Positions 1 to 64,000 of a stretch of DNA of 64,000 nt are shown piece after piece. The notes under the pieces are model-generated. The model saw only the letters and a list, made by a program, of their open reading frames with translations, was not told where the DNA came from and ran no database searches. Position numbers and translations under genes: made by a program. The DNA comes from Leisingera sp. ANG59 (GTDB taxonomy: Bacteria > Pseudomonadota > Alphaproteobacteria > Rhodobacterales > Rhodobacteraceae). Each line of letters begins with the position of its first letter. Position 1 is the stretch's first letter. The stretch spans positions 62,001 through 126,000 of the forward strand of contig NZ_WLCM01000011.1 of the NCBI RefSeq assembly GCF_013317235.1, in the 5' to 3' direction.

Positions 1-523
1 TGCCGAATGAGTTGGTCAGCCCATGCATTGCCTCAATGAGAGGGGTGATCCGCGAGAGGACGGCAAGCCGGATTGCGGTGGGATAAACATCGTTTGTGGA
101 TTGCGAGCGGTTCACGTCATCATTCGGGTGAAGCCGGCCGTAGGCGCCAAAATCCGCACCGAGCATCTTCAGCCCGAGATTCGCAATGACCTCGTTGACA
201 TTCATATTTGTCGATGTGCCAGCTCCGCCTTGCATGACATCGATAACAAACTGATCGTGATGGCGGCCGCCGATGATCTCATCGCAGATACCGGCAATGG
301 CTGCCGCCTTCTCGGCGGGCAAGGCGCCGAGATCCCGGTTCGCCAGCGCACAGGCCTTTTTGACGGAGGCCAGGCCAGTGATCAATTCCGGATAATGGCT
401 GATTGACACTCCGGTAATCGGGAAATTCTCCAGCGCCCGCTGGGTCTGACTGCCCCAAGCGGCTGCCAGCGGGATCTTCACCGGGCCAAGACTGTCGGAC
501 TCTGTTCGGAATTTGCTCATCAT
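1..523 (-). CDS. aspA: Aspartate ammonia-lyase (aspartase), N-terminal part, cut by window edge
   Basis: Aspartase/fumarase superfamily enzyme expected to deaminate L-aspartate to fumarate and ammonia in the cytoplasm. About 174 N-terminal residues are visible; the rest lies left of the window. Seen: an LGPVKIPLAAAWGSQTQRA-type opening, GAGTSTNMNVNEVIAN, and HPNDDVNRSQSTNDVYPTA, whose SQSTNDVYPTA form is more typical of aspartases than of class II fumarases. Two ATGs lie in tandem (523 and 520) behind an AAGG box; either could be used. It is divergent from a LysR gene with a palindrome between them, so it may be a target of that regulator. The aspartase-versus-fumarase choice is inferred from motifs only. 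Confidence 0.85.
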   Translation of the reverse strand, partial: MMSKFRTESDSLGPVKIPLAAAWGSQTQRALENFPITGVSISHYPELITGLASVKKACALANRDLGALPAEKAAAIAGICDEIIGGRHHDQFVIDVMQGGAGTSTNMNVNEVIANLGLKMLGADFGAYGRLHPNDDVNRSQSTNDVYPTAIRLAVLSRITPLIEAMHGLTNSFG

Positions 524-646
524 CTGGGACCTTTTTCTGCGGTCTTGCAGCCAGCAACTGGAAACGCGGAGCCGGGAGACCGTTATAGTGCAGGCCGGAA
601 CTTACTGCTGCCCATCCCATGCAGCCATGACAACTGGCGCAAGGAT

Positions 647-663
647 GTTGCAAACTTTGCAAC
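647..663. promoter_or_regulatory. Perfect 17-bp palindrome, probable LysR operator
   Basis: GTTGCAAACTTTGCAAC is an 8-1-8 perfect inverted repeat and fits the LysR T-N11-A pattern. It lies 43 nt before the GTG start of the LysR gene at 707 and about 120 nt before aspA on the other strand. Almost the same sequence occurs upstream of the paralogous LysR gene (2578-2594). Confidence 0.6.
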
Positions 664-706
664 CAATTCCTACCATTCAGGGACCCCTTTCAGATGGAGA
701 AGACAG

Positions 707-1600
707 GTGGAAATCGACTGGCTGGAAGACTTCTTGGCCCTTTCGGCCGCGGGTGTGTTTGCCCGCGCCGCGGATGCGCGGAACATAAGCCAGTCAGCTT
801 TTACGCGACGGATCAAAAACCTGGAAAACTGGACGGGGACACCATTGTTTGACAGGAGCGTGCACCCTGTCGAATTGACCGCGGCAGGCAAGGCTTTCAA
901 GCAAACCGCCATCGACACAGTTGCGGCGCTGAAGCAATCCAAAAGCGATATCCGCAGCCTGTCCCGCCAGGAAGCTTCCGTGCTGGACTTCGTCGCGCTT
1001 CACACCCTGGCCATTTCCTTCTTTCCGGCGTGGCTCACGCGCATGTCCAGTCACCTTGGACCCATCAAATCCAGGCTGGTTGCGGAAAACTTCTCAGGCT
1101 GCGCGGAGGCCATACTGTGCGGAAGCGCAGACTTCATGCTGTGCTACTACCATCCCGCTGTCCCCACGATTTCTGATGAGAGCCGGTACCCGTCCTCGAC
1201 GATTGCCAAAGACCGGATCATAGCTGTCAGCAGTGCCGATGCTGACGGGCGCGCCAAGTTCAGCTTGGAGGGCGATGACCCGGTGCCGCTACTATCCTAT
1301 TCCCCCGACACCTTTTTGGGCCGGGTGTCCCAGGTTTGCCTGGAACGGGGACACTTAAGCGGCAAAGTGGAGCCCATCTACGAGAACTCGGTTGCTGAAG
1401 CGCTCAAATCCGCCTGTCTCGCCGGGCTGGGAATTGCTTTCCTGCCCGAAGGGGCCGCGGAGCGGGAGCTGAAAGACGGAACACTGCACAAAATCAGCCG
1501 GCCGGAATTCGAACTCGTCATTGACATAAAGCTTTACCGTTCAATCGAACGTTCCAGAGCAGAACTGGAACGCTTCTGGATGCTGGCCCAAAACCTTTGA
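707..1600 (+). CDS. LysR-family regulator, HypT/YjiE-like
   Basis: 297-residue LysR-type transcription factor. The N-terminal winged helix-turn-helix (about residues 1-60, EIDWLEDFLALSAAGVFARA onward, ISQSAFTRRIKNLE recognition region) is followed by a substrate-binding-like effector domain. Features such as LLSYSPDTFLGR and LGIAFLPEG resemble E. coli HypT (YjiE), a hypochlorite-responsive LysR protein; that similarity is from memory. The start is set at GTG 707 because it has a GGAGA box at good spacing and matches the paralogue's MEIDWLEDF start; a longer open frame upstream would run through the operator. It is divergent from aspA and convergent (15-nt gap) with its paralogue. Confidence 0.88.
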   Translation: MEIDWLEDFLALSAAGVFARAADARNISQSAFTRRIKNLENWTGTPLFDRSVHPVELTAAGKAFKQTAIDTVAALKQSKSDIRSLSRQEASVLDFVALHTLAISFFPAWLTRMSSHLGPIKSRLVAENFSGCAEAILCGSADFMLCYYHPAVPTISDESRYPSSTIAKDRIIAVSSADADGRAKFSLEGDDPVPLLSYSPDTFLGRVSQVCLERGHLSGKVEPIYENSVAEALKSACLAGLGIAFLPEGAAERELKDGTLHKISRPEFELVIDIKLYRSIERSRAELERFWMLAQNL

Positions 1601-1615
1601 AAACCGCAGCAGAGT

Positions 1616-2524
1616 TTACCGCGCTGCTGAGGCTGCGCTTTCTGCCAGCGTCCAAAACCGCTCCACGGACGGGCGGCTTCTTTCAATCGATCGGTACAGC
1701 TTGATGGTCATGCGGCGTTCAGAAGCGTCGTCGCTGATGCGCGCAAGCTTACCCTCATTAAGCATTGGCAGGATTGTCATCCTTGGCAGCCAGGCAATTC
1801 CCAGCCCTTCCGCACAGGCTGCTTTCTGAGCCTCAGCCACCGAGTTTTCGCAGCGGATCTCCAGTTTTTCTGCCACCCCCGCCCGCTTTATGGAAATCTC
1901 GCTCAGCCGCCCCAGAAAGCTCTCCGGGGAATACGCCAGAAACGGCAGTTTGCCTTCCTGATCGAAACGGTAGAGCGCGTTGCCGGAATTGTCGGTGCCG
2001 GACACGGCAACAAGCCTGTCCTCCGCGATCTTAACTGACGGGTAACGGTCATCTTTGGTCATAGTGGCGATGGACGGATGATCGTAACACAGCATGAAAT
2101 CTGTTGTTCCGGCCATAAGCGTTTCTACACAGTCCGAAAAATTCTCAACCGCAAATTTGGTGTTGATCGGTCCGATGGCGGCAGAGAGGCTTTTTATCCA
2201 CGCTGGGATGAAGGAAATCGCAAGTGTGTGCAAAGCGGAAATACTGATGACGTCCCCCTCCCGTCGTGCAAGCTGCTTCAAGTCCTGCCGGGCAAAACGG
2301 AGCGCATTCACGGTCTCATGGGCCGTCGGCCGGAAAGCCTCTCCGGCTGCCGTCAGAACCACCGGATGCACGCTTCTGTCAAACAGGGCAGCTCCCACCC
2401 AGTGTTCCAGATTCTTGATCCTGCGCGTGAATGCAGACTGGCTGATGTTCCTGGCGCTAGCGGCCTTAGCAAAGATTCCTGCTGAGGAAAGCGCGAGGAA
2501 ATCCTCCAACCAATCAATTTCCAT
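1616..2524 (-). CDS. LysR-family regulator, paralogue of the gene at 707
   Basis: 302-residue LysR-type regulator, similar along its whole length to the preceding LysR gene (shared ISQSAFTRRIKNLE, LFDRSVHPV, ALHTLAISF, SIERSR near the C terminus), so the two are a duplicated pair pointing at each other. DNA-binding domain at about 1-60 and effector domain from about 90. Start ATG 2524 follows an AAGGAG box seven bases away; in-frame upstream codons would place the start inside the palindrome at 2578-2594. Which genes it controls is not evident; no metabolic gene lies divergently next to it. Confidence 0.88.
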   Translation of the reverse strand: MEIDWLEDFLALSSAGIFAKAASARNISQSAFTRRIKNLEHWVGAALFDRSVHPVVLTAAGEAFRPTAHETVNALRFARQDLKQLARREGDVISISALHTLAISFIPAWIKSLSAAIGPINTKFAVENFSDCVETLMAGTTDFMLCYDHPSIATMTKDDRYPSVKIAEDRLVAVSGTDNSGNALYRFDQEGKLPFLAYSPESFLGRLSEISIKRAGVAEKLEIRCENSVAEAQKAACAEGLGIAWLPRMTILPMLNEGKLARISDDASERRMTIKLYRSIERSRPSVERFWTLAESAASAAR

Positions 2525-2577
2525 ACCTGCTCTCCTTCGGGCGCAATTGACTGTAGCCGCGAACAAAGACTGAAGGC

Positions 2578-2594
2578 GTTGCAAACCTTGCAAC
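2578..2594. promoter_or_regulatory. 17-bp inverted repeat, second copy of the LysR-type operator
   Basis: GTTGCAAACCTTGCAAC is a 7-3-7 inverted repeat differing at one base from the site at 647-663, located 53 nt before the second LysR start. A further half-site TTGCAAA follows at 2599-2605. The remaining 210 nt up to pqiA at 2814 show no gene. Confidence 0.6.
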
Positions 2595-2813
2595 TCCCTT
2601 GCAAATTACATGTGGAAGTCTGACATCAGTACCTGTGGGCCTGGATGGCTGCTAACGGGAAGTTCACCGCTCTGCCGCCGCAGTCCAGGCTCTGCGCGGC
2701 CGCGAAGCGCGCCATGTTCGCATTGATATGGCCCGCATTTTCGTCATCATAAGCACCAGCTGCCGCTCAAACACGCAGCATCTGGTCAGACGGCGAAAAC
2801 GGACAGCGGAGAC

Positions 2814-3431
2814 ATGCATACAGATCAGCTCATTGCCTGCCCGACCTGCGACGTGCTGAACCGCGACCAGGACGTTAAGCCCCGTACGGTTGCCCGCTGC
2901 GCCCGCTGCGGCACGGTGCTGGCGGCGCCCAAGTCGGGCGCCATGACACGGATCGCGATGCTGTCGCTGACCGCGCTGATTCTACTGGCTGCCGCGGCCG
3001 GTTTCCCGTTCCTGGAGCTGAGAGCACAAGGCCTGTCGCATCAGGCGTCGGTCCTGGACGCTGTGCTGGCCTTTTCCAGCGGGCCGATGGCGCCCCTGTC
3101 CCTGGCGACCGGCCTGCTGATTGTGCTGCTGCCCGCGGCACGCTATTGCGCGCTGATCTATACTCTGGCGCCGATGGCCCTGGGCTGGCACCCCGCGCCG
3201 CACGCCGCCACGGCCTACCGCTGGGCAGAGCGGCTGAAACCCTGGGCCATGGCCGAGATCTTCATCATCGGCGTGGCGGTGGCCCTGGTCAAAGTCTCCG
3301 GCCTGGCGCGCGTCGGGCTAGGGCCGGCCTTCTGGGCCTTTGCCGCGCTCCTGGTGGTAACCATTCTGACCGACAACGCAATTTGCAGGCTGACCGTATG
3401 GAAAACTCTGAGAGCCCGCAGCGCTTCCTGA
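2814..3431 (+). CDS. pqiA: Paraquat-inducible protein A-like, first half
   Basis: 205-residue inner-membrane protein. An N-terminal zinc-ribbon-like pair of CxxC motifs (CPTC at 9-12 and CARC at about 29-32) precedes four predicted membrane helices (about 45-65, 85-110, 140-162, 170-190). In E. coli PqiA is one protein of about 417 residues made of two such halves; here the halves are separate overlapping genes. It likely anchors the PqiB MCE tunnel and helps move lipids between membranes. First gene of a four-gene operon with pqiA2, pqiB and pqiC, each overlapping or abutting the next. Start ATG has GGAG just upstream, with short spacing. Confidence 0.85.
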   Translation: MHTDQLIACPTCDVLNRDQDVKPRTVARCARCGTVLAAPKSGAMTRIAMLSLTALILLAAAAGFPFLELRAQGLSHQASVLDAVLAFSSGPMAPLSLATGLLIVLLPAARYCALIYTLAPMALGWHPAPHAATAYRWAERLKPWAMAEIFIIGVAVALVKVSGLARVGLGPAFWAFAALLVVTILTDNAICRLTVWKTLRARSAS

Positions 3432-4042
3432 CCGCGGCAGCCGCCGGGCTGGCTGGCTGCCGCGCCTGCGGGACCGCCAACCCTGGCGGTGCCCGGGCCT
3501 GCACTTGCTGCGGCAGCCCGCTGGCAGCTGCCGACCCCGCCAGCCTGCAGCGCGTCTGGGCATGGCTGGCGGCGGGGCTGATCGCCTATGTGCCCGCCAA
3601 TGTCTACCCGATGCTGCGCACCACGACCTTTGGCCGCACGTCCGAGAACACGCTGATCGGCGGCATTGCCGAACTGTTCAGCCACGGCTCCTATGGCGTT
3701 GCTTTGATCGTTTTCTTCGCCAGTATCGTGATCCCGGTGGCCAAGTTCCTGGCCATCGCCTATCTGGCGGTATCCGTCCGCAGGCCGGCAGCCCTTGGCA
3801 GCCATGGCCGGCTGATGCTTTATGAGGTGGTCGAATTTATCGGGCGGTGGTCGATGATTGATGTCTTTGTGGTGGCAATCCTGACCGCCCTCGTCCAGCT
3901 TGATTTCGCCGCTGCCATCGCCCCCGGTATTGCAGCGGTCAGTTTTGCAATGTCGGTTGCCTTCACCATGCTGGCGGCCCAGAGTTTTGATCCGCGCCTG
4001 ATCTGGAACGCGGAAAGCGAGAATTTGAATGACCACGCCTGA
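3398..4042 (+). CDS. pqiA: Paraquat-inducible protein A-like, second half
   Basis: 214-residue inner-membrane protein equivalent to the C-terminal half of PqiA. It again begins with paired CxxC motifs (CRAC and CTCC, residues about 20-40) and carries about four hydrophobic helices with the PANVYPML and conserved VEFIGRWSMIDVFV segments of the family. It overlaps the first half by 34 nt in another frame and its end overlaps pqiB by 14 nt, indicating translational coupling. The start ATG 3398 has only a weak ribosome binding site, consistent with coupling. Confidence 0.85.
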   Translation: MENSESPQRFLTAAAAGLAGCRACGTANPGGARACTCCGSPLAAADPASLQRVWAWLAAGLIAYVPANVYPMLRTTTFGRTSENTLIGGIAELFSHGSYGVALIVFFASIVIPVAKFLAIAYLAVSVRRPAALGSHGRLMLYEVVEFIGRWSMIDVFVVAILTALVQLDFAAAIAPGIAAVSFAMSVAFTMLAAQSFDPRLIWNAESENLNDHA

Positions 4043-6113
4043 TCCCGCCCGGATGAACATCACGGCCCGCCGCCCGTCGCCGTGGCGCAACCTGTCACTG
4101 GTCTGGCTGGTGCCGCTGGCGGCGCTGGCGGTTTCTCTCGGGGTGGCCTGGAAGGCCTATTCCGAGCGCGGCGCGCTGATCACCATCAGCTTTGAAAACG
4201 CCTCTGGCATTGCTGCCAATGAAACCACCGTGCGCTACCGCGACGTGGTGATCGGCCGGGTCGAGAAAGTCGGCTTTGCCGGCGACCTGAGCAAGGTCTC
4301 CGTCCAGGCCCGCATCGACAAGGACATCGCCCCCTACCTGGATGCAGACGCCGTCTTCTGGGTGGTCCGCCCGGAAGTGTCGGCACGCGGCATATCGGGG
4401 CTCAGCACTGTGCTATCCGGCGTCTATATAGAAGGCAGCTGGGACCAGAACCCAGGTTTCGCGCAAACCAGCTTCGAAGGTGCCGACCGGCCGCCGCTTG
4501 CGCAGCCCGGCCGCGGCGGCCGGCGGATCACCCTGCGCACCGATGACGGGCGGATGATCTCCGAAGGCGCACCAGTGCTGTTCCGCGGCATCGAGGTCGG
4601 CCGGCTGGAAAAGCCGCGCCTGACGGTCAGCGGCGACAGCATCGTCGTTGATGCCTTTATCGAAGCCCCCCACGACCGGCGCATCAACTCTGCCACCCGG
4701 TTCTGGGACAGCTCCGGCTTCTCGGTCTCGATCGGACCCGGCGGGCTGTCGCTCGACGTAGACAGCATTGCCTCGCTGGTGGCCGGCGGCATCGAATTCG
4801 GCTCCGTGTTCGACGGCGGGCAACCGGTCGGGCCGGGCACGGTCTTCGACGTCCACACCGACGAGGCCGCCGCCCGCCGCACCGCCTTTGCCCGCACCCT
4901 GTCCGGCGGAGTTGCTGTCTCAGTCGCCTTTGACGAGTCCGTGGCCGGACTTGCCAGCGGCGCCGCGGTCAACCTTCGCGGCGTCAAGGTCGGCGAAGTC
5001 AGCAGCCTCAATGCGGCCATTCAAAGCGGCAGCGACGAAGCCGAAGTGCAGCTGATCGCCAAGCTGCTGCTTGAACCCGCGCTGATGGGACTGCCGCCCG
5101 GATCCGGCGAGGCCGAGGCTCTCGATTTCCTGGAGCAGGCAGTGGAGGGAGGCCTGCGCGCCCGGCTGGCCTCCGCCAGCCTGTTCAGCTCTGAGCTGAT
5201 CGTCGAACTGGTGACGCTGGAGAGCGCGGGGCCAGCGCAGTTTGCCCGCGAGGCCGAGCCGTTTCCGCAACTGCCCAGCGCGCCGTCAAACCTACCGGAT
5301 TTCACCGCGACCGCCGAAGGCATGCTGGAACGCATCAGCGAACTGCCGGTCGAAGAGCTGATGGCACAGGTCATCGCGACGCTTGCCAGCATCGAAAGCC
5401 TGGCCTCTGCCGAAAGCACTCGCCAGACACCGGCGGCGGCCGTCGCCTTGCTGGAAGACGCCCGCGCCCTGGTGACCGACCCTGGCACCCGTGCCCTGCC
5501 GGGCGAGCTGCACGCTGCTATCGCGGACTTGCGCGCAATGGTGGCAGAGCTGCAGCAAGGCCGGGCAGCGGCCAATTTGGCCGCAGCACTGGAAAAGGGC
5601 AGCGAAGCCGCCGCCAGCCTGGCCGACGCCTCGGACGAACTGCCTGCGCTAGTCGCCGCCTTCAACGCCTTGGCCGCCAAGGCCAATTCGCTTGAGACCG
5701 AGGAGCTGATCCGCTCCGCCAGCCAGCTGATGAACAGCGCCGATGCGCTGATCGGCACCGCGGATGCCCGCGCCCTGCCCCCGGCGCTGACCGGCGCGCT
5801 GGAGGAAATGCGCGCCACGCTGGAGGAAATGCGCCAGGGCGGGCTGGTCGAAAACGCCAATGCCACCATGGCCTCGGCCCGCGGCGCCGCCGATGCGGTG
5901 GCCGCCGCTGCCGAAGGCCTGCCTGCGCTGTCTGCCCGGCTGGAGCGCCTCGTGGCCCGGTCCGAGGCGCTGATTGCCTCCTATGGCGCCCGCTCCAGCT
6001 TCAACTCCGAAACCCTGGACGCGCTGCGCGAAATCAGGACCGCCGCCCGTGCAGTGTCCCAGCTGGCGCGCAAGATCGAACGCGACCCCAATTCCCTGCT
6101 GTTTGGAAGATAA
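4029..6113 (+). CDS. pqiB: PqiB-like MCE-domain lipid transport protein
   Basis: 694-residue periplasmic MCE protein with one N-terminal transmembrane helix (about residues 22-42, LVWLVPLAALAVSLGVAW). Three MCE repeats are visible, starting near residues 50, 165 and 270, each with a variant of the VRYRDVVIGRVEKV motif (VLFRGIEVGRLEK, VNLRGVKVGEVSS). The last 250 residues are Ala/Glu-rich and predicted helical, matching the long C-terminal needle of PqiB. Known PqiB forms a hexameric channel across the periplasm moving lipids between membranes. Overlaps pqiA2 and is followed two bases later by the lipoprotein pqiC. Confidence 0.92.
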   Translation: MTTPDPARMNITARRPSPWRNLSLVWLVPLAALAVSLGVAWKAYSERGALITISFENASGIAANETTVRYRDVVIGRVEKVGFAGDLSKVSVQARIDKDIAPYLDADAVFWVVRPEVSARGISGLSTVLSGVYIEGSWDQNPGFAQTSFEGADRPPLAQPGRGGRRITLRTDDGRMISEGAPVLFRGIEVGRLEKPRLTVSGDSIVVDAFIEAPHDRRINSATRFWDSSGFSVSIGPGGLSLDVDSIASLVAGGIEFGSVFDGGQPVGPGTVFDVHTDEAAARRTAFARTLSGGVAVSVAFDESVAGLASGAAVNLRGVKVGEVSSLNAAIQSGSDEAEVQLIAKLLLEPALMGLPPGSGEAEALDFLEQAVEGGLRARLASASLFSSELIVELVTLESAGPAQFAREAEPFPQLPSAPSNLPDFTATAEGMLERISELPVEELMAQVIATLASIESLASAESTRQTPAAAVALLEDARALVTDPGTRALPGELHAAIADLRAMVAELQQGRAAANLAAALEKGSEAAASLADASDELPALVAAFNALAAKANSLETEELIRSASQLMNSADALIGTADARALPPALTGALEEMRATLEEMRQGGLVENANATMASARGAADAVAAAAEGLPALSARLERLVARSEALIASYGARSSFNSETLDALREIRTAARAVSQLARKIERDPNSLLFGR

Positions 6114-6114
6114 G

Positions 6115-6672
6115 ATGATTAAAGTTCTGAAATTGCTGCTCCCCCTTGCTTTGCTGGCAGCCTGCGCCGGGGGCAACGATCCCCGCTATCTGATTTCTTC
6201 TGCCCCTGGCGAGACGGGGACCAGCCTGCGATCCCGCTCGATCGAGGTGCGGCTGGTGTCGCTGCCCTCCTACGCGGCCGCTGCCGACATCGTTGCCGAG
6301 GGCGAAGGCGGCGCACTTTACGAGCTGGGTGGCGCGCAATGGGCGGATGACCCGGCCCGCGGCATGACCGCCGCACTGGCCCGCGGGTTGAACGAGCGCA
6401 CCGGCGCCGCCGCAGCCATCGAACCCTGGCCGCTGAACAGCGGCCCTGATGCGCGTCTGGATGTGCGGGTGGATCAGGTCTATGCCCGCGCTGACGGCCA
6501 GTTCGAGCTGTCCGGCCAGTTTGCGATCTCCTCACCCGGGGGCACGGTGCGGGAATTTGTGAAACGGTTTGATATCACCACGCCCGTCACCGGCACCGGC
6601 CCGTCCGCCACCGCCGATGCCCTGGCTGTGGCGCTGGCAGAGCTGGCCCGCCAGGTCTCACAGTCCCTGTAG
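6115..6672 (+). CDS. pqiC: PqiC-like outer-membrane lipoprotein (ABC-type transport auxiliary, DUF330-like)
   Basis: 185 residues. It starts with a lipoprotein signal ending in the lipobox LLAAC, so the mature protein begins at Cys16 and is probably outer-membrane anchored. YLISSA and RSIEVRLVSLPSYAA match the start of the PqiC/YmbA family that caps PqiB. ATG 6115 lies one base after the pqiB stop, so it is the last gene of the pqi operon. The next gene is on the opposite strand. Confidence 0.87.
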   Translation: MIKVLKLLLPLALLAACAGGNDPRYLISSAPGETGTSLRSRSIEVRLVSLPSYAAAADIVAEGEGGALYELGGAQWADDPARGMTAALARGLNERTGAAAAIEPWPLNSGPDARLDVRVDQVYARADGQFELSGQFAISSPGGTVREFVKRFDITTPVTGTGPSATADALAVALAELARQVSQSL

Positions 6673-6703
6673 ACCGCCCGGTCGATGCCTTCCGGTGTGC
6701 CTG

Positions 6704-7042
6704 TCAGCAGGCGGCGGTCACGATGATTTCCACCTTCAGCTCCGGCCGCGCCAGCCTGGCCTCGCCGCAGGCCCGGGCCGGGGCGTGGCCCTCTGGCACC
6801 CAGGCATCCCAGACCGCGTTCATTTCGGCAAAATCCTTCATGTCGGCCAGCCAGACAATCGCCTGCAGGATCCGCTGCGGCGAGGAGCCTGCCTTTTCCA
6901 GCAGCGCTTCGACCCGGGACAGGCAGTCGCGGGTCTGTTCCGCGACATCGGCGCCGTCACCTACCTGGCCACAGAGATAGGCCACGCCGTTGTGCTTCAC
7001 GATCTTGCTCATGCGGGGGCCGGTTTCAATCCGTTCGATCAT
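6704..7042 (-). CDS. RidA/YjgF-family enamine/imine deaminase
   Basis: 112-residue Rid-superfamily protein. Rid proteins hydrolyse reactive 2-enamines/imines released by amino-acid dehydrogenases or PLP enzymes. Seen: [14 protein letters not shown], and near the C terminus [10 protein letters not shown] then [10 protein letters not shown], where the Arg at residue 90 matches the substrate carboxylate-binding Arg105 of RidA. It starts 9 nt after the stop of the FAD oxidoreductase, with an AGGAGA box, and is last in the catabolic operon. Its place beside a dehydrogenase that should make an imino acid suggests it hydrolyses that product. Confidence 0.88.
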
Positions 7043-7051
7043 CTCTTTCTC

Positions 7052-8449
7052 CTATTCGGCGGCAGTGGCGGATGGGTCTTCCATCGCTGCCAGTTCGCCC
7101 AGTGTCACGGGTTTTATCGGCGGACGGATGCGGTAGTAACCGGTCTCATCCGGGGTCTGCCCGTTGGCCTCCGCCAGCAGGGCAGTCACGGTCAGCCCGC
7201 AATAGCGGCCCTGTCACGGCCCCATACCCGCGCGCCCGAAGGCCTTGGCCTGGTTCGGGCCGAGGCAGCCGAGCCTGGCATAGCTGCGGATGTCGCCTGC
7301 GGTGACTTCCTCGCAGCGGCAGACGATGGTGCTGTCCGCGGGCCGCAGGGCTGCGCCGTAGGGCGGGTAGGCCGCATCCAGGAACGGGCGCACCGCGGTT
7401 TCCCGGCTGCGGCGGCTGAACAGCGGGGCGGCCAGGCGGTCGCGCTCCGTTGCGGTGATCCGGCCCAGCTCCTCTGCCGCTTTCAGTGCTGCAATCCGCC
7501 CGGCATATTCGGCGACCATGGCGCCACTGATGCCGGCGCCGTCCCCGGCGATCAGAACACCGTCCTTGCCGGTCTCGCCCCAGGGGCCGGTTTCAGGCAC
7601 AAAGCATTGCTGCGCCTCGGACCAGAAATGCGGCACATTAATCGAGCGTGCGGTCTGGGTGTTCGGCACCACCCCGTGATGCAGCAGCACGGTATCGCAG
7701 GAGATGCGGTGGTCTTGCCCCTTGCAGCGGAAGGTCACCGCTTCGGCCCGGGTGCTGCCCGCCACCGCGATGTCCGTCGCGCCGGTATAGCGCGGCACGC
7801 CGGCGCGCTTGATCTCCGCCAGCATTTTCAGCCCCTTGGCCAGGTAACGCCAGCCTCGCAGCGCTCCGGGAAGGTGACGGCCAGCGGCCAGCGGGCTGGC
7901 CGCTGTCTGTGTTTCGACCAGCGCCAGCGGCGGCGTGCCCGCACGCACCATCTGCGCCGCGATCAGGTAGAGCAGCGGCCCGCTGCCGGCAAGCACCGCC
8001 TGGCGCGGCAGCACGCCGGACTGCTTCAGCAGGATCTGCGCGGCGCCTGCGGCCATCACCCCGGGCAGGGTCCAGCCGGGGATGGGCATCGGGCGCTCCA
8101 GCGCGCCGGTTGCCAGGATCACCCGCGCGGCCTCCAGCTGTTCACCGCGGCCAGCGCGGATGAAGGAGATGCGGAAGCCATCCTCGATGGCCCAGACAAC
8201 GGCACCTGACAGATGCGTGATCCCAGCCTGGCCGAGGCCCGCCGTCAGGGTTGCCCCGTGCAGATACTCTTGCCCCAGAATGGCGCCGCGCGGGCCCGCG
8301 GCGCGGTCCACCTCGCGGTAGATCTGCCCGCCGGGGCGGTATTGTTCGTCCAGCAGGATAACGCTCAGCCCCTGTTGGGCTGCCTCGGCAGCGGCGGCCA
8401 TGCCGGCCGGGCCGGCGCCGATGATGGCCAGATCACAGCGCTGCATCAT
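7052..8449 (-). CDS. FAD-dependent dehydrogenase large subunit (OoxA/HcnB-like) with in-frame TGA at a conserved Cys codon
   Basis: Alpha subunit of a three-part amine/imino-acid dehydrogenase (opine, D-hydroxyproline or L-proline dehydrogenase type). N-terminal FAD-binding GAGPAG, a second dinucleotide-binding region near GSGPLLYLIAAQ, and a C-terminal [2Fe-2S] domain with C377xC379. Codon 412 is TGA (7214-7216) inside GMGP-TGA-QGRYCG; relatives have Cys there. Translation resumes in frame for 53 residues, including Cys417 and the family C terminus GYYRIRPPIKPVTLGELA, ending TAG at 7052-7054, for a normal length of 465. Options are recent nonsense mutation, sequencing error, or selenocysteine/readthrough. 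If TGA terminates, the product is 411 residues lacking two cluster ligands. The start overlaps the gamma-subunit end. Confidence 0.8.
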
Positions 8450-8744
8450 TTGCCTCCGCTTCATGCGGGCGGGCTATTTTCATGCCCTCTTCCACTTCCA
8501 GCATACAGGCCTGCTGTACGCGGCCGCCGGTCTCTACCAGGCATTCGAAACAGGCGCCCATCATGCAGAACGGTGCCCGCGGCGCGCCGGAGACCGGCGT
8601 GTGGCGGAACACCTGCACGCCAGCGGCCAGCAGCGCGGCGGCCAGATTGGCGCCTGCAGGCAGGTCCAGCGGCTGGCCGTCGAACCAGACCCGCACGCGG
8701 GGGGCATCGTCCGCCAGCTCAAGAAACGGGGAATCGGTCTTCAC
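8433..8744 (-). CDS. Small [2Fe-2S] subunit of the dehydrogenase
   Basis: 103-residue ferredoxin-like protein. Cys60, Cys65, Cys68 and Cys80 (CMMGACFEC then C12 later) form the plant-type [2Fe-2S] pattern of the gamma subunits of opine/hydroxyproline dehydrogenases. Start GTG 8744 is chosen for its GGAGGTG box 5-6 nt away; it overlaps the end of the beta subunit by 26 nt, and its own end overlaps the alpha-subunit start. The order beta-gamma-alpha with overlaps implies stoichiometric expression of one complex passing electrons from FAD through iron-sulfur clusters. Confidence 0.88.
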   Translation of the reverse strand: MKTDSPFLELADDAPRVRVWFDGQPLDLPAGANLAAALLAAGVQVFRHTPVSGAPRAPFCMMGACFECLVETGGRVQQACMLEVEEGMKIARPHEAEANDAAL

Positions 8745-9819
8745 TGAACACCTCCAGATCAGGGGCGGCGGCGGTGCCTTCCAGCCAGTCCGGCAGGAAC
8801 AGCGCATGGGCCGCGGCCAGGGTGATGCCGCTGTGGCAGGTGACAAGGTAAGCGCCCGGCATCTCGGGGCTTTCCTGGTAGATCGGCAGGCCGTCGGGCG
8901 ACAGGATGCGCAGCGCGCCCCAGCTGCGCACCAGCTGCGCGCGGGCCAACGCCGGATAGGCGGCGATGGCCTCAGCGGCCAAGCCGGACAGACCCGGCTG
9001 CGTCACCCCGTCGTCCAGCCCAACCTCCTCGTTGGTGGCGCCGATCTGAATGCCGCCCTCATCCACTTGGCGGGCAATCAGCGAAGGGCGGTTGATCAGT
9101 TTCGGCATCTTCTCAGTAATCAGCACCTGGCCGCGCTGCGGCCGCACCGGCGCCTTGAAGCCCAGCTTGGGGCCCAGCTCCATCGCGCCCAGGCCCGCAG
9201 AGAGCACAACCCTGTCAGCCGTGACCGTGGTGCCGTCGCTGCACTGGACCTCGAACGCATCCGGCTTGAAGACCCCAGTGACAGTCTTGCCATTCAGAAC
9301 CGTGCCGCCCAGCCGCCGCACGTCGTCGGCCAGCGAGACCAGCAGGCGCAGCGGGTTTGCGTGGCCATCCTGATGATGCAGGATCGCGCCCGCCACCTTG
9401 GGGCCGATATGCGGCTCCTCGCGGCTCAGCGCATTGCGGCCCAGAACCTCGTAAGGGTAGTTGCCGCCCAGCTTGTCCTTCAGCGCATCGTACTGCGCGA
9501 CGGTGGCATAGAGCGTCTCTTCGGAGAAATGCAGGTCATAGCCGCCGTTCTGCTGCAGCCCGACGGAGCGGCCGGTGCCGTCCTCCAGCTCGGCGGCAAA
9601 TCCGGCCCAGGCGGCGGCGGACTGCTGGCTCCAGCTGGCATAGCGCGGCTGCTTCATGCCCTTGGACTGCACCCAGACCAAGCCGAAGTTGCCGCGGCTG
9701 GCGCGGAACGATCCATCATCGCCGTCCAGAACCGTCACGCGCTTGCCGCGCCGCAGCAACCCCCAGGCCACCGACAGGCCGACAACGCCGCCGCCGATCA
9801 CTGCATAATCTGCTTCCAT
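8719..9819 (-). CDS. DadA-like FAD-dependent amino-acid dehydrogenase subunit (beta)
   Basis: 366-residue DAO/DadA-family flavoprotein. Starts at MEADYAVIGGGVVGLSVAWG (GxGxxG Rossmann motif), with the DAO-family C terminus (GLPIYQESPEMPGAYLVTCH, then SGITLAAAHA). It should be the catalytic flavin subunit oxidising the C-N bond of the substrate to an imine. ATG 9819 was preferred over an upstream codon because it begins the Rossmann strand directly. It follows the TRAP solute-binding gene by 69 nt and overlaps the [2Fe-2S] subunit. The substrate is not determinable; a D-amino acid, hydroxyproline or an opine are candidates from the family. Confidence 0.88.
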   Translation of the reverse strand: MEADYAVIGGGVVGLSVAWGLLRRGKRVTVLDGDDGSFRASRGNFGLVWVQSKGMKQPRYASWSQQSAAAWAGFAAELEDGTGRSVGLQQNGGYDLHFSEETLYATVAQYDALKDKLGGNYPYEVLGRNALSREEPHIGPKVAGAILHHQDGHANPLRLLVSLADDVRRLGGTVLNGKTVTGVFKPDAFEVQCSDGTTVTADRVVLSAGLGAMELGPKLGFKAPVRPQRGQVLITEKMPKLINRPSLIARQVDEGGIQIGATNEEVGLDDGVTQPGLSGLAAEAIAAYPALARAQLVRSWGALRILSPDGLPIYQESPEMPGAYLVTCHSGITLAAAHALFLPDWLEGTAAAPDLEVFSEDRFPVS

Positions 9820-9888
9820 CCTGCCGTATCCCAAAGGTTGGCTGCGGTTGCGGGGCGGCGCGCGGCCGCCCCGGTCTGTCAAGCGGGA

Positions 9889-10881
9889 TTACTTGCCGAT
9901 CTGGTCAAGAATGCCCTGGCCCCAGTCGGCGCCAACGTCTTCCAGAACCACCGGCCAGACGTCCTCCCGCACCTTGGCAGCCATCGCCGCCAGTTCGTCG
10001 CCGCTCAGATCGACCACCTTGGCCCCCAGCTCATCAGCCAGGCGCTGTTCCCACTTGCCCTGGTCCTCTTCGGCCACGGTCCAGCGCTGCGCCTCGAAGT
10101 CAGCAGCGGCGGCTTTCAGCGCCTCCTGATCTTCGGCGTCCAGCTCAGCCAGCGAGCCGTTGGAGATGATCATGTACCAGACCTCAAAATGGGTGTTGGC
10201 GGGCACATAAGCCTTGGTCACATCGCGGAAGGACGCGTAATAACCCTCGGCGCCGGAGCCGATCACGCCGTCAACCACGCCTGTCTGGATCGCGGTGAAC
10301 GCCTCGGAGAACGGGATCGGCGAGGGGATGTAGCCAAGCGCTTCGCCGGTCAGCTGGAAGCTTTTGATGCCGGGCACCCGCACCTTGATGCCGTTGGACT
10401 GCGACGGGTCGCCCGGGTTGACCGCATCGGTGTTCAGCGCAATGCCGCCGAAGTAGACCGGGTAGGCCGCCAGCATGGTGATGTCCTGCTTGGCATAAAG
10501 CTCTGCCATCACGTCGCGCACCGCACCGCCGGGGCCATAGATCTCGCGCGCCTCGGCCCAATTGTTGGCCAGGTAGGGGAAGGAGCTGATCTGCATCCGG
10601 CGGTCTGCCGCGGCTGCGGCCGGCTGGGTCGCCATGTCGATGGCGCCGACGCTGATGCGCTCCTGCACGGTGGTGTAGTCGCCGAGCGCAGAGGCCGGGA
10701 AGATGTTGATCGAAACGTCGCCGCCGGTGGACTCGTCCACCTGGGCTGCAAAGGCGCGCAGCTCCTTGTCGATGGTGGTGTCCTGCGGGCGCACGTGGCT
10801 CATCTTGAGGTCGGCGGCCGTGGCGAGGCCCGCCAGCGACATCAGGGCAGCAGCAGCGGTGCCGGTCAGAAAGTGTTTCAT
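9889..10881 (-). CDS. dctP: TRAP transporter periplasmic solute-binding protein (DctP family)
   Basis: 330 residues with a cleavable signal peptide (about 1-22, ending ATAAD). DctP-type features: YFGGIALNTDAV, IKVRVPG where the conserved Arg would bind a substrate carboxylate, and PFSEAFTAIQTGVVDG. It delivers a carboxylate-bearing solute to the DctQM pair encoded just upstream in the same operon. The start ATG has a GGAGGAGA-like box. Transport of the substrate of the downstream dehydrogenase is a reasonable inference. Confidence 0.93.
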   Translation of the reverse strand: MKHFLTGTAAAALMSLAGLATAADLKMSHVRPQDTTIDKELRAFAAQVDESTGGDVSINIFPASALGDYTTVQERISVGAIDMATQPAAAAADRRMQISSFPYLANNWAEAREIYGPGGAVRDVMAELYAKQDITMLAAYPVYFGGIALNTDAVNPGDPSQSNGIKVRVPGIKSFQLTGEALGYIPSPIPFSEAFTAIQTGVVDGVIGSGAEGYYASFRDVTKAYVPANTHFEVWYMIISNGSLAELDAEDQEALKAAAADFEAQRWTVAEEDQGKWEQRLADELGAKVVDLSGDELAAMAAKVREDVWPVVLEDVGADWGQGILDQIGK

Positions 10882-10926
10882 AGGTAGTCTCCTCCGTAGG
10901 GTGTCAGGGGTGTGTCAGGGATGGGG

Positions 10927-12225
10927 TCAGTAGCCGAAGAAACGCGGCAGAAAGAGCGACAGGTCGGGCCACAGTGAGGTCAGGAAGACCACCGGCACAT
11001 AGCCTGTCAGGATCAGGATCATCGCGGGCGGGATCACCTTGGTGACCTTCACGTTGCCGATCCGCGCGCCAAGGTAGAGGATCGAGGCATAAGGCGGAGT
11101 GACGCCGCCCATCGCGGTATTGACGCCCATGATCGCGGCAAACTGGACCGGGGTGACGCCGATCGCCTGCATCAGCGGCAGCAAGAGCGGCGCGATCAGG
11201 ATGATGGCGGTGACGTCGTTCACGACCATGCCGACCAGAAACAGCAGGATGTTGATGAAGATCAGCAGCAGCACCTTGTTCTCGGTGATCTCGAAGATCG
11301 CGCTGACCATCTTCTGCGGGATCGCCTCATAGACGAACATCTGGCTCAGGATCATCGAGAACAGGATCATCACCATGATCGCGCCGACGGCGGTCGCGGC
11401 TTCCTTGCCAGCCTCCAGAAAGCTGTTCCACTTGAGGCCCTTGTAGATGAAGAAGCCGACCGGCAGCGCATAAATCACCGACAGCGCGGCGGCTTCGGTC
11501 GGGGTCATGATGCCGCCGTAGATGCCGCCCAGGATGATCACCGGCATCAGCAGCGCCGGGGTGGCGTTGAAGCCTTTCTTGGCCACATCGCCCGCCAGCT
11601 GCGAGAAGCCGGGTGCGTCGTCCAGCACCAGGTTGAACTTGCGGCTCATCCACAGGTTCATGGCCGAGAAGTTGAACATGATCAGCAGGCCCGGCCCCAG
11701 GGTCGCCAGGAAACAGGCGAGGATCGAGGTGTCGGTGACCCAACCGTAGACGATCATGGTGACCGACGGCGGGATCAGCAGGCCCAGAATGGAGGAATTG
11801 GCAATCAGTGCAGTGGCGTATTCCCGAGGGTAGCCGCGCTTTTCCATCTCCGGGATCAGCAGCGGGCCGATCGCGGCGATGCCGGTCAGACCAGAACCCG
11901 AGATCGCGCCGATAATGGCACAGCTGACCGCGGCCACAACGCCCAGACCGCCGCGGATATGGCCGATGAAGGCATTGACAAAGTTCAGCAGCGAGGCGGC
12001 GATACCGCTGGCTGACATGATGGTGCCCGCCAGAACGAACAGCGGAATGGCCAGCAGCACCGGGTTGCCCAGCTGCTGGGACCCCCACAGCATCATGCCC
12101 TTCATGGTCACATCGCCCAGGAAATACATGATCATCAGGGCGGCGCCGAAACAGTAGGGCAGCGGCACACCCAGGGTCAGGGTCAGCACCAGAACGGCAA
12201 TGGCAAGGAGTGCGATTTCAATCAT
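10927..12225 (-). CDS. dctM: TRAP transporter large permease (DctM family)
   Basis: 432-residue polytopic inner-membrane protein of the IT superfamily, with about 11-12 helices. Family signatures seen are LFVLAGTIMSASGIA, NSSILGLLIPPSVTMIVYG and VTPPYASILYLGARI. Sodium-dependent uptake driven with DctQ. Start ATG 12225 overlaps the dctQ stop (ATGA), indicating translational coupling; an apparent upstream extension overlaps dctQ and is not credible. Confidence 0.93.
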   Translation of the reverse strand: MIEIALLAIAVLVLTLTLGVPLPYCFGAALMIMYFLGDVTMKGMMLWGSQQLGNPVLLAIPLFVLAGTIMSASGIAASLLNFVNAFIGHIRGGLGVVAAVSCAIIGAISGSGLTGIAAIGPLLIPEMEKRGYPREYATALIANSSILGLLIPPSVTMIVYGWVTDTSILACFLATLGPGLLIMFNFSAMNLWMSRKFNLVLDDAPGFSQLAGDVAKKGFNATPALLMPVIILGGIYGGIMTPTEAAALSVIYALPVGFFIYKGLKWNSFLEAGKEAATAVGAIMVMILFSMILSQMFVYEAIPQKMVSAIFEITENKVLLLIFINILLFLVGMVVNDVTAIILIAPLLLPLMQAIGVTPVQFAAIMGVNTAMGGVTPPYASILYLGARIGNVKVTKVIPPAMILILTGYVPVVFLTSLWPDLSLFLPRFFGY

Positions 12226-12692
12226 TTTGCGGCTCCGGCGCGCAGGGCATTGATATGGCGCAGCAGATGCACCGCGGTGTAGAGCATCATCAGGGCCAGT
12301 CCGGCTGCCAGTGCTGCTTCGGAATAAAACGTGGGCAAGTAGAGCGTCGGGCTTTCCTTCCAGACCCGCCAGGCATAGAGGGTGTAGTCCCAGGCCCAGG
12401 TCAGCAGCCACAGGCCGACGGTCAGGCTGATGATTTCACCGATAATCGCCAGCACGGTGTGGTCGCGCTCTGTCTTGATGGCGATCTCCAGCACGTTGGC
12501 GCGGATGTGGGTGTCCTCGCGCGAGGCGTTCACGGCACCGAGGATGTAAAGCCAGATGGTCGGGTAGAGCATGGTCTCCTCCAGCCCCATCACCGGGATC
12601 TGCAGCAGGTAGCGGGTGACCACCTGGACGAACTGCCCAAGCGCCACCAGGCAGATCAGCCCGGTCAGCAGATATTTTGAAAATGTGTCCAT
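12222..12692 (-). CDS. dctQ: TRAP transporter small permease (DctQ family)
   Basis: 156-residue inner-membrane protein with four helices (about 8-28, 48-66, 85-106, 126-146) and the DctQ-type ASREDTHIRANVL segment after helix 2. Likely first gene of the operon dctQ-dctM-dctP-beta-gamma-alpha-ridA, with a GGAGG box before ATG 12692. It is divergent from a LysR gene at 12805, the likely regulator of the operon. Confidence 0.92.
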   Translation of the reverse strand: MDTFSKYLLTGLICLVALGQFVQVVTRYLLQIPVMGLEETMLYPTIWLYILGAVNASREDTHIRANVLEIAIKTERDHTVLAIIGEIISLTVGLWLLTWAWDYTLYAWRVWKESPTLYLPTFYSEAALAAGLALMMLYTAVHLLRHINALRAGAAK

Positions 12693-12804
12693 CTGTCCTC
12701 CTTCCGGCGTCCCCGCACCGGGTTTGGCGGATTTGGCTGGACAAAGGGCATAAGATCAATTTCAAAATATCTGTGACTCCATAAACTGCTTTGATACCCC
12801 TGCC

Positions 12805-13767
12805 ATGAACTTCTCGATCCGCCAGATCTTCACCTTCCGCGAGGTCATGCGCAGCGGCTCTATCTCCCAGGCCGCGCGCACCGTCGGACGCACCCAGCCC
12901 GCCGTCAGCACGATGATCTCCACGCTGGAGGGCGAACTGGGCTTCAGCCTGTTCGTGCGCGAGCAGGGCAAGCTGATCCCGACGCCGGAGGCCCGGTTCT
13001 TTCTGGAGGAATACGAGACCGTGCTGGAGCGCATCGAGCGGGTCGAGCGCACGGTGAGCAAGATCCGCAGCCACGAGTCGGGCAAGCTGCGCGTCGCCTG
13101 CCATCCGGCGGCGGCCGGGCTGTTCATGCCGCGGATTCTAACGGATTTTCTGCAGGGCAAGGATGAGCTTGAGGCGGCACTGATCATGCGCTCCTCGGAC
13201 GTGATCGAGGACCTGATCGCGTCGCAGCAATTCGACATCGGCTTTGCCGAGACCCCTGCCCCGCGCCCCTCTGTCCGGCAGATGGATTTCGATCTGGAAT
13301 GCGTCTGCGTCGTCCCCGCCAGCGACCCGCTGGCACAGGCCGCGGAAATCACCCCGCAGGATCTGGACGGCAAACCGATGGCGGTGCTGTTCGATCAGCA
13401 CCCGCTGACAGTCCGGACTGAGGCCGCGTTTCACCGAAGCGGCTGCCGGTTCCGCAAGCGGCTGGAGCTGCGCACCTGGGCCCCCGGCCTGCAATTTGTT
13501 GCGGCAGGCATCTGCTACATGATCTGCGACATGATCACCGCCTACAGCTGCCTGCAGCAGCGCCAGACCACTGAGGATCTGGCGTTTCGCCGGTTCCGCC
13601 CGCGAATCGGAACCGGCGTGTCGATTCTGACACCGGGCTACGCCACGCAGTCACTGACCTCCAAGGCGTTCACCGCACAGCTGTGCAGCGCCATCGAGAA
13701 CATGCAGGCGGAAATGGAAACCTGCCTTGGCCAGCAAGGGCAGGCCTCCCCCGCGCCTCCTCAGTAA
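12805..13767 (+). CDS. LysR-family regulator divergent from the TRAP/dehydrogenase operon
   Basis: 320-residue LysR-type regulator. N-terminal helix-turn-helix (IRQIFTFREVMRSGSISQAA, then RTQPAVSTMISTLEGELG) and a ligand-binding domain with DIGFAE and LQFVAAGICYMICDMI. The 112-nt gap to dctQ should hold both promoters; an AT-rich patch at about 12750-12795 is a plausible binding site, though no clean palindrome stands out. Probably activates the operon in response to its substrate or an intermediate. Confidence 0.9.
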   Translation: MNFSIRQIFTFREVMRSGSISQAARTVGRTQPAVSTMISTLEGELGFSLFVREQGKLIPTPEARFFLEEYETVLERIERVERTVSKIRSHESGKLRVACHPAAAGLFMPRILTDFLQGKDELEAALIMRSSDVIEDLIASQQFDIGFAETPAPRPSVRQMDFDLECVCVVPASDPLAQAAEITPQDLDGKPMAVLFDQHPLTVRTEAAFHRSGCRFRKRLELRTWAPGLQFVAAGICYMICDMITAYSCLQQRQTTEDLAFRRFRPRIGTGVSILTPGYATQSLTSKAFTAQLCSAIENMQAEMETCLGQQGQASPAPPQ

Positions 13768-13800
13768 TGCGCACTGCGGCAGCGCGAATGCTGCGGACGG

Positions 13801-13822
13801 CGCGCGGGTTATTCTCCGCGCG
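13801..13822. terminator. GC-rich inverted repeat between convergent genes
   Basis: CGCGCGG (13801-13807) pairs with CCGCGCG (13816-13822) across an 8-nt loop. It separates the LysR gene and the convergent TRAP operon. No clear T-run follows on either strand, so an intrinsic terminator role is only possible. Confidence 0.35.
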
Positions 13823-13851
13823 GCCGCCCTGCCTTCAATCCGTTTCGCCTG

Positions 13852-15402
13852 TCAGAAAATTGCTGCCGGCAGCCAGGTGGCAAGACCGGGGATCAGCCAG
13901 ACCAGCAGAACGCCCAGCGCCTGCAGCCCGATGAACGGCACTACCCCCTGGTAAATCTGGCGGGTGGTGACCTCCTTGGGCGCGGCACCGCGCAGGTAGA
14001 ACAGCGAAAAGCCAAAGGGCGGCGTCAGGAAACTGGTCTGCAGGTTGATCGCAATCAGAATGCCCAGCCACACCGGGTCATGGCCCATCAGGATCAGGGC
14101 CGGCGTCACCAGCGGCAGCACGATCACCGAGATCTCGACGAAGTCGAGGAAGAAGCCCAGCACAAAGATGAACAGCATGCAGAACAGCAGCGCGCCGGTC
14201 GGACCGCCGGGCATGCTGCCCAGGAAATGCGCCACCCGCTCCTCGCCGCCCAGGCCGATGAACACCAGAGAGAACATCCCCGCGGCCAGGATGGTGGCAA
14301 AGATCATTGCCGTCATTGTCGTGGTCGAGGTCACGGCCTCGTGCAGGATGCGCTGTTTCAGCCCGCTGCGCAGGGCGGCGATCACCGCGATGGCTCCGGC
14401 TGCGGCCAGCAGCGCATAAAACAGCCCCGCCGCAAAATCGCCGCTGCTGAGGTCGCTGCGCTGCAGCCGGATGGGATGCAGGCCCGACAGGATGCCCAGC
14501 AGGATCAGCGCCGCGGCACCGAACAGGATCAGCCGGGCCGGGCCGCCGGCGCGGACGCCGGCCATCAGCAGGGCGCCGATGGCACCGACAGAGGCGGCTT
14601 CGGTGGGGGTGGCAACGCCGCCGAGGATGGCGCCGAGCACGGCAAAGATCAGCAGGATCGGCGGCACCACGGCGCGCACGACCTGACCGCGGCTGGGACG
14701 CGCCAGCCCGGACGGGGCAGAGGGCATATCCTGCGGGCGCAGGAACCCCCGGATCAGGATATAGAGCAGGTACAGGACCACCAGCACCAGCCCGGGCACC
14801 AGCGCCGCGGCAAAGAACTGGCCCACGGACAGCGCCTCGACCGAGAATTTGCCCTGTTCGTACTGCGCCTGCTGGTAGGCGTTGGACATCACGTCGGCAA
14901 GGATGATCAGCAGCGTCGACGGCGGGATGATCTGCCCCAGCGTGCCGGCCGTGCAGACGATGCCGGAAGCCACCCGCGGGTCGTAGCCCGCGCGCAGCAT
15001 GGCGGGCAGGGCGATCATACCCATCGCCACCACCGTGGCGCCGACAATGCCGGTCGAGGCCGCCAGCAGCGCCCCCACCAGCACCACCGAGATGCCCAGT
15101 CCGCCCTTCAGCTGGCCGAACAGCCGCCCCATGGTGTCCAGCAGCTCTTCGGCGATGCGGCTCTTTTCCAGGATCGCGCCCATCAGCACAAACAGCGGAA
15201 TGGCGATCAGCACCTGGTTGCTCAGCAGCCCGAAGGCGCGCTGGCCCAATGCCCCCAGCAGCGAGATGTCCATCACCCCCAGCGCCCAGCCGAGATAGGC
15301 GAACAGGATCGCAATGCCCGCAATGGAGAAGGCCACCGGGAACCCCATGAGGATCGCTGCCATCAGGGCCGCGAACATGACCAGGTCGAGATATTCCGTC
15401 AT
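13852..15402 (-). CDS. dctM: TRAP transporter large permease (DctM family), long form
   Basis: 516-residue polytopic membrane protein. DctM signatures: MTEYLDLVMFAALMAAILMG start, IPLFVLMGAILEKS, TLGQIIPPSTLLIILADV and LTPPFGFSLFYLRG. It is about 80 residues longer than usual because of an extra hydrophobic segment between about residues 235 and 330. ATG overlaps the stop of the small permease (ATGA). With the following dctQ and TakP-like genes it forms a second TRAP system. Confidence 0.93.
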   Translation of the reverse strand: MTEYLDLVMFAALMAAILMGFPVAFSIAGIAILFAYLGWALGVMDISLLGALGQRAFGLLSNQVLIAIPLFVLMGAILEKSRIAEELLDTMGRLFGQLKGGLGISVVLVGALLAASTGIVGATVVAMGMIALPAMLRAGYDPRVASGIVCTAGTLGQIIPPSTLLIILADVMSNAYQQAQYEQGKFSVEALSVGQFFAAALVPGLVLVVLYLLYILIRGFLRPQDMPSAPSGLARPSRGQVVRAVVPPILLIFAVLGAILGGVATPTEAASVGAIGALLMAGVRAGGPARLILFGAAALILLGILSGLHPIRLQRSDLSSGDFAAGLFYALLAAAGAIAVIAALRSGLKQRILHEAVTSTTTMTAMIFATILAAGMFSLVFIGLGGEERVAHFLGSMPGGPTGALLFCMLFIFVLGFFLDFVEISVIVLPLVTPALILMGHDPVWLGILIAINLQTSFLTPPFGFSLFYLRGAAPKEVTTRQIYQGVVPFIGLQALGVLLVWLIPGLATWLPAAIF

Positions 15403-15896
15403 TGGGGGGCTCTTTCGGAGAACAGGCGGATCAGCAGGGCGATGGATTGCAGCATCACCAGCACGCAGAAGGCGGGGATCAGCGATTTCAGCAGGAACAC
15501 GGCCTCAAGGCCGCCGACGGCGATCGGGCCTTCGAGGATGGCCCAGGAATTGCGCACCGAGGGCCAGGACCAGTAGAGCAGCGCCGCCATCGAGGGCAGC
15601 AGCAGCACCAGATGGCCGAAGATGTCGATGCGGCGCTGGGTGCGGGGGCTGAGGCCGGCATAGAACACATCCACCCGCACATGCTTGTCGACCAGCAGCG
15701 TGTAGCCGGCCGCCAGCATGAACAGGGCGGAATGCATGTAGAGGACGCTTTCCTGCGCGGCGATGGAGTTCACCCCGAACACGTAGCGCCCGACCACAAT
15801 GGCAAATTGCGCCAGCACCATCAGCAGCGCCAGCCAGCGTATCCCCAGCGCCAGACCCCGGTTGAGGCCGTCCAGCGCCTCCGCAACCCGTAGCAT
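15399..15896 (-). CDS. dctQ: TRAP transporter small permease (DctQ family)
   Basis: 165-residue four-helix membrane protein (helices about 22-42, 55-75, 95-115, 132-155), with DKHVRVDVFYAGLSPRTQRR typical of DctQ of the TakQ/mannitol-chloroaromatic subgroup. ATG 15896 is preferred over codons at 15917/15914 because a GGGGGAGAG box precedes it by about 8 nt. It lies 66 nt after the TakP-like gene and overlaps dctM. Confidence 0.88.
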   Translation of the reverse strand: MLRVAEALDGLNRGLALGIRWLALLMVLAQFAIVVGRYVFGVNSIAAQESVLYMHSALFMLAAGYTLLVDKHVRVDVFYAGLSPRTQRRIDIFGHLVLLLPSMAALLYWSWPSVRNSWAILEGPIAVGGLEAVFLLKSLIPAFCVLVMLQSIALLIRLFSERAPQ

Positions 15897-15962
15897 CCTG
15901 CGTCTCTCCCCCATCAAAAAGCCGGCGCCCGGTCACCCGGATGCCGGCGGTCTTTGCAAAGC

Positions 15963-17048
15963 TCAGTAGCCCATCACCGAGGCACGGGCGTTCATCTGGC
16001 CGTTGTCGGCATAGGTCATGTAGCCGCCGACGCTGTCACGGTAGGCCAGGAAGCTTTCAGTGATGCGGCGCACCAGTTCATCTTCGTCCTCCTGCAGCTC
16101 TGCCACCACCTCCTTGGCAGCCGCACCCATCGCCGCGATCACATCCTCGGGGAACATCTTCACCAGCACGCCGTCCTCATCGACCATCTTCTTGAGGGCC
16201 AGCGCATGCTTGGTGGTGTATTCGGTCCAGACCGGGTTGTAGAGGCTCTCGCAGGCCAGCGACACCACCTGCTGCAGGTCTTCCGGCAGTTCCGCGAACA
16301 CACTTGCATTGACGCCGCATTCCTCGGCCGAGGACGGCTCACCAACACCGGGCCAGTAGTAGTTCTTAGCCACCTGGTAATAGCCAAGCGCGCTGTCGGT
16401 CCAGGGGCCGATGAATTCGCCGGCATCCAGCGCGCCGGTCTGCAGGCCCTGGAACATCGCCGGGCCGCTGGTCGCCTCCGCCGCCATGCCCAGTTTCGAG
16501 GCCATTTCCGAGGCCAAGCCGGTAGTGCGGAACTTCAGCCCCTTCAGGTCCTCGGCGGAGTTGATCTCGGTCTTGAACCAGCCGCCCCACTGCGGGCCGG
16601 AGTTGCCGCACAGGAACGGCTTGATGCCGAAGCGGCCGTACATCTCGTCATAAAGCGCTTGGCCGCCGCCGTGGTACAGCCAGCCAAACTGCTCATCCGC
16701 GCGCAGGCCGAACGGCTGCGAGCCGAACAGCAGGATGCCCTTGGACTTGGAGCCCCAGTAAGCCGGGACCGCATGGTACAGCTCGGCGGTGCCTTCGGAG
16801 ACGGCATCGAACACGCCGCGGCCCGGCACCAGTTCACCGGCCGCAAACAGCTTCACCTCGATCCGGCCGCCCGACAGGGTGGTGATCCGGTCGGCCAGCA
16901 TCTGCGCTGCAACACCCGGCCCGGGCAGGTTCTTGGGCCAGGCGGTGACCATCTTCCACTGCATCTTGCCCTGGGCAATGGCCGGGCTGGCCAGCGTGGC
17001 CGCCGCTGCGCCCATTGCGCCGGCTTTCAAGAATGCGCGTCTTTCCAT
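15963..17048 (-). CDS. TRAP solute-binding protein, TakP-like (2-oxoacid/monocarboxylate)
   Basis: 361 residues. The N terminus carries a Tat-like signal (ERRAFLK followed by a hydrophobic stretch and ASPAIAQ), as in TakP of Rhodobacter sphaeroides, whose sodium-dependent TRAP binds pyruvate and other 2-oxoacids. Matching segments include KMVTAWPKNLPGPG, ELYHAVPAYWG, GNSGPQWGGWFKTEI, FRTTGLASEMASKLG and the Trp/Glu-bearing EFIGPW. Substrate is inferred to be a small carboxylate, not proven. First gene of its operon; divergent from a GntR gene with a 20-bp palindrome between them. Confidence 0.9.
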   Translation of the reverse strand: MERRAFLKAGAMGAAAATLASPAIAQGKMQWKMVTAWPKNLPGPGVAAQMLADRITTLSGGRIEVKLFAAGELVPGRGVFDAVSEGTAELYHAVPAYWGSKSKGILLFGSQPFGLRADEQFGWLYHGGGQALYDEMYGRFGIKPFLCGNSGPQWGGWFKTEINSAEDLKGLKFRTTGLASEMASKLGMAAEATSGPAMFQGLQTGALDAGEFIGPWTDSALGYYQVAKNYYWPGVGEPSSAEECGVNASVFAELPEDLQQVVSLACESLYNPVWTEYTTKHALALKKMVDEDGVLVKMFPEDVIAAMGAAAKEVVAELQEDEDELVRRITESFLAYRDSVGGYMTYADNGQMNARASVMGY

Positions 17049-17130
17049 GTCTCCAGTCCTCCGTCTGTCGGTGCATCTGCAGCAGGCCGCTGGCGGCCGC
17101 GCAGACTCGATTTTTGTACGCGCTTTACAT

Positions 17131-17150
17131 TAATATGTAGCTACATATTA
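17131..17150. promoter_or_regulatory. Perfect 20-bp palindrome, probable GntR operator
   Basis: TAATATGTAGCTACATATTA is a perfect palindrome in the 198-nt divergent region between the TakP-like gene (start 17048) and the GntR/HutC gene (start 17247). It is AT-rich against a GC-rich background, so it probably overlaps promoter elements. Confidence 0.65.
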
Positions 17151-17246
17151 TTGTCAATCACGGTTGCGCGGTTCGAAATCGCCTTTCCGCGCAGAATGCA
17201 ATATGGACCGGCTGAGCGCATTTTCCCGTTTGGCCTGGGGAGGACG

Positions 17247-17948
17247 ATGACGGACAAGCAGCGGCATTCCTGGGTGAGCATCCGGGACAGCATCCGGGAG
17301 ATGATCCTGAACTCCACCTACGGGCCGGGGGACAAGCTGCCGCGGGACGAGGAGTTTGCCGCCAGCTTCGGCTGCGCCCGCTCCACCGTTCACCGGGCCA
17401 TGCGCGACCTCGCCCAAAGCGGGCTGGTGGAACGGCGCCGCAAGGGCGGCACCATGGTGCGGCGCGATCCGGTAACGCGGGCAACGCTCAACATTCCGAT
17501 CACCCGGCTTGAGGTTGAACAGAAGGGCAGCACCTACGGCTATCAGCTGATCCGCCAGTCAGTGCAGCCCTCCAGCCCGGCCATCATGGCCAACTTCGAT
17601 CTGCCGGAGGCCCGGCCGATGCTGCGCGTCGAGGCGCTGCACCTGGCCGACAGCCGCCCCTACATTTTCGAGGACCGCTGGATCTGCCTGGAAACCGTGC
17701 CGGAGATCACATCAGTTGACCTGACCCGCGAAAGCGCAAATGAATGGCTGGTCCGAAACCGCCCCTACAGCCGCTGCGACCTGCGCCTCTATGCCCGCCC
17801 CGGCACTCCCATCGACAGCGAAGTCCTCCAGAGCACGCCCGGCGACGCGCTGTTTGTCATGGAACGCACCACCTGGATCGGCGAGGCCCCGATCACCAGC
17901 CTCTGCGCGGTTGCCCATCCGGGTTACCAGCTGTTCACCCAGGGCTGA
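17247..17948 (+). CDS. GntR-family (HutC/UTRA subfamily) transcriptional regulator
   Basis: 233 residues. N-terminal winged helix (about 1-70: SIRDSIREMILNSTYGPGDK, then CARSTVHRAMRDLAQSGLVERRRKGG) followed by a UTRA effector domain (about 90-230), with HutC-type wording such as MLRVEALHLADSRPYIFEDRW. ATG 17247 has a GGGGAGG box; open frame upstream runs antisense to the TRAP genes and is not coding. Probably represses the TakP-like TRAP operon and itself through the palindrome at 17131-17150. Confidence 0.9.
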   Translation: MTDKQRHSWVSIRDSIREMILNSTYGPGDKLPRDEEFAASFGCARSTVHRAMRDLAQSGLVERRRKGGTMVRRDPVTRATLNIPITRLEVEQKGSTYGYQLIRQSVQPSSPAIMANFDLPEARPMLRVEALHLADSRPYIFEDRWICLETVPEITSVDLTRESANEWLVRNRPYSRCDLRLYARPGTPIDSEVLQSTPGDALFVMERTTWIGEAPITSLCAVAHPGYQLFTQG

Positions 17949-18002
17949 CGGGTAACCTTTCCAGCAGGCTCCAGGCTTACAAAATCAGGACTTGGCCCAA
18001 AC

Positions 18003-19421
18003 CTAGCCCGCGTCCTGCGGGCCAACTGCCGAACCGGCCCCGGTTTCCAGCAGCCGCGCCAGGGCCTGCCAGCAGGCGCCGTCCTGCATCTGGCTCACGT
18101 TGAAGCGCATGAACGGCGCCCTGCCCTGCGACACGCTGAACACATTGCCTGGCGCCAGAACCAGCCCCTCCTGCAGTGCGCCGCGCGCAAGCACCGCCGC
18201 ATCCATCCCGCCCGGCAGCTCGCACCACAGGTAGAAGCCGCCGCGCGGCTGCACCCAGGGCCGGATCCCGAGCTCCGCAAGCTGCGCCTGCGCCTCCGCC
18301 CGGCAGCGGCCCAGCCGGTGGCGCAGGGCCTCCAGGTGCTTGCGGTAGCTGCCGTCCGTCAGCACCGCATGCAGCAGCTCCGCGACCATCGGGCTGGGGC
18401 CGCTGAAGTTCACCGCAACCTGCAGATCGGTCAGCGCCTCGATCCAGCTGCCGCGGGCCGCGATATAACCGCAGCGCAGCGAGGCCGACAGGGTCTTGGA
18501 AAAACTGCCGGTCCGCACCACCCGCTCCAGCCCGTCCAGCGTTGCCAGCCGCGGGGATACATCAGGCTCGAAGGCGGCAAAGATGTCATCCTCGACAATG
18601 ATCAGATCATGCTGCGCAGCCAGCGCCAGAACCCGGTGCGCCACCGGCGCCGAAATCGTCGCCCCGGTCGGGTTGTGCAGCGCCGAGTTGGTCAGGTAGA
18701 GCCGCGGATGGCGTTCGCCCAGGGCGGCTTCGAAACGGTCGAGATCCGGGCCATCCGGTGTGTAGGGCACCCCGACGATGCGGATCTGATGCGCCCGCAG
18801 CAGCGCCTGGAAATTGAAGTAGCAGGGATCATCGACCAGCACCGTGTCGCCCGGGCGCAGCAGCATCCGGCAGACCAGATCCAGCGCCTGCGAACCGGAG
18901 CCGGTCAGCAGCACCTGATCCGGCGGGCAGGCCAGTCCCTGGTCGAACAGCTGGCGGCTGATATGGCGCCGCAGCCCGGCGGCGCCTTTGGAACTGCCAT
19001 AGTCGGTCAGAACCGCCTCCGGCGCCGCTGCCAGCGCCCGCATCGCCCGGCGCAGCGAGGCCACCGGCATCCAGTCCTCCGGCAGCCAGCCGCAGCCGGG
19101 CTTCGCCGCGCCGGTGCCGGAATCAAGCGACTGCCGCGCCACCCACAACGGGTCCACCTCCCGCGCCAGCTGCGGCCCGGTCTCCGACACCGCAAAGGGC
19201 TGCGGCTTGGCGGCCACATAAAACCCCGCGCCCCGCCGGGCCTGGATCACGCCTTCGGCGGCCAGCACATCATAGGCCTCAGCCACGGTCGACGGCGACA
19301 CGCCCAGCTTGGCCGCGCAGCCCCGGACCGATGGCAGCTTGTCGCCCGCCACCAGCGCCCGCGAGGTGATGCGCCGCCGGATGTCATTGATGACCATCAT
19401 ACGGCGGGAAGGCTGCGCCAT
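18003..19421 (-). CDS. MocR/PdxR-family regulator (GntR HTH fused to aminotransferase-like domain)
   Basis: 472 residues. N-terminal GntR-type helix-turn-helix (about 1-70, PSVRGCAAKLGVSPSTVAEA) and a fold-type I PLP domain resembling AspC (about 100-465). SFSKTLSASLRCGYIA carries the presumed PLP lysine and LTNSALHNPTG is the cofactor loop. MocR proteins sense PLP or an amino-acid adduct and usually control a divergent neighbour, here the EamA transporter. ATG 19421 is preferred because an upstream start would extend into the operator-like repeats. Confidence 0.9.
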   Translation of the reverse strand: MAQPSRRMMVINDIRRRITSRALVAGDKLPSVRGCAAKLGVSPSTVAEAYDVLAAEGVIQARRGAGFYVAAKPQPFAVSETGPQLAREVDPLWVARQSLDSGTGAAKPGCGWLPEDWMPVASLRRAMRALAAAPEAVLTDYGSSKGAAGLRRHISRQLFDQGLACPPDQVLLTGSGSQALDLVCRMLLRPGDTVLVDDPCYFNFQALLRAHQIRIVGVPYTPDGPDLDRFEAALGERHPRLYLTNSALHNPTGATISAPVAHRVLALAAQHDLIIVEDDIFAAFEPDVSPRLATLDGLERVVRTGSFSKTLSASLRCGYIAARGSWIEALTDLQVAVNFSGPSPMVAELLHAVLTDGSYRKHLEALRHRLGRCRAEAQAQLAELGIRPWVQPRGGFYLWCELPGGMDAAVLARGALQEGLVLAPGNVFSVSQGRAPFMRFNVSQMQDGACWQALARLLETGAGSAVGPQDAG

Positions 19422-19432
19422 GGGGGACCTCG

Positions 19433-19476
19433 CTGTACTGCTCCATACACCAGTACAGTTTGTCAAAACTGTATGG
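19433..19476. promoter_or_regulatory. Inverted-repeat cluster, probable MocR-type operator
   Basis: CTGTACTG (19433-19440) and CAGTACAG (19451-19458) form a perfect 8-bp inverted repeat with a 10-nt spacer. CCATAC (19443-19448) and GTATGG (19471-19476) form a second, interleaved inverted repeat. Located 11 nt upstream of the MocR start and about 65 nt before the EamA gene. Confidence 0.6.
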
Positions 19477-19539
19477 CTTTGTATCTGTCTATTGCATCAC
19501 GGCGCCCCTAGAAACCCCCAAAAGCACAGGAGAGAGACC

Positions 19540-20400
19540 ATGCAGACGTCGTTTTCAGGCTGGGGCAGCGGGCTGCTGGGGGTTGTGATCTTCAGCGGCT
19601 CGCTGCCCGCAACCCGCATTGCAGTCGGCATGCTGGACCCGCTGTTCCTGACTTCGGCCCGCGCTGCCATTGCCGCCCTGCTCGGCGCCGCGCTGCTGCT
19701 GGTGCTGCGCCAGCCCCTGCCGCGGCGGCAGGACCTGCCCTCGATCGCGGTGACCGCCGCGGGGGTTGTGATCGGCTTTCCGCTGCTGTCCGCGATGGCG
19801 CTGCAGCACATCACCGCGGCACATTCGACGGTCTTCATCGGCCTGCTGCCGCTGGCAACCGCCGTTTTCGGCGTGCTGCGCGGCGGCGAGCGGCCCGGCC
19901 CGCTGTTCTGGCTGTTTTCCATCCTTGGCAGCCTGGCGGTGGCAGGATTTGCCCTGTCGCAGAATGCGGAGGTGTCGTTGACAGGCGATGCGCTGATGCT
20001 GGCGGCCATTACGTTATGCGGTCTGGGCTATGCCGAGGGCGCACAGCTGTCGCGGCGGCTGGGCGGCTGGCAGGTGATTTCCTGGGCGCTGGCGCTGGCG
20101 CTGCCGGTAATGGCGCTGACTGCGCTGGCCGCCCGGCCCGAAACCCTTGCGGGGCTCAGCCTGCCAGTCTGGATCAGCCTGGGCTATGTCTCGATGTTCT
20201 CGATGCTGATCGGCTTTGTGTTCTGGTACCGCGGCCTGGCGCTTGGCGGCACCGCCGGGGTCGGGCAGCTGCAGCTCTTGCAGCCGTTCCTGGGCCTGAT
20301 CCTGGCAGCCTGGCTGCTGTCAGAGCCGGTGGCCCCCGCCATGCTGGGCGCCACGGCCCTTGTGGTGCTCTGCGTCGCCGGGGCCAAGCGGTATGCCTGA
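19540..20400 (+). CDS. EamA/DMT-family transporter
   Basis: 286-residue inner-membrane protein with about ten helices in two EamA repeats (about 5-140 and 150-285). Typical family phrases: PLFLTSARAAIAALLGAALL, AHSTVFIGLLPLATAVFG in repeat 1 and GVGQLQLLQPFLGLILAAWL in repeat 2. Members usually export amino acids or metabolites; divergence from a MocR regulator fits efflux of an amino-acid- or vitamin-B6-related compound (inference). ATG 19540 has an AGGAG box; a longer open frame upstream overlaps the MocR gene and is rejected. Confidence 0.9.
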   Translation: MQTSFSGWGSGLLGVVIFSGSLPATRIAVGMLDPLFLTSARAAIAALLGAALLLVLRQPLPRRQDLPSIAVTAAGVVIGFPLLSAMALQHITAAHSTVFIGLLPLATAVFGVLRGGERPGPLFWLFSILGSLAVAGFALSQNAEVSLTGDALMLAAITLCGLGYAEGAQLSRRLGGWQVISWALALALPVMALTALAARPETLAGLSLPVWISLGYVSMFSMLIGFVFWYRGLALGGTAGVGQLQLLQPFLGLILAAWLLSEPVAPAMLGATALVVLCVAGAKRYA

Positions 20401-20423
20401 CGGCCCGCAGGTCGCCCGGCGGG

Positions 20424-21344
20424 TTACGGCAGCAGCGCCAGCCGCTTGAGGAACAGCGCCTTCACCGCCTCCGCATCCACCGTCATGCAGACCTTGACCG
20501 GGTCTCGCCCGCTGTCCGGCGCGGCCAGGGTGGCGCCGCAGGTGCCGCCCTCGCAGGACACCTCAAGCGGCACATCGCGCAGCCCGAACAGCTCCGGGTT
20601 GGTGCAGGCGATCACCGCCGCCGGGTCATGCAGCGAGCAGCCGTTCTTGCCCGCGACCTCCAGATAGAACTTCAGGTAGAAATACGACATCTCCTGCAGC
20701 ATGCCGCCGAGCTCCGGCGACTTGGCGGCAATCGCCTTGAAATCCTCCGCCAGGCACAGGATGCGGTGGGTGACGTCCAGTCCGACAAACACCACCTTGC
20801 TGCCGCCTTGGCAGACCACGTCCGCCGCATGCGGGTCGTGATAGATATTGGCCTCCGCGTGCGGCGTGATATTGCCGCCTTCTTCCAAAGAGCCGCCCAT
20901 CACCACGATGGATTTGACGTTCTGGATGAACTTCGGGTCGCGCTGCATCGCCAGCGCGATATTGGTCAGCGGGCCGATCGGGCAGACCACCAGCTCGCCC
21001 TTGTGTTCACGCGCCATGCGGCAGAGGAAATCCGCGGCATCCTCCTCCAGCGGCTGGCCCTTGGGCTCTGCCGCGGGGATGTCGCCAAAACCTTCCTCGC
21101 CGTGCACATGGGACGAGGGCTTGAACGGCGGCAGCACCAGCGGCGCAGTGGCACCCGAGGCCACCGGCACGTCCAGCTCTGCCGCTTCCAGCAGGCGCAG
21201 CGCGTTCCGGGTGGCGGTAGCAGTGGTCACATTGCCGAAGATCGTGGTCAGCCCCAAGAGGTCGATGTCCGGATCCGCGGCGGCATAGAAGATCGCCATG
21301 GCATCGTCGATGCCCGGATCGGTGTCGATAATCAGTTTCACCAT
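20424..21344 (-). CDS. Nucleoside hydrolase (inosine-uridine preferring type)
   Basis: 306-residue enzyme that hydrolyses the N-glycosidic bond of ribonucleosides to base and ribose. The N-terminal IIDTDPGIDDA calcium/ribose-binding motif is intact, followed by TTIFGNV, the CPIGPLTNIALA segment, VVMGGS and the C-terminal LHDPAAVIA with the catalytic-region histidine/aspartate. Length is normal. Faces the EamA gene tail to tail. No nucleoside transporter is adjacent. Confidence 0.92.
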   Translation of the reverse strand: MVKLIIDTDPGIDDAMAIFYAAADPDIDLLGLTTIFGNVTTATATRNALRLLEAAELDVPVASGATAPLVLPPFKPSSHVHGEEGFGDIPAAEPKGQPLEEDAADFLCRMAREHKGELVVCPIGPLTNIALAMQRDPKFIQNVKSIVVMGGSLEEGGNITPHAEANIYHDPHAADVVCQGGSKVVFVGLDVTHRILCLAEDFKAIAAKSPELGGMLQEMSYFYLKFYLEVAGKNGCSLHDPAAVIACTNPELFGLRDVPLEVSCEGGTCGATLAAPDSGRDPVKVCMTVDAEAVKALFLKRLALLP

Positions 21345-21375
21345 CTGCCTGTCTCTTCCTTTTTTCAGCCTGAGC

Positions 21376-22059
21376 TTACTTGAACTTGTCCATCAGTTTT
21401 TCCAGCGGCGAGCGGGTGTCCGGCGCCGCCTCTTCCCTGGGTGCCTTCTCCGCCTTTGCTTCTGCCTTGGGCTTGGTGGTGGAGCTGCGCGGCGGCGCCA
21501 CCCGCAGGGCCACCGCATTCATGAACTTGCCGCCGTCGCCCCTGGCCAGTTCCGCCGCACCGTCGGAGATGCCGCGCATCAGGTCGTCCAGCCAGCCCTC
21601 GTCCGCCTTGGGGAAGTCGCGCAGCACATAGCCCGCCACCGCGTCCTTATGGCCCGGATGGCCGATCCCCAGCCGCACCCGCGCGTAGTCGGCGCCGATA
21701 TGGGAATGGATCGAGCGCAGCCCGTTGTGGCCGGCATGGCCGCCGCCCTGCTTGATGCGCGCCTTGCCCGGCGCCAGATCCAGCTCGTCATGCAGCACCA
21801 CCACATCGGCCGGCGTCAGCTTGTAGAACCGCATCGCCTCCCCCACCGACTGGCCGGAAAGGTTCATGAAGGTCTGCGGCTTCAGCAGCAGCACCTTCTC
21901 GCCGCCAAGATTGCCCTCGCAGATCTGCGCCTGGAACTTGGATTTCCAGGGGCTGAACCCGTGATCGCCGGCAATCCGGTCCAGCGCCATGAAGCCGATG
22001 TTATGGCGGTTGCGCTCATATTTCGGGCCGGGATTGCCAAGGCCGACAAAGAGTTTCAT
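21376..22059 (-). CDS. pth: Peptidyl-tRNA hydrolase
   Basis: 227 residues. Recycles peptidyl-tRNA by hydrolysing the ester bond. Signatures: FVGLGNPGPKYERNRHNIGF with the catalytic His of NRHNIGF, FMNLSGQSV, and LHDELDLAPG. The last 40 residues are a low-complexity Lys/Ala/Glu tail (KPKAEAKAEKAPREEA), common in alphaproteobacterial homologues. In many genomes it follows rplY directly; here a DadA-like gene sits between them. Confidence 0.95.
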   Translation of the reverse strand: MKLFVGLGNPGPKYERNRHNIGFMALDRIAGDHGFSPWKSKFQAQICEGNLGGEKVLLLKPQTFMNLSGQSVGEAMRFYKLTPADVVVLHDELDLAPGKARIKQGGGHAGHNGLRSIHSHIGADYARVRLGIGHPGHKDAVAGYVLRDFPKADEGWLDDLMRGISDGAAELARGDGGKFMNAVALRVAPPRSSTTKPKAEAKAEKAPREEAAPDTRSPLEKLMDKFK

Positions 22060-22135
22060 GGACGGAGCTCAATCTGCGTTTCAAGGAAACCGAGTGATGC
22101 CCTATTTGGCGCCCGGAATCCAGAGCCGCGCAGCT

Positions 22136-23377
22136 TCAGACATAGCTGCGGCCGGCCGCATAGGGCGTCAGATCGACATTCGGCTGGCGGCCCTCCGCCA
22201 GATCCGCGATCAAGCGCCCGGTGATGCCGCCCAGGGTCAGCCCGATGTGCTGATGGCCAAAGGCATAAAGCACCCGCTCCGACTGCGGGCTGCGGCCGAT
22301 GACCGGCAGCGAGTCCGGCATCGTCGGGCGGTAGCCCAGCCATTCGCTGCCGGGTGCAGGCAGGTCCCCCAGCATCTCCGCCCCCTTGCGCGCGATATAG
22401 GCTAAACGCCGCGTGTTCATGGGCGCATCCAGCGCCGCGATCTCCACCGTGCCGGTCAGCCGCAACCCCTTTGCATGGGGCACCGCGTAAAACCCGGCCT
22501 CGCCCCAGCCCACGGGCCGCGTCACCCGATGCGCCTCGCCTTCATACATCACGTGGTAGCCGCGCTCGGTGCCCAGGGGCAGACGCTCCGCCCCTGCCCC
22601 CGCGATCTGCTTGGAGAATGCACCGCTGGCAATCACTGCATGGCCCGCGGTAAGGCTTTGGCCGCCGGCCTGCACTTCCACGCCCGTGTCTGAAACACTC
22701 ACCGCGTCGGCGCTGGCGCGCAGGGTGGTGCCGCCCAGGTCCTTGAACGCCTTGTGCATCCGGGTGATGAATTCCAGCGGATCGCGCAGGCTGCGGGCGG
22801 CGTGAAAATGCACCGCGCGCTTTATGGGCAGCTGCAGCCCCGGCTCCATCTCCAGCGCTTCGTCAGGACCCACCTCCCGCCAGGGCACGCCCAGGGCGCG
22901 GCGGCGCTCCAGCCCAGCCGTTGCGGCCTTGGCGGCCTTCGCTGTCGACCAGACCGACAGCTGGCCGCGCTCGACCACCAGATCCTGCGCGCCCGCGGCC
23001 TCGATCAGCGGATTGATCCCGGCATCGGCGTGCGACAGCAGATCAGCCAGATGGCCCGCGATCCGGCGAGAGGCCGCGGGTCGGCAGTTGGCGAGGAAAG
23101 ACAGCATCCAGCCCGGATTGCGCAGCGCATGGGCGTAGGACAGCGACAACGGGCTGTCCTTGGAAAACATCAGGCTGGGCAGCGAGCTCAGCACCGAGGG
23201 ATCATTCACCGGCAGGCAGGCATAGGTGGCCAGGGTGCAGGCATTGCCATAGCTGGTGCCCGACCCCGGGTCCTCCGGGTCGATCAGCAGCACCCTGTGG
23301 CCGCGCATCTGCGCCCACAGCGCGCAGCTCATTCCCACGATGCCTGCCCCCGCGACGGCAATATCGTAATCCGCCAT
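22136..23377 (-). CDS. D-amino-acid dehydrogenase (DadA-like FAD oxidoreductase)
   Basis: 413-residue DAO-family flavoprotein. N-terminal DIAVAGAGIVGMSCALWA with GxGxxG, then the PEDPGSGTSYGNA segment typical of DadA, and C-terminal RPTMPDSLPVIG plus GHQHIGLTLGGITG. It should oxidise D-amino acids to 2-oxo acids and pass electrons to the respiratory chain. ATG 23377 has a GGGAGGATC box at good spacing. It lies between rplY and pth on the same strand. It is distinct from the DadA-like subunit at 8719-9819. Confidence 0.9.
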   Translation of the reverse strand: MADYDIAVAGAGIVGMSCALWAQMRGHRVLLIDPEDPGSGTSYGNACTLATYACLPVNDPSVLSSLPSLMFSKDSPLSLSYAHALRNPGWMLSFLANCRPAASRRIAGHLADLLSHADAGINPLIEAAGAQDLVVERGQLSVWSTAKAAKAATAGLERRRALGVPWREVGPDEALEMEPGLQLPIKRAVHFHAARSLRDPLEFITRMHKAFKDLGGTTLRASADAVSVSDTGVEVQAGGQSLTAGHAVIASGAFSKQIAGAGAERLPLGTERGYHVMYEGEAHRVTRPVGWGEAGFYAVPHAKGLRLTGTVEIAALDAPMNTRRLAYIARKGAEMLGDLPAPGSEWLGYRPTMPDSLPVIGRSPQSERVLYAFGHQHIGLTLGGITGRLIADLAEGRQPNVDLTPYAAGRSYV

Positions 23378-23482
23378 GCCCGATCCTCCCATCCTTTGGC
23401 GGAACTGGGACAGCGGGCCAGGCAAAAGTCAATCGTTTGCAGAATGAATGGGGCCTAGCCCCCGCCTGCCGCACAAAAGAAA

Positions 23483-23506
23483 ACGGGCCCCCGTTTGGGA
23501 GCCCGT
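23483..23506 (-). terminator. Intrinsic terminator of rplY
   Basis: ACGGGC (23483-23488) pairs with GCCCGT (23501-23506), extended by CCC/GGG after one mismatch, around a GTTT loop. On the minus strand the stem is followed by a T-rich stretch, as expected just after the rplY stop at 23534. The dadA-like gene therefore probably has its own promoter. Confidence 0.7.
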
Positions 23507-23533
23507 GAAACCTTTGCCCTTTGGACGCGGCTC

Positions 23534-24175
23534 TTATTCTTCTGCAGCGGCTTCCACTGCTTCGCCTTCTTCGCCTTCGCCCTCTTCGTCGTCGGAGGAA
23601 CCGAGGCCGGCCGGTGCTGCAATGTTCGCAATCACGAAGTCGCGGTCGATGGTCGGCTTGGCGCCTGCGGGCAGGTCCACGGAAGAGATGGTGACCACGT
23701 CACCGATGTTCAGGCCTTCCAGATCCACAACGATCTTCTCCGGGATATCGCCGGCGGTGACGCTCAGCTCGACTTCCGGACGCACGACGGTCAGCATGCC
23801 GCCTTTCTTGATACCGGGGGCCTTGTCCTCGTTGATGAACTCAACGTGGATGAACAGGTTGATCTTCGAGGTGCGGCGCAGGCGCATCAGGTCGAGGTGG
23901 GTCGGCAGGTCCTTCACCACATCGCGCTGAACGTCGCGGCAGATCACGCGCACGTCGTCGTGGCCTTCCACTTTCAGGTTCCACAGGGTGGACTTGAACT
24001 GGCCGGCTTTCAGCTTTTTCAGCAGCTCGTTGAACGGAACCTGGATTGCCAGCGGCTCTGCGTCGCCACCGTAAACCACACCCGGAACCATACCTGCGCG
24101 GCGCGCAGCGCGAGCGGCGCCCTTGCCCGTCCCCGCACGTTCCTGGACCACGAGATCAGGAATCTCTTTTGCCAT
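23534..24175 (-). CDS. rplY: 50S ribosomal protein L25/general stress protein Ctc
   Basis: 213-residue long-form L25 (TL5/Ctc type) that binds 5S rRNA. The N-terminal L25 beta-barrel (about 1-95; [22 protein letters not shown]) is followed by a C-terminal TL5 domain (about 100-190) and an acidic tail of Glu/Asp and Gly. ATG 24175 follows GGAG by 7-8 nt; a GTG further upstream lacks a ribosome binding site. Confidence 0.95.
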
Positions 24176-24322
24176 CTTAATTCTCCAATATGACTGCCGG
24201 GGTGCCTCCAAGGCTGTCACCCCGCGTGAAGCCGTGCCTATAGACCCGTTCAGCCGGTTTGGAAAGGGGTTTCGTGCCGCCGCAGCCGGTGCAAACAGGG
24301 CTGCGGCGGCATTTCGAGCTGC

Positions 24323-26065
24323 TCAGATCGACTTCAGGTACTCCAGCAGCGCCTTTTTGTCCGCCTCCGGCAGGCTGGTGCCGTAAACGTGGCCGCAGCG
24401 GCTGTTGCCCGAATCAAGCTGATCGCAGCCGGTGGTCTCGATCACATGGTCAAAAGCGGTCTGCTCCGCCGCCATGCCCACGGCCTCGATATCGTAGTTC
24501 GGGCCGGGCTTGAACGCCGCCGGGCGGTCTTCGGGTGCGGTCAGCAGGTCGCGCAGCGTCGGCACCGATCCATTGTGCAGATAAGGCGCCGCAGCCCAGA
24601 TACCGTCCAGCACCCGCGCCTCGTATTTGCAGCCCGGTTCCGCCGCGGATTTCAGCATCCCTGCATTGTCGCCGGTGGGGAAGGCCTTGCGCAGATCCTC
24701 GAACTGCGACAGCGCGGCGCGGTCGTCGGCATTGCCCGGCGTCGCCTCCGCCGCTTTCGCCGTGTTGACGAAATCCTCGCCGAAGGCGCCCAGAGAATGC
24801 TGCACGATGGCGCCGATCACCGACACCGCCAGCACGTCGAACGCCTTGGCCTCCGCGCCCAGCGTGGTGCCGGTAAGCGGGATCGACGCGCCGTCCAGCA
24901 CCCCGGTTTTCACCATGCGCGTCAGCACCCCGCATTCCCGCGTGTCGGTGCCCGCATCCAGAATCGGCGTTTCCCATGTGGTGTGGAAGATCGAGCGGAA
25001 CTTGCCCTTCTTCTTGCCGTGGCAGGACACGCAGCCGCCCTCGGCTGCGGTGCGGTTGAACACCGCCTCTCCTTGCGCGGCAAGATCGTGATCCAGCTCC
25101 CACGGCCATTCCGGCGCGCCAATGTCCCAGATCCATTGCTCCAGTTCTTTCAGCCCGTCCCAATTGGCAGAGTTCTGCGCGATGTAGTCGCGGTTGAACA
25201 GCAGCCCGGACTGCGGCAGCGGGCGGAAGTCGGCAAAGACGCCGTAGACCTCGCCCAGGTTGCGCGACAGCCCCAGCAGGTCGTTGCCGTTGGCGGAGAA
25301 CCCCGGCCATTGGGTGAAATCCTGCCGCGCCGCATTCCACAGGAAAGGGTAGCGGGTCGGCGCATCGGCCACCGCGATGTTTTCCGGGATCAGGTAGTCA
25401 TCCGCAGCCTCGCCGATATCCAGCCCCGCCAGGCGGTTGAAGATCATCGACACCGCATCCAGCCGCGCAGGCCCCCAGGCCGGGTCCGGCAGCGAGCGAT
25501 CGATCAGGGTGTGGAACCGGTTGCTCCAGACTTCCACCTCCGCCTTCAGCGCGCTGCGTTCAGAGACTGACCCGCCGCTGCCCAGAACCTTATCCGCAAA
25601 GATGTCAAAGGCGTCCGCATCCGCCAGCACCGCCAGCACGGCCTCGTCCAGATCCTTCAGGAAGCTCTGGAAATCAACAATGCCGGGGCCGCCGTCGATC
25701 CGGTAGGCGGTGCCGCTGACCTCGATCTGGCGGGTGTGGCAGGCGGAACAGGTCATCCCGACCGCCATATCCGCACCAATTCCGTTGGTGGTGAAGCCCG
25801 CGGGCAAGTCCGCCTCCGGCCGCCCGGCCATCGGCAGGTAGCCGTAGCGCGCCAGCGCATCATGCAGGAACGCCTCGCCGTCCGGCAAAGTCAGCGCCCG
25901 CATCCAGCTGATGGGCATGATGCGGGCGCCCTGGTCCTGGGTATAGAACTGATGGCGCAGGCCGGGCGTCCAGTCGCTGCCCTGATTGACATACACCGTC
26001 TGCGCCGCCGCCGGCGCCGCCATCGCTGCCGCGCCAATTGCGCAGGTTGCTAAAAACGTCCGCAT
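24323..26065 (-). CDS. Dihaem cytochrome c, RoxA/MauG-superfamily-like
   Basis: 580 residues with a Sec signal peptide (about 1-22, APAAAQ), so periplasmic. Two c-type haem motifs: CSACH (106-110) and CVSCH (345-349). RoxA-like wording is present: TRQIEVSGTAYRIDGGPG after haem 1 and AAAPYLHNGSVPTLRDLL near residue 515. Relatives include rubber oxygenase RoxA and dihaem peroxidases; which reaction this one performs cannot be told from sequence. Length is about 100 less than RoxA. ATG 26065 has a GGGAGG box. It stands alone in its own unit. Confidence 0.85.
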   Translation of the reverse strand: MRTFLATCAIGAAAMAAPAAAQTVYVNQGSDWTPGLRHQFYTQDQGARIMPISWMRALTLPDGEAFLHDALARYGYLPMAGRPEADLPAGFTTNGIGADMAVGMTCSACHTRQIEVSGTAYRIDGGPGIVDFQSFLKDLDEAVLAVLADADAFDIFADKVLGSGGSVSERSALKAEVEVWSNRFHTLIDRSLPDPAWGPARLDAVSMIFNRLAGLDIGEAADDYLIPENIAVADAPTRYPFLWNAARQDFTQWPGFSANGNDLLGLSRNLGEVYGVFADFRPLPQSGLLFNRDYIAQNSANWDGLKELEQWIWDIGAPEWPWELDHDLAAQGEAVFNRTAAEGGCVSCHGKKKGKFRSIFHTTWETPILDAGTDTRECGVLTRMVKTGVLDGASIPLTGTTLGAEAKAFDVLAVSVIGAIVQHSLGAFGEDFVNTAKAAEATPGNADDRAALSQFEDLRKAFPTGDNAGMLKSAAEPGCKYEARVLDGIWAAAPYLHNGSVPTLRDLLTAPEDRPAAFKPGPNYDIEAVGMAAEQTAFDHVIETTGCDQLDSGNSRCGHVYGTSLPEADKKALLEYLKSI

Positions 26066-26163
26066 CAAATCCTCCCGATGCCAAGTGATACAACTTAAGG
26101 TTGCGCACATACGGGAAGCTTGGACAGCAAAAACTCCGTTCGATTGTCGTTATTTCGCTGGCT

Positions 26164-27330
26164 TCACGCTTGCCAGCGGCCGCCGAAGTCCTCCGGGATC
26201 AGCAGATTGTGGCGCCCCAGCGCCTCCACCGAGCGTTCGCCGCACAGCGCCATGGTGGTGTCCAGCTCCTTCTGGATCACTTCCAGCGCCGTGGTGACGC
26301 CCTTCTGCCCCATGGCCCCCAGGCCATAGACAAAGGCGCGTCCGATCATGGTGCCCTTGGCCCCAAGCGCCAGCGCCTTCAGCACGTCCTGACCGGAGCG
26401 GATGCCGCTGTCCAGATGCACTTCCACATCGCCGCCGACAGCATCCATGATCTCAGGCAGCATACGGATCGAGCTGAGGGCCCCATCCAGCTGCCGCCCG
26501 CCGTGGTTCGACACCACGATGGCATCAGCGCCCAGCTTGGCGGCCATTTTCGCATCTTCAGCGTCCAGAATGCCCTTCAGGATCACCTTGCCGCCCCACA
26601 TCTCCATCAGCTTTCCGATCTTGCCCCAGTCGAGGGCCGGATCGAACTGCTCCGCCGTCCAGACCCCCAGCTGCGAGGTGTCGGAGACCCCCTGCGCATG
26701 GCCGACGATATTGCCGAAATTGCGCCGCTTGGCGCCCAGCATTTCGATGCCCCAGGCCCATTTGGTCATCAGGTTGGCAATGGTTTTGGGTGTCAGCTTG
26801 GGCGGCGCCGACAGCCCGTTCTTCAGGTCCTTGTGCCGCTGGCCCAGGATCTGCAGATCCAGCGTGATCACCAGCGCCGAGCATTTTGCGTCCTTGGCGC
26901 GCTGGATCAGGCGGCGGACATAATCCTCGTCCCGCATATAGTACAGCTGGAACCAGAACGGCTTGGAGGTCGCCTCGGCCACCTCCTCGATCGAGTTGAT
27001 CGACATCGTCGACAGCGTGAACGGCACCCCGAAGTCTTCCGCCGCGCGGGCCGCCTTGATCTCGCCGTCGGCGTGCTGCATCCCCGTCAGCCCCACCGGC
27101 GCCAGGGCCACCGGCATCGCCACGTCCTGGCCGATCATTTGGCTGGCGGTGCTGCGTCCGGTCATGTCCACCGCCACCCGCTGGCGCAGGCGGATCTGCT
27201 CGAAATCCGAGGTGTTCTCGCGGAAGGTCTGCTCGGTCCAGCTGCCGCTCTCGGCATAGTCGTAGAACATCCGCGGCACGCGGCGTTCATAGATGCGCTT
27301 CAGGTCGTTGATATTGGTGATCACCGGCAC
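26164..27330 (-). CDS. lldD: FMN-dependent alpha-hydroxyacid dehydrogenase (L-lactate dehydrogenase/glycolate oxidase family)
   Basis: 388-residue TIM-barrel flavoenzyme oxidising L-lactate or a related 2-hydroxyacid to the 2-oxoacid. Key parts: PVALAPVGLTGMQHADGE, VITLDLQILGQRHKD, and the active-site SNHGGRQLDGA with the catalytic His and Arg, then HLDSGIRSGQDVLKALALGA for FMN phosphate. Start is set at GTG 27330, which follows a GGGAGAG box; the longer open frame begins in an unlikely Cys/Phe-rich stretch. The gene symbol is by family; lactate specificity is not proven. Confidence 0.9.
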   Translation of the reverse strand: MPVITNINDLKRIYERRVPRMFYDYAESGSWTEQTFRENTSDFEQIRLRQRVAVDMTGRSTASQMIGQDVAMPVALAPVGLTGMQHADGEIKAARAAEDFGVPFTLSTMSINSIEEVAEATSKPFWFQLYYMRDEDYVRRLIQRAKDAKCSALVITLDLQILGQRHKDLKNGLSAPPKLTPKTIANLMTKWAWGIEMLGAKRRNFGNIVGHAQGVSDTSQLGVWTAEQFDPALDWGKIGKLMEMWGGKVILKGILDAEDAKMAAKLGADAIVVSNHGGRQLDGALSSIRMLPEIMDAVGGDVEVHLDSGIRSGQDVLKALALGAKGTMIGRAFVYGLGAMGQKGVTTALEVIQKELDTTMALCGERSVEALGRHNLLIPEDFGGRWQA

Positions 27331-27425
27331 CGGACTCTCTCCCGCTTCAATTTGGTAAAATTTCTTTACCAATTCAAAACAGCAAAAGCAACGCCCCGTT
27401 TGCCGCACCCCTGGAAACGCAAAAA

Positions 27426-27443
27426 CCGCGCCCGGAGGCGCGG
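27426..27443 (-). terminator. Intrinsic terminator downstream of trpA
   Basis: CCGCGCC (27426-27432) pairs with GGCGCGG (27437-27443) around a 4-nt loop, flanked by AAAAA on the left, which reads as a T-run on the minus strand after trpA (stop 27475). The right flank CTTTT could also stop plus-strand transcripts. Confidence 0.8.
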
Positions 27444-27474
27444 CTTTTCAATCCTGACTGTGTAAGTAAGGGCG

Positions 27475-28266
27475 TCACCCCTTGTGGGCGCCGTCCGCCA
27501 GCGATTTCACAAAGGCCAGCACCTCGGCCGGGGATTTGCCCGCGCCGATCTGGCTGACGATAGCGCTGCCCACCACTGCGCCGTCCGAAATAGACGCGAT
27601 GTTCTGCGCCTTCTCCGGCGTGTTGATGCCAAAGCCCACGATGATGGGCAGATCGGTCGCCGCCTTGATGCGTGCGACCTCAGGGCCAACATCGCCGGCC
27701 TCGGCCTCAGCAGCGCCGGTGATGCCGGTGATCGAGACATAATAGACAAAGCCGGAAGTGTTCTGCAGCACCTTGGGCAGGCGCGCATCATCGGTGGTGG
27801 GGGTCGCCAGGCGGATGAAGTTCAGCCCCGCCTTCTGCGCCGGGATGCACAGTTCGTCATCCTCTTCGGGCGGCAGGTCCACCACGATCAGCCCGTCGAT
27901 GCCGGCGGCCTTGGCGTCTTCCAGGAACTTGTCCACGCCGCGGCTGTAGATCGGGTTGTAATAGCCCATCAGCACGATCGGAGTGGTGTCGTCGCCCTTG
28001 CGGAAGTCAGCGGCCAGCTGCAGCGTCTTTTCCAGGGTCATGCCGCCGTCAAGCGCACGCTGGCCTGCCAGCTGGATGGTCGGCCCGTCAGCCATCGGGT
28101 CGGTGAACGGCAGGCCCAGCTCGATGATGTCGACACCGGCGCCCGGCAGCCCCTTCACCACCTCCAGCGAGGTGTCATAATCGGGGTCGCCCGCCATCAC
28201 GTAGGTGACAAAGGCTTTCTTGCCGGCGGCGTTCAGTTCGGCGAATTTGGCATCGATACGGGTCAT
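27475..28266 (-). CDS. trpA: Tryptophan synthase alpha chain
   Basis: 263 residues. Cleaves indole-3-glycerol phosphate and channels indole to Trp[18 protein letters not shown] contains both catalytic acids (Glu of ELG, Asp of FTDP); also [16 protein letters not shown] and [11 protein letters not shown] for phosphate binding. Separated from trpB by pagL, ychF and a DUF2237 gene rather than forming trpBA. Confidence 0.97.
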
Positions 28267-28351
28267 GGGCGGGCCTTTTGAAATCTGTCCGCCCCGGTGT
28301 GCCGAATGTTGCGCGGGAAATCAATCCCGCGCGAGGCGCCGGCAGCCCGGC

Positions 28352-28849
28352 TCAGCTGCCCAGCGGAATATGCCAGCGCAGGGTCAGCGAGTTCACGCCC
28401 GGGTTTTCATCCGCGGTCGAGGCGTTGGATTTGTGGCTGATGGCCAGCGACACCGCCTTGCCGTTCTGGAACCGCTTGCCCACCGCCAGCAGGCTGCGGA
28501 TCTCGAAGGCGGACCCCAGATCGTTCTCCGGCGAGCTTTCGTGGTAGGCGCCGGGCATCACGCTGGTTTCAATGAACCAGTCGTTGTTCAGGTCGATCAG
28601 GCCGCTGATGCCGATACCGGCAAAAACGTCGCCGGTCTCCACCACCTGCAGGGTGCCGCCAAAGCGCGCCGACAGCCGCCCTTTTTCATAAAACGGCATA
28701 TGCAGGTATTCGGCAGCAAACAAGGCACCGTTTTCCGCCGTCTCCCGGTGGTAGTCGGAATACCCCAGCCCCAGTGTCACTTCCTGCGCTGCTGCAGGCG
28801 CCGCCATGGCTGCCGAAACCGCAGCCGCCAGCAGAGTTGTCTTTTTCAT
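28352..28849 (-). CDS. pagL: Lipid A 3-O-deacylase PagL-like / acyloxyacyl hydrolase
   Basis: 165 residues with a signal peptide (about 1-22, AAPAAAQE), a predicted eight-stranded outer-membrane barrel and a C-terminal aromatic TLRWHIPLGS end. The HKSNAS motif around residues 140-145 matches the catalytic His-x-Ser of PagL, which removes the 3-linked acyl chain from lipid A. A preceding acidic residue for the triad is less clear. Divergent from ychF. Confidence 0.8.
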   Translation of the reverse strand: MKKTTLLAAAVSAAMAAPAAAQEVTLGLGYSDYHRETAENGALFAAEYLHMPFYEKGRLSARFGGTLQVVETGDVFAGIGISGLIDLNNDWFIETSVMPGAYHESSPENDLGSAFEIRSLLAVGKRFQNGKAVSLAISHKSNASTADENPGVNSLTLRWHIPLGS

Positions 28850-28971
28850 TTCCAGCCCCTCGGAAAATAATGACTTTTGGCCAAGCTTTTTTCAGGAGTG
28901 TTCTAAAACTCCCTAAACATTTGCCAAGGGCCTTATGGAAAATCAGTGTGCATACTGTCTGTGAACCGACA

Positions 28972-28988
28972 CACAGTTCGCAACTGTG
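28972..28988. promoter_or_regulatory. 17-bp palindrome in the pagL-ychF intergenic region
   Basis: CACAGTTCGCAACTGTG is a perfect 7-3-7 inverted repeat 82 nt before the ychF start and 123 nt before pagL. It has no T-run and could be an operator; no regulator gene is adjacent. Confidence 0.35.
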
Positions 28989-29070
28989 GCAGTTCTGCCA
29001 GACAGACTTGGCTTGCACGGGCGTGCAATGCTGCCTAGAAGCAGCTCCCAAATGGCATCAGGAGGCCGCA

Positions 29071-30168
29071 ATGGGCTTTAAAATGGGAATCGTCGGCCTG
29101 CCCAACGTGGGCAAATCGACGCTGTTCAACGCGCTGACCAAAACCGCCTCGGCGCAGGCGGCCAACTTTCCGTTCTGCACCATCGAACCCAACGTGGGTG
29201 AGGTCGGCGTGCCGGACGCACGGCTGGACAAGCTGGCGGCGATTGCGAAGTCCAAGCAGATCATCCCGACCCGGATGACATTTGTCGACATTGCGGGCCT
29301 GGTGAAGGGCGCCTCCAAGGGCGAAGGCCTGGGCAACCAATTCCTGGCCAACATCCGCGAAACCGATGCGATTGCCCATGTGCTGCGCTGCTTTGAAGAC
29401 GGCGACGTGACCCATGTGGACGGCCGTGTCGACCCGGTGGCCGATGCCGAGGTGATCGAGACCGAGCTGATGCTGGCCGACCTCGAAAGCATCGAGAAGC
29501 GCCGCGCCAACCTGGTGCGCAAGCTGAAGGGCAACGACAAGGAAGCCCAGCAGCAGGACCGCCTGCTGGCCGCCGCCCAGGCGATGCTGGAAGACGGCAA
29601 GCCCGCCCGCCTGGTCGAGGTCGATGCCGAAGACGCCAAGGCCTGGAAGATGCTGCAGCTCTTGACAACCAAGCCGGTTCTATACGTCTGCAACGTGGGC
29701 GAGTCGGAATCGGTCGAGGGCAATGCCCATTCCGCCAAGGTCGCGGAAATGGCCGCGGCGCAGGGCAACAGCCATGTGATCATCTCCGCCCAGATCGAGG
29801 AAGAGATCAGCCAGCTGGAAGCCGATGAAGCCCAGATGTTCCTGGAGGAAATGGGCCTGGAAGAAGCCGGCCTCGACCGTCTGATCCGCGCAGGCTACGA
29901 GCTTCTGCACCTGGAAACCTATTTCACCGTCGGCCCCAAGGAGGCCCGCGCCTGGACCATCCGCACCGGCACCGCCGCGCCGCAGGCGGCAGGTGTCATT
30001 CACGGCGATTTCGAAAAGGGCTTCATCCGCGCCGAAACCATCGCCTATGACGATTTCATCGCCTGCAACGGCGAACAGGGCGCCAAGGAAGCCGGCAAGA
30101 TGCGGGCCGAAGGCAAGAGTTATGTCGTCAAGGACGGCGACGTTCTGCACTTCCTGTTCAACACCTGA
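29071..30168 (+). CDS. ychF: Redox-regulated ATPase YchF (Obg-like)
   Basis: 365-residue Obg-family ATPase associated with ribosomes and stress response. Walker A GLPNVGKST at residues 9-17, switch region DIAGLVKGASKGEGLGNQFL, a coiled-coil insertion (about 125-165) and a C-terminal TGS domain (about 280-364; FTVGPKEARAWTIR, IHGDFEKGFIRAE). An AGGAGG box precedes ATG 29071. Followed by a strong terminator. Confidence 0.96.
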   Translation: MGFKMGIVGLPNVGKSTLFNALTKTASAQAANFPFCTIEPNVGEVGVPDARLDKLAAIAKSKQIIPTRMTFVDIAGLVKGASKGEGLGNQFLANIRETDAIAHVLRCFEDGDVTHVDGRVDPVADAEVIETELMLADLESIEKRRANLVRKLKGNDKEAQQQDRLLAAAQAMLEDGKPARLVEVDAEDAKAWKMLQLLTTKPVLYVCNVGESESVEGNAHSAKVAEMAAAQGNSHVIISAQIEEEISQLEADEAQMFLEEMGLEEAGLDRLIRAGYELLHLETYFTVGPKEARAWTIRTGTAAPQAAGVIHGDFEKGFIRAETIAYDDFIACNGEQGAKEAGKMRAEGKSYVVKDGDVLHFLFNT

Positions 30169-30193
30169 TCAGCTTGTCCCGGATAGTTTTCCG

Positions 30194-30225
30194 CCGCCCG
30201 TCAGCCCCGCTGGCGGGCGGTTTTC
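30194..30225 (+). terminator. Intrinsic terminator of ychF
   Basis: CCGCCCG (30194-30200) pairs with CGGGCGG (30214-30220), with TCAGC/GCTGG partly extending the stem, followed by TTTTCGTTT. It lies 25 nt after the ychF stop. Confidence 0.8.
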
Positions 30226-30319
30226 GTTTGACGGCCCAGTCCCCGGCACGGGAAATACCGGGACGGGACGCGGAATTGCGCTACCATTATTCTCAACCGT
30301 ATCAGGGACGGGGCACCCC

Positions 30320-30697
30320 ATGGACAAAGACAACAGCATCAACGTATTGGGCGGCCCGCTTGCGCCCTGCTCCAAAGCGCCGGTGACCGGGTTCTTCCGC
30401 GATGGCCATTGCAACACCTGCGCCGAGGATCAGGGCAGCCACACGGTCTGCGTGGTGACCACGGCGGAGTTTCTGGCGTTTTCCAAATATGTCGGCAACG
30501 ACCTGTCGACGCCGCGTCCCGAGTTCAGCTTTACGGGCTTGCAGCCCGGCGACCGCTGGTGCCTGTGCGCCGCCCGTTTCCTGCAGGCCGCGGACGAGGG
30601 CTGCGCGCCCAAGGTCCTGCTGGAGGCCACCCACATGCGCGCGCTCGACATCGTGCCGCTGAGCGTGCTGCAAAGCTACGCCGCCGACCCGGCCTGA
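30320..30697 (+). CDS. DUF2237 family protein
   Basis: 125-residue protein of unknown function. NVLGGPLAPCSKAPVTGFFR at the start, CNTCAEDQGSHTVCVVTTAEFL, and NDLSTPRPEFSFTGL followed by GDRWCLCAARF match the DUF2237 family; several Cys residues are conserved (about 17, 31, 34, 44, 81, 83). No membrane segment or signal. ATG 30320 follows a weak ACGGGG box. Lies between the ychF and trpB terminators, so it is probably monocistronic. Confidence 0.85.
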   Translation: MDKDNSINVLGGPLAPCSKAPVTGFFRDGHCNTCAEDQGSHTVCVVTTAEFLAFSKYVGNDLSTPRPEFSFTGLQPGDRWCLCAARFLQAADEGCAPKVLLEATHMRALDIVPLSVLQSYAADPA

Positions 30698-30727
30698 GGC
30701 CGCCCGCAGAAGGGCTGCAACAAAAAG

Positions 30728-30746
30728 GGCGCCCCCGCGGGGCGCC
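30728..30746 (-). terminator. Intrinsic terminator of trpB
   Basis: GGCGCCCC (30728-30735) pairs with GGGGCGCC (30739-30746) around a 3-nt loop. AAAAAG to the left is a T-run on the minus strand, placing it 25 nt after the trpB stop. Confidence 0.8.
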
Positions 30747-30770
30747 TGTTCGTTTGTCCTGCGTGTCCGC

Positions 30771-32030
30771 TCACTCCTCGAAGGTGCGGCCTTCCTCGGT
30801 GTCGGACATGTCAAAGCCCAGATGCTTGGCGACGGTGAACACGTCCTTGTCGCCGCGGCCGCACATGTTCATCACGATGATGTGGTCCTTGGGCAGCTCC
30901 GGCGCGATCTTCATCACATGGGCCAGCGCATGGCTGGGCTCCAGCGCCGGGATGATGCCCTCGGTGCGGCAGCTGACCTGGAAGGCTTCCAGCGCTTCCT
31001 TGTCGGTGATCGAGACATATTGTGCACGCCCCGTGTCATGCAGCCAGGAATGCTCCGGCCCGATGCCCGGGTAGTCGAGGCCCGCGGAGATTGAGAAGCC
31101 TTCCTGGATCTGGCCGTCCTCGTCCTGCAGCAGGTAGGTGCGGTTGCCATGCAGCACGCCGGGGCGGCCGCCGGTCAGCGACGCGCAGTGCTGCATCCGG
31201 TCATCCACGCCCTTGCCGCCGGCCTCAACGCCGATGATGTTCACCGACGGGTCATCCAGGAACGGGTAGAACAGGCCGATGGCATTGGAGCCGCCGCCGA
31301 TCGCGGCAATCACGGTGTCCGGCAGGCGGCCTTCGCCTTCCTGCTCGGCCAGCTGCCAGCGGACTTCCTTGCCGATGATCGACTGGAAATCACGCACCAT
31401 CGCCGGATAGGGGTGCGGGCCGGCGGCGGTGCCGATGCAGTAGAAGGTGTCGCGCACGTTGGTCACCCAGTCGCGCAGCGCATCGTTCATCGCGTCCTTC
31501 AGGGTGCCGCGGCCAGAGGTCACCGGGATCACCTCGGCGCCCAGCAGGCGCATGCGGAACACGTTCGGCGCCTGCCGCTTCACGTCGTGGGCGCCCATGT
31601 AGACGATGCACTTGAGGCCGAATTTGGCGCAGACGGTGGCAGTTGCGACGCCGTGCTGGCCGGCCCCGGTTTCGGCGATGATGCGGGTCTTGCCCATGCG
31701 GCGCGCCAGCAGGATCTGGCCCAGCACGTTGTTCACCTTATGCGCGCCTGTGTGGTTCAGCTCGTCGCGCTTCATGTAGATCTTGGCGCCACCCAGTTCC
31801 GCCGTCAGGCGCTCCGCGTGATAGAGCGGGCTGGGGCGGCCAACATAGTGTTTCCACAAGCTCTCCATCTCGGCCCAGAAAGAGGGGTCGTCCTTGGCTT
31901 TGTTGTATTCTTCCTCAAGGCTCAGGATCAGCGGCATCAGGGTTTCGGACACGAAACGCCCGCCAAAGATGCCAAAGCGGCCCTGTTCGTCCGGACCGTT
32001 CATGAAGCTGTTGAAAAGATCGTCGGCCAT
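30771..32030 (-). CDS. trpB: Tryptophan synthase beta chain
   Basis: 419-residue PLP enzyme condensing indole with serine to tryptophan. HTGAHKVNN holds the PLP lysine, [12 protein letters not shown] the substrate carboxylate loop, and GGGSNAIG binds the PLP phosphate. ATG 32030 has an AGGGAAG box; the upstream extension is not conserved in character. Downstream of trpF on the same strand but separated by 504 nt, so probably with its own promoter. Confidence 0.97.
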
Positions 32031-32534
32031 GGTTCTTCCCTCACTTTCGCAGCGCCCGCCATGACTATAGCGCGGCAGCGCCATGGTAAAGGGAGATTGC
32101 GCAACCGGTTTGATCCGGCCAAGGCCCCTGCCCTGCCGGTGTATTCCTGTATTGCTATGGTCTGCTGCCTGTCCTTCAGGCTGGAAGGTGCAGATTGGCG
32201 GCGCCGCCTAGGGGCGGAGGCGGGACGGGAGGTTCCTCCCGCACGCTGAACGTTGTCTCTGCGCGCCCTTGCCAAAGGGCCCTGTTCCTGGGTGCCGGGA
32301 GTGTCAGGCCCGGCAATGACCGCGATCAGGGGAGAGCATGGCATATGCGGTTTAAGATGCGGTGACAGGGGAGTGCGCAGGGTGCGCAACACCCCGGCCG
32401 GTGCGCCTTGGAGCAGCAGCTGCGCAGTGAGCATTTATGCAAAGAAGAAGAAACAGGATGCCGCTTCTTCTTTGTCCAAATACTCGACTCCCGCACTGTG
32501 CAAGCCAGGCTGAAGGGGGCGGCGGTGCGAGCCG
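32031..32534. other. Intergenic region between trpF and trpB
   Basis: 504 nt without a credible gene. It contains, on the trpF side, a 10-bp inverted repeat (32441-32473) described separately. The rest should contain the trpB promoter, but no strong hexamer pair or leader-peptide attenuator (run of Trp codons) was recognised. Confidence 0.6.
32441..32473 (-). terminator. AAAGAAGAAG/CTTCTTCTTT hairpin downstream of trpF
   Basis: AAAGAAGAAG (32441-32450) and CTTCTTCTTT (32464-32473) form a perfect 10-bp inverted repeat with a 13-nt loop. On the minus strand it is preceded by GAGTATTTGGAC, a word I associate with 3' flanks in Rhodobacteraceae. It starts 61 nt after the trpF stop. It lacks a GC-rich stem, so an mRNA 3'-end element is as likely as a terminator. 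Confidence 0.45.
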
Positions 32535-33188
32535 TCAGCCGCGGGCGCCGTGGGCGGCCTTCGTGAAGGCGTCGACCAGGCCCGCATCCTTTTCGCCCGG
32601 CGCGCTTTCGACGCCGGAAGACACATCAACCTGGCGCGCTCCGGTCATGCGGATGGCTTCGGCCACGTTTTCAGGCGTCAGCCCGCCGGCCAGCATCCAG
32701 GGTTTCTGCCAGTACTTCCGCCCGGCCAGCAGCCGCCAGTCGAAGGCGAGGCCGTTGCCGCCGGGCAGTTCTGCCTCCTTGGGCGGCTTGGCATCGATCA
32801 AGAGCTGGTCGGCCACCTGTTCATAAAGCGCGATCTGGGGAATGTCGGCGGCATCGGCAATGCCCACCGCCTTCATCACCGGCAGGCCGTAGCGGGCGCG
32901 CACCTCGGCCACCCGCTCCGGGCTTTCCTTGCCATGGAGCTGCAGCATGTCGAGCGGCACCGCGCCGGTGATGGCGTCCAGATCATCGTTGGAGGCATTC
33001 ACCGTCAGCGCCACCTTGCACAGCCCGATGGGCGCCTCGACCGCCAGCGCGGCGGCCTGGGCGATAGAAACGTTGCGCGGCGATTTCGGGAAGAACACAA
33101 AACCCGCATAGGCCGCCCCGGCCGCGGCCACGGCTGCCACATCCTGCGGGGTGCTGAGCCCGCAGATCTTGACCCGGATGTCACTCAT
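32535..33188 (-). CDS. trpF: Phosphoribosylanthranilate isomerase
   Basis: 217-residue TIM-barrel enzyme converting phosphoribosylanthranilate to CdRP in tryptophan synthesis. [12 protein letters not shown] contains the catalytic Cys, and [10 protein letters not shown] plus [13 protein letters not shown] and [15 protein letters not shown] (with the catalytic Asp) are intact. Operon ihfB-lapA-trpF with 1- and 7-nt spacing. Confidence 0.96.
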
Positions 33189-33195
33189 GGCTGGC

Positions 33196-33546
33196 TCAGT
33201 TCGCGTCTTCGAGAAGCGCCAGGACCTCGTCCTTGCCTTCGTTTTTCCGCTTCTTGAGCCGGGTCACTTCGCGGTTCAGCTTACGCGCCTCGCGGGCCTT
33301 CTGGGCCGCCTCGCTGCGGTGCTTGTGCTCGCGGATCCATTCCCACAGGAAGCCGATCACCAGCCCGGCGCCAACGCCGCCCAGCACCACCACGAACAGC
33401 GGCAGCGCGATGCTGTAGTTGAAGCCGGCCAGTTCAGCAAAGGCCGCCGGCATCAGTTTCAGCTCAACCACCGTGCTGTTGGCCAGACAGACGGACACCA
33501 GCACGATGGCCAGCATCCCAAGAACCGCGTAGCGAATGTAACGCAT
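33196..33546 (-). CDS. lapA: LapA-domain (DUF1049) membrane protein
   Basis: 116 residues with two membrane helices (about 5-24 and 45-66) and a basic, helical cytoplasmic tail ([20 protein letters not shown]). This matches the LapA/DUF1049 family; in E. coli LapA works with LapB in lipopolysaccharide control. Its ATG overlaps the ihfB stop by one base (TGATG), so it is translationally coupled. Confidence 0.85.
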
Positions 33547-33830
33547 CAGGCTTTCCCGTTCAGGCGGTCCCTCAAGAGTTTACCCGTCTTGAAGAACGGC
33601 ACATGTTTCTCTTCGACTTCGACCGTCTCGCCGGTGCGAGGGTTGCGGCCGGTGCGCGCGTCCCGTTTCTTGACCGAAAAGGCACCGAAGCCGCGCAGCT
33701 CAACCCGGTCGCCGCGGGCCATGGCGTCGGTCACTTCCTCGAACACCGTGTTCACGATCCTCTCTACATCCCGCTGATACAGGTGCGGGTTTTCGTCTGC
33801 AATCTTCTGAATCAACTCAGAGCGGATCAT
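33546..33830 (-). CDS. ihfB: Integration host factor beta subunit
   Basis: 94-residue HU/IHF-family DNA-bending protein. [20 protein letters not shown] start, [15 protein letters not shown] and the arm [10 protein letters not shown] with the intercalating Pro; [13 protein letters not shown] terminus. It pairs with IhfA, encoded elsewhere. GGGAGG lies upstream of ATG 33830. Confidence 0.95.
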
Positions 33831-34057
33831 ATTCGCTTTCCTCCCAGGGTGCCGGTGTGTTTTGGCTATTATTCTGAGAGTATAGGAAAATTTCGAGCGC
33901 GGGGGAACAAAATGCCGCAGGTTTGACGGGCAAATCGGCGGCTCTTCACCACCTTTTCAGGCCGCAAAGCCCCAATCCCGGGCAGCAAAGCGCCGCCGCA
34001 GCGCGGCATCGGCTCTGCAGAGTGCGCCGCAGTCCGGTTTGATTCGGGGGGCCGAAA

Positions 34058-34086
34058 GCCGGTTCCGGGGATGCCCCGAAACCGGC
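34058..34086. repeat. Imperfect 13-bp hairpin upstream of the Amt-like gene
   Basis: GCCGGTTCCGGGG (34058-34070) pairs with CCCCGAAACCGGC (34074-34086) with a single mismatch and an ATG loop. Too little T-run follows for a classic terminator. Confidence 0.5.
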
Positions 34087-34110
34087 ACTTTCCCTGCTTA
34101 GCAGCGCGGG

Positions 34111-34141
34111 ATGCGGCATCTGCCGCCCCCACATGCCGCAT
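34111..34141. repeat. Perfect 9-bp inverted repeat
   Basis: ATGCGGCAT (34111-34119) and ATGCCGCAT (34133-34141) are exact inverted copies 13 nt apart, about 210 nt before the Amt-like start codon. Confidence 0.5.
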
Positions 34142-34350
34142 ATGAAACTATATTTCCGCAAGGGAAAATTTTTTATTGTAAAGCGCCCGGCATCGCCCAT
34201 GCTTTCCTGACCAGGCGCGTCAGAACAACTGACCGGATCTGGCCCCTATCGATCCGGCGCACCCGCCTATTGGCGGCAACAGGCGCCGGCCTGTCAAAGC
34301 CGGTGGCAAACAACCGGCAGGACGGCAAACCAACTTGGAGAGAACTGGAA

Positions 34351-35724
34351 ATGCCATTGGACATGAGCACGATACATGTGCAGCAAGTCACCCTGAACTC
34401 CCTGGTGCAGAACATTCTTTACGCATCGGGCATCGTCGGCGCCATCCTGGTCGTTGTCGGCCTGCTGCTGATCGACGCGGGCACCGCGCGGCGCAGGAAC
34501 CTGTTCAACTCGACCATCGAGAAGACGCTGGGGTTCTTCCTCGGCTTTGCCACCTACTACGTCATCGGATTCGGCCTGTGGGCCGGGCAGTATTACATCA
34601 TGGAAGGCGCGACCATGATGGATTCCATCAGGGACTGGTGGCTGGGCGGCGCCATGACAAACGCTCTGGCGCATCACACCGACCCGGCGACCTTTCCGGG
34701 GCTGAACACCTTCCAGATCTTTGTCTTCTTCCTGGCGGTGTTTGCCGGCATCATCAACATCCTGCTGCATTTCGCGGTGTCGGAGCGCATGAAGGCCTCA
34801 GCCTATTTCATCACCTGCATCGTGGCCGCGGTGGTGTCCTCGGCGCTCAGCTGGGCAACCTGGGGCTCGGTCGGGCCGCTGACCAATGCCGGTTTCCACG
34901 ACTTCTTCGGCGTCGGTTTCGTCTATCTGTTCCCGGCCGGCATGGCGCTGGTGTTCACCCCCAAGCTGGGCGCCCGCCCCGGCATGATGGAACCGCACCC
35001 GCGGATCTCGGCCTATCTGGCTCCCAGCATCGGCCTCTGCGCGCCGGGCCTGCTGCTGATCTTCGCCGGCCTGCCGATGGTGATCCTGTCCTGCCTGTTC
35101 TTCTTTGACCCCGAAGCGCTTGCGGTCAGCATCACCATGGCTGACACCAGTGTCGGCGTTGCAATCAACAACTACGCCCTGGTCTGGGCAGGCGGCGCGG
35201 TGACCGGTCTGGTGATCGCCTATGCCACCGGTAAATACGCCTATACCCTGCTGGGGCCGCTGGCAGGCTACGTCGCGGGCGCCTCCGGCTTTGATGTCTA
35301 CCTGCCCTGGCAGGCCTTCATCGTCGGCCTGGTGGCACCTTTTGCGGCCTTCGCGGTTTACGAGTTCACCCTGAAACGCGGTGTTGACGAGCACAAGCTG
35401 TTCCCGCTGTTCCTGGGCTCCGGCACCCTCGGTCTGGTGCTGCTGGGCCTGTTCAAGGCAGGCACCCCGCGCGGCGGCTACTTTGGCGTCGAGGAAGGCG
35501 CGTATGCCTTCCAGCACGGCGAGATCTCGCTGGTGATGCAGCTCGTAGGCACCGCCGCCTGTATCGGCACCGGTGTTGTCACCGCACTGATCCTGTCGTT
35601 CCTGCTGGAGCGCACCGTGGGGCTGAAGGTGTCCGAGGAGGACCAGATCGACGGGCTGGACGGCAAGAACTGGGATCTGGAGCCGGATGTTGTCACCCAT
35701 GCGGACAGTGCCCAGCGCGCCTGA
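34351..35724 (+). CDS. Ammonium transporter (Amt)-like membrane protein lacking the pore twin histidines
   Basis: 457-residue polytopic protein alignable by eye to Amt/AmtB: LLLIDAGTARRRNLFN matches ALFYGGxxRxKN, FAVSERMKASAY matches FAGALAERxRFSA, and SEEDQIDGLDG matches the Amt tail SEEEExxGLD. At the positions of AmtB His168 and His318 it appears to have Tyr192 (GVGFVYLFPAG) and Phe354 (LFPLFLGSGTLG). The tail also lacks HGExAY. So the fold looks retained while the conduction signature is gone. No glnK is adjacent. ATG 34351 was chosen; a second ATG at 34363 is possible. A terminator follows. Confidence 0.75.
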   Translation: MPLDMSTIHVQQVTLNSLVQNILYASGIVGAILVVVGLLLIDAGTARRRNLFNSTIEKTLGFFLGFATYYVIGFGLWAGQYYIMEGATMMDSIRDWWLGGAMTNALAHHTDPATFPGLNTFQIFVFFLAVFAGIINILLHFAVSERMKASAYFITCIVAAVVSSALSWATWGSVGPLTNAGFHDFFGVGFVYLFPAGMALVFTPKLGARPGMMEPHPRISAYLAPSIGLCAPGLLLIFAGLPMVILSCLFFFDPEALAVSITMADTSVGVAINNYALVWAGGAVTGLVIAYATGKYAYTLLGPLAGYVAGASGFDVYLPWQAFIVGLVAPFAAFAVYEFTLKRGVDEHKLFPLFLGSGTLGLVLLGLFKAGTPRGGYFGVEEGAYAFQHGEISLVMQLVGTAACIGTGVVTALILSFLLERTVGLKVSEEDQIDGLDGKNWDLEPDVVTHADSAQRA

Positions 35725-35746
35725 TCCCGCCTAACGCACTCTGAAG

Positions 35747-35775
35747 AGGCCCCAGCAGACGCCGGGGCCTTTTTT
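35747..35775 (+). terminator. Intrinsic terminator of the Amt-like gene
   Basis: AGGCCCC (35747-35753) pairs with GGGGCCT (35764-35770), followed by TTTTT. It lies 23 nt after the stop codon. Confidence 0.85.
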
Positions 35776-35842
35776 CGTGCCCGCAGGCCTGAAGACCCGA
35801 GAATCGGCTATAGTCGGTGTCATCAACAGAGAGGAGACGACC

Positions 35843-36040
35843 ATGCTGTACCCGCTTGCTTCGCTTGAGGCCGACAAACTGGACGCGATCAAGAGCCTGG
35901 AAAAGGACATCGGCAGCCCGGTGGTGGCGCTGGCAGGCGTAGAGGCAAACACCGCCGCCCTGCCGGAGGAGCAGCTGAAGAAGCTGCAGGAACTGGAACA
36001 GGAACTGGGTGTTGTTCTGGTGGCAGTTCGGCCGAACTAG
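35843..36040 (+). CDS. Small hypothetical protein
   Basis: 65 residues, start MLYPLASLEADKLDAIKSLE with a strong GAGGAG box. Predicted mostly helical, acidic, with LPEEQLKKLQELEQELGVVL near the end; no signal peptide, no Cys. I do not recognise the family. Codon usage and ribosome binding site support real expression. Sits alone between the Amt-like terminator and zinT. Confidence 0.65.
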   Translation: MLYPLASLEADKLDAIKSLEKDIGSPVVALAGVEANTAALPEEQLKKLQELEQELGVVLVAVRPN

Positions 36041-36236
36041 GCAGGGCGACCGTTACAGTCTGCGCGGTATCCGGGCAGGCCATCCTGACAGGGGAGAACG
36101 CCCGTCCGGCGCCACAGGCAGCAGCCGGGCGCAGGCGGATATCGCCCGGCCAGGCCGCCGCCGTGCATGTCCCCCCGCCAACTTCGGACCAGCCGCCCTT
36201 GCAGGGACCGGGCAAAACCTTTAGCCAGCGTTAGTT

Positions 36237-36253
36237 ATGTTATCACATATCTA
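36237..36253. promoter_or_regulatory. Zur-like box upstream of zinT
   Basis: ATGTTATCACATATCTA matches the left arm and centre spacing of the perfect ATGTTAT-N3-ATAACAT site before the zinc GTPase at 43387-43403; the right arm is degenerate. It ends 16 nt before the zinT start. Confidence 0.5.
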
Positions 36254-36269
36254 TCAACGAGAGAATCCA

Positions 36270-36926
36270 ATGACCAAGACCAAACTGATCTCCCTCCCTG
36301 CTCTTGCGGCCGGAGCGCTGCTGCTTTCGGCGGCGCTGCCTGCGGCTGCCGCCAGCACGCACAATCACAGTCACGAGCAGACCGAGGCGGCAAAGCGCAT
36401 CTACAAGGGGTACTTCGAGGACTGCGAGATCCAGCCGCGCCCCTTGTCCGACTGGGAAGGCGACTGGCAGTCGGTGTTCCCCTACCTGGAGAACGGCACA
36501 CTGGACCCCGTGCTGGAAGACCGCGCCGCCCATGGCAGCAAAACCGTTGAGCAATACCGCGCCTATTACACAACGGGCTATGGCACCGAAACGGACAGCA
36601 TCCGCATCGACGGGCAGACGGTAAGCTTCACCACGGATGCAAGCACCGTCAGCGGAACCTACGTTTCCGACGGCCACGAGATCCTGACCTACGACAAGGG
36701 CAACCGCGGCGTGCGCTATATCTTCAGGAAGGAAAGCGGCGACGCGGCGGCCCCCGGTTACATCCAGTTCAGCGACCACCGCATCGCGCCCGAAAAGGTC
36801 AGCCATTACCATCTGTACTGGGGCGATGAACGCACCGAGGTTCTGAAAGAGCTGACCAACTGGCCGACTTACTACCCCGCCTCGATGAGCGGCGAAGACA
36901 TCGTGCACGAAATGCTGGCGCACTGA
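36270..36926 (+). CDS. zinT: ZinT-family periplasmic zinc-binding protein
   Basis: 218 residues with a signal peptide (about 1-27, LPAAAAS) and an N-terminal His cluster (HNHSH) that should bind zinc. The ZinT/YodA lipocalin-like domain follows: GYFEDCEIQPRPLSDWEGDW, VEQYRAYYTTGYGTETD, GNRGVRYIFRK, and FSDHRIAPEKVSHYHLYWGD with metal-ligand histidines. ZinT scavenges zinc under limitation and is normally Zur-regulated, consistent with the box just upstream. No znuABC is in the window. Confidence 0.93.
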   Translation: MTKTKLISLPALAAGALLLSAALPAAAASTHNHSHEQTEAAKRIYKGYFEDCEIQPRPLSDWEGDWQSVFPYLENGTLDPVLEDRAAHGSKTVEQYRAYYTTGYGTETDSIRIDGQTVSFTTDASTVSGTYVSDGHEILTYDKGNRGVRYIFRKESGDAAAPGYIQFSDHRIAPEKVSHYHLYWGDERTEVLKELTNWPTYYPASMSGEDIVHEMLAH

Positions 36927-36959
36927 TTCCACAGGGCTGATCCGGGCCAGCGTCCGCGG

Positions 36960-37178
36960 TCAGCCACAGCAGCCGCCGACCCGTTGCACCGGCGGGCACG
37001 GGACGGTGGCGTAAGAGCAGAACACGCAGCAATCGCCGGGCTGCGGCTTCAGAACGATGCCGCAGGATCTGCATTCATAGAACCACTGGCAGGTCTCCGT
37101 TGGCATGGTCTCCGTCTCTCTATGGCCGCACTCCGGGCAGGTCAGGATGGTTTGCAATTCTATCGGCTGGTCAGTCAT
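36960..37178 (-). CDS. GDCCVxC-domain small metal-site protein
   Basis: 72 residues containing CPECGHRE, CRSCG and the GDCCVFCSY motif, plus a CPP and final GGCCG, giving ten Cys in all. The family is found beside mercury and heavy-metal transport genes and is known to include selenocysteine members; here all codons at these positions are TGC, TGT or equivalent Cys codons. Immediately downstream of the MerT-like gene (4-nt gap), so co-transcribed from the MerR promoter. Probably binds a soft metal. Confidence 0.8.
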   Translation of the reverse strand: MTDQPIELQTILTCPECGHRETETMPTETCQWFYECRSCGIVLKPQPGDCCVFCSYATVPCPPVQRVGGCCG

Positions 37179-37182
37179 CGGC

Positions 37183-37506
37183 TCACATCTGCATAATAAG
37201 ATAATCGTTTATCCGGCTCTCGTTCAGCGCGATCAGCCAGGCCACGGCGGTCAGCGCGGCACTGCCGGCAAGCCACCACCTGAAACGGGCCAGCGCCCCC
37301 CGCCTGAGCGACAGCCAACCGGCGACCAGCAGCAGCGCTGTTGACAGGAACAGCACGTGATAGCTGGCGGCAGCGATCAGGCCAAATACCGCAAGTCCGC
37401 TGCCGCCGATCCCCAGAAGCATCAGCATCATGGGCAAAACACAGCAGGCCGCCGCCAGCAGCGCCGACGCGGATCCAAGGTAACTCAGTCTCAGGTATTT
37501 CTGCAT
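37183..37506 (-). CDS. merT: MerT-like mercuric transport membrane protein
   Basis: 107 residues with three predicted helices (about 10-35, 40-63, 72-95). The first helix carries a vicinal Cys pair (Cys21-Cys22, AACCVLPM), the hallmark of MerT-type Hg(II) uptake proteins. The second cytoplasmic Cys pair of full MerT is not seen. ATG 37506 has a GGCGG box; a start 30 nt earlier lacks support. Transcribed from the MerR-type promoter upstream and followed by the GDCCVxC gene. No merA or merP is present in the window. Confidence 0.8.
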   Translation of the reverse strand: MQKYLRLSYLGSASALLAAACCVLPMMLMLLGIGGSGLAVFGLIAAASYHVLFLSTALLLVAGWLSLRRGALARFRWWLAGSAALTAVAWLIALNESRINDYLIMQM

Positions 37507-37548
37507 CTGCCGCCTTTCAGCGCGGGTTTGCCGCAAGGTCCGGCCGCA

Positions 37549-37579
37549 GGTATACCTCCTGTAGCGACTACAGGATCAA
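37549..37579 (-). promoter_or_regulatory. MerR-type promoter with 19-bp spacer and operator
   Basis: On the minus strand TTGATC (37579-37574) and TATACC (37554-37549) are separated by 19 bp, the over-long spacer diagnostic of MerR activators. Within it is the perfect 8-3-8 dyad TCCTGTAGCGACTACAGGA (37557-37575). It drives the MerT-like gene and lies 13 nt before the MerR start codon on the plus strand. Confidence 0.85.
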
Positions 37580-37592
37580 GCAGGAAAAACAG

Positions 37593-37982
37593 ATGATCCC
37601 CATCGGAGAAGCCTCCCGCCGGAGCGGCGTCGGGATCGAGACCATCCGCTATTATGAGCGCGAGGGCATCGTGCCCAAGCCTGCGCGGGCGTCGAACAAC
37701 CGGCGGCTGTACTCCGCCGGCGACGTCGGGCGGCTGCGGCTTCTGAAGAAGTGCCGCGCGCTGGGATTCCCGCTGGCGGATGCAAAGGCGCTGCTGGACC
37801 TGTCGGAGGAAGGCAGCACCGATTGCCAATCGGTCAAGGCGCTGGCAGAGCAGCACATCGCCAATGTGCGCAGCAAAATCGCCGAGCTGGAACGCCTGGA
37901 CGCAGCCTTGCATGAGCTGAGCGGGAACTGTGACAGCGGCAATGTTTCCTGCCCGATGCTGACCCGGCTGCAAGACGGCTGA
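37593..37982 (+). CDS. merR: MerR-family mercury-type regulator
   Basis: 129 residues. N-terminal MerR helix-turn-helix (IGEASRRSGVGIETIRYYER), a dimerisation coiled coil (about 80-110), and the mercury-binding cysteines: TDCQSV plus the C-terminal CDSGNVSCP, which matches C-x8-C GNVSCP of Tn-type MerR. It should activate the divergent MerT-like gene on Hg(II) binding by untwisting the 19-bp spacer. ATG 37593. Confidence 0.9.
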   Translation: MIPIGEASRRSGVGIETIRYYEREGIVPKPARASNNRRLYSAGDVGRLRLLKKCRALGFPLADAKALLDLSEEGSTDCQSVKALAEQHIANVRSKIAELERLDAALHELSGNCDSGNVSCPMLTRLQDG

Positions 37983-38016
37983 GGCGGAGGCGCGGGCTGG
38001 CTGCCCGGACAAAAAA

Positions 38017-38040
38017 AGCCCCGCAGTTTCCTGCGGGGCT
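38017..38040. terminator. Bidirectional terminator between merR and rpsA
   Basis: AGCCCCGCAG (38017-38026) pairs perfectly with CTGCGGGGCT (38031-38040). AAAAAAA on the left and TAGTTTT on the right give T-runs for both the convergent rpsA and merR transcripts. Confidence 0.9.
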
Positions 38041-38069
38041 TAGTTTTGTCAGCCGTGAGGCCGGGGAGC

Positions 38070-39749
38070 TTAGTCGCCCGACTTCAGTGCGGCGCCCAGG
38101 ATGTCGCCCAGCGATGCGCCGGAGTCCGAGGAGCCATACTGCTCGACTGCTTCTTTTTCTTCCGCGATCTCGCGCGCCTTGATGGACAGGCCCAGGCGGC
38201 GGGTCTTGGAGTCGACGTTGGTGACGCGCACGTCGACCTTGTCGCCAACCGAGAAACGCTCGGGGCGCTGGTCGGCACGGTCGCGGGACAGGTCGGAGCG
38301 GCGGATGAAGGACTTCATACCTTCGTATTCCACTTCGATGCCGCCGTCTTCGATTGCGGTCACTTCCACGGTCACGATCGAGCCGCGCTTCACGCCGCCC
38401 ACGGCTTCAGCGAACTTGTCGCCGCCCAGGGCTTTGATCGACAGCGAGATACGCTCTTTCTCAACGTCCACTTCGGAGACAACGGCCGAAACCATGTCGC
38501 CTTTGCGGTAGTTCTGGATCGCGTCTTCGCCGCGCTCGTCCCAGGACAGGTCGGACAGGTGAACCATGCCGTCGATGTCGCCGTCGAGGCCGATGAACAG
38601 ACCGAATTCGGTGATGTTCTTGACTTCGCCTTCGACCTGGGTGCCTTCCGGGTGGGTCTCAGCAAAGACTTCCCACGGGTTGCGCATGGTCTGCTTGAGG
38701 CCCAGTGACACGCGGCGCTTGGCACCGTCGATTTCCAGAACCATGACGTCGACTTCCTGGGAAGTGGAGACGATTTTGCCCGGGTGGACGTTTTTCTTGG
38801 TCCAGGACATCTCGGAGACGTGAACCAGGCCTTCGACGCCCGGCTCCAGCTCAACAAATGCACCGTAATCGGTGATGTTGGTGACGCGGCCCTTGTGCAC
38901 GGAGGACAGCGGGTACTTGGCGCCAACCAGATCCCACGGATCTTCCTGCAGCTGCTTCATGCCGAGAGAGATGCGGTGGGTCTCTTTGTTGATCTTGATG
39001 ACCTGAACCTTGACGGTTTCGCCGATCGACAGGATCTCGGAGGGGTGGTTCACACGGCGCCATGCCATGTCGGTGACGTGCAGCAGGCCGTCAACGCCGC
39101 CAAGGTCAACAAACGCACCGTATTCGGTGATGTTCTTGACGACACCGTCGACTGCCTGGCCTTCGGACAGGTTGCCGATGACTTCGGCGCGCTGCTCGGC
39201 GCGGGACTCTTCGAGGATCGCGCGGCGGGAGACGACGATGTTGCCGCGGCGGCGGTCCATCTTCAGGATCTGGAACGGCTGCTTCAGACCCATCAGCGGG
39301 CCGGCGTCGCGCACGGGGCGCACGTCAACCTGCGAGCCGGGCAGGAAGGCAACAGCCCCGCCCAGGTCGACGGTGAAGCCGCCTTTGACGCGGCCGAAGA
39401 TCGCGCCTTCGACGCGCTGATCGTCTGCGTAGGCTTTTTCCAAGCGGTCCCAGGCTTCTTCGCGGCGGGCCATCTCGCGGGAGATGACAGCTTCGCCACG
39501 GGCGTTTTCAGCGGCGCGCAGGAAGACTTCCACTTCGTCGCCGACTGCGATTTCAGCCGCTTCGCCGGGGTTTGCGAATTCTTTCAGATCAACGCGGCCT
39601 TCCATTTTGTAGCCGACGTCGATGATGGCCTGGCCGGCTTCGATCGCCAGCACTTTGCCTTTGACAACCGAACCTTCGTCCGGGGTGTCCATTTCGAAGC
39701 TTTCGTTCAGGAGGGCTTCGAATTCCTCCATCGATGCGTTTTGAGCCAT
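38070..39749 (-). CDS. rpsA: 30S ribosomal protein S1
   Basis: 559 residues made of six S1 RNA-binding repeats, each with the ITEYGAFVDLGGVDGLLHVTDMAW-type pattern (for example around residues 200, 285 and 370). S1 binds mRNA leaders and helps initiation. Normal length and intact. It is preceded by a 299-nt leader with a long-range inverted repeat, and by a PAS-domain gene rather than cmk, which commonly precedes rpsA. Confidence 0.97.
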   Translation of the reverse strand: MAQNASMEEFEALLNESFEMDTPDEGSVVKGKVLAIEAGQAIIDVGYKMEGRVDLKEFANPGEAAEIAVGDEVEVFLRAAENARGEAVISREMARREEAWDRLEKAYADDQRVEGAIFGRVKGGFTVDLGGAVAFLPGSQVDVRPVRDAGPLMGLKQPFQILKMDRRRGNIVVSRRAILEESRAEQRAEVIGNLSEGQAVDGVVKNITEYGAFVDLGGVDGLLHVTDMAWRRVNHPSEILSIGETVKVQVIKINKETHRISLGMKQLQEDPWDLVGAKYPLSSVHKGRVTNITDYGAFVELEPGVEGLVHVSEMSWTKKNVHPGKIVSTSQEVDVMVLEIDGAKRRVSLGLKQTMRNPWEVFAETHPEGTQVEGEVKNITEFGLFIGLDGDIDGMVHLSDLSWDERGEDAIQNYRKGDMVSAVVSEVDVEKERISLSIKALGGDKFAEAVGGVKRGSIVTVEVTAIEDGGIEVEYEGMKSFIRRSDLSRDRADQRPERFSVGDKVDVRVTNVDSKTRRLGLSIKAREIAEEKEAVEQYGSSDSGASLGDILGAALKSGD

Positions 39750-40048
39750 GAGGTCTCAGGTTTCCTTTACTAAGTGTTTCTGGCCATGCGGTTGTCTCCG
39801 CCGGTCTTGGTTAAGCCAGTCCAGATCGTGGCCCGGCGCATATCTGATCAAACAAACACAAAGGGCCGAGGTGTTCCCCAGCCCTGCTCAGATATGCCGC
39901 CCGGACGTTCGCCGCCCATGTTCTGACAGCGCGCGATATAGGCGGATTCCCGGATGCGCGCAAGGGAAAAGCCCTGCGGGGCAAGGGGCAAAGGGATTTG
40001 CAGCGGTCGGCGGAGCAATCTGCGGCGCTGCAACTTGCCCTATCCAAG
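39750..40048. other. rpsA leader/promoter region
   Basis: 299 nt without a gene between rpsA and the PAS-domain gene. It contains GCATATCTGA (39838-39847) and its exact inverted copy TCAGATATGC (39898-39907), which could close a 50-nt loop in the rpsA 5' leader. No standard terminator is obvious. Confidence 0.5.
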
Positions 40049-40537
40049 TCAGCGTGCCTTGCGGCTGTACTCCTCCGCCAGCAGGACGACACCCACAAGC
40101 ACATAGTCAACCGACACCCCCTCGCCCAGCAGCGGCAGATAGATTTCAGCGGTGCTGCGGTATTCCGGCAGCGGGCCGATATAGGGCAGCGCGGCCAGCA
40201 ATGGCCGGGAGCTGGAGGCGACTTCGTGGAAACAGCTCCATATCATCGATCCGGGTCCAAAACCGGGATGCTCGGATAGCCGGGTGCCAACATACTTGCG
40301 GCTCAGCGTGTTGATGATCTTGTTGCGGATATACAGCGCCTTGAAGTCGGCAGGTTCACCGGTTTGCGTCCGCTCAATTTCAAAGACGGACAAGATGTTC
40401 GGTGCCGGGCGGGCATTTGGAAGTTCGAATTGGGTGAGCCGCGGCAATTTCCCGTCTTCGGAAGCGTTCCGCCAGTGGAAGAAAACCTGCTTCAGCTCCG
40501 GCTGCAATTCGCCTGCAGAGAAATCGGACGTAAACAC
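40049..40537 (-). CDS. PAS_5-type PAS-domain protein
   Basis: 162 residues. FFHWRNASEDGKLPRLTQFE and the following IRNKIINTLSRKYVGTRLSE resemble the alphaproteobacterial PAS_5 (PF07310-type) family, single-domain PAS proteins with a conserved Trp-Arg and an RxVGTxL segment. Function is unknown; no output domain is attached. Start is GTG 40537, with only a weak GGGGA box, so the exact start is uncertain. Confidence 0.65.
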   Translation of the reverse strand: MFTSDFSAGELQPELKQVFFHWRNASEDGKLPRLTQFELPNARPAPNILSVFEIERTQTGEPADFKALYIRNKIINTLSRKYVGTRLSEHPGFGPGSMIWSCFHEVASSSRPLLAALPYIGPLPEYRSTAEIYLPLLGEGVSVDYVLVGVVLLAEEYSRKAR

Positions 40538-40745
40538 TCTTTGGCTGTCCCCGGCACAAACACATCACACTGCGGCACTTTGGAAGCGGCAGGAGCCGTG
40601 CCCAAAAAAGTAACACACAGCTGTTAATGTAGCCTGAAATCAGCGCATTAAAGGGTTCAGTTCAAATTGATTGCCCGTTTAGTCCTGCAAGGGGCTGCAG
40701 GCAGGCGGCCGCAAATGCCGCCTGCTGCCATCATGCGGGAAAACC

Positions 40746-41387
40746 TCAGGCGATCTCAGTCACGATGGTTTCACGGGACTTGCGGATCTTTTTCATCGGC
40801 AGCAGCCAGTCGCCGTCCTCCTGGCGGTAGCCAAGCGGCAGCAGGAGGACCGAGCGCAGGCCCTTCTCGCGAAGCTCTAGGATTTCGTCGATTTTCTCCG
40901 GCGTGAAACCTTCCATCGGGGTGCTGTCCACCTCCAGCTCCGCCGCGGCGGCCAGGGCAAAGCCCAGTGCGATATAGGCCTGGCGGGCGGCGTGGTCGTG
41001 GTTGGTGCGCTCCTCGCGCGGCAGGTAGCTGGCCTTGAGATTATCGTAATACTGCTTCAGCATCGGGATCTCGCCGCGCTCCTCAGTCATCTGGCGGGTC
41101 ACCGCGTCGATGCGGTCTTCGGAGTAGTTGTCCCAGGCGGCAAAGACGATGAGATGCGAGCCGTCGGTGATCTGGGCCTGGTCCCAGGCGTGCGGGCGGA
41201 TCTGCGCGCGGATTTTCGGGCTGGTGATCACGAAGACCTCAAACGGCTGGGTGCCGGAGGAGGTCGGCGCCATGCGGATTGCCTCGATAATCTGGTCGAC
41301 CTTTTCCTGCGGGACCGCCCTGGAGGGGTCCATTTTCTTGGTGGCGTAGCGCCAGTTCAGCTTCTCGATCAGGGAGCTCTTGCTCAT
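40746..41387 (-). CDS. Nitroreductase-family FMN oxidoreductase
   Basis: 213-residue NfsB-like enzyme. RYATKKMDPS near the start, IRMAPTSSGTQPFEVFVI for FMN binding, and a C-terminal LLLPLGYRQEDGDWL. It should reduce nitro-, quinone- or flavin substrates with NAD(P)H. ATG 41387 has a GGACC-type box. Divergent from an HxlR regulator, a common arrangement for electrophile-inducible nitroreductases. Confidence 0.9.
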   Translation of the reverse strand: MSKSSLIEKLNWRYATKKMDPSRAVPQEKVDQIIEAIRMAPTSSGTQPFEVFVITSPKIRAQIRPHAWDQAQITDGSHLIVFAAWDNYSEDRIDAVTRQMTEERGEIPMLKQYYDNLKASYLPREERTNHDHAARQAYIALGFALAAAAELEVDSTPMEGFTPEKIDEILELREKGLRSVLLLPLGYRQEDGDWLLPMKKIRKSRETIVTEIA

Positions 41388-41431
41388 GTGCCCGGTCCTT
41401 TCGCGGCATTGTGTGATGGGTGGTATAAATT

Positions 41432-41497
41432 TGTAACCGGCTATATAAGAGGTACCAAAAAGGGCACAAGAAGGCACATTTCTGAGCCCCGGTTACA
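41432..41497. promoter_or_regulatory. Long-spaced 9-bp inverted repeat in nitroreductase-hxlR intergenic region
   Basis: TGTAACCGG (41432-41440) and CCGGTTACA (41489-41497) are exact inverted copies 48 nt apart, flanking the likely promoters of both divergent genes. Candidate paired HxlR operators. Confidence 0.45.
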
Positions 41498-41511
41498 CGG
41501 AAGGAACCACC

Positions 41512-41889
41512 ATGGCAGAGGCGCAATGCCCGGAATGCGGGCGCATCAATGAGGTGCTGTCGCGGGTCGGCGACCGCTGGAGCGTGCTGATCGTGATCTC
41601 ATTGGCGCAATACGGCGTGCTGCGGTTCAATGAGCTGAAGCGGCATCTGGGGATTTCCCAGCGGATGCTGAGCCTTACCCTGCGCGAGCTGGAGCGCGAC
41701 GGGCTGGTGAGCCGCACCTATCACCCGAGAATCCCGCCCAAGGTGGAATACGCGCTGACGCCGCTGGGGGAATCGTTCCGCGAACCGGTCAAGGCGCTGG
41801 GGCTGTGGGCGCTGGAGCATCTGCCGGTGATTGATGCGGCGCGGGCGGAATATGATGCCGCCGCGGAGGCGGAGAAGAAGACCGCCTGA
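41512..41889 (+). CDS. HxlR-family transcriptional regulator
   Basis: 125-residue winged-helix regulator. CPECGRINEVLSRVGDRWSV contains the N-terminal redox/electrophile-sensing Cys positions of HxlR proteins; RFNELKRHLGISQRMLSLTL and LERDGLVSRTYHP form the helix-turn-helix and wing. Likely controls the divergent nitroreductase. Confidence 0.92.
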   Translation: MAEAQCPECGRINEVLSRVGDRWSVLIVISLAQYGVLRFNELKRHLGISQRMLSLTLRELERDGLVSRTYHPRIPPKVEYALTPLGESFREPVKALGLWALEHLPVIDAARAEYDAAAEAEKKTA

Positions 41890-41907
41890 TACGGCGGGCC
41901 GCGGCGG

Positions 41908-42177
41908 CTAGTCCCGGAACGCCCAGACGCGCGCGTCCCGTTTCAGCATCGCCTGTTCAGCGGCATCCAGCCGGGCGGCCGCGGCAGCGGGGTCGCGGCT
42001 GCCGCCCGCCCTGGTCCAGATCCTGAGCGCCGAGGCCGGGCTCCAGGGCAGGCAGGCGGAGGCCAGCCACTGCCGCAGCCCCGGCGGCAGCGCGTCATAG
42101 GCCTGCATCGGGTCCCCTGCCCTGCGCCGCCGTTTCAGGCGGGAGTTCAGGTTGCGGCGCGCCCGACGGTCAGCCAT
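41908..42177 (-). CDS. DUF6525-like small basic protein
   Basis: 89 residues, Arg-rich N terminus ([20 protein letters not shown]) then [20 protein letters not shown] and a helical C terminus. I recognise it as a Rhodobacteraceae family of unknown function (DUF6525). ATG 42177 overlaps the stop of the zinc GTPase (8 nt), so it is coupled to it. Confidence 0.75.
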
Positions 42178-43372
42178 TGCGGCGCCAGCTCGGGAAGGGG
42201 TCCTCCAGGGAGGCCCAGGCCGGATCGAATCCATTTGCCGTTTCCGGCATCAGGCAGGCATCAAGGCGGGCGGTGGTGGCTTCCTTGTCGAGACCTGCAC
42301 CGATGAAGACCAGTTCCTGGCGCCGGTCGCCCCAGGTCTCGTCCCAGTTCTGCAGGAATTCGCGCCGGGCCTCGGGGTGCGTGGGCCAGCGTTCCGTTGG
42401 CACCGCCGCCCACCACAGGCCCAGCGGGCGGACCGAGGAGATGGCGCCGGCCAGCGAGAATTCAGCGGCCCATTCCGGGCGGGTGGCCAGCCAGAAATGG
42501 CCCTTGGCGCGGATCACGCCGGGCAGGTCGCCATTCAGCAACGCGTGGATTTTGGCAGGGTCAAAGGGGCGTTTGGCCCGATAGACGAAGGAGGAAATAC
42601 CGTATTCCTCGGTTTCCGGCACGTGGTGCTCGAAGCCGTAGAGCTCCTTGGCCCAGAGCGGATGTTCGTGCGCACGGTCGAAATCGAAGCGGCCGGTGTC
42701 GAAGATGCGGTCTCCGTCAACTTCGGAAAAGTCGGTCTGTATCACCTCGGCATCCGGGTTCAGCGCCTTGATCACCAGCATCGCTGCTTCGGTCTGGGCC
42801 GGGCCGGCCTCAGTCACCTTGTTCAGAATGATAACGTTGGAAAATTCGATCTGATCGGTCAGCAGATTGACCAGGGTGCGGTCGTCCTCCTCACCCAGGC
42901 TTTCGCCGCGGTCGCTGAGGAAATCATGGCTGGAGAAATCCCGTAGCAGGTTCACGGCATCGACCACGGTCACCATGGTGTCGAGGCGGGCAACGTCCGA
43001 AAGGCTCTGTCCTTCGGCATCGCGGAAATCGAAGGTCGCGGCCACCGGCAGCGGCTCGGCAATGCCGGTGCTTTCGATCAGCAGGTAATCGAACCGCCCT
43101 TCACCGGCGAGGCGGCGCACCTCCTGCAGCAGGTCGTCGCGCAGGGTGCAGCAGATGCAGCCGTTGGTCATCTCCACCAGCTTCTCGTCCTGCCGCGACA
43201 GCTCCGTTCCGCCGCGCACCAGGCCGGCGTCGATGTTCACTTCGCTCATATCGTTGACGATCACCGCAACCCGGCGGCCCGCGCGGTTGTTCAGGACGTG
43301 GTTCAAAAGAGTCGTCTTGCCCACCCCTAGGAAGCCCGAGAGCACGGTTACCGGCAGCCTGCTGTCTGTCAT
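42170..43372 (-). CDS. COG0523 G3E-family GTPase, zinc metallochaperone type
   Basis: 400 residues. Walker [11 protein letters not shown] at about 13-22, the metal-binding GCICC motif (about residues 71-75), ESTGIAEP (Walker B/switch II), NKVT guanine motif, and a C-terminal CobW_C domain with a long Trp-rich tail ([15 protein letters not shown]). Zur-regulated members (ZigA, YciC, ZagA) deliver zinc to client enzymes under zinc limitation. The perfect Zur-like palindrome 15 nt upstream supports that role. Confidence 0.92.
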
Positions 43373-43386
43373 GTGCGAATCCCTTT

Positions 43387-43403
43387 ATGTTATATCATAA
43401 CAT
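43387..43403. promoter_or_regulatory. Perfect Zur-like box before the zinc GTPase
   Basis: ATGTTATATCATAACAT is a 7-3-7 perfect palindrome in an AT-rich island just upstream of the COG0523 GTPase start at 43372. It resembles the alphaproteobacterial Zur consensus (TGTTATxxxATAACA). Confidence 0.75.
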
Positions 43404-43473
43404 TACCTGAAGCGGAGATAGCAGCCGTTTCCGCAGCCTGCAACCCTGCAAACAGCAGTAAGCAAAAGCGTAA

Positions 43474-44539
43474 AGGGGCGCCCCGCCTCCCTATGTCTCG
43501 GCGGCGGAACTGGCCGGTGATGTGGGTAACGGGCCCAGCACCTATACCGACTATGATTTAGCCATCACCGAAGCGGCAGAAGCCTGGCTGGCGATCCCAA
43601 GCGGCAGCAGCAGCCCTGGGCGGCCTTTGTTTTCCTGGTCGGCCCGCATTCCCCCTCATCTGCCCCGAGGAATGGTACAACCTGTACGACCCGGCAGAGA
43701 TGGCCCTGCCGGTGGGCTATGGCGAAGGACTGCCGGACCATGAGGAGCTGCGCAACATCGCGGGTTTCTTCAACTGCGATGCTTACTTCGACGAACAGAA
43801 GATGCGCGCGGCCAAGGCCCCCTATTACGGGCTGACGTCCTTCATGGACCATTGCGCGGGCCGGGTGATCCGGGCGCTGGAGGCCAGCGGACAGCTGGAG
43901 AACACGGTGGTCCTCTATGTGTCGGATCATGGCGACGTGATGGGGGACCAGGGATTCTGGACCAAGCAGGTGATGTATGAGCAATCCGCCGGGGTGCCGA
44001 TGATCGCCGCCGGGCCGGGGATTCCGGCGGCGCAAAAGGTGGCGACCTGCACCAGCCAGACCGACATCGCCGCCACCACGCGCGAGGTTTGCGGCGTGGC
44101 GGAGGATGCGGGGCTGCCGGGTGTGTCGCTGCGCGCGATTGCCAATGCCCCCTCTGACGAGAGCCGCACCGGGTTCAGCGAATACCATGACGGCGGCTCC
44201 AGAACCGGCGCCTTCATGGTGCGCTGGGGGCGGTGGAAATATGTCCACTTCGCCGGAATGCCGCCGCAGCTGTTCGACCTGGAGGGTGATCCGCATGAGC
44301 AGGCGGACCGGGCAATGGACGGGGGGAAAGACTCGCAGATCAAAGCAGCCCTGGCGGAGGGGGAACGGCGTCGGCGGGCGATCTGCGATCCCGAAAAAGT
44401 GAACGCCCGCGCTTTTGCCGATCAGCGCCGCAGGATTGCGGAACTGGGCGGCGAGGAGGCCTGCCGCACGGCTTACGTGTTCAACCACACGCCGACGCCG
44501 GACGAGCAGGACAAGATGCGCGAGGGCTCTCCGTTGTAG
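43474..44539 (+). pseudogene. Decayed sulfatase (alkaline-phosphatase superfamily), 5'-truncated with two frameshifts
   Basis: Remnant of a sulfatase or phosphonate-monoester-hydrolase-like gene. The first piece (frame from 43474, YVSAAELAGDVGNGPSTYTD) stops matching near 43592-43599; the next piece (PWAAFVFLVGPHSP) uses another frame to about 43652; the third (LICPEEWYNLYDPAEMALP onward) is open to the stop at 44539 and includes VVLYVSDHGDVMGDQGFWTK, the family's second metal-binding site. The N-terminal third with the CxPSR formylglycine site is absent. A 279-residue open frame from 43700 could be called as a gene but would be inactive. Confidence 0.8.
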
Positions 44540-44592
44540 CTCTTGCAGCCCGCCCTGCCCTTGCCTAGGGTCGCGGGCGGGAGGGCCGTGCC

Positions 44593-44985
44593 ATGACACT
44601 GGAAGAGGCAATTGCAACCCAGCCGCTATGGGTGCAGGTCTGGGTCAACATCCTGTTTCTGGGCGCCTTTGTCCTGCCGCTGGCGCTGCTGATCTGGAAG
44701 CCCAGCCGGATCGCGGGGCTGGTGACGGTGGCAGCCAGCATCTTGGCGGGCGGCGGGGTCTACTGGATCTACGGGCAGCTTGGCTATGTGCGCCTGCTCG
44801 GGCTGCCGCATATCCTTTTCTGGACACCGCTGATTTTCTGGCTGCGGCACCAGCAGGCGCGCCCGGATATGCCAGTCTGGCCGCGGCGGATCATTCTGAC
44901 GGTGTGCGCGGTAATCGTGGTCTCACTGGCATTCGATTACGCGGATGCGGTGCGCTACCTGCTCGGCGAACGGCAGCCGTTCTGA
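44593..44985 (+). CDS. Hypothetical four-helix membrane protein
   Basis: 130 residues with four predicted transmembrane helices (about 17-36, 42-62, 68-86 and 98-120). No signal peptide, Cys residues sparse, and no motif that I can tie to a known function. The IYGQLGYVRLLGLPHILFWT segment looks conserved in character. It follows the sulfatase remnant by 53 nt and converges with the reductive dehalogenase. Confidence 0.65.
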   Translation: MTLEEAIATQPLWVQVWVNILFLGAFVLPLALLIWKPSRIAGLVTVAASILAGGGVYWIYGQLGYVRLLGLPHILFWTPLIFWLRHQQARPDMPVWPRRIILTVCAVIVVSLAFDYADAVRYLLGERQPF

Positions 44986-45003
44986 GCTGCTGCTGCCTGC
45001 CGC

Positions 45004-48000
45004 TTAGAGATCGATTTCCAGCACCCCGTCCGGTTCCAGCGCCCGGGACTGGCAAAGAATGATCGCGCCCTCGCGCTGTTTGTTCGAAAGCACGAAGTCG
45101 CGGTGCTCGGCGTTGCCGGAGATCAGCCCGCATTTGCAGACGCCGCAAATGCCGTCAGCGCATTTCACGTCCACATGGATGCCGCTGTCCGCCAGCGCAT
45201 CTGTGGCGGTTTTCTCCGCCGGCACCAGGATCTCGCGTCCCGATTTTGCCAGCTTCAGGGTGAAGGGGTGGTTTTCGTATTCCGGCCGGTCGGGAACCGA
45301 GAAGTATTCCATATGGCGGGCTTCTTCGGGGAAGCCATTGGCTTCTGCCGCGTCCAGCACAGCCTGCATGTAGCTCTCCGGCCCGCAAGTGTAGACGTGG
45401 CTGCCTTTCTGGTAGTTCAGCACCTCTTTCAGGTCCGCACGGGAGCCTTGGTCCGAAAAATGCAGATGCACTTTTTCAACCCAAGGAACGTCATGAAGAT
45501 CCTTGAGGAACCCTGCACTTGCCTTTTTCGAACAAGAGTAGCGGAATTCGAAATCCCGGCCCAAGGCATGCAGCCGGTGGGCCATGGCGATCATCGGCGT
45601 CACCCCGATGCCGCCGCCCATCAGGTAGGATTTGGCGGCATCCTCTGCCAGCGGGAAGTGGTTGATCGGCTTGGAGATGAACACCATCCGCCCCTCTTCG
45701 AACACCCGGTGCATCAGCCTGGACCCGCCACGGCCCTCGTCCTCGCGCAGGACGGCGATCTGGTATTTCGAGCGGTCCGCCGGGTCGCCGGACAGCGAGT
45801 ACTGGCGGAAGAACTCCGGCGCGACGACCACGTCGATATGGGCACCCGCTGTTGCCGCGGGCAGCAGAGAACCGTCCGGCAGCGAGAACTCGTAAATGGT
45901 GACCGCATCGGTCATGTGCTCAACCTTTGACAAGCGCACCCGCATGACCGGCGCTGCTCCCTGATCGGCGGTATAGACATGTTCCGGCGGCAGGTCCGCC
46001 GCGCGGCGGCGCTTGTGCTCCGCTGCCGGGATCATTGCCTGATAGGCAGCGATCCCGGCCTCGCGGTCCATCGGCGCGGGCCAGGAGTAGGGCGGCGGCG
46101 CCAGCGGCGCGGGGTAGACGGCCAGGGTCTGATCCTCGAACTTCAGATCCAGGTTTTTGGACAGCTTGCGGGCGTTCACCGGATGCTGCGAGGGCGCATA
46201 GGGCCCCTCCTCCACCATCTCCAGATCCCACCACCATTTCTTGGCTAGGTTGACCTCACCGTTGCCCAGCGCGTCGTCGAGTTTTGCCAGCAGGGGCGCG
46301 CTGCCCGGCAGGTTCATCGCGGCCCAGCGGAACGGCGCCTCTGCGAACAGCCCCTCCAGATTCCAGGGACAGGTCTTCATGCAGCGCCCGCACATCGCGC
46401 CTCCAGGCACGTTGACCCGGTAAGTGGTGCATTTCTGGCTGTCGGACTTCCAGATCTCGTAGCCGTTGAACATCAGCTTCGGCCCGGCTGTGATGGCGCC
46501 GGAGGGGCATTCGCGGGCGCATTTGTTGCAGGCTTCGCAGAACCGCTGCAGGCCGAAGTCGACAGGCTTGTCATGGATCATCGGCAGATCAGTGGTGACG
46601 GCACCGGATTTCAGGCGGGGGCCGAGGAACGGGTTCAGGATCACCTCGCCGATGCGGGAAACCTCGCCGAGGCCCGAGAGCAGCAAAAGCGGCGGCTGCA
46701 GCACTTCGCCGTCCATCACCGAATGCACCCGCGCGGTATAGCCGAGGTTGCGGATCTGCTGCGCGATCACCCCGCCCAGGAGCGAGAACCGCAGATAGGC
46801 GCGCATTGACTGGGCGCAGGCGATCCAGTCGTCGCCGGAGGCGCCCTCCATCGTTTCATGGCCTTGGTCGATGATGATGCTGATGGCGTTTTCGTGGTAG
46901 GGCGCTAAGGGTTCGCCTGCCGCGTCGTGGGAGTAGTAGGCCCAGTCCGGGCAGCGTGAGATACCCACCGCGTCGCAGCCAAGGAAATAGGCCGCGGCCT
47001 TGATACTGGCAGCATTGCGGGCGGCATCGGCGGCGCTGGGGTCAACCTGCGGCGCAGCCTCGCCGTCCTGCAGCAGCACGAAGGCCGCAAGCGAAGAGCG
47101 AAAGGCAAAGGCAGAGGAGGACTTGCGGACATAGTTGCCGTTCTTCGCCGCCTCCTGCGGGCCTTTGCCAAGGTCGCCGAACAGCGCGCGCGCAAACATG
47201 TCGGCGCGTTTCGGGACCCGCGCGACGTTCACCTCGTCGATATAGGTGGTGGGGTCTGCCACCCGCTTCAGGGTTTCGAACGGATGCGGGCCGTCCATGA
47301 AGCGGCGCTTGGCGTAGGGGTCGCGGGTGGCAGCGCTCTTGGCGTGGGCGCCAAGGCCCAGCCGGTATTTGAGGCCCGGCGCTTGCCCCGGCACCAGCGG
47401 CAGATCGGCGGCCAGTTCCAGCGTGGTGGTTACCGCGGCGATGCCGAAACGGCTGCCGAGGAACGGGTTGGTAAGAACGCCGTTCTCATAGCTGGCAAGC
47501 CCCGCCTGCACCGCCAGCTTGCCCAAATGCACATCCGTCGCAGCCCCGGTGTGGGCGCGTGCCTCCCACCCCAGGAGGCGGATGTAGCTGGCCAGCGTCA
47601 CCACGGTTTCCGCCGCCCGCAGGCAAGCACGCTGGTCCTGTGCATCCGACAGCCAATCGGTGCCGTCTTCAACGGCTTCAGGGTCGCGCGGGAACTCGTA
47701 GATGTAGACCAGCGCATGTGTGTGGTGGCGGCAGTCCGCTGGCGGGTCCTGCATCGCCTCGCGCAAGGAAGCCATCACCACGTCGATGCCGGAGGCAAAA
47801 GTCTTGGTCTGCTTGCTACGCAGGGTGTCCGCCAGCGCCGCCACATCCGGGTTCACCATCGGTGCGTCCAGCCAAGTGCCGGAGGGCACCGCGCAGGCAC
47901 CGGCCAGAGAGGCGTCGCAGAAGTATCCGAAGGCCTTCAGGTGATCGGTGCGCTCCTGCGGGTCCGCAGGGATTTCGGCGCGTTCCTTTTTCACCAGCCC

Positions 48001-48201
48001 CTCGCGGGTGGCGTCCAGCATCGCTTGATACTCTCGCATTGCGTTGACGAGGGAGAGCGGCGCACCGGGGCGGCGGAAGCTGACCTGCGCCAGCGGCGGC
48101 AGTGCATCCAGTCCTTCCGGCTCGGCCTGCCGCGCCAGCGTCTCCATCGGGTACGGCCCCAGTTGCACGGGCCGGTTGCGGTAGGAAAACAGTTTGCCCA
48201 T
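45004..48201 (-). CDS. rdhA: Self-sufficient cobalamin-dependent reductive dehalogenase (BhbA/NpRdhA type) fused to flavin and ferredoxin domains
   Basis: 1065 residues. Residues 1-690 form a soluble RdhA module without Tat signal or membrane anchor; two [4Fe-4S] sites are complete: Cys555, 558, 561, 565 (CEACNKCAREC) and Cys591, 604, 607, 611. Residues about 750-960 are an NAD(P)H/FMN reductase (RQYSLSGDP, MGGGIGVTPMIAMA, YTCGPESYMQAV). Residues about 980-1065 are a plant-type [2Fe-2S] ferredoxin (Cys1014, 1019, 1022, 1050). This matches BhbA of Comamonas and NpRdhA of Nitratireductor, which remove bromine from halogenated phenolics aerobically using B12 and NADPH. Arg553 and Tyr422/423 are candidate active-site residues. 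Co-oriented 16 nt after a marR gene. Natural substrate unknown. Confidence 0.93.
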   Translation of the reverse strand: MGKLFSYRNRPVQLGPYPMETLARQAEPEGLDALPPLAQVSFRRPGAPLSLVNAMREYQAMLDATREGLVKKERAEIPADPQERTDHLKAFGYFCDASLAGACAVPSGTWLDAPMVNPDVAALADTLRSKQTKTFASGIDVVMASLREAMQDPPADCRHHTHALVYIYEFPRDPEAVEDGTDWLSDAQDQRACLRAAETVVTLASYIRLLGWEARAHTGAATDVHLGKLAVQAGLASYENGVLTNPFLGSRFGIAAVTTTLELAADLPLVPGQAPGLKYRLGLGAHAKSAATRDPYAKRRFMDGPHPFETLKRVADPTTYIDEVNVARVPKRADMFARALFGDLGKGPQEAAKNGNYVRKSSSAFAFRSSLAAFVLLQDGEAAPQVDPSAADAARNAASIKAAAYFLGCDAVGISRCPDWAYYSHDAAGEPLAPYHENAISIIIDQGHETMEGASGDDWIACAQSMRAYLRFSLLGGVIAQQIRNLGYTARVHSVMDGEVLQPPLLLLSGLGEVSRIGEVILNPFLGPRLKSGAVTTDLPMIHDKPVDFGLQRFCEACNKCARECPSGAITAGPKLMFNGYEIWKSDSQKCTTYRVNVPGGAMCGRCMKTCPWNLEGLFAEAPFRWAAMNLPGSAPLLAKLDDALGNGEVNLAKKWWWDLEMVEEGPYAPSQHPVNARKLSKNLDLKFEDQTLAVYPAPLAPPPYSWPAPMDREAGIAAYQAMIPAAEHKRRRAADLPPEHVYTADQGAAPVMRVRLSKVEHMTDAVTIYEFSLPDGSLLPAATAGAHIDVVVAPEFFRQYSLSGDPADRSKYQIAVLREDEGRGGSRLMHRVFEEGRMVFISKPINHFPLAEDAAKSYLMGGGIGVTPMIAMAHRLHALGRDFEFRYSCSKKASAGFLKDLHDVPWVEKVHLHFSDQGSRADLKEVLNYQKGSHVYTCGPESYMQAVLDAAEANGFPEEARHMEYFSVPDRPEYENHPFTLKLAKSGREILVPAEKTATDALADSGIHVDVKCADGICGVCKCGLISGNAEHRDFVLSNKQREGAIILCQSRALEPDGVLEIDL

Positions 48202-48217
48202 GGATGGCCCCTTTGAG

Positions 48218-48670
48218 TTACAGCTTGGCGACGATGCGCGGCTCGTCCTGCAGCAGTTTGACGGCAGAGTGGCGCAACGCGGACAGTTCTGCGCCGCTCA
48301 GTTTGGCCTCGAAATACGCCGCGTTCTCCTGCGCGATGGGCAGCACCGCCTGCAGCGCCGCCTGGCCCGCGGCGGTCAGCGCCACCCGGATTGAGCGCCC
48401 GTCGCCCTCTCCGCTGCGGCGGGTGATCAGCCCGCCTGCCTCCATCTGGCGCAAGGCGCGGGAGGTGGCGGTGCGGTCGATGCCGATGAAATCCGCGATC
48501 CCGGACGGGGTCGCCAGCCCCTCCGCGCCCGCCGCCAGCAGCACGCACCAGGTGACGCGGGTCAGCCCGTATTCGGCGATGCGCTGTTCGAAGCGGCGTT
48601 CGATCACACGCGCCAGCATGGTGATCTGATAACCAAGGGATTGGTGCAGGTGGAAGCGTGTCAGGGTCAT
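48218..48670 (-). CDS. MarR-family regulator of the reductive dehalogenase
   Basis: 150-residue winged-helix regulator: LTRVTWCVLLAAGAEGLATP, TATSRALRQMEAGGLITRR, SGEGDGRSIRVALTAAGQAA (recognition helix and wing with the conserved D/G-R turn). MarR proteins often bind aromatic ligands, so it probably senses the halogenated substrate. Start ATG 48670 is preferred over 48688, which would lie within the operator-like palindrome; no clear Shine-Dalgarno sequence precedes it. First gene of a two-gene operon with rdhA. Confidence 0.88.
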   Translation of the reverse strand: MTLTRFHLHQSLGYQITMLARVIERRFEQRIAEYGLTRVTWCVLLAAGAEGLATPSGIADFIGIDRTATSRALRQMEAGGLITRRSGEGDGRSIRVALTAAGQAALQAVLPIAQENAAYFEAKLSGAELSALRHSAVKLLQDEPRIVAKL

Positions 48671-48675
48671 GATAA

Positions 48676-48688
48676 TTGACAATGTCAA
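48676..48688. promoter_or_regulatory. MarR operator candidate
   Basis: TTGACAATGTCAA is a perfect 6-1-6 palindrome ending 6 nt upstream of the marR start. It lies where an autorepressing MarR would block the marR-rdhA promoter. Confidence 0.6.
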
Positions 48689-48844
48689 CTATTTGCCCGT
48701 CAAAAGCCAGCGAATTCTGCACATGCCCTCTTGGCGGCCTTTACGGATAGGCGTAACGCGAACTGCGCCCTGCCGCGGGCGTTGCATCATTGCGGGCAGC
48801 CTGTATCCTCAAAAACAGGGCTGGATACCCGCTAGGAGAACAGC

Positions 48845-51133
48845 ATGAAATTCCGCTTTCCCATTGTCATCATTGACGAAGATTTCCGCTCCGAAAACTC
48901 CTCAGGCTCCGGCATCCGTGCCTTGGCACAGGCCATTGAGGATGAAGGGTTCGAGGTGCAGGGCGTGACCGGCTATGGCGACCTGTCGCAATACGCGCAG
49001 CAGCAGTCCCGCGCCAGCGCCTTTGTGCTGTCGATCGATGACGAGGAGTTCACCCCCGGCCCCGATCTGGACCCCGCGGTAGTCGCCCTGCGCACGTTTA
49101 TCGAGGAAGTGCGCTGGAAGAACGCCGATGTGCCGATTTACATCTACGGCGAGACCAAGACCAGCCGCCACCTGCCCAATGACATCCTGCGCGAGCTGCA
49201 TGGCTTCATCCACATGTTCGAGGACACGCCGGAATTCGTGGCCCGGCACATCATCCGCGAGGCGAAGGGCTATCTCGAGAGCATTCAGCCGCCATTCTTC
49301 AAGAAGCTCTTGGATTATGCCGAGGACGGCTCCTACTCTTGGCACTGTCCGGGGCATTCCGGCGGCGTTGCGTTTCTGAAAAGCCCCGTCGGGCAGATGT
49401 ACCACCAGTTCTATGGCGAAAACATGCTGCGGGCGGATGTCTGCAACGCTGTGGAGGAACTGGGGCAGCTTTTGGACCACAATGGCGCCATCGGGGCCTC
49501 GGAACGCAATGCGGCGCGGATTTTCAACGCCGACCATTGTTTCTTTGTCACCAACGGCACCTCGACCTCCAACAAGATGGTCTGGCACCACACGGTGGCG
49601 CCGGGCGACGTGGTGGTGGTGGACCGCAACTGTCACAAGTCGATCCTGCATTCGATCATCATGACCGGCGCCATCCCGGTGTTCCTGAAACCGACCCGCA
49701 ACCACTGGGGCATCATCGGCCCGATCCAGCATTCCGAGTTCGAGATCGACAGCATCAAGGCCAAGATCCGTGCCAACCCGCTCCTGAAGGACGTGGATGC
49801 CGATGCGGTGAAGCCACGGATCATGACGCTGACGCAGTCGACCTATGACGGGGTGCTGTACAACACCGAGGTGATCAAGGGCCTGCTGGACGGCTATGCC
49901 GAGAACCTGCATTTTGACGAGGCCTGGCTTCCGCATGCGGCCTTCCACCCGTTCTATGGCAGCTACCACGCGATGGGCCGCAAGCGGGCGCGCACCAAGC
50001 ATTCGGTGACCTATGCCACCCAGTCGATCCACAAGCTGCTGGCGGGCATCAGCCAGGCCAGCCACGTCCTGGTACAGGACAGCGAGGAGACCAAGCTGGA
50101 CCGGCATCTGTTCAACGAAGCCTATCTCATGCACACCTCCACCAGCCCGCAGTATTCGATCATTGCCAGCTGCGATGTGGCGGCGGCGATGATGGAGCCG
50201 CCAGGCGGCACCGCACTGGTCGAGGAAAGCATCATGGAGGCGCTGGATTTCCGCCGCGCCATGCGCAAGGTCGATGAAGAATACGGCGCAGACGACTGGT
50301 GGTTCCAGGTCTGGGGGCCAGAGGATCTGGCCGAAGAAGGCATCGGCAGCACCCGGGATTGGGTCCTGAAGAAGACCGATGCCGACGGTGTGGAAGCGGG
50401 CGGTGAGGACAGCTGGCACGGCTTCGGCGACATGGCGCCGGGCTTCAACATGCTGGACCCGATCAAGGCCACCATCATCACCCCTGGCCTCAATCTGGAC
50501 GGCCGGTTTGAGGACTGGGGCATCCCGGCCTCAATCGTGACCAAATACCTGGCGGAGCACGGCGTGGTGGTGGAAAAGACCGGGCTCTATTCCTTCTTCA
50601 TCATGTTCACCATCGGCATCACCAAGGGCCGCTGGAATTCGCTGCTGAGCGCGCTGCAGCAGTTCAAGGACGACTTTGCACGCAACTTGGCCGTGCCGCG
50701 CGCGATGCCGGAGTTCTGCGCCAGTCAGCCGCGGTACGAGCAGATGGGCCTGCGCGACCTGTGCGAGCATGTGCACGCGCTTTATGCCCGCAACAACGTG
50801 GCGCGACTGTCGACCGAGATGTACCTGAGCGACCTGACCCCGGCGATGAAGCCGAGCGATGCCTTCAGTCATATCGCCCGGCGCACCACCCAGCGGGTGC
50901 CGATCGACGAGCTGGAGGGGCGCATCACCACCAGCCTGGTGACCCCCTACCCGCCTGGCATTCCGCTGCTGATCCCCGGCGAGGTGTTCAACAAGAAGAT
51001 CGTGGAATACCTGAAGTTCAACCGCGCCTTCGGGCGGGAATGCCCGGGGTTCGAGACCGACATTCATGGGCTGGTGCAGGAAACCGGTCCCGACGGGCTG
51101 ACCCATTACTTCGCCGACTGCGTGGCGGAATAA
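48845..51133 (+). CDS. Orn/Lys/Arg decarboxylase class I (PLP fold type I)
   Basis: 762 residues. An N-terminal response-regulator-like wing domain (about 1-130), the PLP domain (about 150-560; SWHCPGHSGGVAFLKSP, FVTNGTSTSNKMV, ATQSIHKLLAGISQ with the PLP lysine, NLHFDEAWLPHAAFHP) and a C-terminal domain. Members decarboxylate arginine, lysine or ornithine for acid resistance or polyamine supply; the substrate cannot be settled here. No antiporter is adjacent. Ribosome binding site GGAG precedes ATG 48845. Confidence 0.9.
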   Translation: MKFRFPIVIIDEDFRSENSSGSGIRALAQAIEDEGFEVQGVTGYGDLSQYAQQQSRASAFVLSIDDEEFTPGPDLDPAVVALRTFIEEVRWKNADVPIYIYGETKTSRHLPNDILRELHGFIHMFEDTPEFVARHIIREAKGYLESIQPPFFKKLLDYAEDGSYSWHCPGHSGGVAFLKSPVGQMYHQFYGENMLRADVCNAVEELGQLLDHNGAIGASERNAARIFNADHCFFVTNGTSTSNKMVWHHTVAPGDVVVVDRNCHKSILHSIIMTGAIPVFLKPTRNHWGIIGPIQHSEFEIDSIKAKIRANPLLKDVDADAVKPRIMTLTQSTYDGVLYNTEVIKGLLDGYAENLHFDEAWLPHAAFHPFYGSYHAMGRKRARTKHSVTYATQSIHKLLAGISQASHVLVQDSEETKLDRHLFNEAYLMHTSTSPQYSIIASCDVAAAMMEPPGGTALVEESIMEALDFRRAMRKVDEEYGADDWWFQVWGPEDLAEEGIGSTRDWVLKKTDADGVEAGGEDSWHGFGDMAPGFNMLDPIKATIITPGLNLDGRFEDWGIPASIVTKYLAEHGVVVEKTGLYSFFIMFTIGITKGRWNSLLSALQQFKDDFARNLAVPRAMPEFCASQPRYEQMGLRDLCEHVHALYARNNVARLSTEMYLSDLTPAMKPSDAFSHIARRTTQRVPIDELEGRITTSLVTPYPPGIPLLIPGEVFNKKIVEYLKFNRAFGRECPGFETDIHGLVQETGPDGLTHYFADCVAE

Positions 51134-51137
51134 CGCA

Positions 51138-51169
51138 AGAGGCAGCCGCGTTTTGGCGCGGCTGCCTCT
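51138..51169. terminator. 13-bp stem between convergent decarboxylase and E1 genes
   Basis: AGAGGCAGCCGCG (51138-51150) pairs perfectly with CGCGGCTGCCTCT (51157-51169) around a TTTTGG loop. Probably a bidirectional transcription stop although flanking T-runs are weak. Confidence 0.6.
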
Positions 51170-51205
51170 GCATTCAGTCCTGACCGCGATGGGCCTTCCG
51201 GGTCA

Positions 51206-53590
51206 TCACCCGGCCGGCACAGCGTTACTGACCCGTTTGCCGGCGGTCAGCCCGTTCACCTTGGCCACGATTGCGGCAGCGTCCAGCCCGTGGTGGCGGT
51301 AGAGGTCGCCGATAGTACCGGTCTGGCCGAAATGCTCCACCCCCAAGGGCACGGTCTGGTGGCCCGCCACCCCGCCCAGCCAGGCGAGTGTCGCCGGGTG
51401 GCCGTCGATCACGGTGATGACCTTGCAATGGGGCGGCAGGCCACCCATCAATGTTTCGATATGGGATTGCGCGGCGGCGTTGCCGCGCGAACGTGCCCGC
51501 TGCGCAGCGGTCCAGCCCGCGTTCAGCCGGTCGGCGGAGGTCACAGCCAGCACGCCCACGTCGCGGCGGCTTTCGCCGATGATGCCCGCGGCCTTGATCG
51601 CCTCCGGCGCCACCGCGCCCTGGTAAGCGAACACCACATCGCAATTCGGCCCCGGCTTGCGCAGCCAGTAACCGCCGTCGATGGAGCCCTGGCGGAAATC
51701 CTCATCGGCGCGCTTGCCGGGCTGCTCCATCGGGCTGGTGGTCAGGCGCAGGTAGACCGAACCGCCGGTCTCGTCGCGCAGCCAGGTGCGCTCATCCGGG
51801 TCGCCCTCGCCGTCGCGCTGCAGATAGTCGAAGGCCCATTCCATGATCACCGCCAATTCGTCGGCGAAGGCAGGCTCAAACGCCGCCAGCCCGTCCTGCG
51901 ACATGCCGATGAGCGGCGTGCCGATCGACTGATGGGCGCCACCTTCGGGTGCCAGGGTGACGCCGGAGGGGGTGCCCACAATCATGAAACGCGCGTCCTG
52001 GTAGCAGGCATAGTTCAGCGCATCGAGGCCACGGCAGACAAAGGGGTCGTAGACGGTGCCGATGGGGATCACTCGCTTGCCGAACAGCGAATGCGACAGT
52101 CCCGCAGCGCCCAAGAGCAGGAACAGGTTCATCTCCGCGATGCCCAATTCCAGATGCTGACCCTCGGGGGCAAAGTTCCACTTCGCGGTGGAGGGGATCC
52201 GGTGCTCGATGAAGGCATCCTTTTGCACCTCGCGGGCAAACAGCTTGCGCCGGTTGACCCAGGGGCCAAGCCCGGTGGTTCCGGTCACATCGGGCGAAGT
52301 AGTCAGAATCCGCGCTGCCAATTCGCTGTCGCTCTTGGACAGATCGTCGAGGATCTTACCAAAAGCCATCTGGGTGGAGATTTCGCGAGAGGTGTCGATG
52401 GCAATGTCCGGCACCGGCAGCGGCGCGTCGAAATGGCGGCGCTGGCCTTCTGCGAAGAACGGCACCTGACGCAGGAAATCCTGCAGCGCGGCGGGATTGG
52501 AAACGGTGGCGAAGGGTTCCCACTCCTCCCCTTCCGCAACGCCCATATGGGCCTGCCACTCCACCATCTGCGCCTTGGTCATCAGGCCGCCGTGGTTGTC
52601 CTTGTGACCGGCAATCGGGGTGCCCCAGCCCTTGACCGTAAAGGCCAGGAAGCAGACCGGGCGGTCGTGGTCGATGGAGGCGAAGACGTTTGCCATCGTT
52701 TCGACGCAATTGCCGCCGAGGTTTTCCATCAGCTGGGCAAGTTCATCATCGCTGCGCTTGGCGATCAGCGCGCTGACCTCGCCCTGGTCGCCCAGATCAT
52801 CCATCAGGTGCTGCCGCCAGACTGCACCGCCCATATATGTGAGCGCGGAATACTGCTGGTTCGGGCAGGCGTCGATCCAGGCGCGCAGGGCTTCACCGCC
52901 CGGCTCCTCGAACGCGGCCCGCTGCAGGGCGCCGTATTTCACCCGCACCACGTCCCAGCCGAAGGCGCCGAAGATCTTCTCTATCCGCTCGAACAGCCCC
53001 TCCCGGACGATGCCGTCCAGCGACTGGCGGTTGTAGTCGATGATCCACCAGGTGTTGCGCAGATCGTTCTTCCAGCCTTCCTGCAGCACCTCGTAGATGT
53101 TGCCCTCGTCCAGTTCGGCGTCGCCTGCCAGCGCCACCATGCGGCCGGTGCGGGCATTCTTGCCCCAGTCCTTGGCGGTGATGTAATCCTGCACCAGCGA
53201 GGCCAGCGCAGTGATCCCGACGCCAAGGCCGACAGAGCCGGTGGAGAAATCCACATCATCCACGTCCTTGGTGCGGCTGGGATAGCTCTGCACCCCGCCG
53301 AAACCGCGGAAGTTCTCCATCTTCTCCAACGTCTGGTTGCCCATCAGGTACTGCATCGCGTGGAACACCGGTGAGGCATGCGGTTTCACCGCCACCCGGT
53401 CGCCTGGCTTCAGCGCAGAGAAATACAGCGCCGTCATGATCGACACCATCGACGCCGAAGACGCCTGGTGCCCCCCGATCTTGATCCCGTCCGCCTTGGG
53501 GCGGATGTGGTTCGCGTTGTGGATCATCCAATGCGAGAGCCACAACAGCCGCTGTTCGATGGTCTTGAGGTGCTGAAGGTTTGCAGTCAT
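51206..53590 (-). CDS. mdeB: AceE-like homodimeric 2-oxoacid dehydrogenase E1, MdeB type (2-oxobutyrate)
   Basis: 794-residue thiamine-diphosphate enzyme related to AceE and transketolase. GGHQASSASMVSIMTALYFS opening, TPP motif GDAELDEGNIYEV ending IIDYNRQSLDG, GTPIAGHKDNHGG, and a transketolase C-terminal part. It sits with a divergent Lrp gene and a methionine gamma-lyase, the arrangement of Pseudomonas putida mdeR-mdeA-mdeB, where MdeB oxidises the 2-oxobutyrate released by MdeA. That assignment is by synteny and similarity. ATG 53590 has GGAG; E2/E3 partners must be elsewhere. Confidence 0.85.
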   Translation of the reverse strand: MTANLQHLKTIEQRLLWLSHWMIHNANHIRPKADGIKIGGHQASSASMVSIMTALYFSALKPGDRVAVKPHASPVFHAMQYLMGNQTLEKMENFRGFGGVQSYPSRTKDVDDVDFSTGSVGLGVGITALASLVQDYITAKDWGKNARTGRMVALAGDAELDEGNIYEVLQEGWKNDLRNTWWIIDYNRQSLDGIVREGLFERIEKIFGAFGWDVVRVKYGALQRAAFEEPGGEALRAWIDACPNQQYSALTYMGGAVWRQHLMDDLGDQGEVSALIAKRSDDELAQLMENLGGNCVETMANVFASIDHDRPVCFLAFTVKGWGTPIAGHKDNHGGLMTKAQMVEWQAHMGVAEGEEWEPFATVSNPAALQDFLRQVPFFAEGQRRHFDAPLPVPDIAIDTSREISTQMAFGKILDDLSKSDSELAARILTTSPDVTGTTGLGPWVNRRKLFAREVQKDAFIEHRIPSTAKWNFAPEGQHLELGIAEMNLFLLLGAAGLSHSLFGKRVIPIGTVYDPFVCRGLDALNYACYQDARFMIVGTPSGVTLAPEGGAHQSIGTPLIGMSQDGLAAFEPAFADELAVIMEWAFDYLQRDGEGDPDERTWLRDETGGSVYLRLTTSPMEQPGKRADEDFRQGSIDGGYWLRKPGPNCDVVFAYQGAVAPEAIKAAGIIGESRRDVGVLAVTSADRLNAGWTAAQRARSRGNAAAQSHIETLMGGLPPHCKVITVIDGHPATLAWLGGVAGHQTVPLGVEHFGQTGTIGDLYRHHGLDAAAIVAKVNGLTAGKRVSNAVPAG

Positions 53591-53717
53591 GTCATTCTCC
53601 GTTTGCGCGAGAATAAGCTGCCATCTGCAGCAAAGGGCGCTAAACTCTCTGCGAATTTGCGTTATCTGCGCCGAAATCCAGCGCAATAATTACGATCAAT
53701 GAAGGATTCCACCTCAA

Positions 53718-54182
53718 ATGAGCGATACCCTTGATGAAACCGACCGCCGCATCCTTGCCGCGCTTCAGGCCGACGGCCGCCTGTCGCATCAGGATTTGAG
53801 CGAGCGTGTCGGCCTGTCGCCCTCCCCTTGCGCCCGCCGCATCAGAAAGCTTGAGGCTGAGGGTTTCATCACCGGCTACAGCGCCCGCATCGACGAGGCC
53901 AAGCTGGGATTCACTTTCAGCGTCTTTGTCTCGGTGCGGCTGGACCAGCAGGTCGACGACAGGCTGGTCACTTTTGAAAGCCAGGTGAAGCTCTGCCCTG
54001 AGGTGGTGGACTGCTGGCTGATGACCGGTAACTTCGACTACCTGCTGCGGGTTGTGGTGCGGGACTTGCACGAATTCGAGCACTTCCTGACCGGCCGCCT
54101 GACCAAGATCCCCGGCGTGGCGTCGCTGGAATCCTCGATCCCGATCCGCCGGGTCAAGGATCAGGCCGCGCGCCTGTACTGA
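53718..54182 (+). CDS. Lrp/AsnC-family regulator (MdeR-like, copy 1)
   Basis: 154 residues. Helix-turn-helix at about 5-55 (DETDRRILAALQADGRLSHQ, LSPSPCARRIRKLEAEGFI) and a RAM ligand domain (about 70-150, CWLMTGNFDYLLRVVVRDLHEFE). Divergent from mdeB (127-nt gap) and likely its activator in response to methionine or 2-oxobutyrate. Convergent with mdeA. Confidence 0.92.
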   Translation: MSDTLDETDRRILAALQADGRLSHQDLSERVGLSPSPCARRIRKLEAEGFITGYSARIDEAKLGFTFSVFVSVRLDQQVDDRLVTFESQVKLCPEVVDCWLMTGNFDYLLRVVVRDLHEFEHFLTGRLTKIPGVASLESSIPIRRVKDQAARLY

Positions 54183-54202
54183 CAGGGCGCGGCCCGGAGG
54201 CA

Positions 54203-55405
54203 TCAGGCCGCTTCCGAGGCGTCCGCGCGCGGCAGCGCCTGCTCCAGGTCGGCGAGGATATCCTCCACCTCCTCCAGGCCCACTGACAGGCGGATCAGAC
54301 CGTCGCTGATGCCGTGCTCGGCGCGCTCTTCCGGGGTGTAGGTCGAATGGGTCATCGAGGCCGGATGCTGGATCAGGGTTTCCGCATCGCCCAGCGACAC
54401 CGCCCGCTGGATCATCTGCAACCCGTTCATGAAGGCGATGCCGCCCTGCAGGCCGCCCTCGACCTCAAAGGCGATCATGGCGCCGGGCTGGGCCATTTGG
54501 CGCTTTGCGACATCAGCCTGGGCAAAGCTCTCATGCCCCGGGAAGGATACGGATTTCACCGCCGGGTGGGCAGCCAGATAATCGGCCACAGTGACGGCAG
54601 AGGCGCAGTGGCGGTCCATCCGCAGTGCCAGGGTCTTGAGGCCGCGTAGGATCAGCATGGCGTTGAAGGGCGCCATCACCGCGCCGGTCATGTCCTTCAT
54701 GCCGACCAGGCGGATTTCACCGATCTGCTCGGCGGTGCCCACGACCAGGCCCGCCACCACATCGCCGTGGCCGCCCAGGTATTTGGTGGCCGAATGCAGC
54801 ACGATATCGGCGCCCAGCTCGATCGGGCGGGTCAGGTAGGGGGTGGCATAGGTGTTATCGACCACCACCTGCGCGCCTGCGGCATGCGCGATCTCCGCAG
54901 CCCCAGCGATATCCACCAGCCGCATGTTCGGGTTGGCCGGGGTCTCGAAATAGACCACGCGGGTCTTTTCCGAGACTGCCGCGCGCAGGTTCTCCATGTC
55001 GGTCATGTCAACGTGGGTGATGGTAACGCCCCATTTCGCCAGGCCGTGGCGCATGTAGGCGAAGGTGCAGCCGTAAAGCGTCTTGTCCACGATCACCTCG
55101 TCACCGGGGCTGAGCAGCGTCCACAGGACCGCGGTGATGGCGCCCATGCCGCTGCTGAGCGCAAGGCCGGCCTCGGCGCCTTCCAGGGTTGCGATGCGCT
55201 GCTCCAGCAGATCGCAGGTCGGGTTGGAGATCCGGCTGTAGATATGGCCCTGCCGCTCGCCCGCAAACATCTCGCCGCCTGCCTCTGCGGTCTCGAAGGT
55301 GAAGGTCGAGGTCAGGTGCAGCGGCGGTGTCAGCGCGCCTTCGTTCTCTTGCGGGTCATAGGCGTGGTGAATAGCACGGGTGGCAAAACCGCCGGAGGTT
55401 TTCAT
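54203..55405 (-). CDS. mdeA: Methionine gamma-lyase
   Basis: 400-residue Cys/Met-metabolism PLP enzyme splitting methionine to methanethiol, 2-oxobutyrate and ammonia. The PLP lysine is Lys208 (HSATKYLGG). Cys113 in LYGCTFA, next to Tyr111, is the residue that distinguishes methionine gamma-lyases from cystathionine enzymes of the family. Also YSRISNPT and LSSGMGAI. ATG 55405 has an AGGAG box. Divergent from a second Lrp gene with a perfect palindrome between them. Confidence 0.92.
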   Translation of the reverse strand: MKTSGGFATRAIHHAYDPQENEGALTPPLHLTSTFTFETAEAGGEMFAGERQGHIYSRISNPTCDLLEQRIATLEGAEAGLALSSGMGAITAVLWTLLSPGDEVIVDKTLYGCTFAYMRHGLAKWGVTITHVDMTDMENLRAAVSEKTRVVYFETPANPNMRLVDIAGAAEIAHAAGAQVVVDNTYATPYLTRPIELGADIVLHSATKYLGGHGDVVAGLVVGTAEQIGEIRLVGMKDMTGAVMAPFNAMLILRGLKTLALRMDRHCASAVTVADYLAAHPAVKSVSFPGHESFAQADVAKRQMAQPGAMIAFEVEGGLQGGIAFMNGLQMIQRAVSLGDAETLIQHPASMTHSTYTPEERAEHGISDGLIRLSVGLEEVEDILADLEQALPRADASEAA

Positions 55406-55490
55406 GGGATACTCCTGTCTGTTGTTACAGGCATCATCCGACTGCCTCACCGGCAATGGATTGCGAAGTATTGTCAGATGAGTATTGATA

Positions 55491-55507
55491 TTGGCAGATT
55501 CTGCCAA
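55491..55507. promoter_or_regulatory. Perfect 17-bp palindrome between mdeA and lrp2
   Basis: TTGGCAGATTCTGCCAA is an 8-1-8 perfect inverted repeat, 13 nt before the Lrp start at 55521 and 85 nt before mdeA. A related half-site TTGTCAGA lies at 55471-55478. Candidate Lrp operator. Confidence 0.65.
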
Positions 55508-55520
55508 GAAGGAGTGCAAA

Positions 55521-55979
55521 ATGGACAGCAAGGACCGCCAGATCATCCGCGCCCTTCAGCGTGACGGGCGGGTGACCAACCAGGACCTGGCGGAGGCGGT
55601 GAACCTGTCCCCCTCCCCCTGCCTGCGGCGTGTGCGTAATCTGGAGGCGCAGGGCGTTATCCAGGGTTACAGCGCGGTGGTGGACGCAAAATCCTACGGG
55701 CTGCCGATCACCGTCTTTGTCCGCATCAAGCTGGAGCGGCACGGCGAGGCGGATGTGAAGAATTTCGAGCGCAAGATGCAGTTGATCGACGAGGTGCTGG
55801 AGTGCCACGTGCTGACCGGCGCGATGGATTACCAGTTGCGGGTTCTGGTGCCGGATCTGGAGGCCTATGAGGAGTTCATCCGCAAGCGGATCCACCCGGT
55901 TGGCGGCATTGCCTCCATCGACACCAGCTTTGTTTACGGGACGGTCAAGCGGACGGCGGTGTTTCCACCCGCCCGCTGA
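55521..55979 (+). CDS. mdeR: Lrp/AsnC-family regulator (MdeR-like, copy 2)
   Basis: 152 residues. Helix-turn-helix (DSKDRQIIRALQRDGRVTNQ, LSPSPCLRRVRNLEAQGVI) and RAM domain (CHVLTGAMDYQLRVLVPDLE). It resembles the Lrp gene at 53718 over its whole length. ATG 55521 has an AAGGAG box. Divergent from mdeA, so it is the better candidate for the direct mdeA regulator. Confidence 0.92.
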   Translation: MDSKDRQIIRALQRDGRVTNQDLAEAVNLSPSPCLRRVRNLEAQGVIQGYSAVVDAKSYGLPITVFVRIKLERHGEADVKNFERKMQLIDEVLECHVLTGAMDYQLRVLVPDLEAYEEFIRKRIHPVGGIASIDTSFVYGTVKRTAVFPPAR

Positions 55980-56000
55980 GATTTCAGCCGCCGTGCAGGA

Positions 56001-56483
56001 TCACGCCCTGACAGCCAGCGAAACCAGCAGCAGCAGCAGCGCCAGGGAAATTGCCGCCCCCATCGGCATTCTCCCCGGCGTCTGAAGCGAGGCCCACTGC
56101 CGCCGGCCGGCGGCGGCCTCCGTCCGGCCCAGCAGCGTCAAGGCTATGGGCACGGTGAGCATTGCGGCGCTGAAGCACCATCCAAAAGCCGCCAGCGCGG
56201 AGGACGGCACAAACAGCATTGCCAGCGCCATCATCTTGACGTCGCCGCCTGCCAGCACCCGCGCGCAGAACAGCGCAAAGCACAGGGAAAAAACGATGCT
56301 TGCCGCCAACAGGCGCATAACGGTTTCCGCCGGCGGCAGCAGCGGCACGGTCAGCAGGAATACCGCTGCAAACCCCAGCATCAGCCGGTTGGGTATCCGC
56401 AGGTGCCGCAGATCCCCCACTGCGGCCAGGATCAGAACCGGCATGGCCGCAGCCAGCGGCAGGATATCTTCAATCCCCTTCAT
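56001..56483 (-). CDS. cpaA: Prepilin peptidase CpaA/TadV (A24 family)
   Basis: 160-residue polytopic inner-membrane aspartic protease that trims Flp prepilins. The two catalytic aspartates are seen in VGDLRHLRIPN (near residue 25) and GGDVKMMAL (near residue 80). About five helices. Its ATG overlaps the LuxR stop (ATGA), so it is co-translated with that regulator. Last gene of the tad cluster in this window. No flp pilin gene was found inside the window. Confidence 0.88.
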   Translation of the reverse strand: MKGIEDILPLAAAMPVLILAAVGDLRHLRIPNRLMLGFAAVFLLTVPLLPPAETVMRLLAASIVFSLCFALFCARVLAGGDVKMMALAMLFVPSSALAAFGWCFSAAMLTVPIALTLLGRTEAAAGRRQWASLQTPGRMPMGAAISLALLLLLVSLAVRA

Positions 56484-57319
56484 GCGGCCGACCCGCGCCG
56501 CGGCGTCCGCCCGGAGAAGCTGTCGACAGAGACCAGCTGGTAAACCAGCTCGCTCATGTTGCCGGTCTGCGTCTTGGCGTAGATGTTGCGCAGATGTGTG
56601 CGCAGCGTCGATTTCGAGATCCCAAGGTCTGCTTGCACCCGCTTGGCCGTCTGACCCTTGCTCAGAAGCACGCAAACGCGGTACTCGGCGCGGCTCAGCT
56701 GGGCCGGGTTGTCCATGCTCAGCAGATGCGCCTGCACCCCGGCGTCACGGGTCGCCCGCCGCTCCTTCAGGCAGGCCTCGGCGTACAGTCCAGGCGACCG
56801 GTTGGTCCAGGTCCGCACCAGGGTGCCGGAAATGATATTCAACAGCGCCTGCTGCACCGCCCCGGGCCGGGTTGGGAAATGAAGCTCCAGGAAATCGGCG
56901 TGCTGCTTGCCGGACGACAGCGGGATCACCGCCAGCTCCACCAGTTTGCGGGAATTGTGGAACCGATCCAGAACCGGGTCCGCCGCCTCATCGCTCATGG
57001 ATTTGTACCAGATCGCCCCAGGTTTAGCCTTGTCCAGATAGCTGCCCAGCACGGAGCGGGCAAAGGAGCGCTCCAGTGGCGGTCCGTTTCCGCAGCCCGC
57101 AGCCCTGTCAAAGAAAACTGATCCGGACGCCCGGCCCTGGCCAGTTGATACCCTGCAAATTGCAGCAGCTTCCCCTTTAATGGCCGCCGCCAGTCCGCTC
57201 AACGCGTCCCTGAAAGGCGCACAGCCGTGCAAACACTCACACCAGCGCGCAATTGGCGCAATCATTCCGGCCTCAGCAGCCCGAATGGTGTGGGTGTCAA
57301 AAAGCGCATTGGTCCCCAT
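56480..57319 (-). CDS. LuxR-family regulator at the tad locus
   Basis: 279 residues with a C-terminal GerE/LuxR helix-turn-helix (about 205-265: LSRAEYRVCVLLSKGQTAKR, then ISKSTLRTHLRNIYAKT). The N-terminal 190 residues have no receiver phosphorylation motif or recognised autoinducer domain; they may be a PAS/GAF-like sensor. ATG 57319 is preferred over an upstream TTG. Lies downstream of tadC and overlaps cpaA, so it may regulate pilus genes. An AT-rich 249-nt gap precedes it. Confidence 0.85.
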   Translation of the reverse strand: MGTNALFDTHTIRAAEAGMIAPIARWCECLHGCAPFRDALSGLAAAIKGEAAAICRVSTGQGRASGSVFFDRAAGCGNGPPLERSFARSVLGSYLDKAKPGAIWYKSMSDEAADPVLDRFHNSRKLVELAVIPLSSGKQHADFLELHFPTRPGAVQQALLNIISGTLVRTWTNRSPGLYAEACLKERRATRDAGVQAHLLSMDNPAQLSRAEYRVCVLLSKGQTAKRVQADLGISKSTLRTHLRNIYAKTQTGNMSELVYQLVSVDSFSGRTPRRGSAA

Positions 57320-57568
57320 AACGCGCGTCCCCCACAGCAATATTAACTTTTAACATAGCGCTTTTAGTAGCTTAGCAAGCGCCCGTACCAATCAACTCCC
57401 TATTGCGTCCTCTCATGCTGGCCGGTTCATTCAATTGCGTCAAGAATTTGACGAAAAATGCGGGCAGCTGCGCAAATTTACAACCCAAGAGCGATTTTTT
57501 ATTCAATCTGCCTTACTGCGCCGAACCAATTGCGGCCAATAACAGCGATTGTCCAAGCTGCTTTCGAA

Positions 57569-58570
57569 TCAGTTCGCAATGTAACGGATGTAACGGATCA
57601 CCACCGGGCCGATGGTAATCATGATCAGCGCAGGCAGCATCAGGGAGGCCAGAACCGCCGACATCTTGACCGGCAGCTTGCTGGCCGTTTCCTGCGCGCG
57701 CATTTCCCGCTGGTTGCGCAGATCCTCGGAGTAGGTGGCCAGCGCCGCGGCCATGCTGGTGCCGAACTGCATGGACTGCAGGGCCACATTGGCAAAGGAG
57801 CGGACAGTCTCGACCCCGGTGCGCTCGGCCATGTCGAGCAGCGCGTCCTGCCGCGCACGGCCGGCCTGGATCTGCCGCTGCACGCTGAGCAATTCAAAGG
57901 CCAGATCCGGCGAGACCTGTGCCAATTCGTTGCCGACCCGGGTCATTGCAGCGTCGAAGCCCAGCCCTGAATCCACCGAAATGCGCATAAGGTCCAGCGC
58001 GTTGGGAAAGGCATCCTCGATCCGACGGCGGCGGGCGGCCGCGCGGGCGTTCAGCACGTAGACCGGGCCGAAGAAGCCCGCCCAAACCAGCCCGCTCAGC
58101 GCTTGGAAAACCTGCATGTTGGTCCATCCCGCTACCTGCGCGGTGACCGGATTGGGCGGCAGCAGGCCCGGTGTCTTGGCGGCGGCAATGACCAGCAGAA
58201 GCACACCCGGCAGTGCCAGCCCCAGCAAGACCCGGACCAGCGTGAAAGCGCGCAGCGCCCCGGCCTGGGAAAAGCCGGCTTGGGACAGCTTGTTCTCCAG
58301 CGCCGACCGTTCCGTCAGGCTGGCAGGCACAAAAGCCTTCATCAGCCCGCTAGGCTGGTCCGCGGGTGCCTTCAGCAGCGCCAGGTCACGGGACTGGCGG
58401 CGGCGGGCCTCCCCCAGCGACGACAGCCGCGCCGCAGCGGGCGATTTCCGGGCCAGGCTGGCGGCAGCACCGAAGTAGAGCAGCAGCACAGCGGCAGCAA
58501 CGGCAGCGGCGGCCAATGCGCCAGGCGCCAGCCCGGTTTGGGTCAGGAATCCTGTGATTATCGTTTCCAT
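57569..58570 (-). CDS. tadC: Type II secretion F-domain protein TadC
   Basis: 333-residue inner-membrane platform protein. N-terminal helix (about 18-38), two mid helices (about 105-130, 145-170), T2SF domain ([36 protein letters not shown]) and a C-terminal helix. Partner of TadB in the Flp pilus assembly platform. GGGGAGG precedes ATG 58570; 15 nt after tadB. Confidence 0.93.
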
Positions 58571-58585
58571 GGCAGACCTCCCCGG

Positions 58586-59578
58586 TCAGATCCTGAAGTT
58601 GACAAGTTTGCGCAGCATCAGCGCGTTCAGCACGGTCAGCAGGATGATCGCAGCGATCATCGGCCGGAACAGCGCATCCTCCGCCACGCCCGCGTAATAG
58701 TCCGGCGTCAGCACCGAGACGGTGACAAAGATCACCAGCGGCAGGGCCGACAGCATCCAGGCGGTCAGCCGCCCTTCGGAAGCCAATGCATGCACCTTGC
58801 GGCGCAGGACAATGCGGCTGCGGATGACCCGCGACAGGGTTTCCAGCATCACCGACAAGTCGCTTCCAGTGCCGTGCTGGATACTGATGCTGGCGGCCAG
58901 ATACTGAGCGTCTTCCAGCCCGGTCCGGTCCGCGAATTCCTGCACCGCATCCGGCAGATCGTCGCCATAGGTCACCTGGTCGTAGATGATACCCAATTCA
59001 GTGCCCGCCGGGTCCGGCATCTCGCGGGCGGCGATGCCGATCGAGTTATTCAGCGGATGGCCGACCTTGAGACCACGCGCCAGCATCTCCAGCGCATCCG
59101 GCAGCTGGTGCATCAGCTTGTCCATCTTCTTGCGCTGCTTGCTGAGAAGAAGCGCGAAGGGCACGCCGAAGCCGCCAATGACCCCGATCACAACTCCTTG
59201 AGGCACGCCCGCATATCCCGCTGCCGCCACCGTAACCAGCACCGCCAGAGCGCAGCAGCCAAGCCAGAACATCCCCGCGGTCAGCGGCACATCCGCCTGG
59301 CGCAGGATTTGCGGCAGTGCCCCCGCTACCGGAATGCGCTGCCAGCCGGTCCGCTGCTGCGGCGGTTTCAGGATAGCGAGCCGCTCATTGCCGCTGCGTC
59401 CCTGCGCGATCATCCTCATCCGGCGGCTGCGGGAGGCCGCAGACCGGCCATTGCGGCCCAACAGCTGCCGCAGCCCGGACATCAGCAGCAGCACCCCGAC
59501 CGCGATGCCGCAATAGACCGCGTAGCCCCCCAGCTGGCCGTTCCAGCTGTGCACTTCATTCAGCAGATCCTTCAGCAT
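58586..59578 (-). CDS. tadB: Type II secretion F-domain protein TadB
   Basis: 330-residue inner-membrane platform protein with helices near 20-36, 100-118, 122-145 and at the C terminus, and a T2SF domain ([38 protein letters not shown]). ATG overlaps the tadA stop by one base (TGATG), indicating coupling. Confidence 0.93.
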
Positions 59579-60969
59579 CAGGCACCCTCCGGCAGGAACA
59601 GGTTGCCGTCAAAGCCTACTCCCGCTGCCTCCAGCAGGGCCGCGCATTGCGGCCGGATGCCGGTCGGGATGAATTCGCCGGCGATGCCGCCATCGGCAGT
59701 CTTTCCCATTCGGCGGAACACAAAGATGTCCTGCATCGTGATCACGTCACCCTCCAGCCCGGTGAGTTCGGAGATGCTGATAACCTTGCGCTGCCCGTCC
59801 GACAGGCGGGCCAGCTGCACGATGATCTGCAGGCCCGAAGCAATCTGTGCCCGGATTGCCGGCAGCGGCAGTTCCATTCCCATCATTGAGACCATCTGTT
59901 CGATCCGGCCCAGCGCGTCACGGGCGGAATTCGCGTGCACCGTGGTCATCGAACCGTCGTGGCCGGTGTTCATCGCCTGCAGCATGTCAAAGGTCTCGGC
60001 ACCGCGCACCTCGCCAACGATGATCCGGTCCGGGCGCATCCGCAGGGCGTTGCGCACCAGGTCGCGCTGGCTGACGGCACCGCCGCCCGACGGATTGGGC
60101 GGACGGGTTTCCAGCCGCACCACATGAGCCTGCTGCAGCTGAAGCTCCGCCGCGTCCTCGATGGTGACGACCCGCGCGCGCGGATCGATGCTGGCAGAAA
60201 TCGCGTTCAGCATGGTGGTCTTCCCGGAGCCGGTGCCGCCGGAGATCAGGATGTTCATCCGAGCCTCAACCAGCGCCTGCAGGAAGGCCGCGGCACGCCT
60301 GTTCAGCGCGTTGCCCGCCACCAGCTTTTCCAGAGTCAGCGGGTCGCGGGCAAACTTGCGGATCGACAGCGACGGGCCATCGATGGCGCAAGGCCGGATG
60401 ATCGCGTTGACCCTGCTGCCATCCTCCAGCCGCGCATCGACCCATGGATTGCTCTCATCCACCCGGCGCCCGACGCGCGAAACCACCTTGTCGATGATCC
60501 GCAGCAGGTGCTTTTCGTCCCGGAACCGCACGCCGGTCTGCTCCAGCACGCCGCTGCGCTCGACAAAGACCGTCTTGTGGCCGTTCACGAGAATATCGTT
60601 GATGCCGGGATCGGCCAGCAAAGGCTCCAGCGGGCCAAGCCCCAGCACCTCGTCGATCAGGTCATCCACCAGGCGGCGGAATTCATCAGCGCGCAGCGGG
60701 CTGTTCTCCTCGGCCAGCACATCGCTGACCAGCGCCGCCACCTCGCGGCGCAGTTCCTCCGGCTCGACCTTGTCGATGACCGCCAGGTTCAGCCGGTCGA
60801 TCACCGCCTCATGCATCCGGCTTTTCAGTTCTAGAAAGGCCGTAAGCTTACGGGTTTCCTCGCTGGTGTCCGGCTCTGCCGCAGGCGGCTGTGCGCCCGT
60901 CTCCGGCCACAGCGGAACCACCCTGTCCATGGCGCTGTCTTCTGTTCGTTTGCCAAAATTCCTGAACAT
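59578..60969 (-). CDS. tadA: Flp pilus assembly ATPase TadA/CpaF
   Basis: 463-residue VirB11-type secretion ATPase powering pilus assembly. Walker [14 protein letters not shown] near residue 265, ASID and Asp-box [10 protein letters not shown], Walker B-like [11 protein letters not shown], and the His-box [15 protein letters not shown]-terminal helical domain with a disordered Pro-rich stretch (about 15-45). ATG 60969 has AGGCGG and begins one base from the cpaE stop. Confidence 0.95.
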
Positions 60970-60970
60970 C

Positions 60971-62203
60971 TCAAACCGCCTTTCCCTGCTGAGGCTGCGC
61001 CGCGCCGGTGCGGGCTTTTCTTGTATCAATCAAATCCCGGGACAGCCGCTGGATCGCCCTGGCAAGGCTGGAACGCCCGGCCGCTGCCGACAGCGGCCTT
61101 CCCCGGTCTGCCGCCGCAGCTGCTGCCGATGGATCGTTGGGCAGCCAGTATTTGAACGGCTTTTGCAGCAGCTTGGAAGCTTCCTTGTGGTGGCTCGCAG
61201 CGATCAGCGGCTTGCGTTCGCGGCTGATCACGATGTCGGTCTGCAGGCTCATGCTGGCCTCGGAATAGAAATCCAGCAGCCGACGGGCCTGGCTGATGGC
61301 AGGCACCGAGCTGCCGGTCACCATCAGCAGGCGCTCGCTGGCTTCCAGCACCGGTGTCAGCCATTCCGCCAGCGCCCGCGGCAAGCCGACTACGACGAAG
61401 TCAAACCGCTGGCGCAGATGCGCAACCAGCGCCTGCACCTGTTCCGGCTTCAGCGCATTCAGCGGGGCGATCTCCGCCGGGGCGGCCAGAACCCACAGGC
61501 CGGGGGCCGCCTCGCTCATCGACTGTTCGGCAAATACGTTGTCAGGAACGAACCCCTCGCTTGCCAGCTCATAAAGGCAGCGGTTCGGCGGCAGATCGAG
61601 GAAGCTGCCGACGGCGCCGAACTGCAAATCCAGGTCCAGAAGGGCTACTTTGAATTCTGCCTCCTGCCGCCGCAGGCCGCGGCGCCGGGTCAGGCAGTCC
61701 GCCAGGTTCACCGCCAGCGTCGTCGCCCCCGCACCGCCGCAGGACTGGCTGACGGCAATCACCATTCCTTCTCGGCTGCCGCGGGTGCTGCCGCCGGGGG
61801 CGGACTGGGGCTCTTCTGCCTTCAGGCATTTGCGGATCACAGCCGCCATCTCATCAGCAGACGCGGTTTCCGGCAGCACATCCTGCACCCCGGCCTCTGT
61901 CAGCAGCCGCAGATCTGCAAACGGCATGCTGGCATCCGCCAGAGCCAGGATCCGCGCCGCGCCGCCGGTGTGGCGCAGCATCTCCTTCACCGCTGCGGCA
62001 TCGCTTGCCGCATCTGCCCCGGTGCGGAAGATGATCAGGTCGTTATCCTTGGCCATCTGCAGCGCGGTGCCGTTGATTTCGCTGAGCGCAGAGGCGCATT
62101 TCCGGATCCCGGTTCCGGGCTGGAACTGCGCCACGCTGGCAACCAGAGCACAGACTGCCGGATCCTTGGAGATTACCACGATGGATTGTGTTTCAGCCTG
62201 CAT
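60971..62203 (-). CDS. cpaE: Pilus assembly protein CpaE/TadZ
   Basis: 410 residues. An N-terminal receiver-like domain (about 1-125; VVISKDPAVCALVASVAQFQ, LLTEAGVQDVLPETASADEM) lacks a clear phospho-aspartate set and is followed by a MinD/ParA-type ATPase domain (about 140-370) with a variant P-loop, AVSQSCGGAGATTLAVNLAD, and LLDLDLQFGAVG. TadZ localises the Tad machine. AGGAGAGG precedes ATG 62203. Confidence 0.9.
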   Translation of the reverse strand: MQAETQSIVVISKDPAVCALVASVAQFQPGTGIRKCASALSEINGTALQMAKDNDLIIFRTGADAASDAAAVKEMLRHTGGAARILALADASMPFADLRLLTEAGVQDVLPETASADEMAAVIRKCLKAEEPQSAPGGSTRGSREGMVIAVSQSCGGAGATTLAVNLADCLTRRRGLRRQEAEFKVALLDLDLQFGAVGSFLDLPPNRCLYELASEGFVPDNVFAEQSMSEAAPGLWVLAAPAEIAPLNALKPEQVQALVAHLRQRFDFVVVGLPRALAEWLTPVLEASERLLMVTGSSVPAISQARRLLDFYSEASMSLQTDIVISRERKPLIAASHHKEASKLLQKPFKYWLPNDPSAAAAAADRGRPLSAAAGRSSLARAIQRLSRDLIDTRKARTGAAQPQQGKAV

Positions 62204-62226
62204 CGGCCTCTCCTTTCTCAATCGCT

Positions 62227-62871
62227 TCAGCCGCTCTCGCCCAGCGCCAGGTCCTCGCCCGGCAATGAGACGCTCATCGGCGGGAACGGAACCGCGGCGC
62301 CCAGGGTAGACCCCCCTGCCGCACCGGCCAGTGCCGCCAGCCGCCCCAGCGGCGACACAAAATTGAATGTCTGGTTTTGCAGCTCCACCGTGACCACCGG
62401 AACATAGGGTCCGCCCAGAAAGCCTAGACTGCCGTCGTAGCTGTAGCTGAACGAGAGTGCGGCGATGGTGGCATCAGGCGGCATTGCACCGCGCACCAGA
62501 TCCCAGATTTCGCTGGCGGTGGCATTGGCTGCGGAGCCTGCGCAGGTCACAGTGCCCGCATCCAGGCAGATGTCCGGGCCGGCCCGGCAGGACGTGCCGT
62601 ATTCGGGCGGCGTTCCGCTGGCCGAGGGGTCGCGCCGGTGGAATTCCGGCACCCCGGCACAGGCCGGCAGGCGCACTGCGGCCACGCGTGCGGCCACATT
62701 CATCGCCCGCTCCGCCACTACATAGTGAAACGCCATGCGGCCGAAATCTATGATGCCCATGAACAGCAGTAGAAACAGCGGGATGGTGACGCCCAGCTCC
62801 ACCAGCGCGGCGCCCTCCTGGTCCCGGCGGAACCGGTGCAGGGCTGCATATGCTTGCAACAGCACCCTCAT
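62227..62871 (-). CDS. TadE-like pseudopilin
   Basis: 214 residues. TadE-type N terminus: RDQEGAALVELGVTIPLFLL with the Glu at +5-like position and one transmembrane helix (about 25-47), then a large exported domain with four Cys (CAGVPE, CRAGPDIC, CAGS). Processing would occur at the G-A junction by the A24 peptidase. Overlaps the next upstream gene by 4 nt. Confidence 0.85.
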   Translation of the reverse strand: MRVLLQAYAALHRFRRDQEGAALVELGVTIPLFLLLFMGIIDFGRMAFHYVVAERAMNVAARVAAVRLPACAGVPEFHRRDPSASGTPPEYGTSCRAGPDICLDAGTVTCAGSAANATASEIWDLVRGAMPPDATIAALSFSYSYDGSLGFLGGPYVPVVTVELQNQTFNFVSPLGRLAALAGAAGGSTLGAAVPFPPMSVSLPGEDLALGESG

Positions 62872-63371
62872 GTCCCGAACACCCGGCTCTGATCGGCGAT
62901 GACCGTATTGATGGTTGCGCGGCTGCCGCCGTTCAGTTCAAAGATGCCCGCAAACGGGAAGGTCATGGTCAGGTTGGCCCGCACCGACACCACCGGTGCA
63001 GGCGAAATACGGTAGCTGCCCGCCTGGCAGCTCAGGCTGGGAGTGACCGAGGTCACGCTTAAGCGGGCTGGAAACAGCGCATCACCAGTTATACTTTCGC
63101 GCACGATCTGCAGCAGCTGCGGCTGATGCGCGTCCACCGAACCGCCGGAGGAGCAGATGTTCTGCGGCGCCACCCGTGCCAGGTAACGGGCTGCATCGCG
63201 CACGCCGGAGATCGCAGCCTGATACGACCACATCATCCGCCCGCCCTCGATGATCACCGCAAAGACCAGCAGCATCACCGGCAGCATCAGTGCGAACTCC
63301 ACCAGCACCGCGCCCTCTTCCCTCCTGCGGAAGGCCGTCCAGCCGGCTGCGGTATGCGTTCTGCCAGCCAT
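62868..63371 (-). CDS. TadE-like pseudopilin, second copy
   Basis: 167 residues. RREEGAVLVEFALMLPVMLL is the TadE-like processing/transmembrane motif, followed by an exported domain containing two or three Cys (NICSSGG, SCQAGSY). ATG 63371 has an AGGTG box and begins 5 nt after the stop of the TadG-like gene. A GTG at 63380 is the alternative start. Confidence 0.85.
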   Translation of the reverse strand: MAGRTHTAAGWTAFRRREEGAVLVEFALMLPVMLLVFAVIIEGGRMMWSYQAAISGVRDAARYLARVAPQNICSSGGSVDAHQPQLLQIVRESITGDALFPARLSVTSVTPSLSCQAGSYRISPAPVVSVRANLTMTFPFAGIFELNGGSRATINTVIADQSRVFGT

Positions 63372-63376
63372 CCCGA

Positions 63377-64000
63377 TCACCTGTAAAGCTGCACGACGTC
63401 GCGGAAGATACCGGCGTCACCGGTGCCGCCGGCCCCGCCGCCTGCGCTGCCGACCACCTCGCCCCAGATATCCAGGGTTGGCGGCGAGGCGCCGTCATCA
63501 CCGACCGGTTCAGTCAGGAATATCTTCACAAACTCCTCGACCGGCACATCCGAGGTGGAGCCGTTGATCGGATTGGCAGTACAATCGATACCCGCTGCAA
63601 TCACCACCCGCCGCTGCGGATTGGAACTCTGATTAGGTGAGCAGACCGGACGGCCGGTCTCGGCAAGGCCGGTCAGGATGCTTCCATTGCCGCCGGGTCC
63701 GCCTGCAGCGTCGATTTCCTCCAGATAATATTCATAGCGGGTGGTGGCACCGGGGTGCGGGTCGACGCCGCCATAGTTGGTGCCGACATAATCAGCCCTC
63801 CCCGCAGTCCAGTCACCATCGCCAAAGCGCGAGCAGCCGCCGCCGGCAAAACAGTCATCGCGCGGCAGGCCCATGGTATCGGGCGACGGATCCTCGTTGT
63901 TGCCGATGCAGCTGCCGCCGCCATTGGGCACGATGCCCTTGATAACATTGGGCGCGGGAGGATAATCGGAATTGTTGCGCTTGCCGTTCATGATCGCCTT
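63377..64000 (-). CDS. TadG-like pilus assembly protein, C-terminal part, cut by window edge
   Basis: The frame is open to the right edge (AAG GCG ATC precedes the first internal ATG), so about 207 C-terminal residues of a longer protein are visible. This part is Gly/Asn/Pro-rich with several Cys (SCIGN, DDCFAGGGC, VCSPN, DCTAN) and VEEFVKIFLTEPVG followed by SPPTLDIWGEVVG, the last typical of TadG-like proteins at tad loci. It should carry an N-terminal Flp/TadE-like helix outside the window. Operon position upstream of two TadE genes supports the call. Confidence 0.75.
   Translation of the reverse strand, partial: KAIMNGKRNNSDYPPAPNVIKGIVPNGGGSCIGNNEDPSPDTMGLPRDDCFAGGGCSRFGDGDWTAGRADYVGTNYGGVDPHPGATTRYEYYLEEIDAAGGPGGNGSILTGLAETGRPVCSPNQSSNPQRRVVIAAGIDCTANPINGSTSDVPVEEFVKIFLTEPVGDDGASPPTLDIWGEVVGSAGGGAGGTGDAGIFRDVVQLYR

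Follow-up and report, generated by a model that had tools for sequence, protein, structure and literature searches.

The rdhA gene at positions 45004–48201 (minus strand) of the window, i.e., the whole 64,000-nt stretch of DNA analysed here, encodes a self-sufficient catabolic reductive dehalogenase of 1065 aa, and our sequence analyses confirmed that it is an intact fusion of a B12/two-[4Fe-4S] reductive dehalogenase with an FMN/NAD(P)H/[2Fe-2S] module of the PDOR type. Taking the enzyme and its regulator together, we judge it highly probable that the protein is a self-sufficient debrominase/deiodinase of ortho-halogenated phenols and that the marR–rdhA pair is switched by a MarR-family protein through a palindrome. 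Judged by the closest relatives that bear a name, the host is a Leisingera of the Roseobacter group, in agreement with the marine-type alphaproteobacterium that the original prediction had named.

The ORF starts with ATG and contains no internal stop codon. Against the NCBIfam model TIGR02486 ('reductive dehalogenase'), the protein scored 198.3 bits (E = 2.7e-58), above the cut-off of 160.35, and a second, weaker match (35.6 bits) was found in its N-terminal half; this match, together with the alignment of NpRdhA over both halves, fits a vestigial duplicated cobalamin-binding domain. Pfam placed 4Fe-4S domains at residues 555–614 and Fer2 at residues 985–1054, and a sequence search of the PDB returned NpRdhA (4ras, 6zxu and others; E ~1e-160) for residues 3–105 and 152–734, and phthalate dioxygenase reductase (2pia; E = 3.5e-53) for residues 753–1062. 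We aligned 106 of 108 proteins, leaving out L114, whose rdhA is in two pieces, and the partial L091, and representing L030, whose rdhA is also split in two, by its longer piece only. Cysteines 555, 558, 561, 565, 591, 604, 607 and 611, which form the two [4Fe-4S] motifs (C555-x2-C-x2-C-x3-C565 with C591, C604-x2-C-x3-C611; positions 46369–46539, minus strand), are invariant in 106/106 rows, and cysteines 1014, 1019, 1022 and 1050, assigned to the [2Fe-2S] ferredoxin motif (positions 45052–45162, minus strand), are kept in all 104 rows that have letters there. The NpRdhA residues F291, S422, M423, Y426, K488 and R552, whose counterparts here are F336, S465, M466, Y469, K531 and R595, are likewise identical in 106/106 rows. 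The reductase part carries RQYSL at residue 799 and GGIG at residue 863, which we take to be marks of a phthalate-dioxygenase-reductase-like domain. The profiles, PDB matches and invariant cysteines thus bear out the predicted complete single-chain B12 enzyme with two [4Fe-4S] sites, an FMN/NAD(P)H reductase and a [2Fe-2S] domain.

The top Foldseek matches (E ~1e-46 to 1e-45) were NpRdhA chains, among them the 3-bromo-4-hydroxybenzoate complex, followed by self-sufficient P450s and PDOR. Modelling of the B12 pocket, which had been proposed as a check, gave a structure of moderate quality (mean pLDDT 71.9) whose Fe–S region is too poor for the pocket to be read; from residue conservation and fold similarity we infer a cobalamin, predicted to be base-off. 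A motif search, made without a signal predictor, detected no RRx[FL] Tat motif, as had been predicted. On account of this absence, the fused reductase and the lack of any neighbour matching an anchor model, we rejected a respiratory RdhA; a pseudogene or chimera was rejected in view of the stop-free ORF and the relatives: among the best 80 of 256 relatives (66–94% identity), 79 align over at least 1054 residues, and L091 aligns over 1014. The Pfam model PF13486 ('Dehalogenase') gave no match to the protein up to E = 1; since BhbA (L109) and two further fusions, L112 and L110, were missed as well (3/3, E up to 0.5), this model appears insensitive to the RdhA–PDOR class. Its only match in the Leisingera genome was a second, short reductive dehalogenase (412 aa, contig C43) of the Ros_A3X954 kind.

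The protein is a member of the self-sufficient catabolic RdhA–PDOR class together with BhbA and JtRdhA, and NpRdhA is its unfused relative. The original prediction had taken both BhbA and NpRdhA as the type, of which the BhbA-like class holds, whereas NpRdhA has no reductase part and is not self-sufficient. NpRdhA (Nitratireductor pacificus; 4ras, 6zxu, 6zy1) shares the B12 core, the vestigial domain, two [4Fe-4S] clusters and the catalytic residues at 40% identity, but lacks the fused reductase and most of the insert at Leisingera residues ~106–151. BhbA (Comamonas sp. 7D-2, plasmid pBHB, L109) is a full-length fusion of 50% identity with all key residues, differing in its outer clade and its insert; its locus, on a conjugative IncP plasmid, contains lig genes and a transporter protein, and no MarR is listed near it in the stretch of L109 shown, the gene table of which is incomplete. 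PMC10463259 places BhbA in a bromoxynil cluster and describes JtRdhA of the marine Jhaorihella thermophila as a purified fusion that debrominates and deiodinates ortho-halophenols with NADPH, also aerobically. By that description JtRdhA resembles the Leisingera enzyme in the absence of Tat, the duplicated domain, two [4Fe-4S] clusters, the PDOR fusion and the marine host; the active-site residues named there are those conserved here, and its identity to NpRdhA is ~39%. The claim that very few such proteins have been characterised is therefore out of date. According to the discussion of that paper, a single fusion has been studied closely and the range of substrates taken by fusions is not yet clear. 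A search of the paper's text found nothing on how the JtRdhA gene is controlled. Ros_A3X954 of Roseobacter sp. MED193 (PMC13101508) is, like the present protein, a marine roseobacter reductive debrominase without a Tat signal, but it is short and unfused with other cluster motifs, so that we rejected its identity with the Leisingera fusion; its counterpart here is the 412-aa gene.

Of 394 family genomes, with about one genome taken per genus, at least 145 contain a near-full-length RdhA–PDOR copy. The gene is therefore widespread in the family rather than rare or exceptional, and a similar marine enzyme has already been studied in vitro. A tree of 47 of the aligned proteins, picked by hand for spread and rooted on NpRdhA by choice, provided the proposed phylogenetic comparison: the Leisingera protein is nested among roseobacter-type fusions, and BhbA and Nitratireductor OM-1 form the outermost fusion group. 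Within Leisingera, 4/21 genomes lack rdhA or carry a decayed copy, and a further one has it split in two, suggesting that use of the gene is not constant.

The predicted absence of halophenol genes nearby was upheld, because none of the eight flanking genes (40.7–54.2 kb), all scanned with Pfam or NCBIfam, is recognisably halophenol-catabolic; for the 130-aa gene at 44593–44985, the sole profile match was a weak one to EBP (E = 0.099). No linked catabolic gene was found in the lineage of the Leisingera rdhA. When 17 neighbour proteins of plasmid relatives were used as queries, there was no match within 700 bp of rdhA in 81 loci, and the matches farther off were DctM at two loci (two queries, same places), aldehyde dehydrogenase at one and LysR at five. 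A shared catabolic neighbourhood was thus not borne out in the 81-locus set, and the other frequent neighbours look like ordinary chromosomal synteny. Among individual relatives, rdhA lies near pobA and a lig-type dioxygenase gene (L112), lig genes (L109) or TRAP transporter genes (L113, L114), which points to aromatic acids. The Leisingera genome also encodes PobA, two HmgA and CobN.

The gene 16 bp upstream of rdhA on the same strand is marR (positions 48218–48688, minus strand; 156 aa when the ORF is read from TTG, with the first ATG at 48670), whose product exceeds the Pfam cut-offs for PF12802 (48.5 bits; cut-off 27) and PF01047 (37.6 bits; cut-off 24.6). Such a marR adjoins rdhA upstream on the same strand in 43/81 loci; the other 38 lack it at this place. 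In 20 more distant loci (L115–L134), checked with ten genes of the window only, a MarR gene is near rdhA in four, on the same strand in L116 and L117 and divergent in L128 and L134. Just upstream of marR there is a 17-bp palindrome with the consensus AATTGACA-N-TGTCAATT, which here reads AGTTGACA-T-TGTCAATT along the minus strand (positions 48674–48690), 3 bp before the marR ATG. It occurs with at most three mismatches in all 17 rdhA-bearing genomes of the 21 Leisingera genomes searched, and the nearest match has five or more mismatches in every one of the 38 loci without that marR. Since the consensus was taken from Leisingera sites, the ten Leisingera-type rows fit by construction; with these removed, a site with at most three mismatches is present in 17/33 loci and one with at most four in 23/33. 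In ten of the 43 loci with MarR even the best site has more than four mismatches, including 7–9 in L043, L069 and L091, where the stretch examined may be misplaced. The Leisingera genome has one other place within two mismatches, inside a coding gene, and this near-uniqueness suggests a dedicated switch of marR–rdhA with the palindrome as a putative MarR operator. The local MarR control of the original prediction thereby gains a candidate site, supported by sequence conservation.

TTGACA is the sigma-70 −35 consensus. Since this hexamer is inside the palindrome, which adjoins the start of marR and shares bases with the ORF read from TTG, the palindrome could instead be a promoter element or a sequence conserved as the beginning of the marR coding region. 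We regard this as unlikely, because the palindrome is symmetric and precedes the first ATG, its spacing from the nominal start differs among loci, and a scan around it found no sigma-70-like pair; furthermore, five loci (L036, L039, L041, L057 and L095) carry the symmetric replacement TTAAC...GTTAA, and G397, L027 and L170 carry two copies. The operator reading also has parallels: work cited in PMC6299228 describes MarR control of respiratory rdh genes in Dehalococcoides, and in Pigmentiphaga the MarR-family protein BhbR2, an activator of a bromo-hydroxybenzoate operon, binds an AT-rich 17-bp palindrome, TTGATT-N5-AATCAA (PMC12016517). The Leisingera pair resembles these cases in associating a MarR-family regulator with a dehalogenase gene or bromo-hydroxybenzoate operon, and differs in being a marR–rdhA pair with apparently a single putative site.

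For the enzyme, two other readings were weighed. The protein may be a class III B12-dependent reductase that has lost dehalogenation in vivo and performs another reduction, as in epoxyqueuosine reductase; QueG belongs to class III (introduction of PMC10463259), a halogen-specific neighbour is absent, and PF13486 misses the protein, although it misses BhbA too. We consider this very improbable, as each of the six active-site residues of NpRdhA that were tested is unchanged throughout the alignment. Identity with QueG itself is rejected because the protein scores 24.7 bits with TIGR00276, far below the cut-off of 200, and because the genome has a separate full QueG (433 bits). More weight is due to a true self-sufficient dehalogenase whose physiological substrate is something other than a bromophenolic acid, e.g., a chlorinated phenol, simple 2,6-dibromophenol or iodinated compounds of the tyrosine type, although this is still less likely than not. 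No linked pathway fixes the substrate, and PMC10463259 reports that characterised catabolic RdhAs are all specific for ortho-halogenated phenols and that JtRdhA attains 66–84% of its best rate on 3,5-diiodo-4-hydroxybenzoate, 2-iodophenol and 2,4,6-triiodophenol. The same paper, on the other hand, reports the chlorinated compounds tested as inhibitors of JtRdhA without turnover, and the short RdhA of this genome, of the kind acting on 2,6-dibromophenol (PMC13101508), could cover simple bromophenols. Judging from its sequence, the Leisingera fusion very probably removes bromine (or iodine) from phenols, and an ortho-bromo- or iodo-phenolic acid is the most likely natural substrate.

We propose that the enzyme is oxygen-tolerant and cytoplasmic. 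Hydride from NAD(P)H would pass to FMN in the C-terminal reductase, and electrons would reach base-off cobalamin by way of the [2Fe-2S] ferredoxin domain followed by the two [4Fe-4S] clusters. Cob(I)alamin would then take off the ortho halogen, bromine or iodine; Tyr469, together with Lys531 and Arg595, may hold the phenolate in position and supply a proton. MarR would bind the palindrome that precedes marR and control only the presumably co-transcribed marR–rdhA pair, most likely through repression that a halophenolic ligand lifts. The dehalogenated phenol would enter unlinked aromatic pathways of the host, e.g., through PobA, and the role may be to salvage bromophenolics that occur naturally in the sea, to detoxify them, or both. 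The paired MarR and putative operator offer a handle on the natural substrate, because the releasing ligand should be, or resemble, that substrate.

The usual picture of reductive dehalogenases is that of anaerobic respiratory enzymes bound to the membrane, and organobromines are abundant in the sea. The occurrence of a self-powered cytoplasmic RdhA in so many genomes of this family suggests that aerobic reductive debromination may be a common ability within a major marine group. Tentatively, and at somewhat less than even chances, we view marR–rdhA as a portable pair of genes that forms a 'bromophenolic switch' in the marine Roseobacter group, in which MarR would respond to a single class of natural bromo- or iodo-phenolics and have its own operon as sole target, and the debrominase, working without a partner protein or linked pathway, would be kept beside the short RdhA for simpler halophenols. 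If this is true, common aerobic marine heterotrophs would be active agents of organobromine turnover.

The rdhA gene (window 45004-48201, minus strand) is an intact open reading frame of 1065 aa, and its product is a reductive dehalogenase by NCBIfam, with 198.3 bits to TIGR02486 against a cut-off of 160.35. In sequence comparison, residues 3-105 and 152-734 are similar to NpRdhA, the unfused catabolic dehalogenase of Nitratireductor pacificus (E about 1e-160), and residues 753-1062 to phthalate dioxygenase reductase (PDOR) 2pia (E 3.5e-53); 4Fe-4S and 2Fe-2S domains were found with Pfam. In the predicted structure, which is of moderate quality (mean pLDDT 71.9) and weak in the Fe-S region, NpRdhA chains were the top matches, followed by self-sufficient P450s and PDOR. 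The Pfam model PF13486 did not match the product, and its scan of the whole genome (5.33 Mb in 108 contigs, the window being part of contig C12) hit another gene only; because this model also misses the Comamonas fusion BhbA and two further fusions (3/3), the miss is a property of the model. The N-terminal half gives a second, weaker match to TIGR02486, in keeping with the vestigial duplication by which PMC10463259 distinguishes catabolic RdhAs.

Conserved residues were examined in an alignment of 106 out of 108 proteins, two partial ones being left out. All eight 4Fe-4S cysteines are kept in 106/106 rows, and the four assigned to [2Fe-2S] in all 104 rows with letters at those columns. The product also carries the flavin-type motif RQYSL (799), as well as GGIG (863). 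Together with the domain and sequence matches, the cysteines bear out the original prediction of a single chain with two [4Fe-4S] sites, an FMN/NAD(P)H reductase and a [2Fe-2S] ferredoxin. NpRdhA F291, S422, M423, Y426, K488 and R552 are identical in every row (window F336, S465, M466, Y469, K531 and R595), and these six active-site residues are also reported as conserved in JtRdhA, the Jhaorihella thermophila fusion (PMC10463259).

The comparison with BhbA and NpRdhA that had been proposed was made in a quickly built tree from 47 rows chosen by hand, using the dehalogenase part and NpRdhA as the chosen root. The window gene falls into a Leisingera clade that is nested within the roseobacter-type fusions, and BhbA with the Nitratireductor OM-1 protein forms the outermost fusion group; NpRdhA sits on a long branch, and the order of several inner forks is uncertain. 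The clade with the window gene is separate from the Roseobacter MED193/Zongyanglinia/Ruegeria TM1040 lineage (66-68% identity), and this separation suggests either old paralogy or transfer. Among the best 80 of 256 relatives, the nearest named loci (88-94%) come from Leisingera in eight cases (L022, L024-L030) and from a Rhodobacteraceae MAG in the ninth (L023). All nine contain marR, and six (L022, L023, L025, L028, L029 and L030) have the whole order nitroreductase-HxlR-ZigA-like-sulfatase-small gene-rdhA-marR; by these loci and the shared gene order, the host is assigned to Leisingera. The nitroreductase-HxlR pair (40746-41889) and the ZigA-like zinc metallochaperone GTPase gene (42170-43372, minus strand; 595 bits, just below the cut-off of 600) remain near rdhA in most of these nine Leisingera-type loci. 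The choline-sulfatase-like ORF (43700-44539, plus strand) looks like a remnant because it lacks the N-terminal part found in the L022 copy.

Of 81 loci (the window and the best 80 relatives), 43 have a marR gene directly upstream of rdhA in the same orientation; in 41 of these the two genes are separated by no more than about 31 bp or overlap slightly. Directly before marR, at window 48674..48690 and ending 3 bp 5' of its ATG at 48670, lies a palindrome, with the consensus AATTGACA-N-TGTCAATT, which we read as a putative MarR operator. The best site in the 43 MarR-bearing loci has at most two mismatches in 25, three in 27 and four in 33, and a site with at most three occurred in 3/2150 shuffled control regions. 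The consensus was drawn from Leisingera sites, ten rows of the 43; without these, 17/33 loci have at most three mismatches and 23/33 at most four. Ten of the 43 exceed four mismatches; among them L036, L095 and partly L031 resemble symmetric variants, and others do not. Symmetric replacements or two palindrome copies are seen at some loci. In the 38 loci that lack this adjacent MarR, no match before rdhA comes closer than five mismatches (38/38). A scan around the palindrome found no sigma-70-like promoter pair. Of the predicted local control by MarR, the gene adjacency and a conserved palindrome thus stand, and the operator itself is putative.

The window holds one match at three or fewer mismatches (0.02 expected from shuffles), and the whole genome two places at two or fewer, namely the site before marR (one mismatch) and one within a coding ORF on contig C32, which supports marR-rdhA as the only target in this genome. 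Among 21 Leisingera genomes searched, 17 bear rdhA, and 16 of these, including G405 with rdhA in two pieces, have a site with at most two mismatches before marR-rdhA; the 17th, G398, has three. Further places within two mismatches occur in eight genomes (G000, the host's own, G397, G400, G406, G407, G408, G410 and G411); that in G397 is a second copy beside the first, and that in G410 has a single mismatch. We inspected the extra place in G000 and those in G400, G406 and G407 (L148, L154 and L155), the latter three having neither MarR nor RdhA, and marR-rdhA is likely to be the only target across the genus as well.

The RdhA-PDOR class and its chemistry are already published. JtRdhA catalyses NADPH-dependent debromination and deiodination, also under air, and the chlorinated analogues tested only inhibit it (PMC10463259). 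The type is not rare: a match spanning at least 900 of 1065 residues occurs in at least 145 of 394 family genomes (a lower bound counted by hand, from about one genome per genus); 149 of the 394 have a TIGR02486 match over the cut-off, fused and short types pooled. As to regulation, PMC6299228 cites negative control of Dehalococcoides rdh genes by a MarR-type regulator, and PMC12016517 describes a MarR activator of 3-bromo-4-hydroxybenzoate genes that binds a 17-bp palindrome. Among the best few papers of each literature search, which mostly excluded subscription journals, none reports the marR-rdhA palindrome, and this regulatory detail seems unreported.

Within Leisingera, rdhA is one full-length frame in 16/21 genomes; G407 and G409 keep decayed pieces only, G400 at most a 41-residue scrap, and G406 none. 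In G407 a two-mismatch palindrome persists about 160 bp from the remnants. The gene is also in two pieces in Yoonia SS1-5, and the G269 copy has an internal TGA. From the broken or decayed copies in G405, Yoonia SS1-5, G407, G409 and G269, the trait seems to have been lost repeatedly.

The host genome also encodes a short RdhA of 412 aa on contig C43 (L001:1120-2358, minus strand), between LysR-type and pirin genes, with 171.7 bits to TIGR02486 and 24.4 bits to PF13486 (cut-off 24.3). Its motifs, CNICSKCADACP and CAICMRVCP, resemble those reported for Ros_A3X954, which converts 2,6-dibromophenol to 2-bromophenol (PMC13101508). Reductive dehalogenases of two unlike layouts, the short one and the rdhA product, thus seem to be present in this organism.

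As predicted, no recognisable halophenol gene is among the eight genes flanking rdhA, and no conserved catabolic gene adjoins the marR-rdhA pair in the 81-locus set. Among plasmid relatives, BhbA has ligA, another extradiol dioxygenase gene and a transporter gene nearby, the OM-1 protein is near pobA and an extradiol dioxygenase gene, and rdhA of Aminobacter SS-2016 (L113) and Yoonia SS1-5 (L114) adjoins TRAP transporter genes with MarR nearby; these neighbours suggest that the wider class acts on aromatic acids. On contigs other than that of rdhA, the host genome encodes PobA (676 bits), CobN and two homogentisate dioxygenases (HmgA, 639 and 630 bits); the two homogentisate dioxygenase genes, on contigs C37 and C19, each have a weak PobA-type monooxygenase match within a few kb. 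The organism could therefore use the expected dehalogenation product and make B12, CobN being one gene of that pathway.
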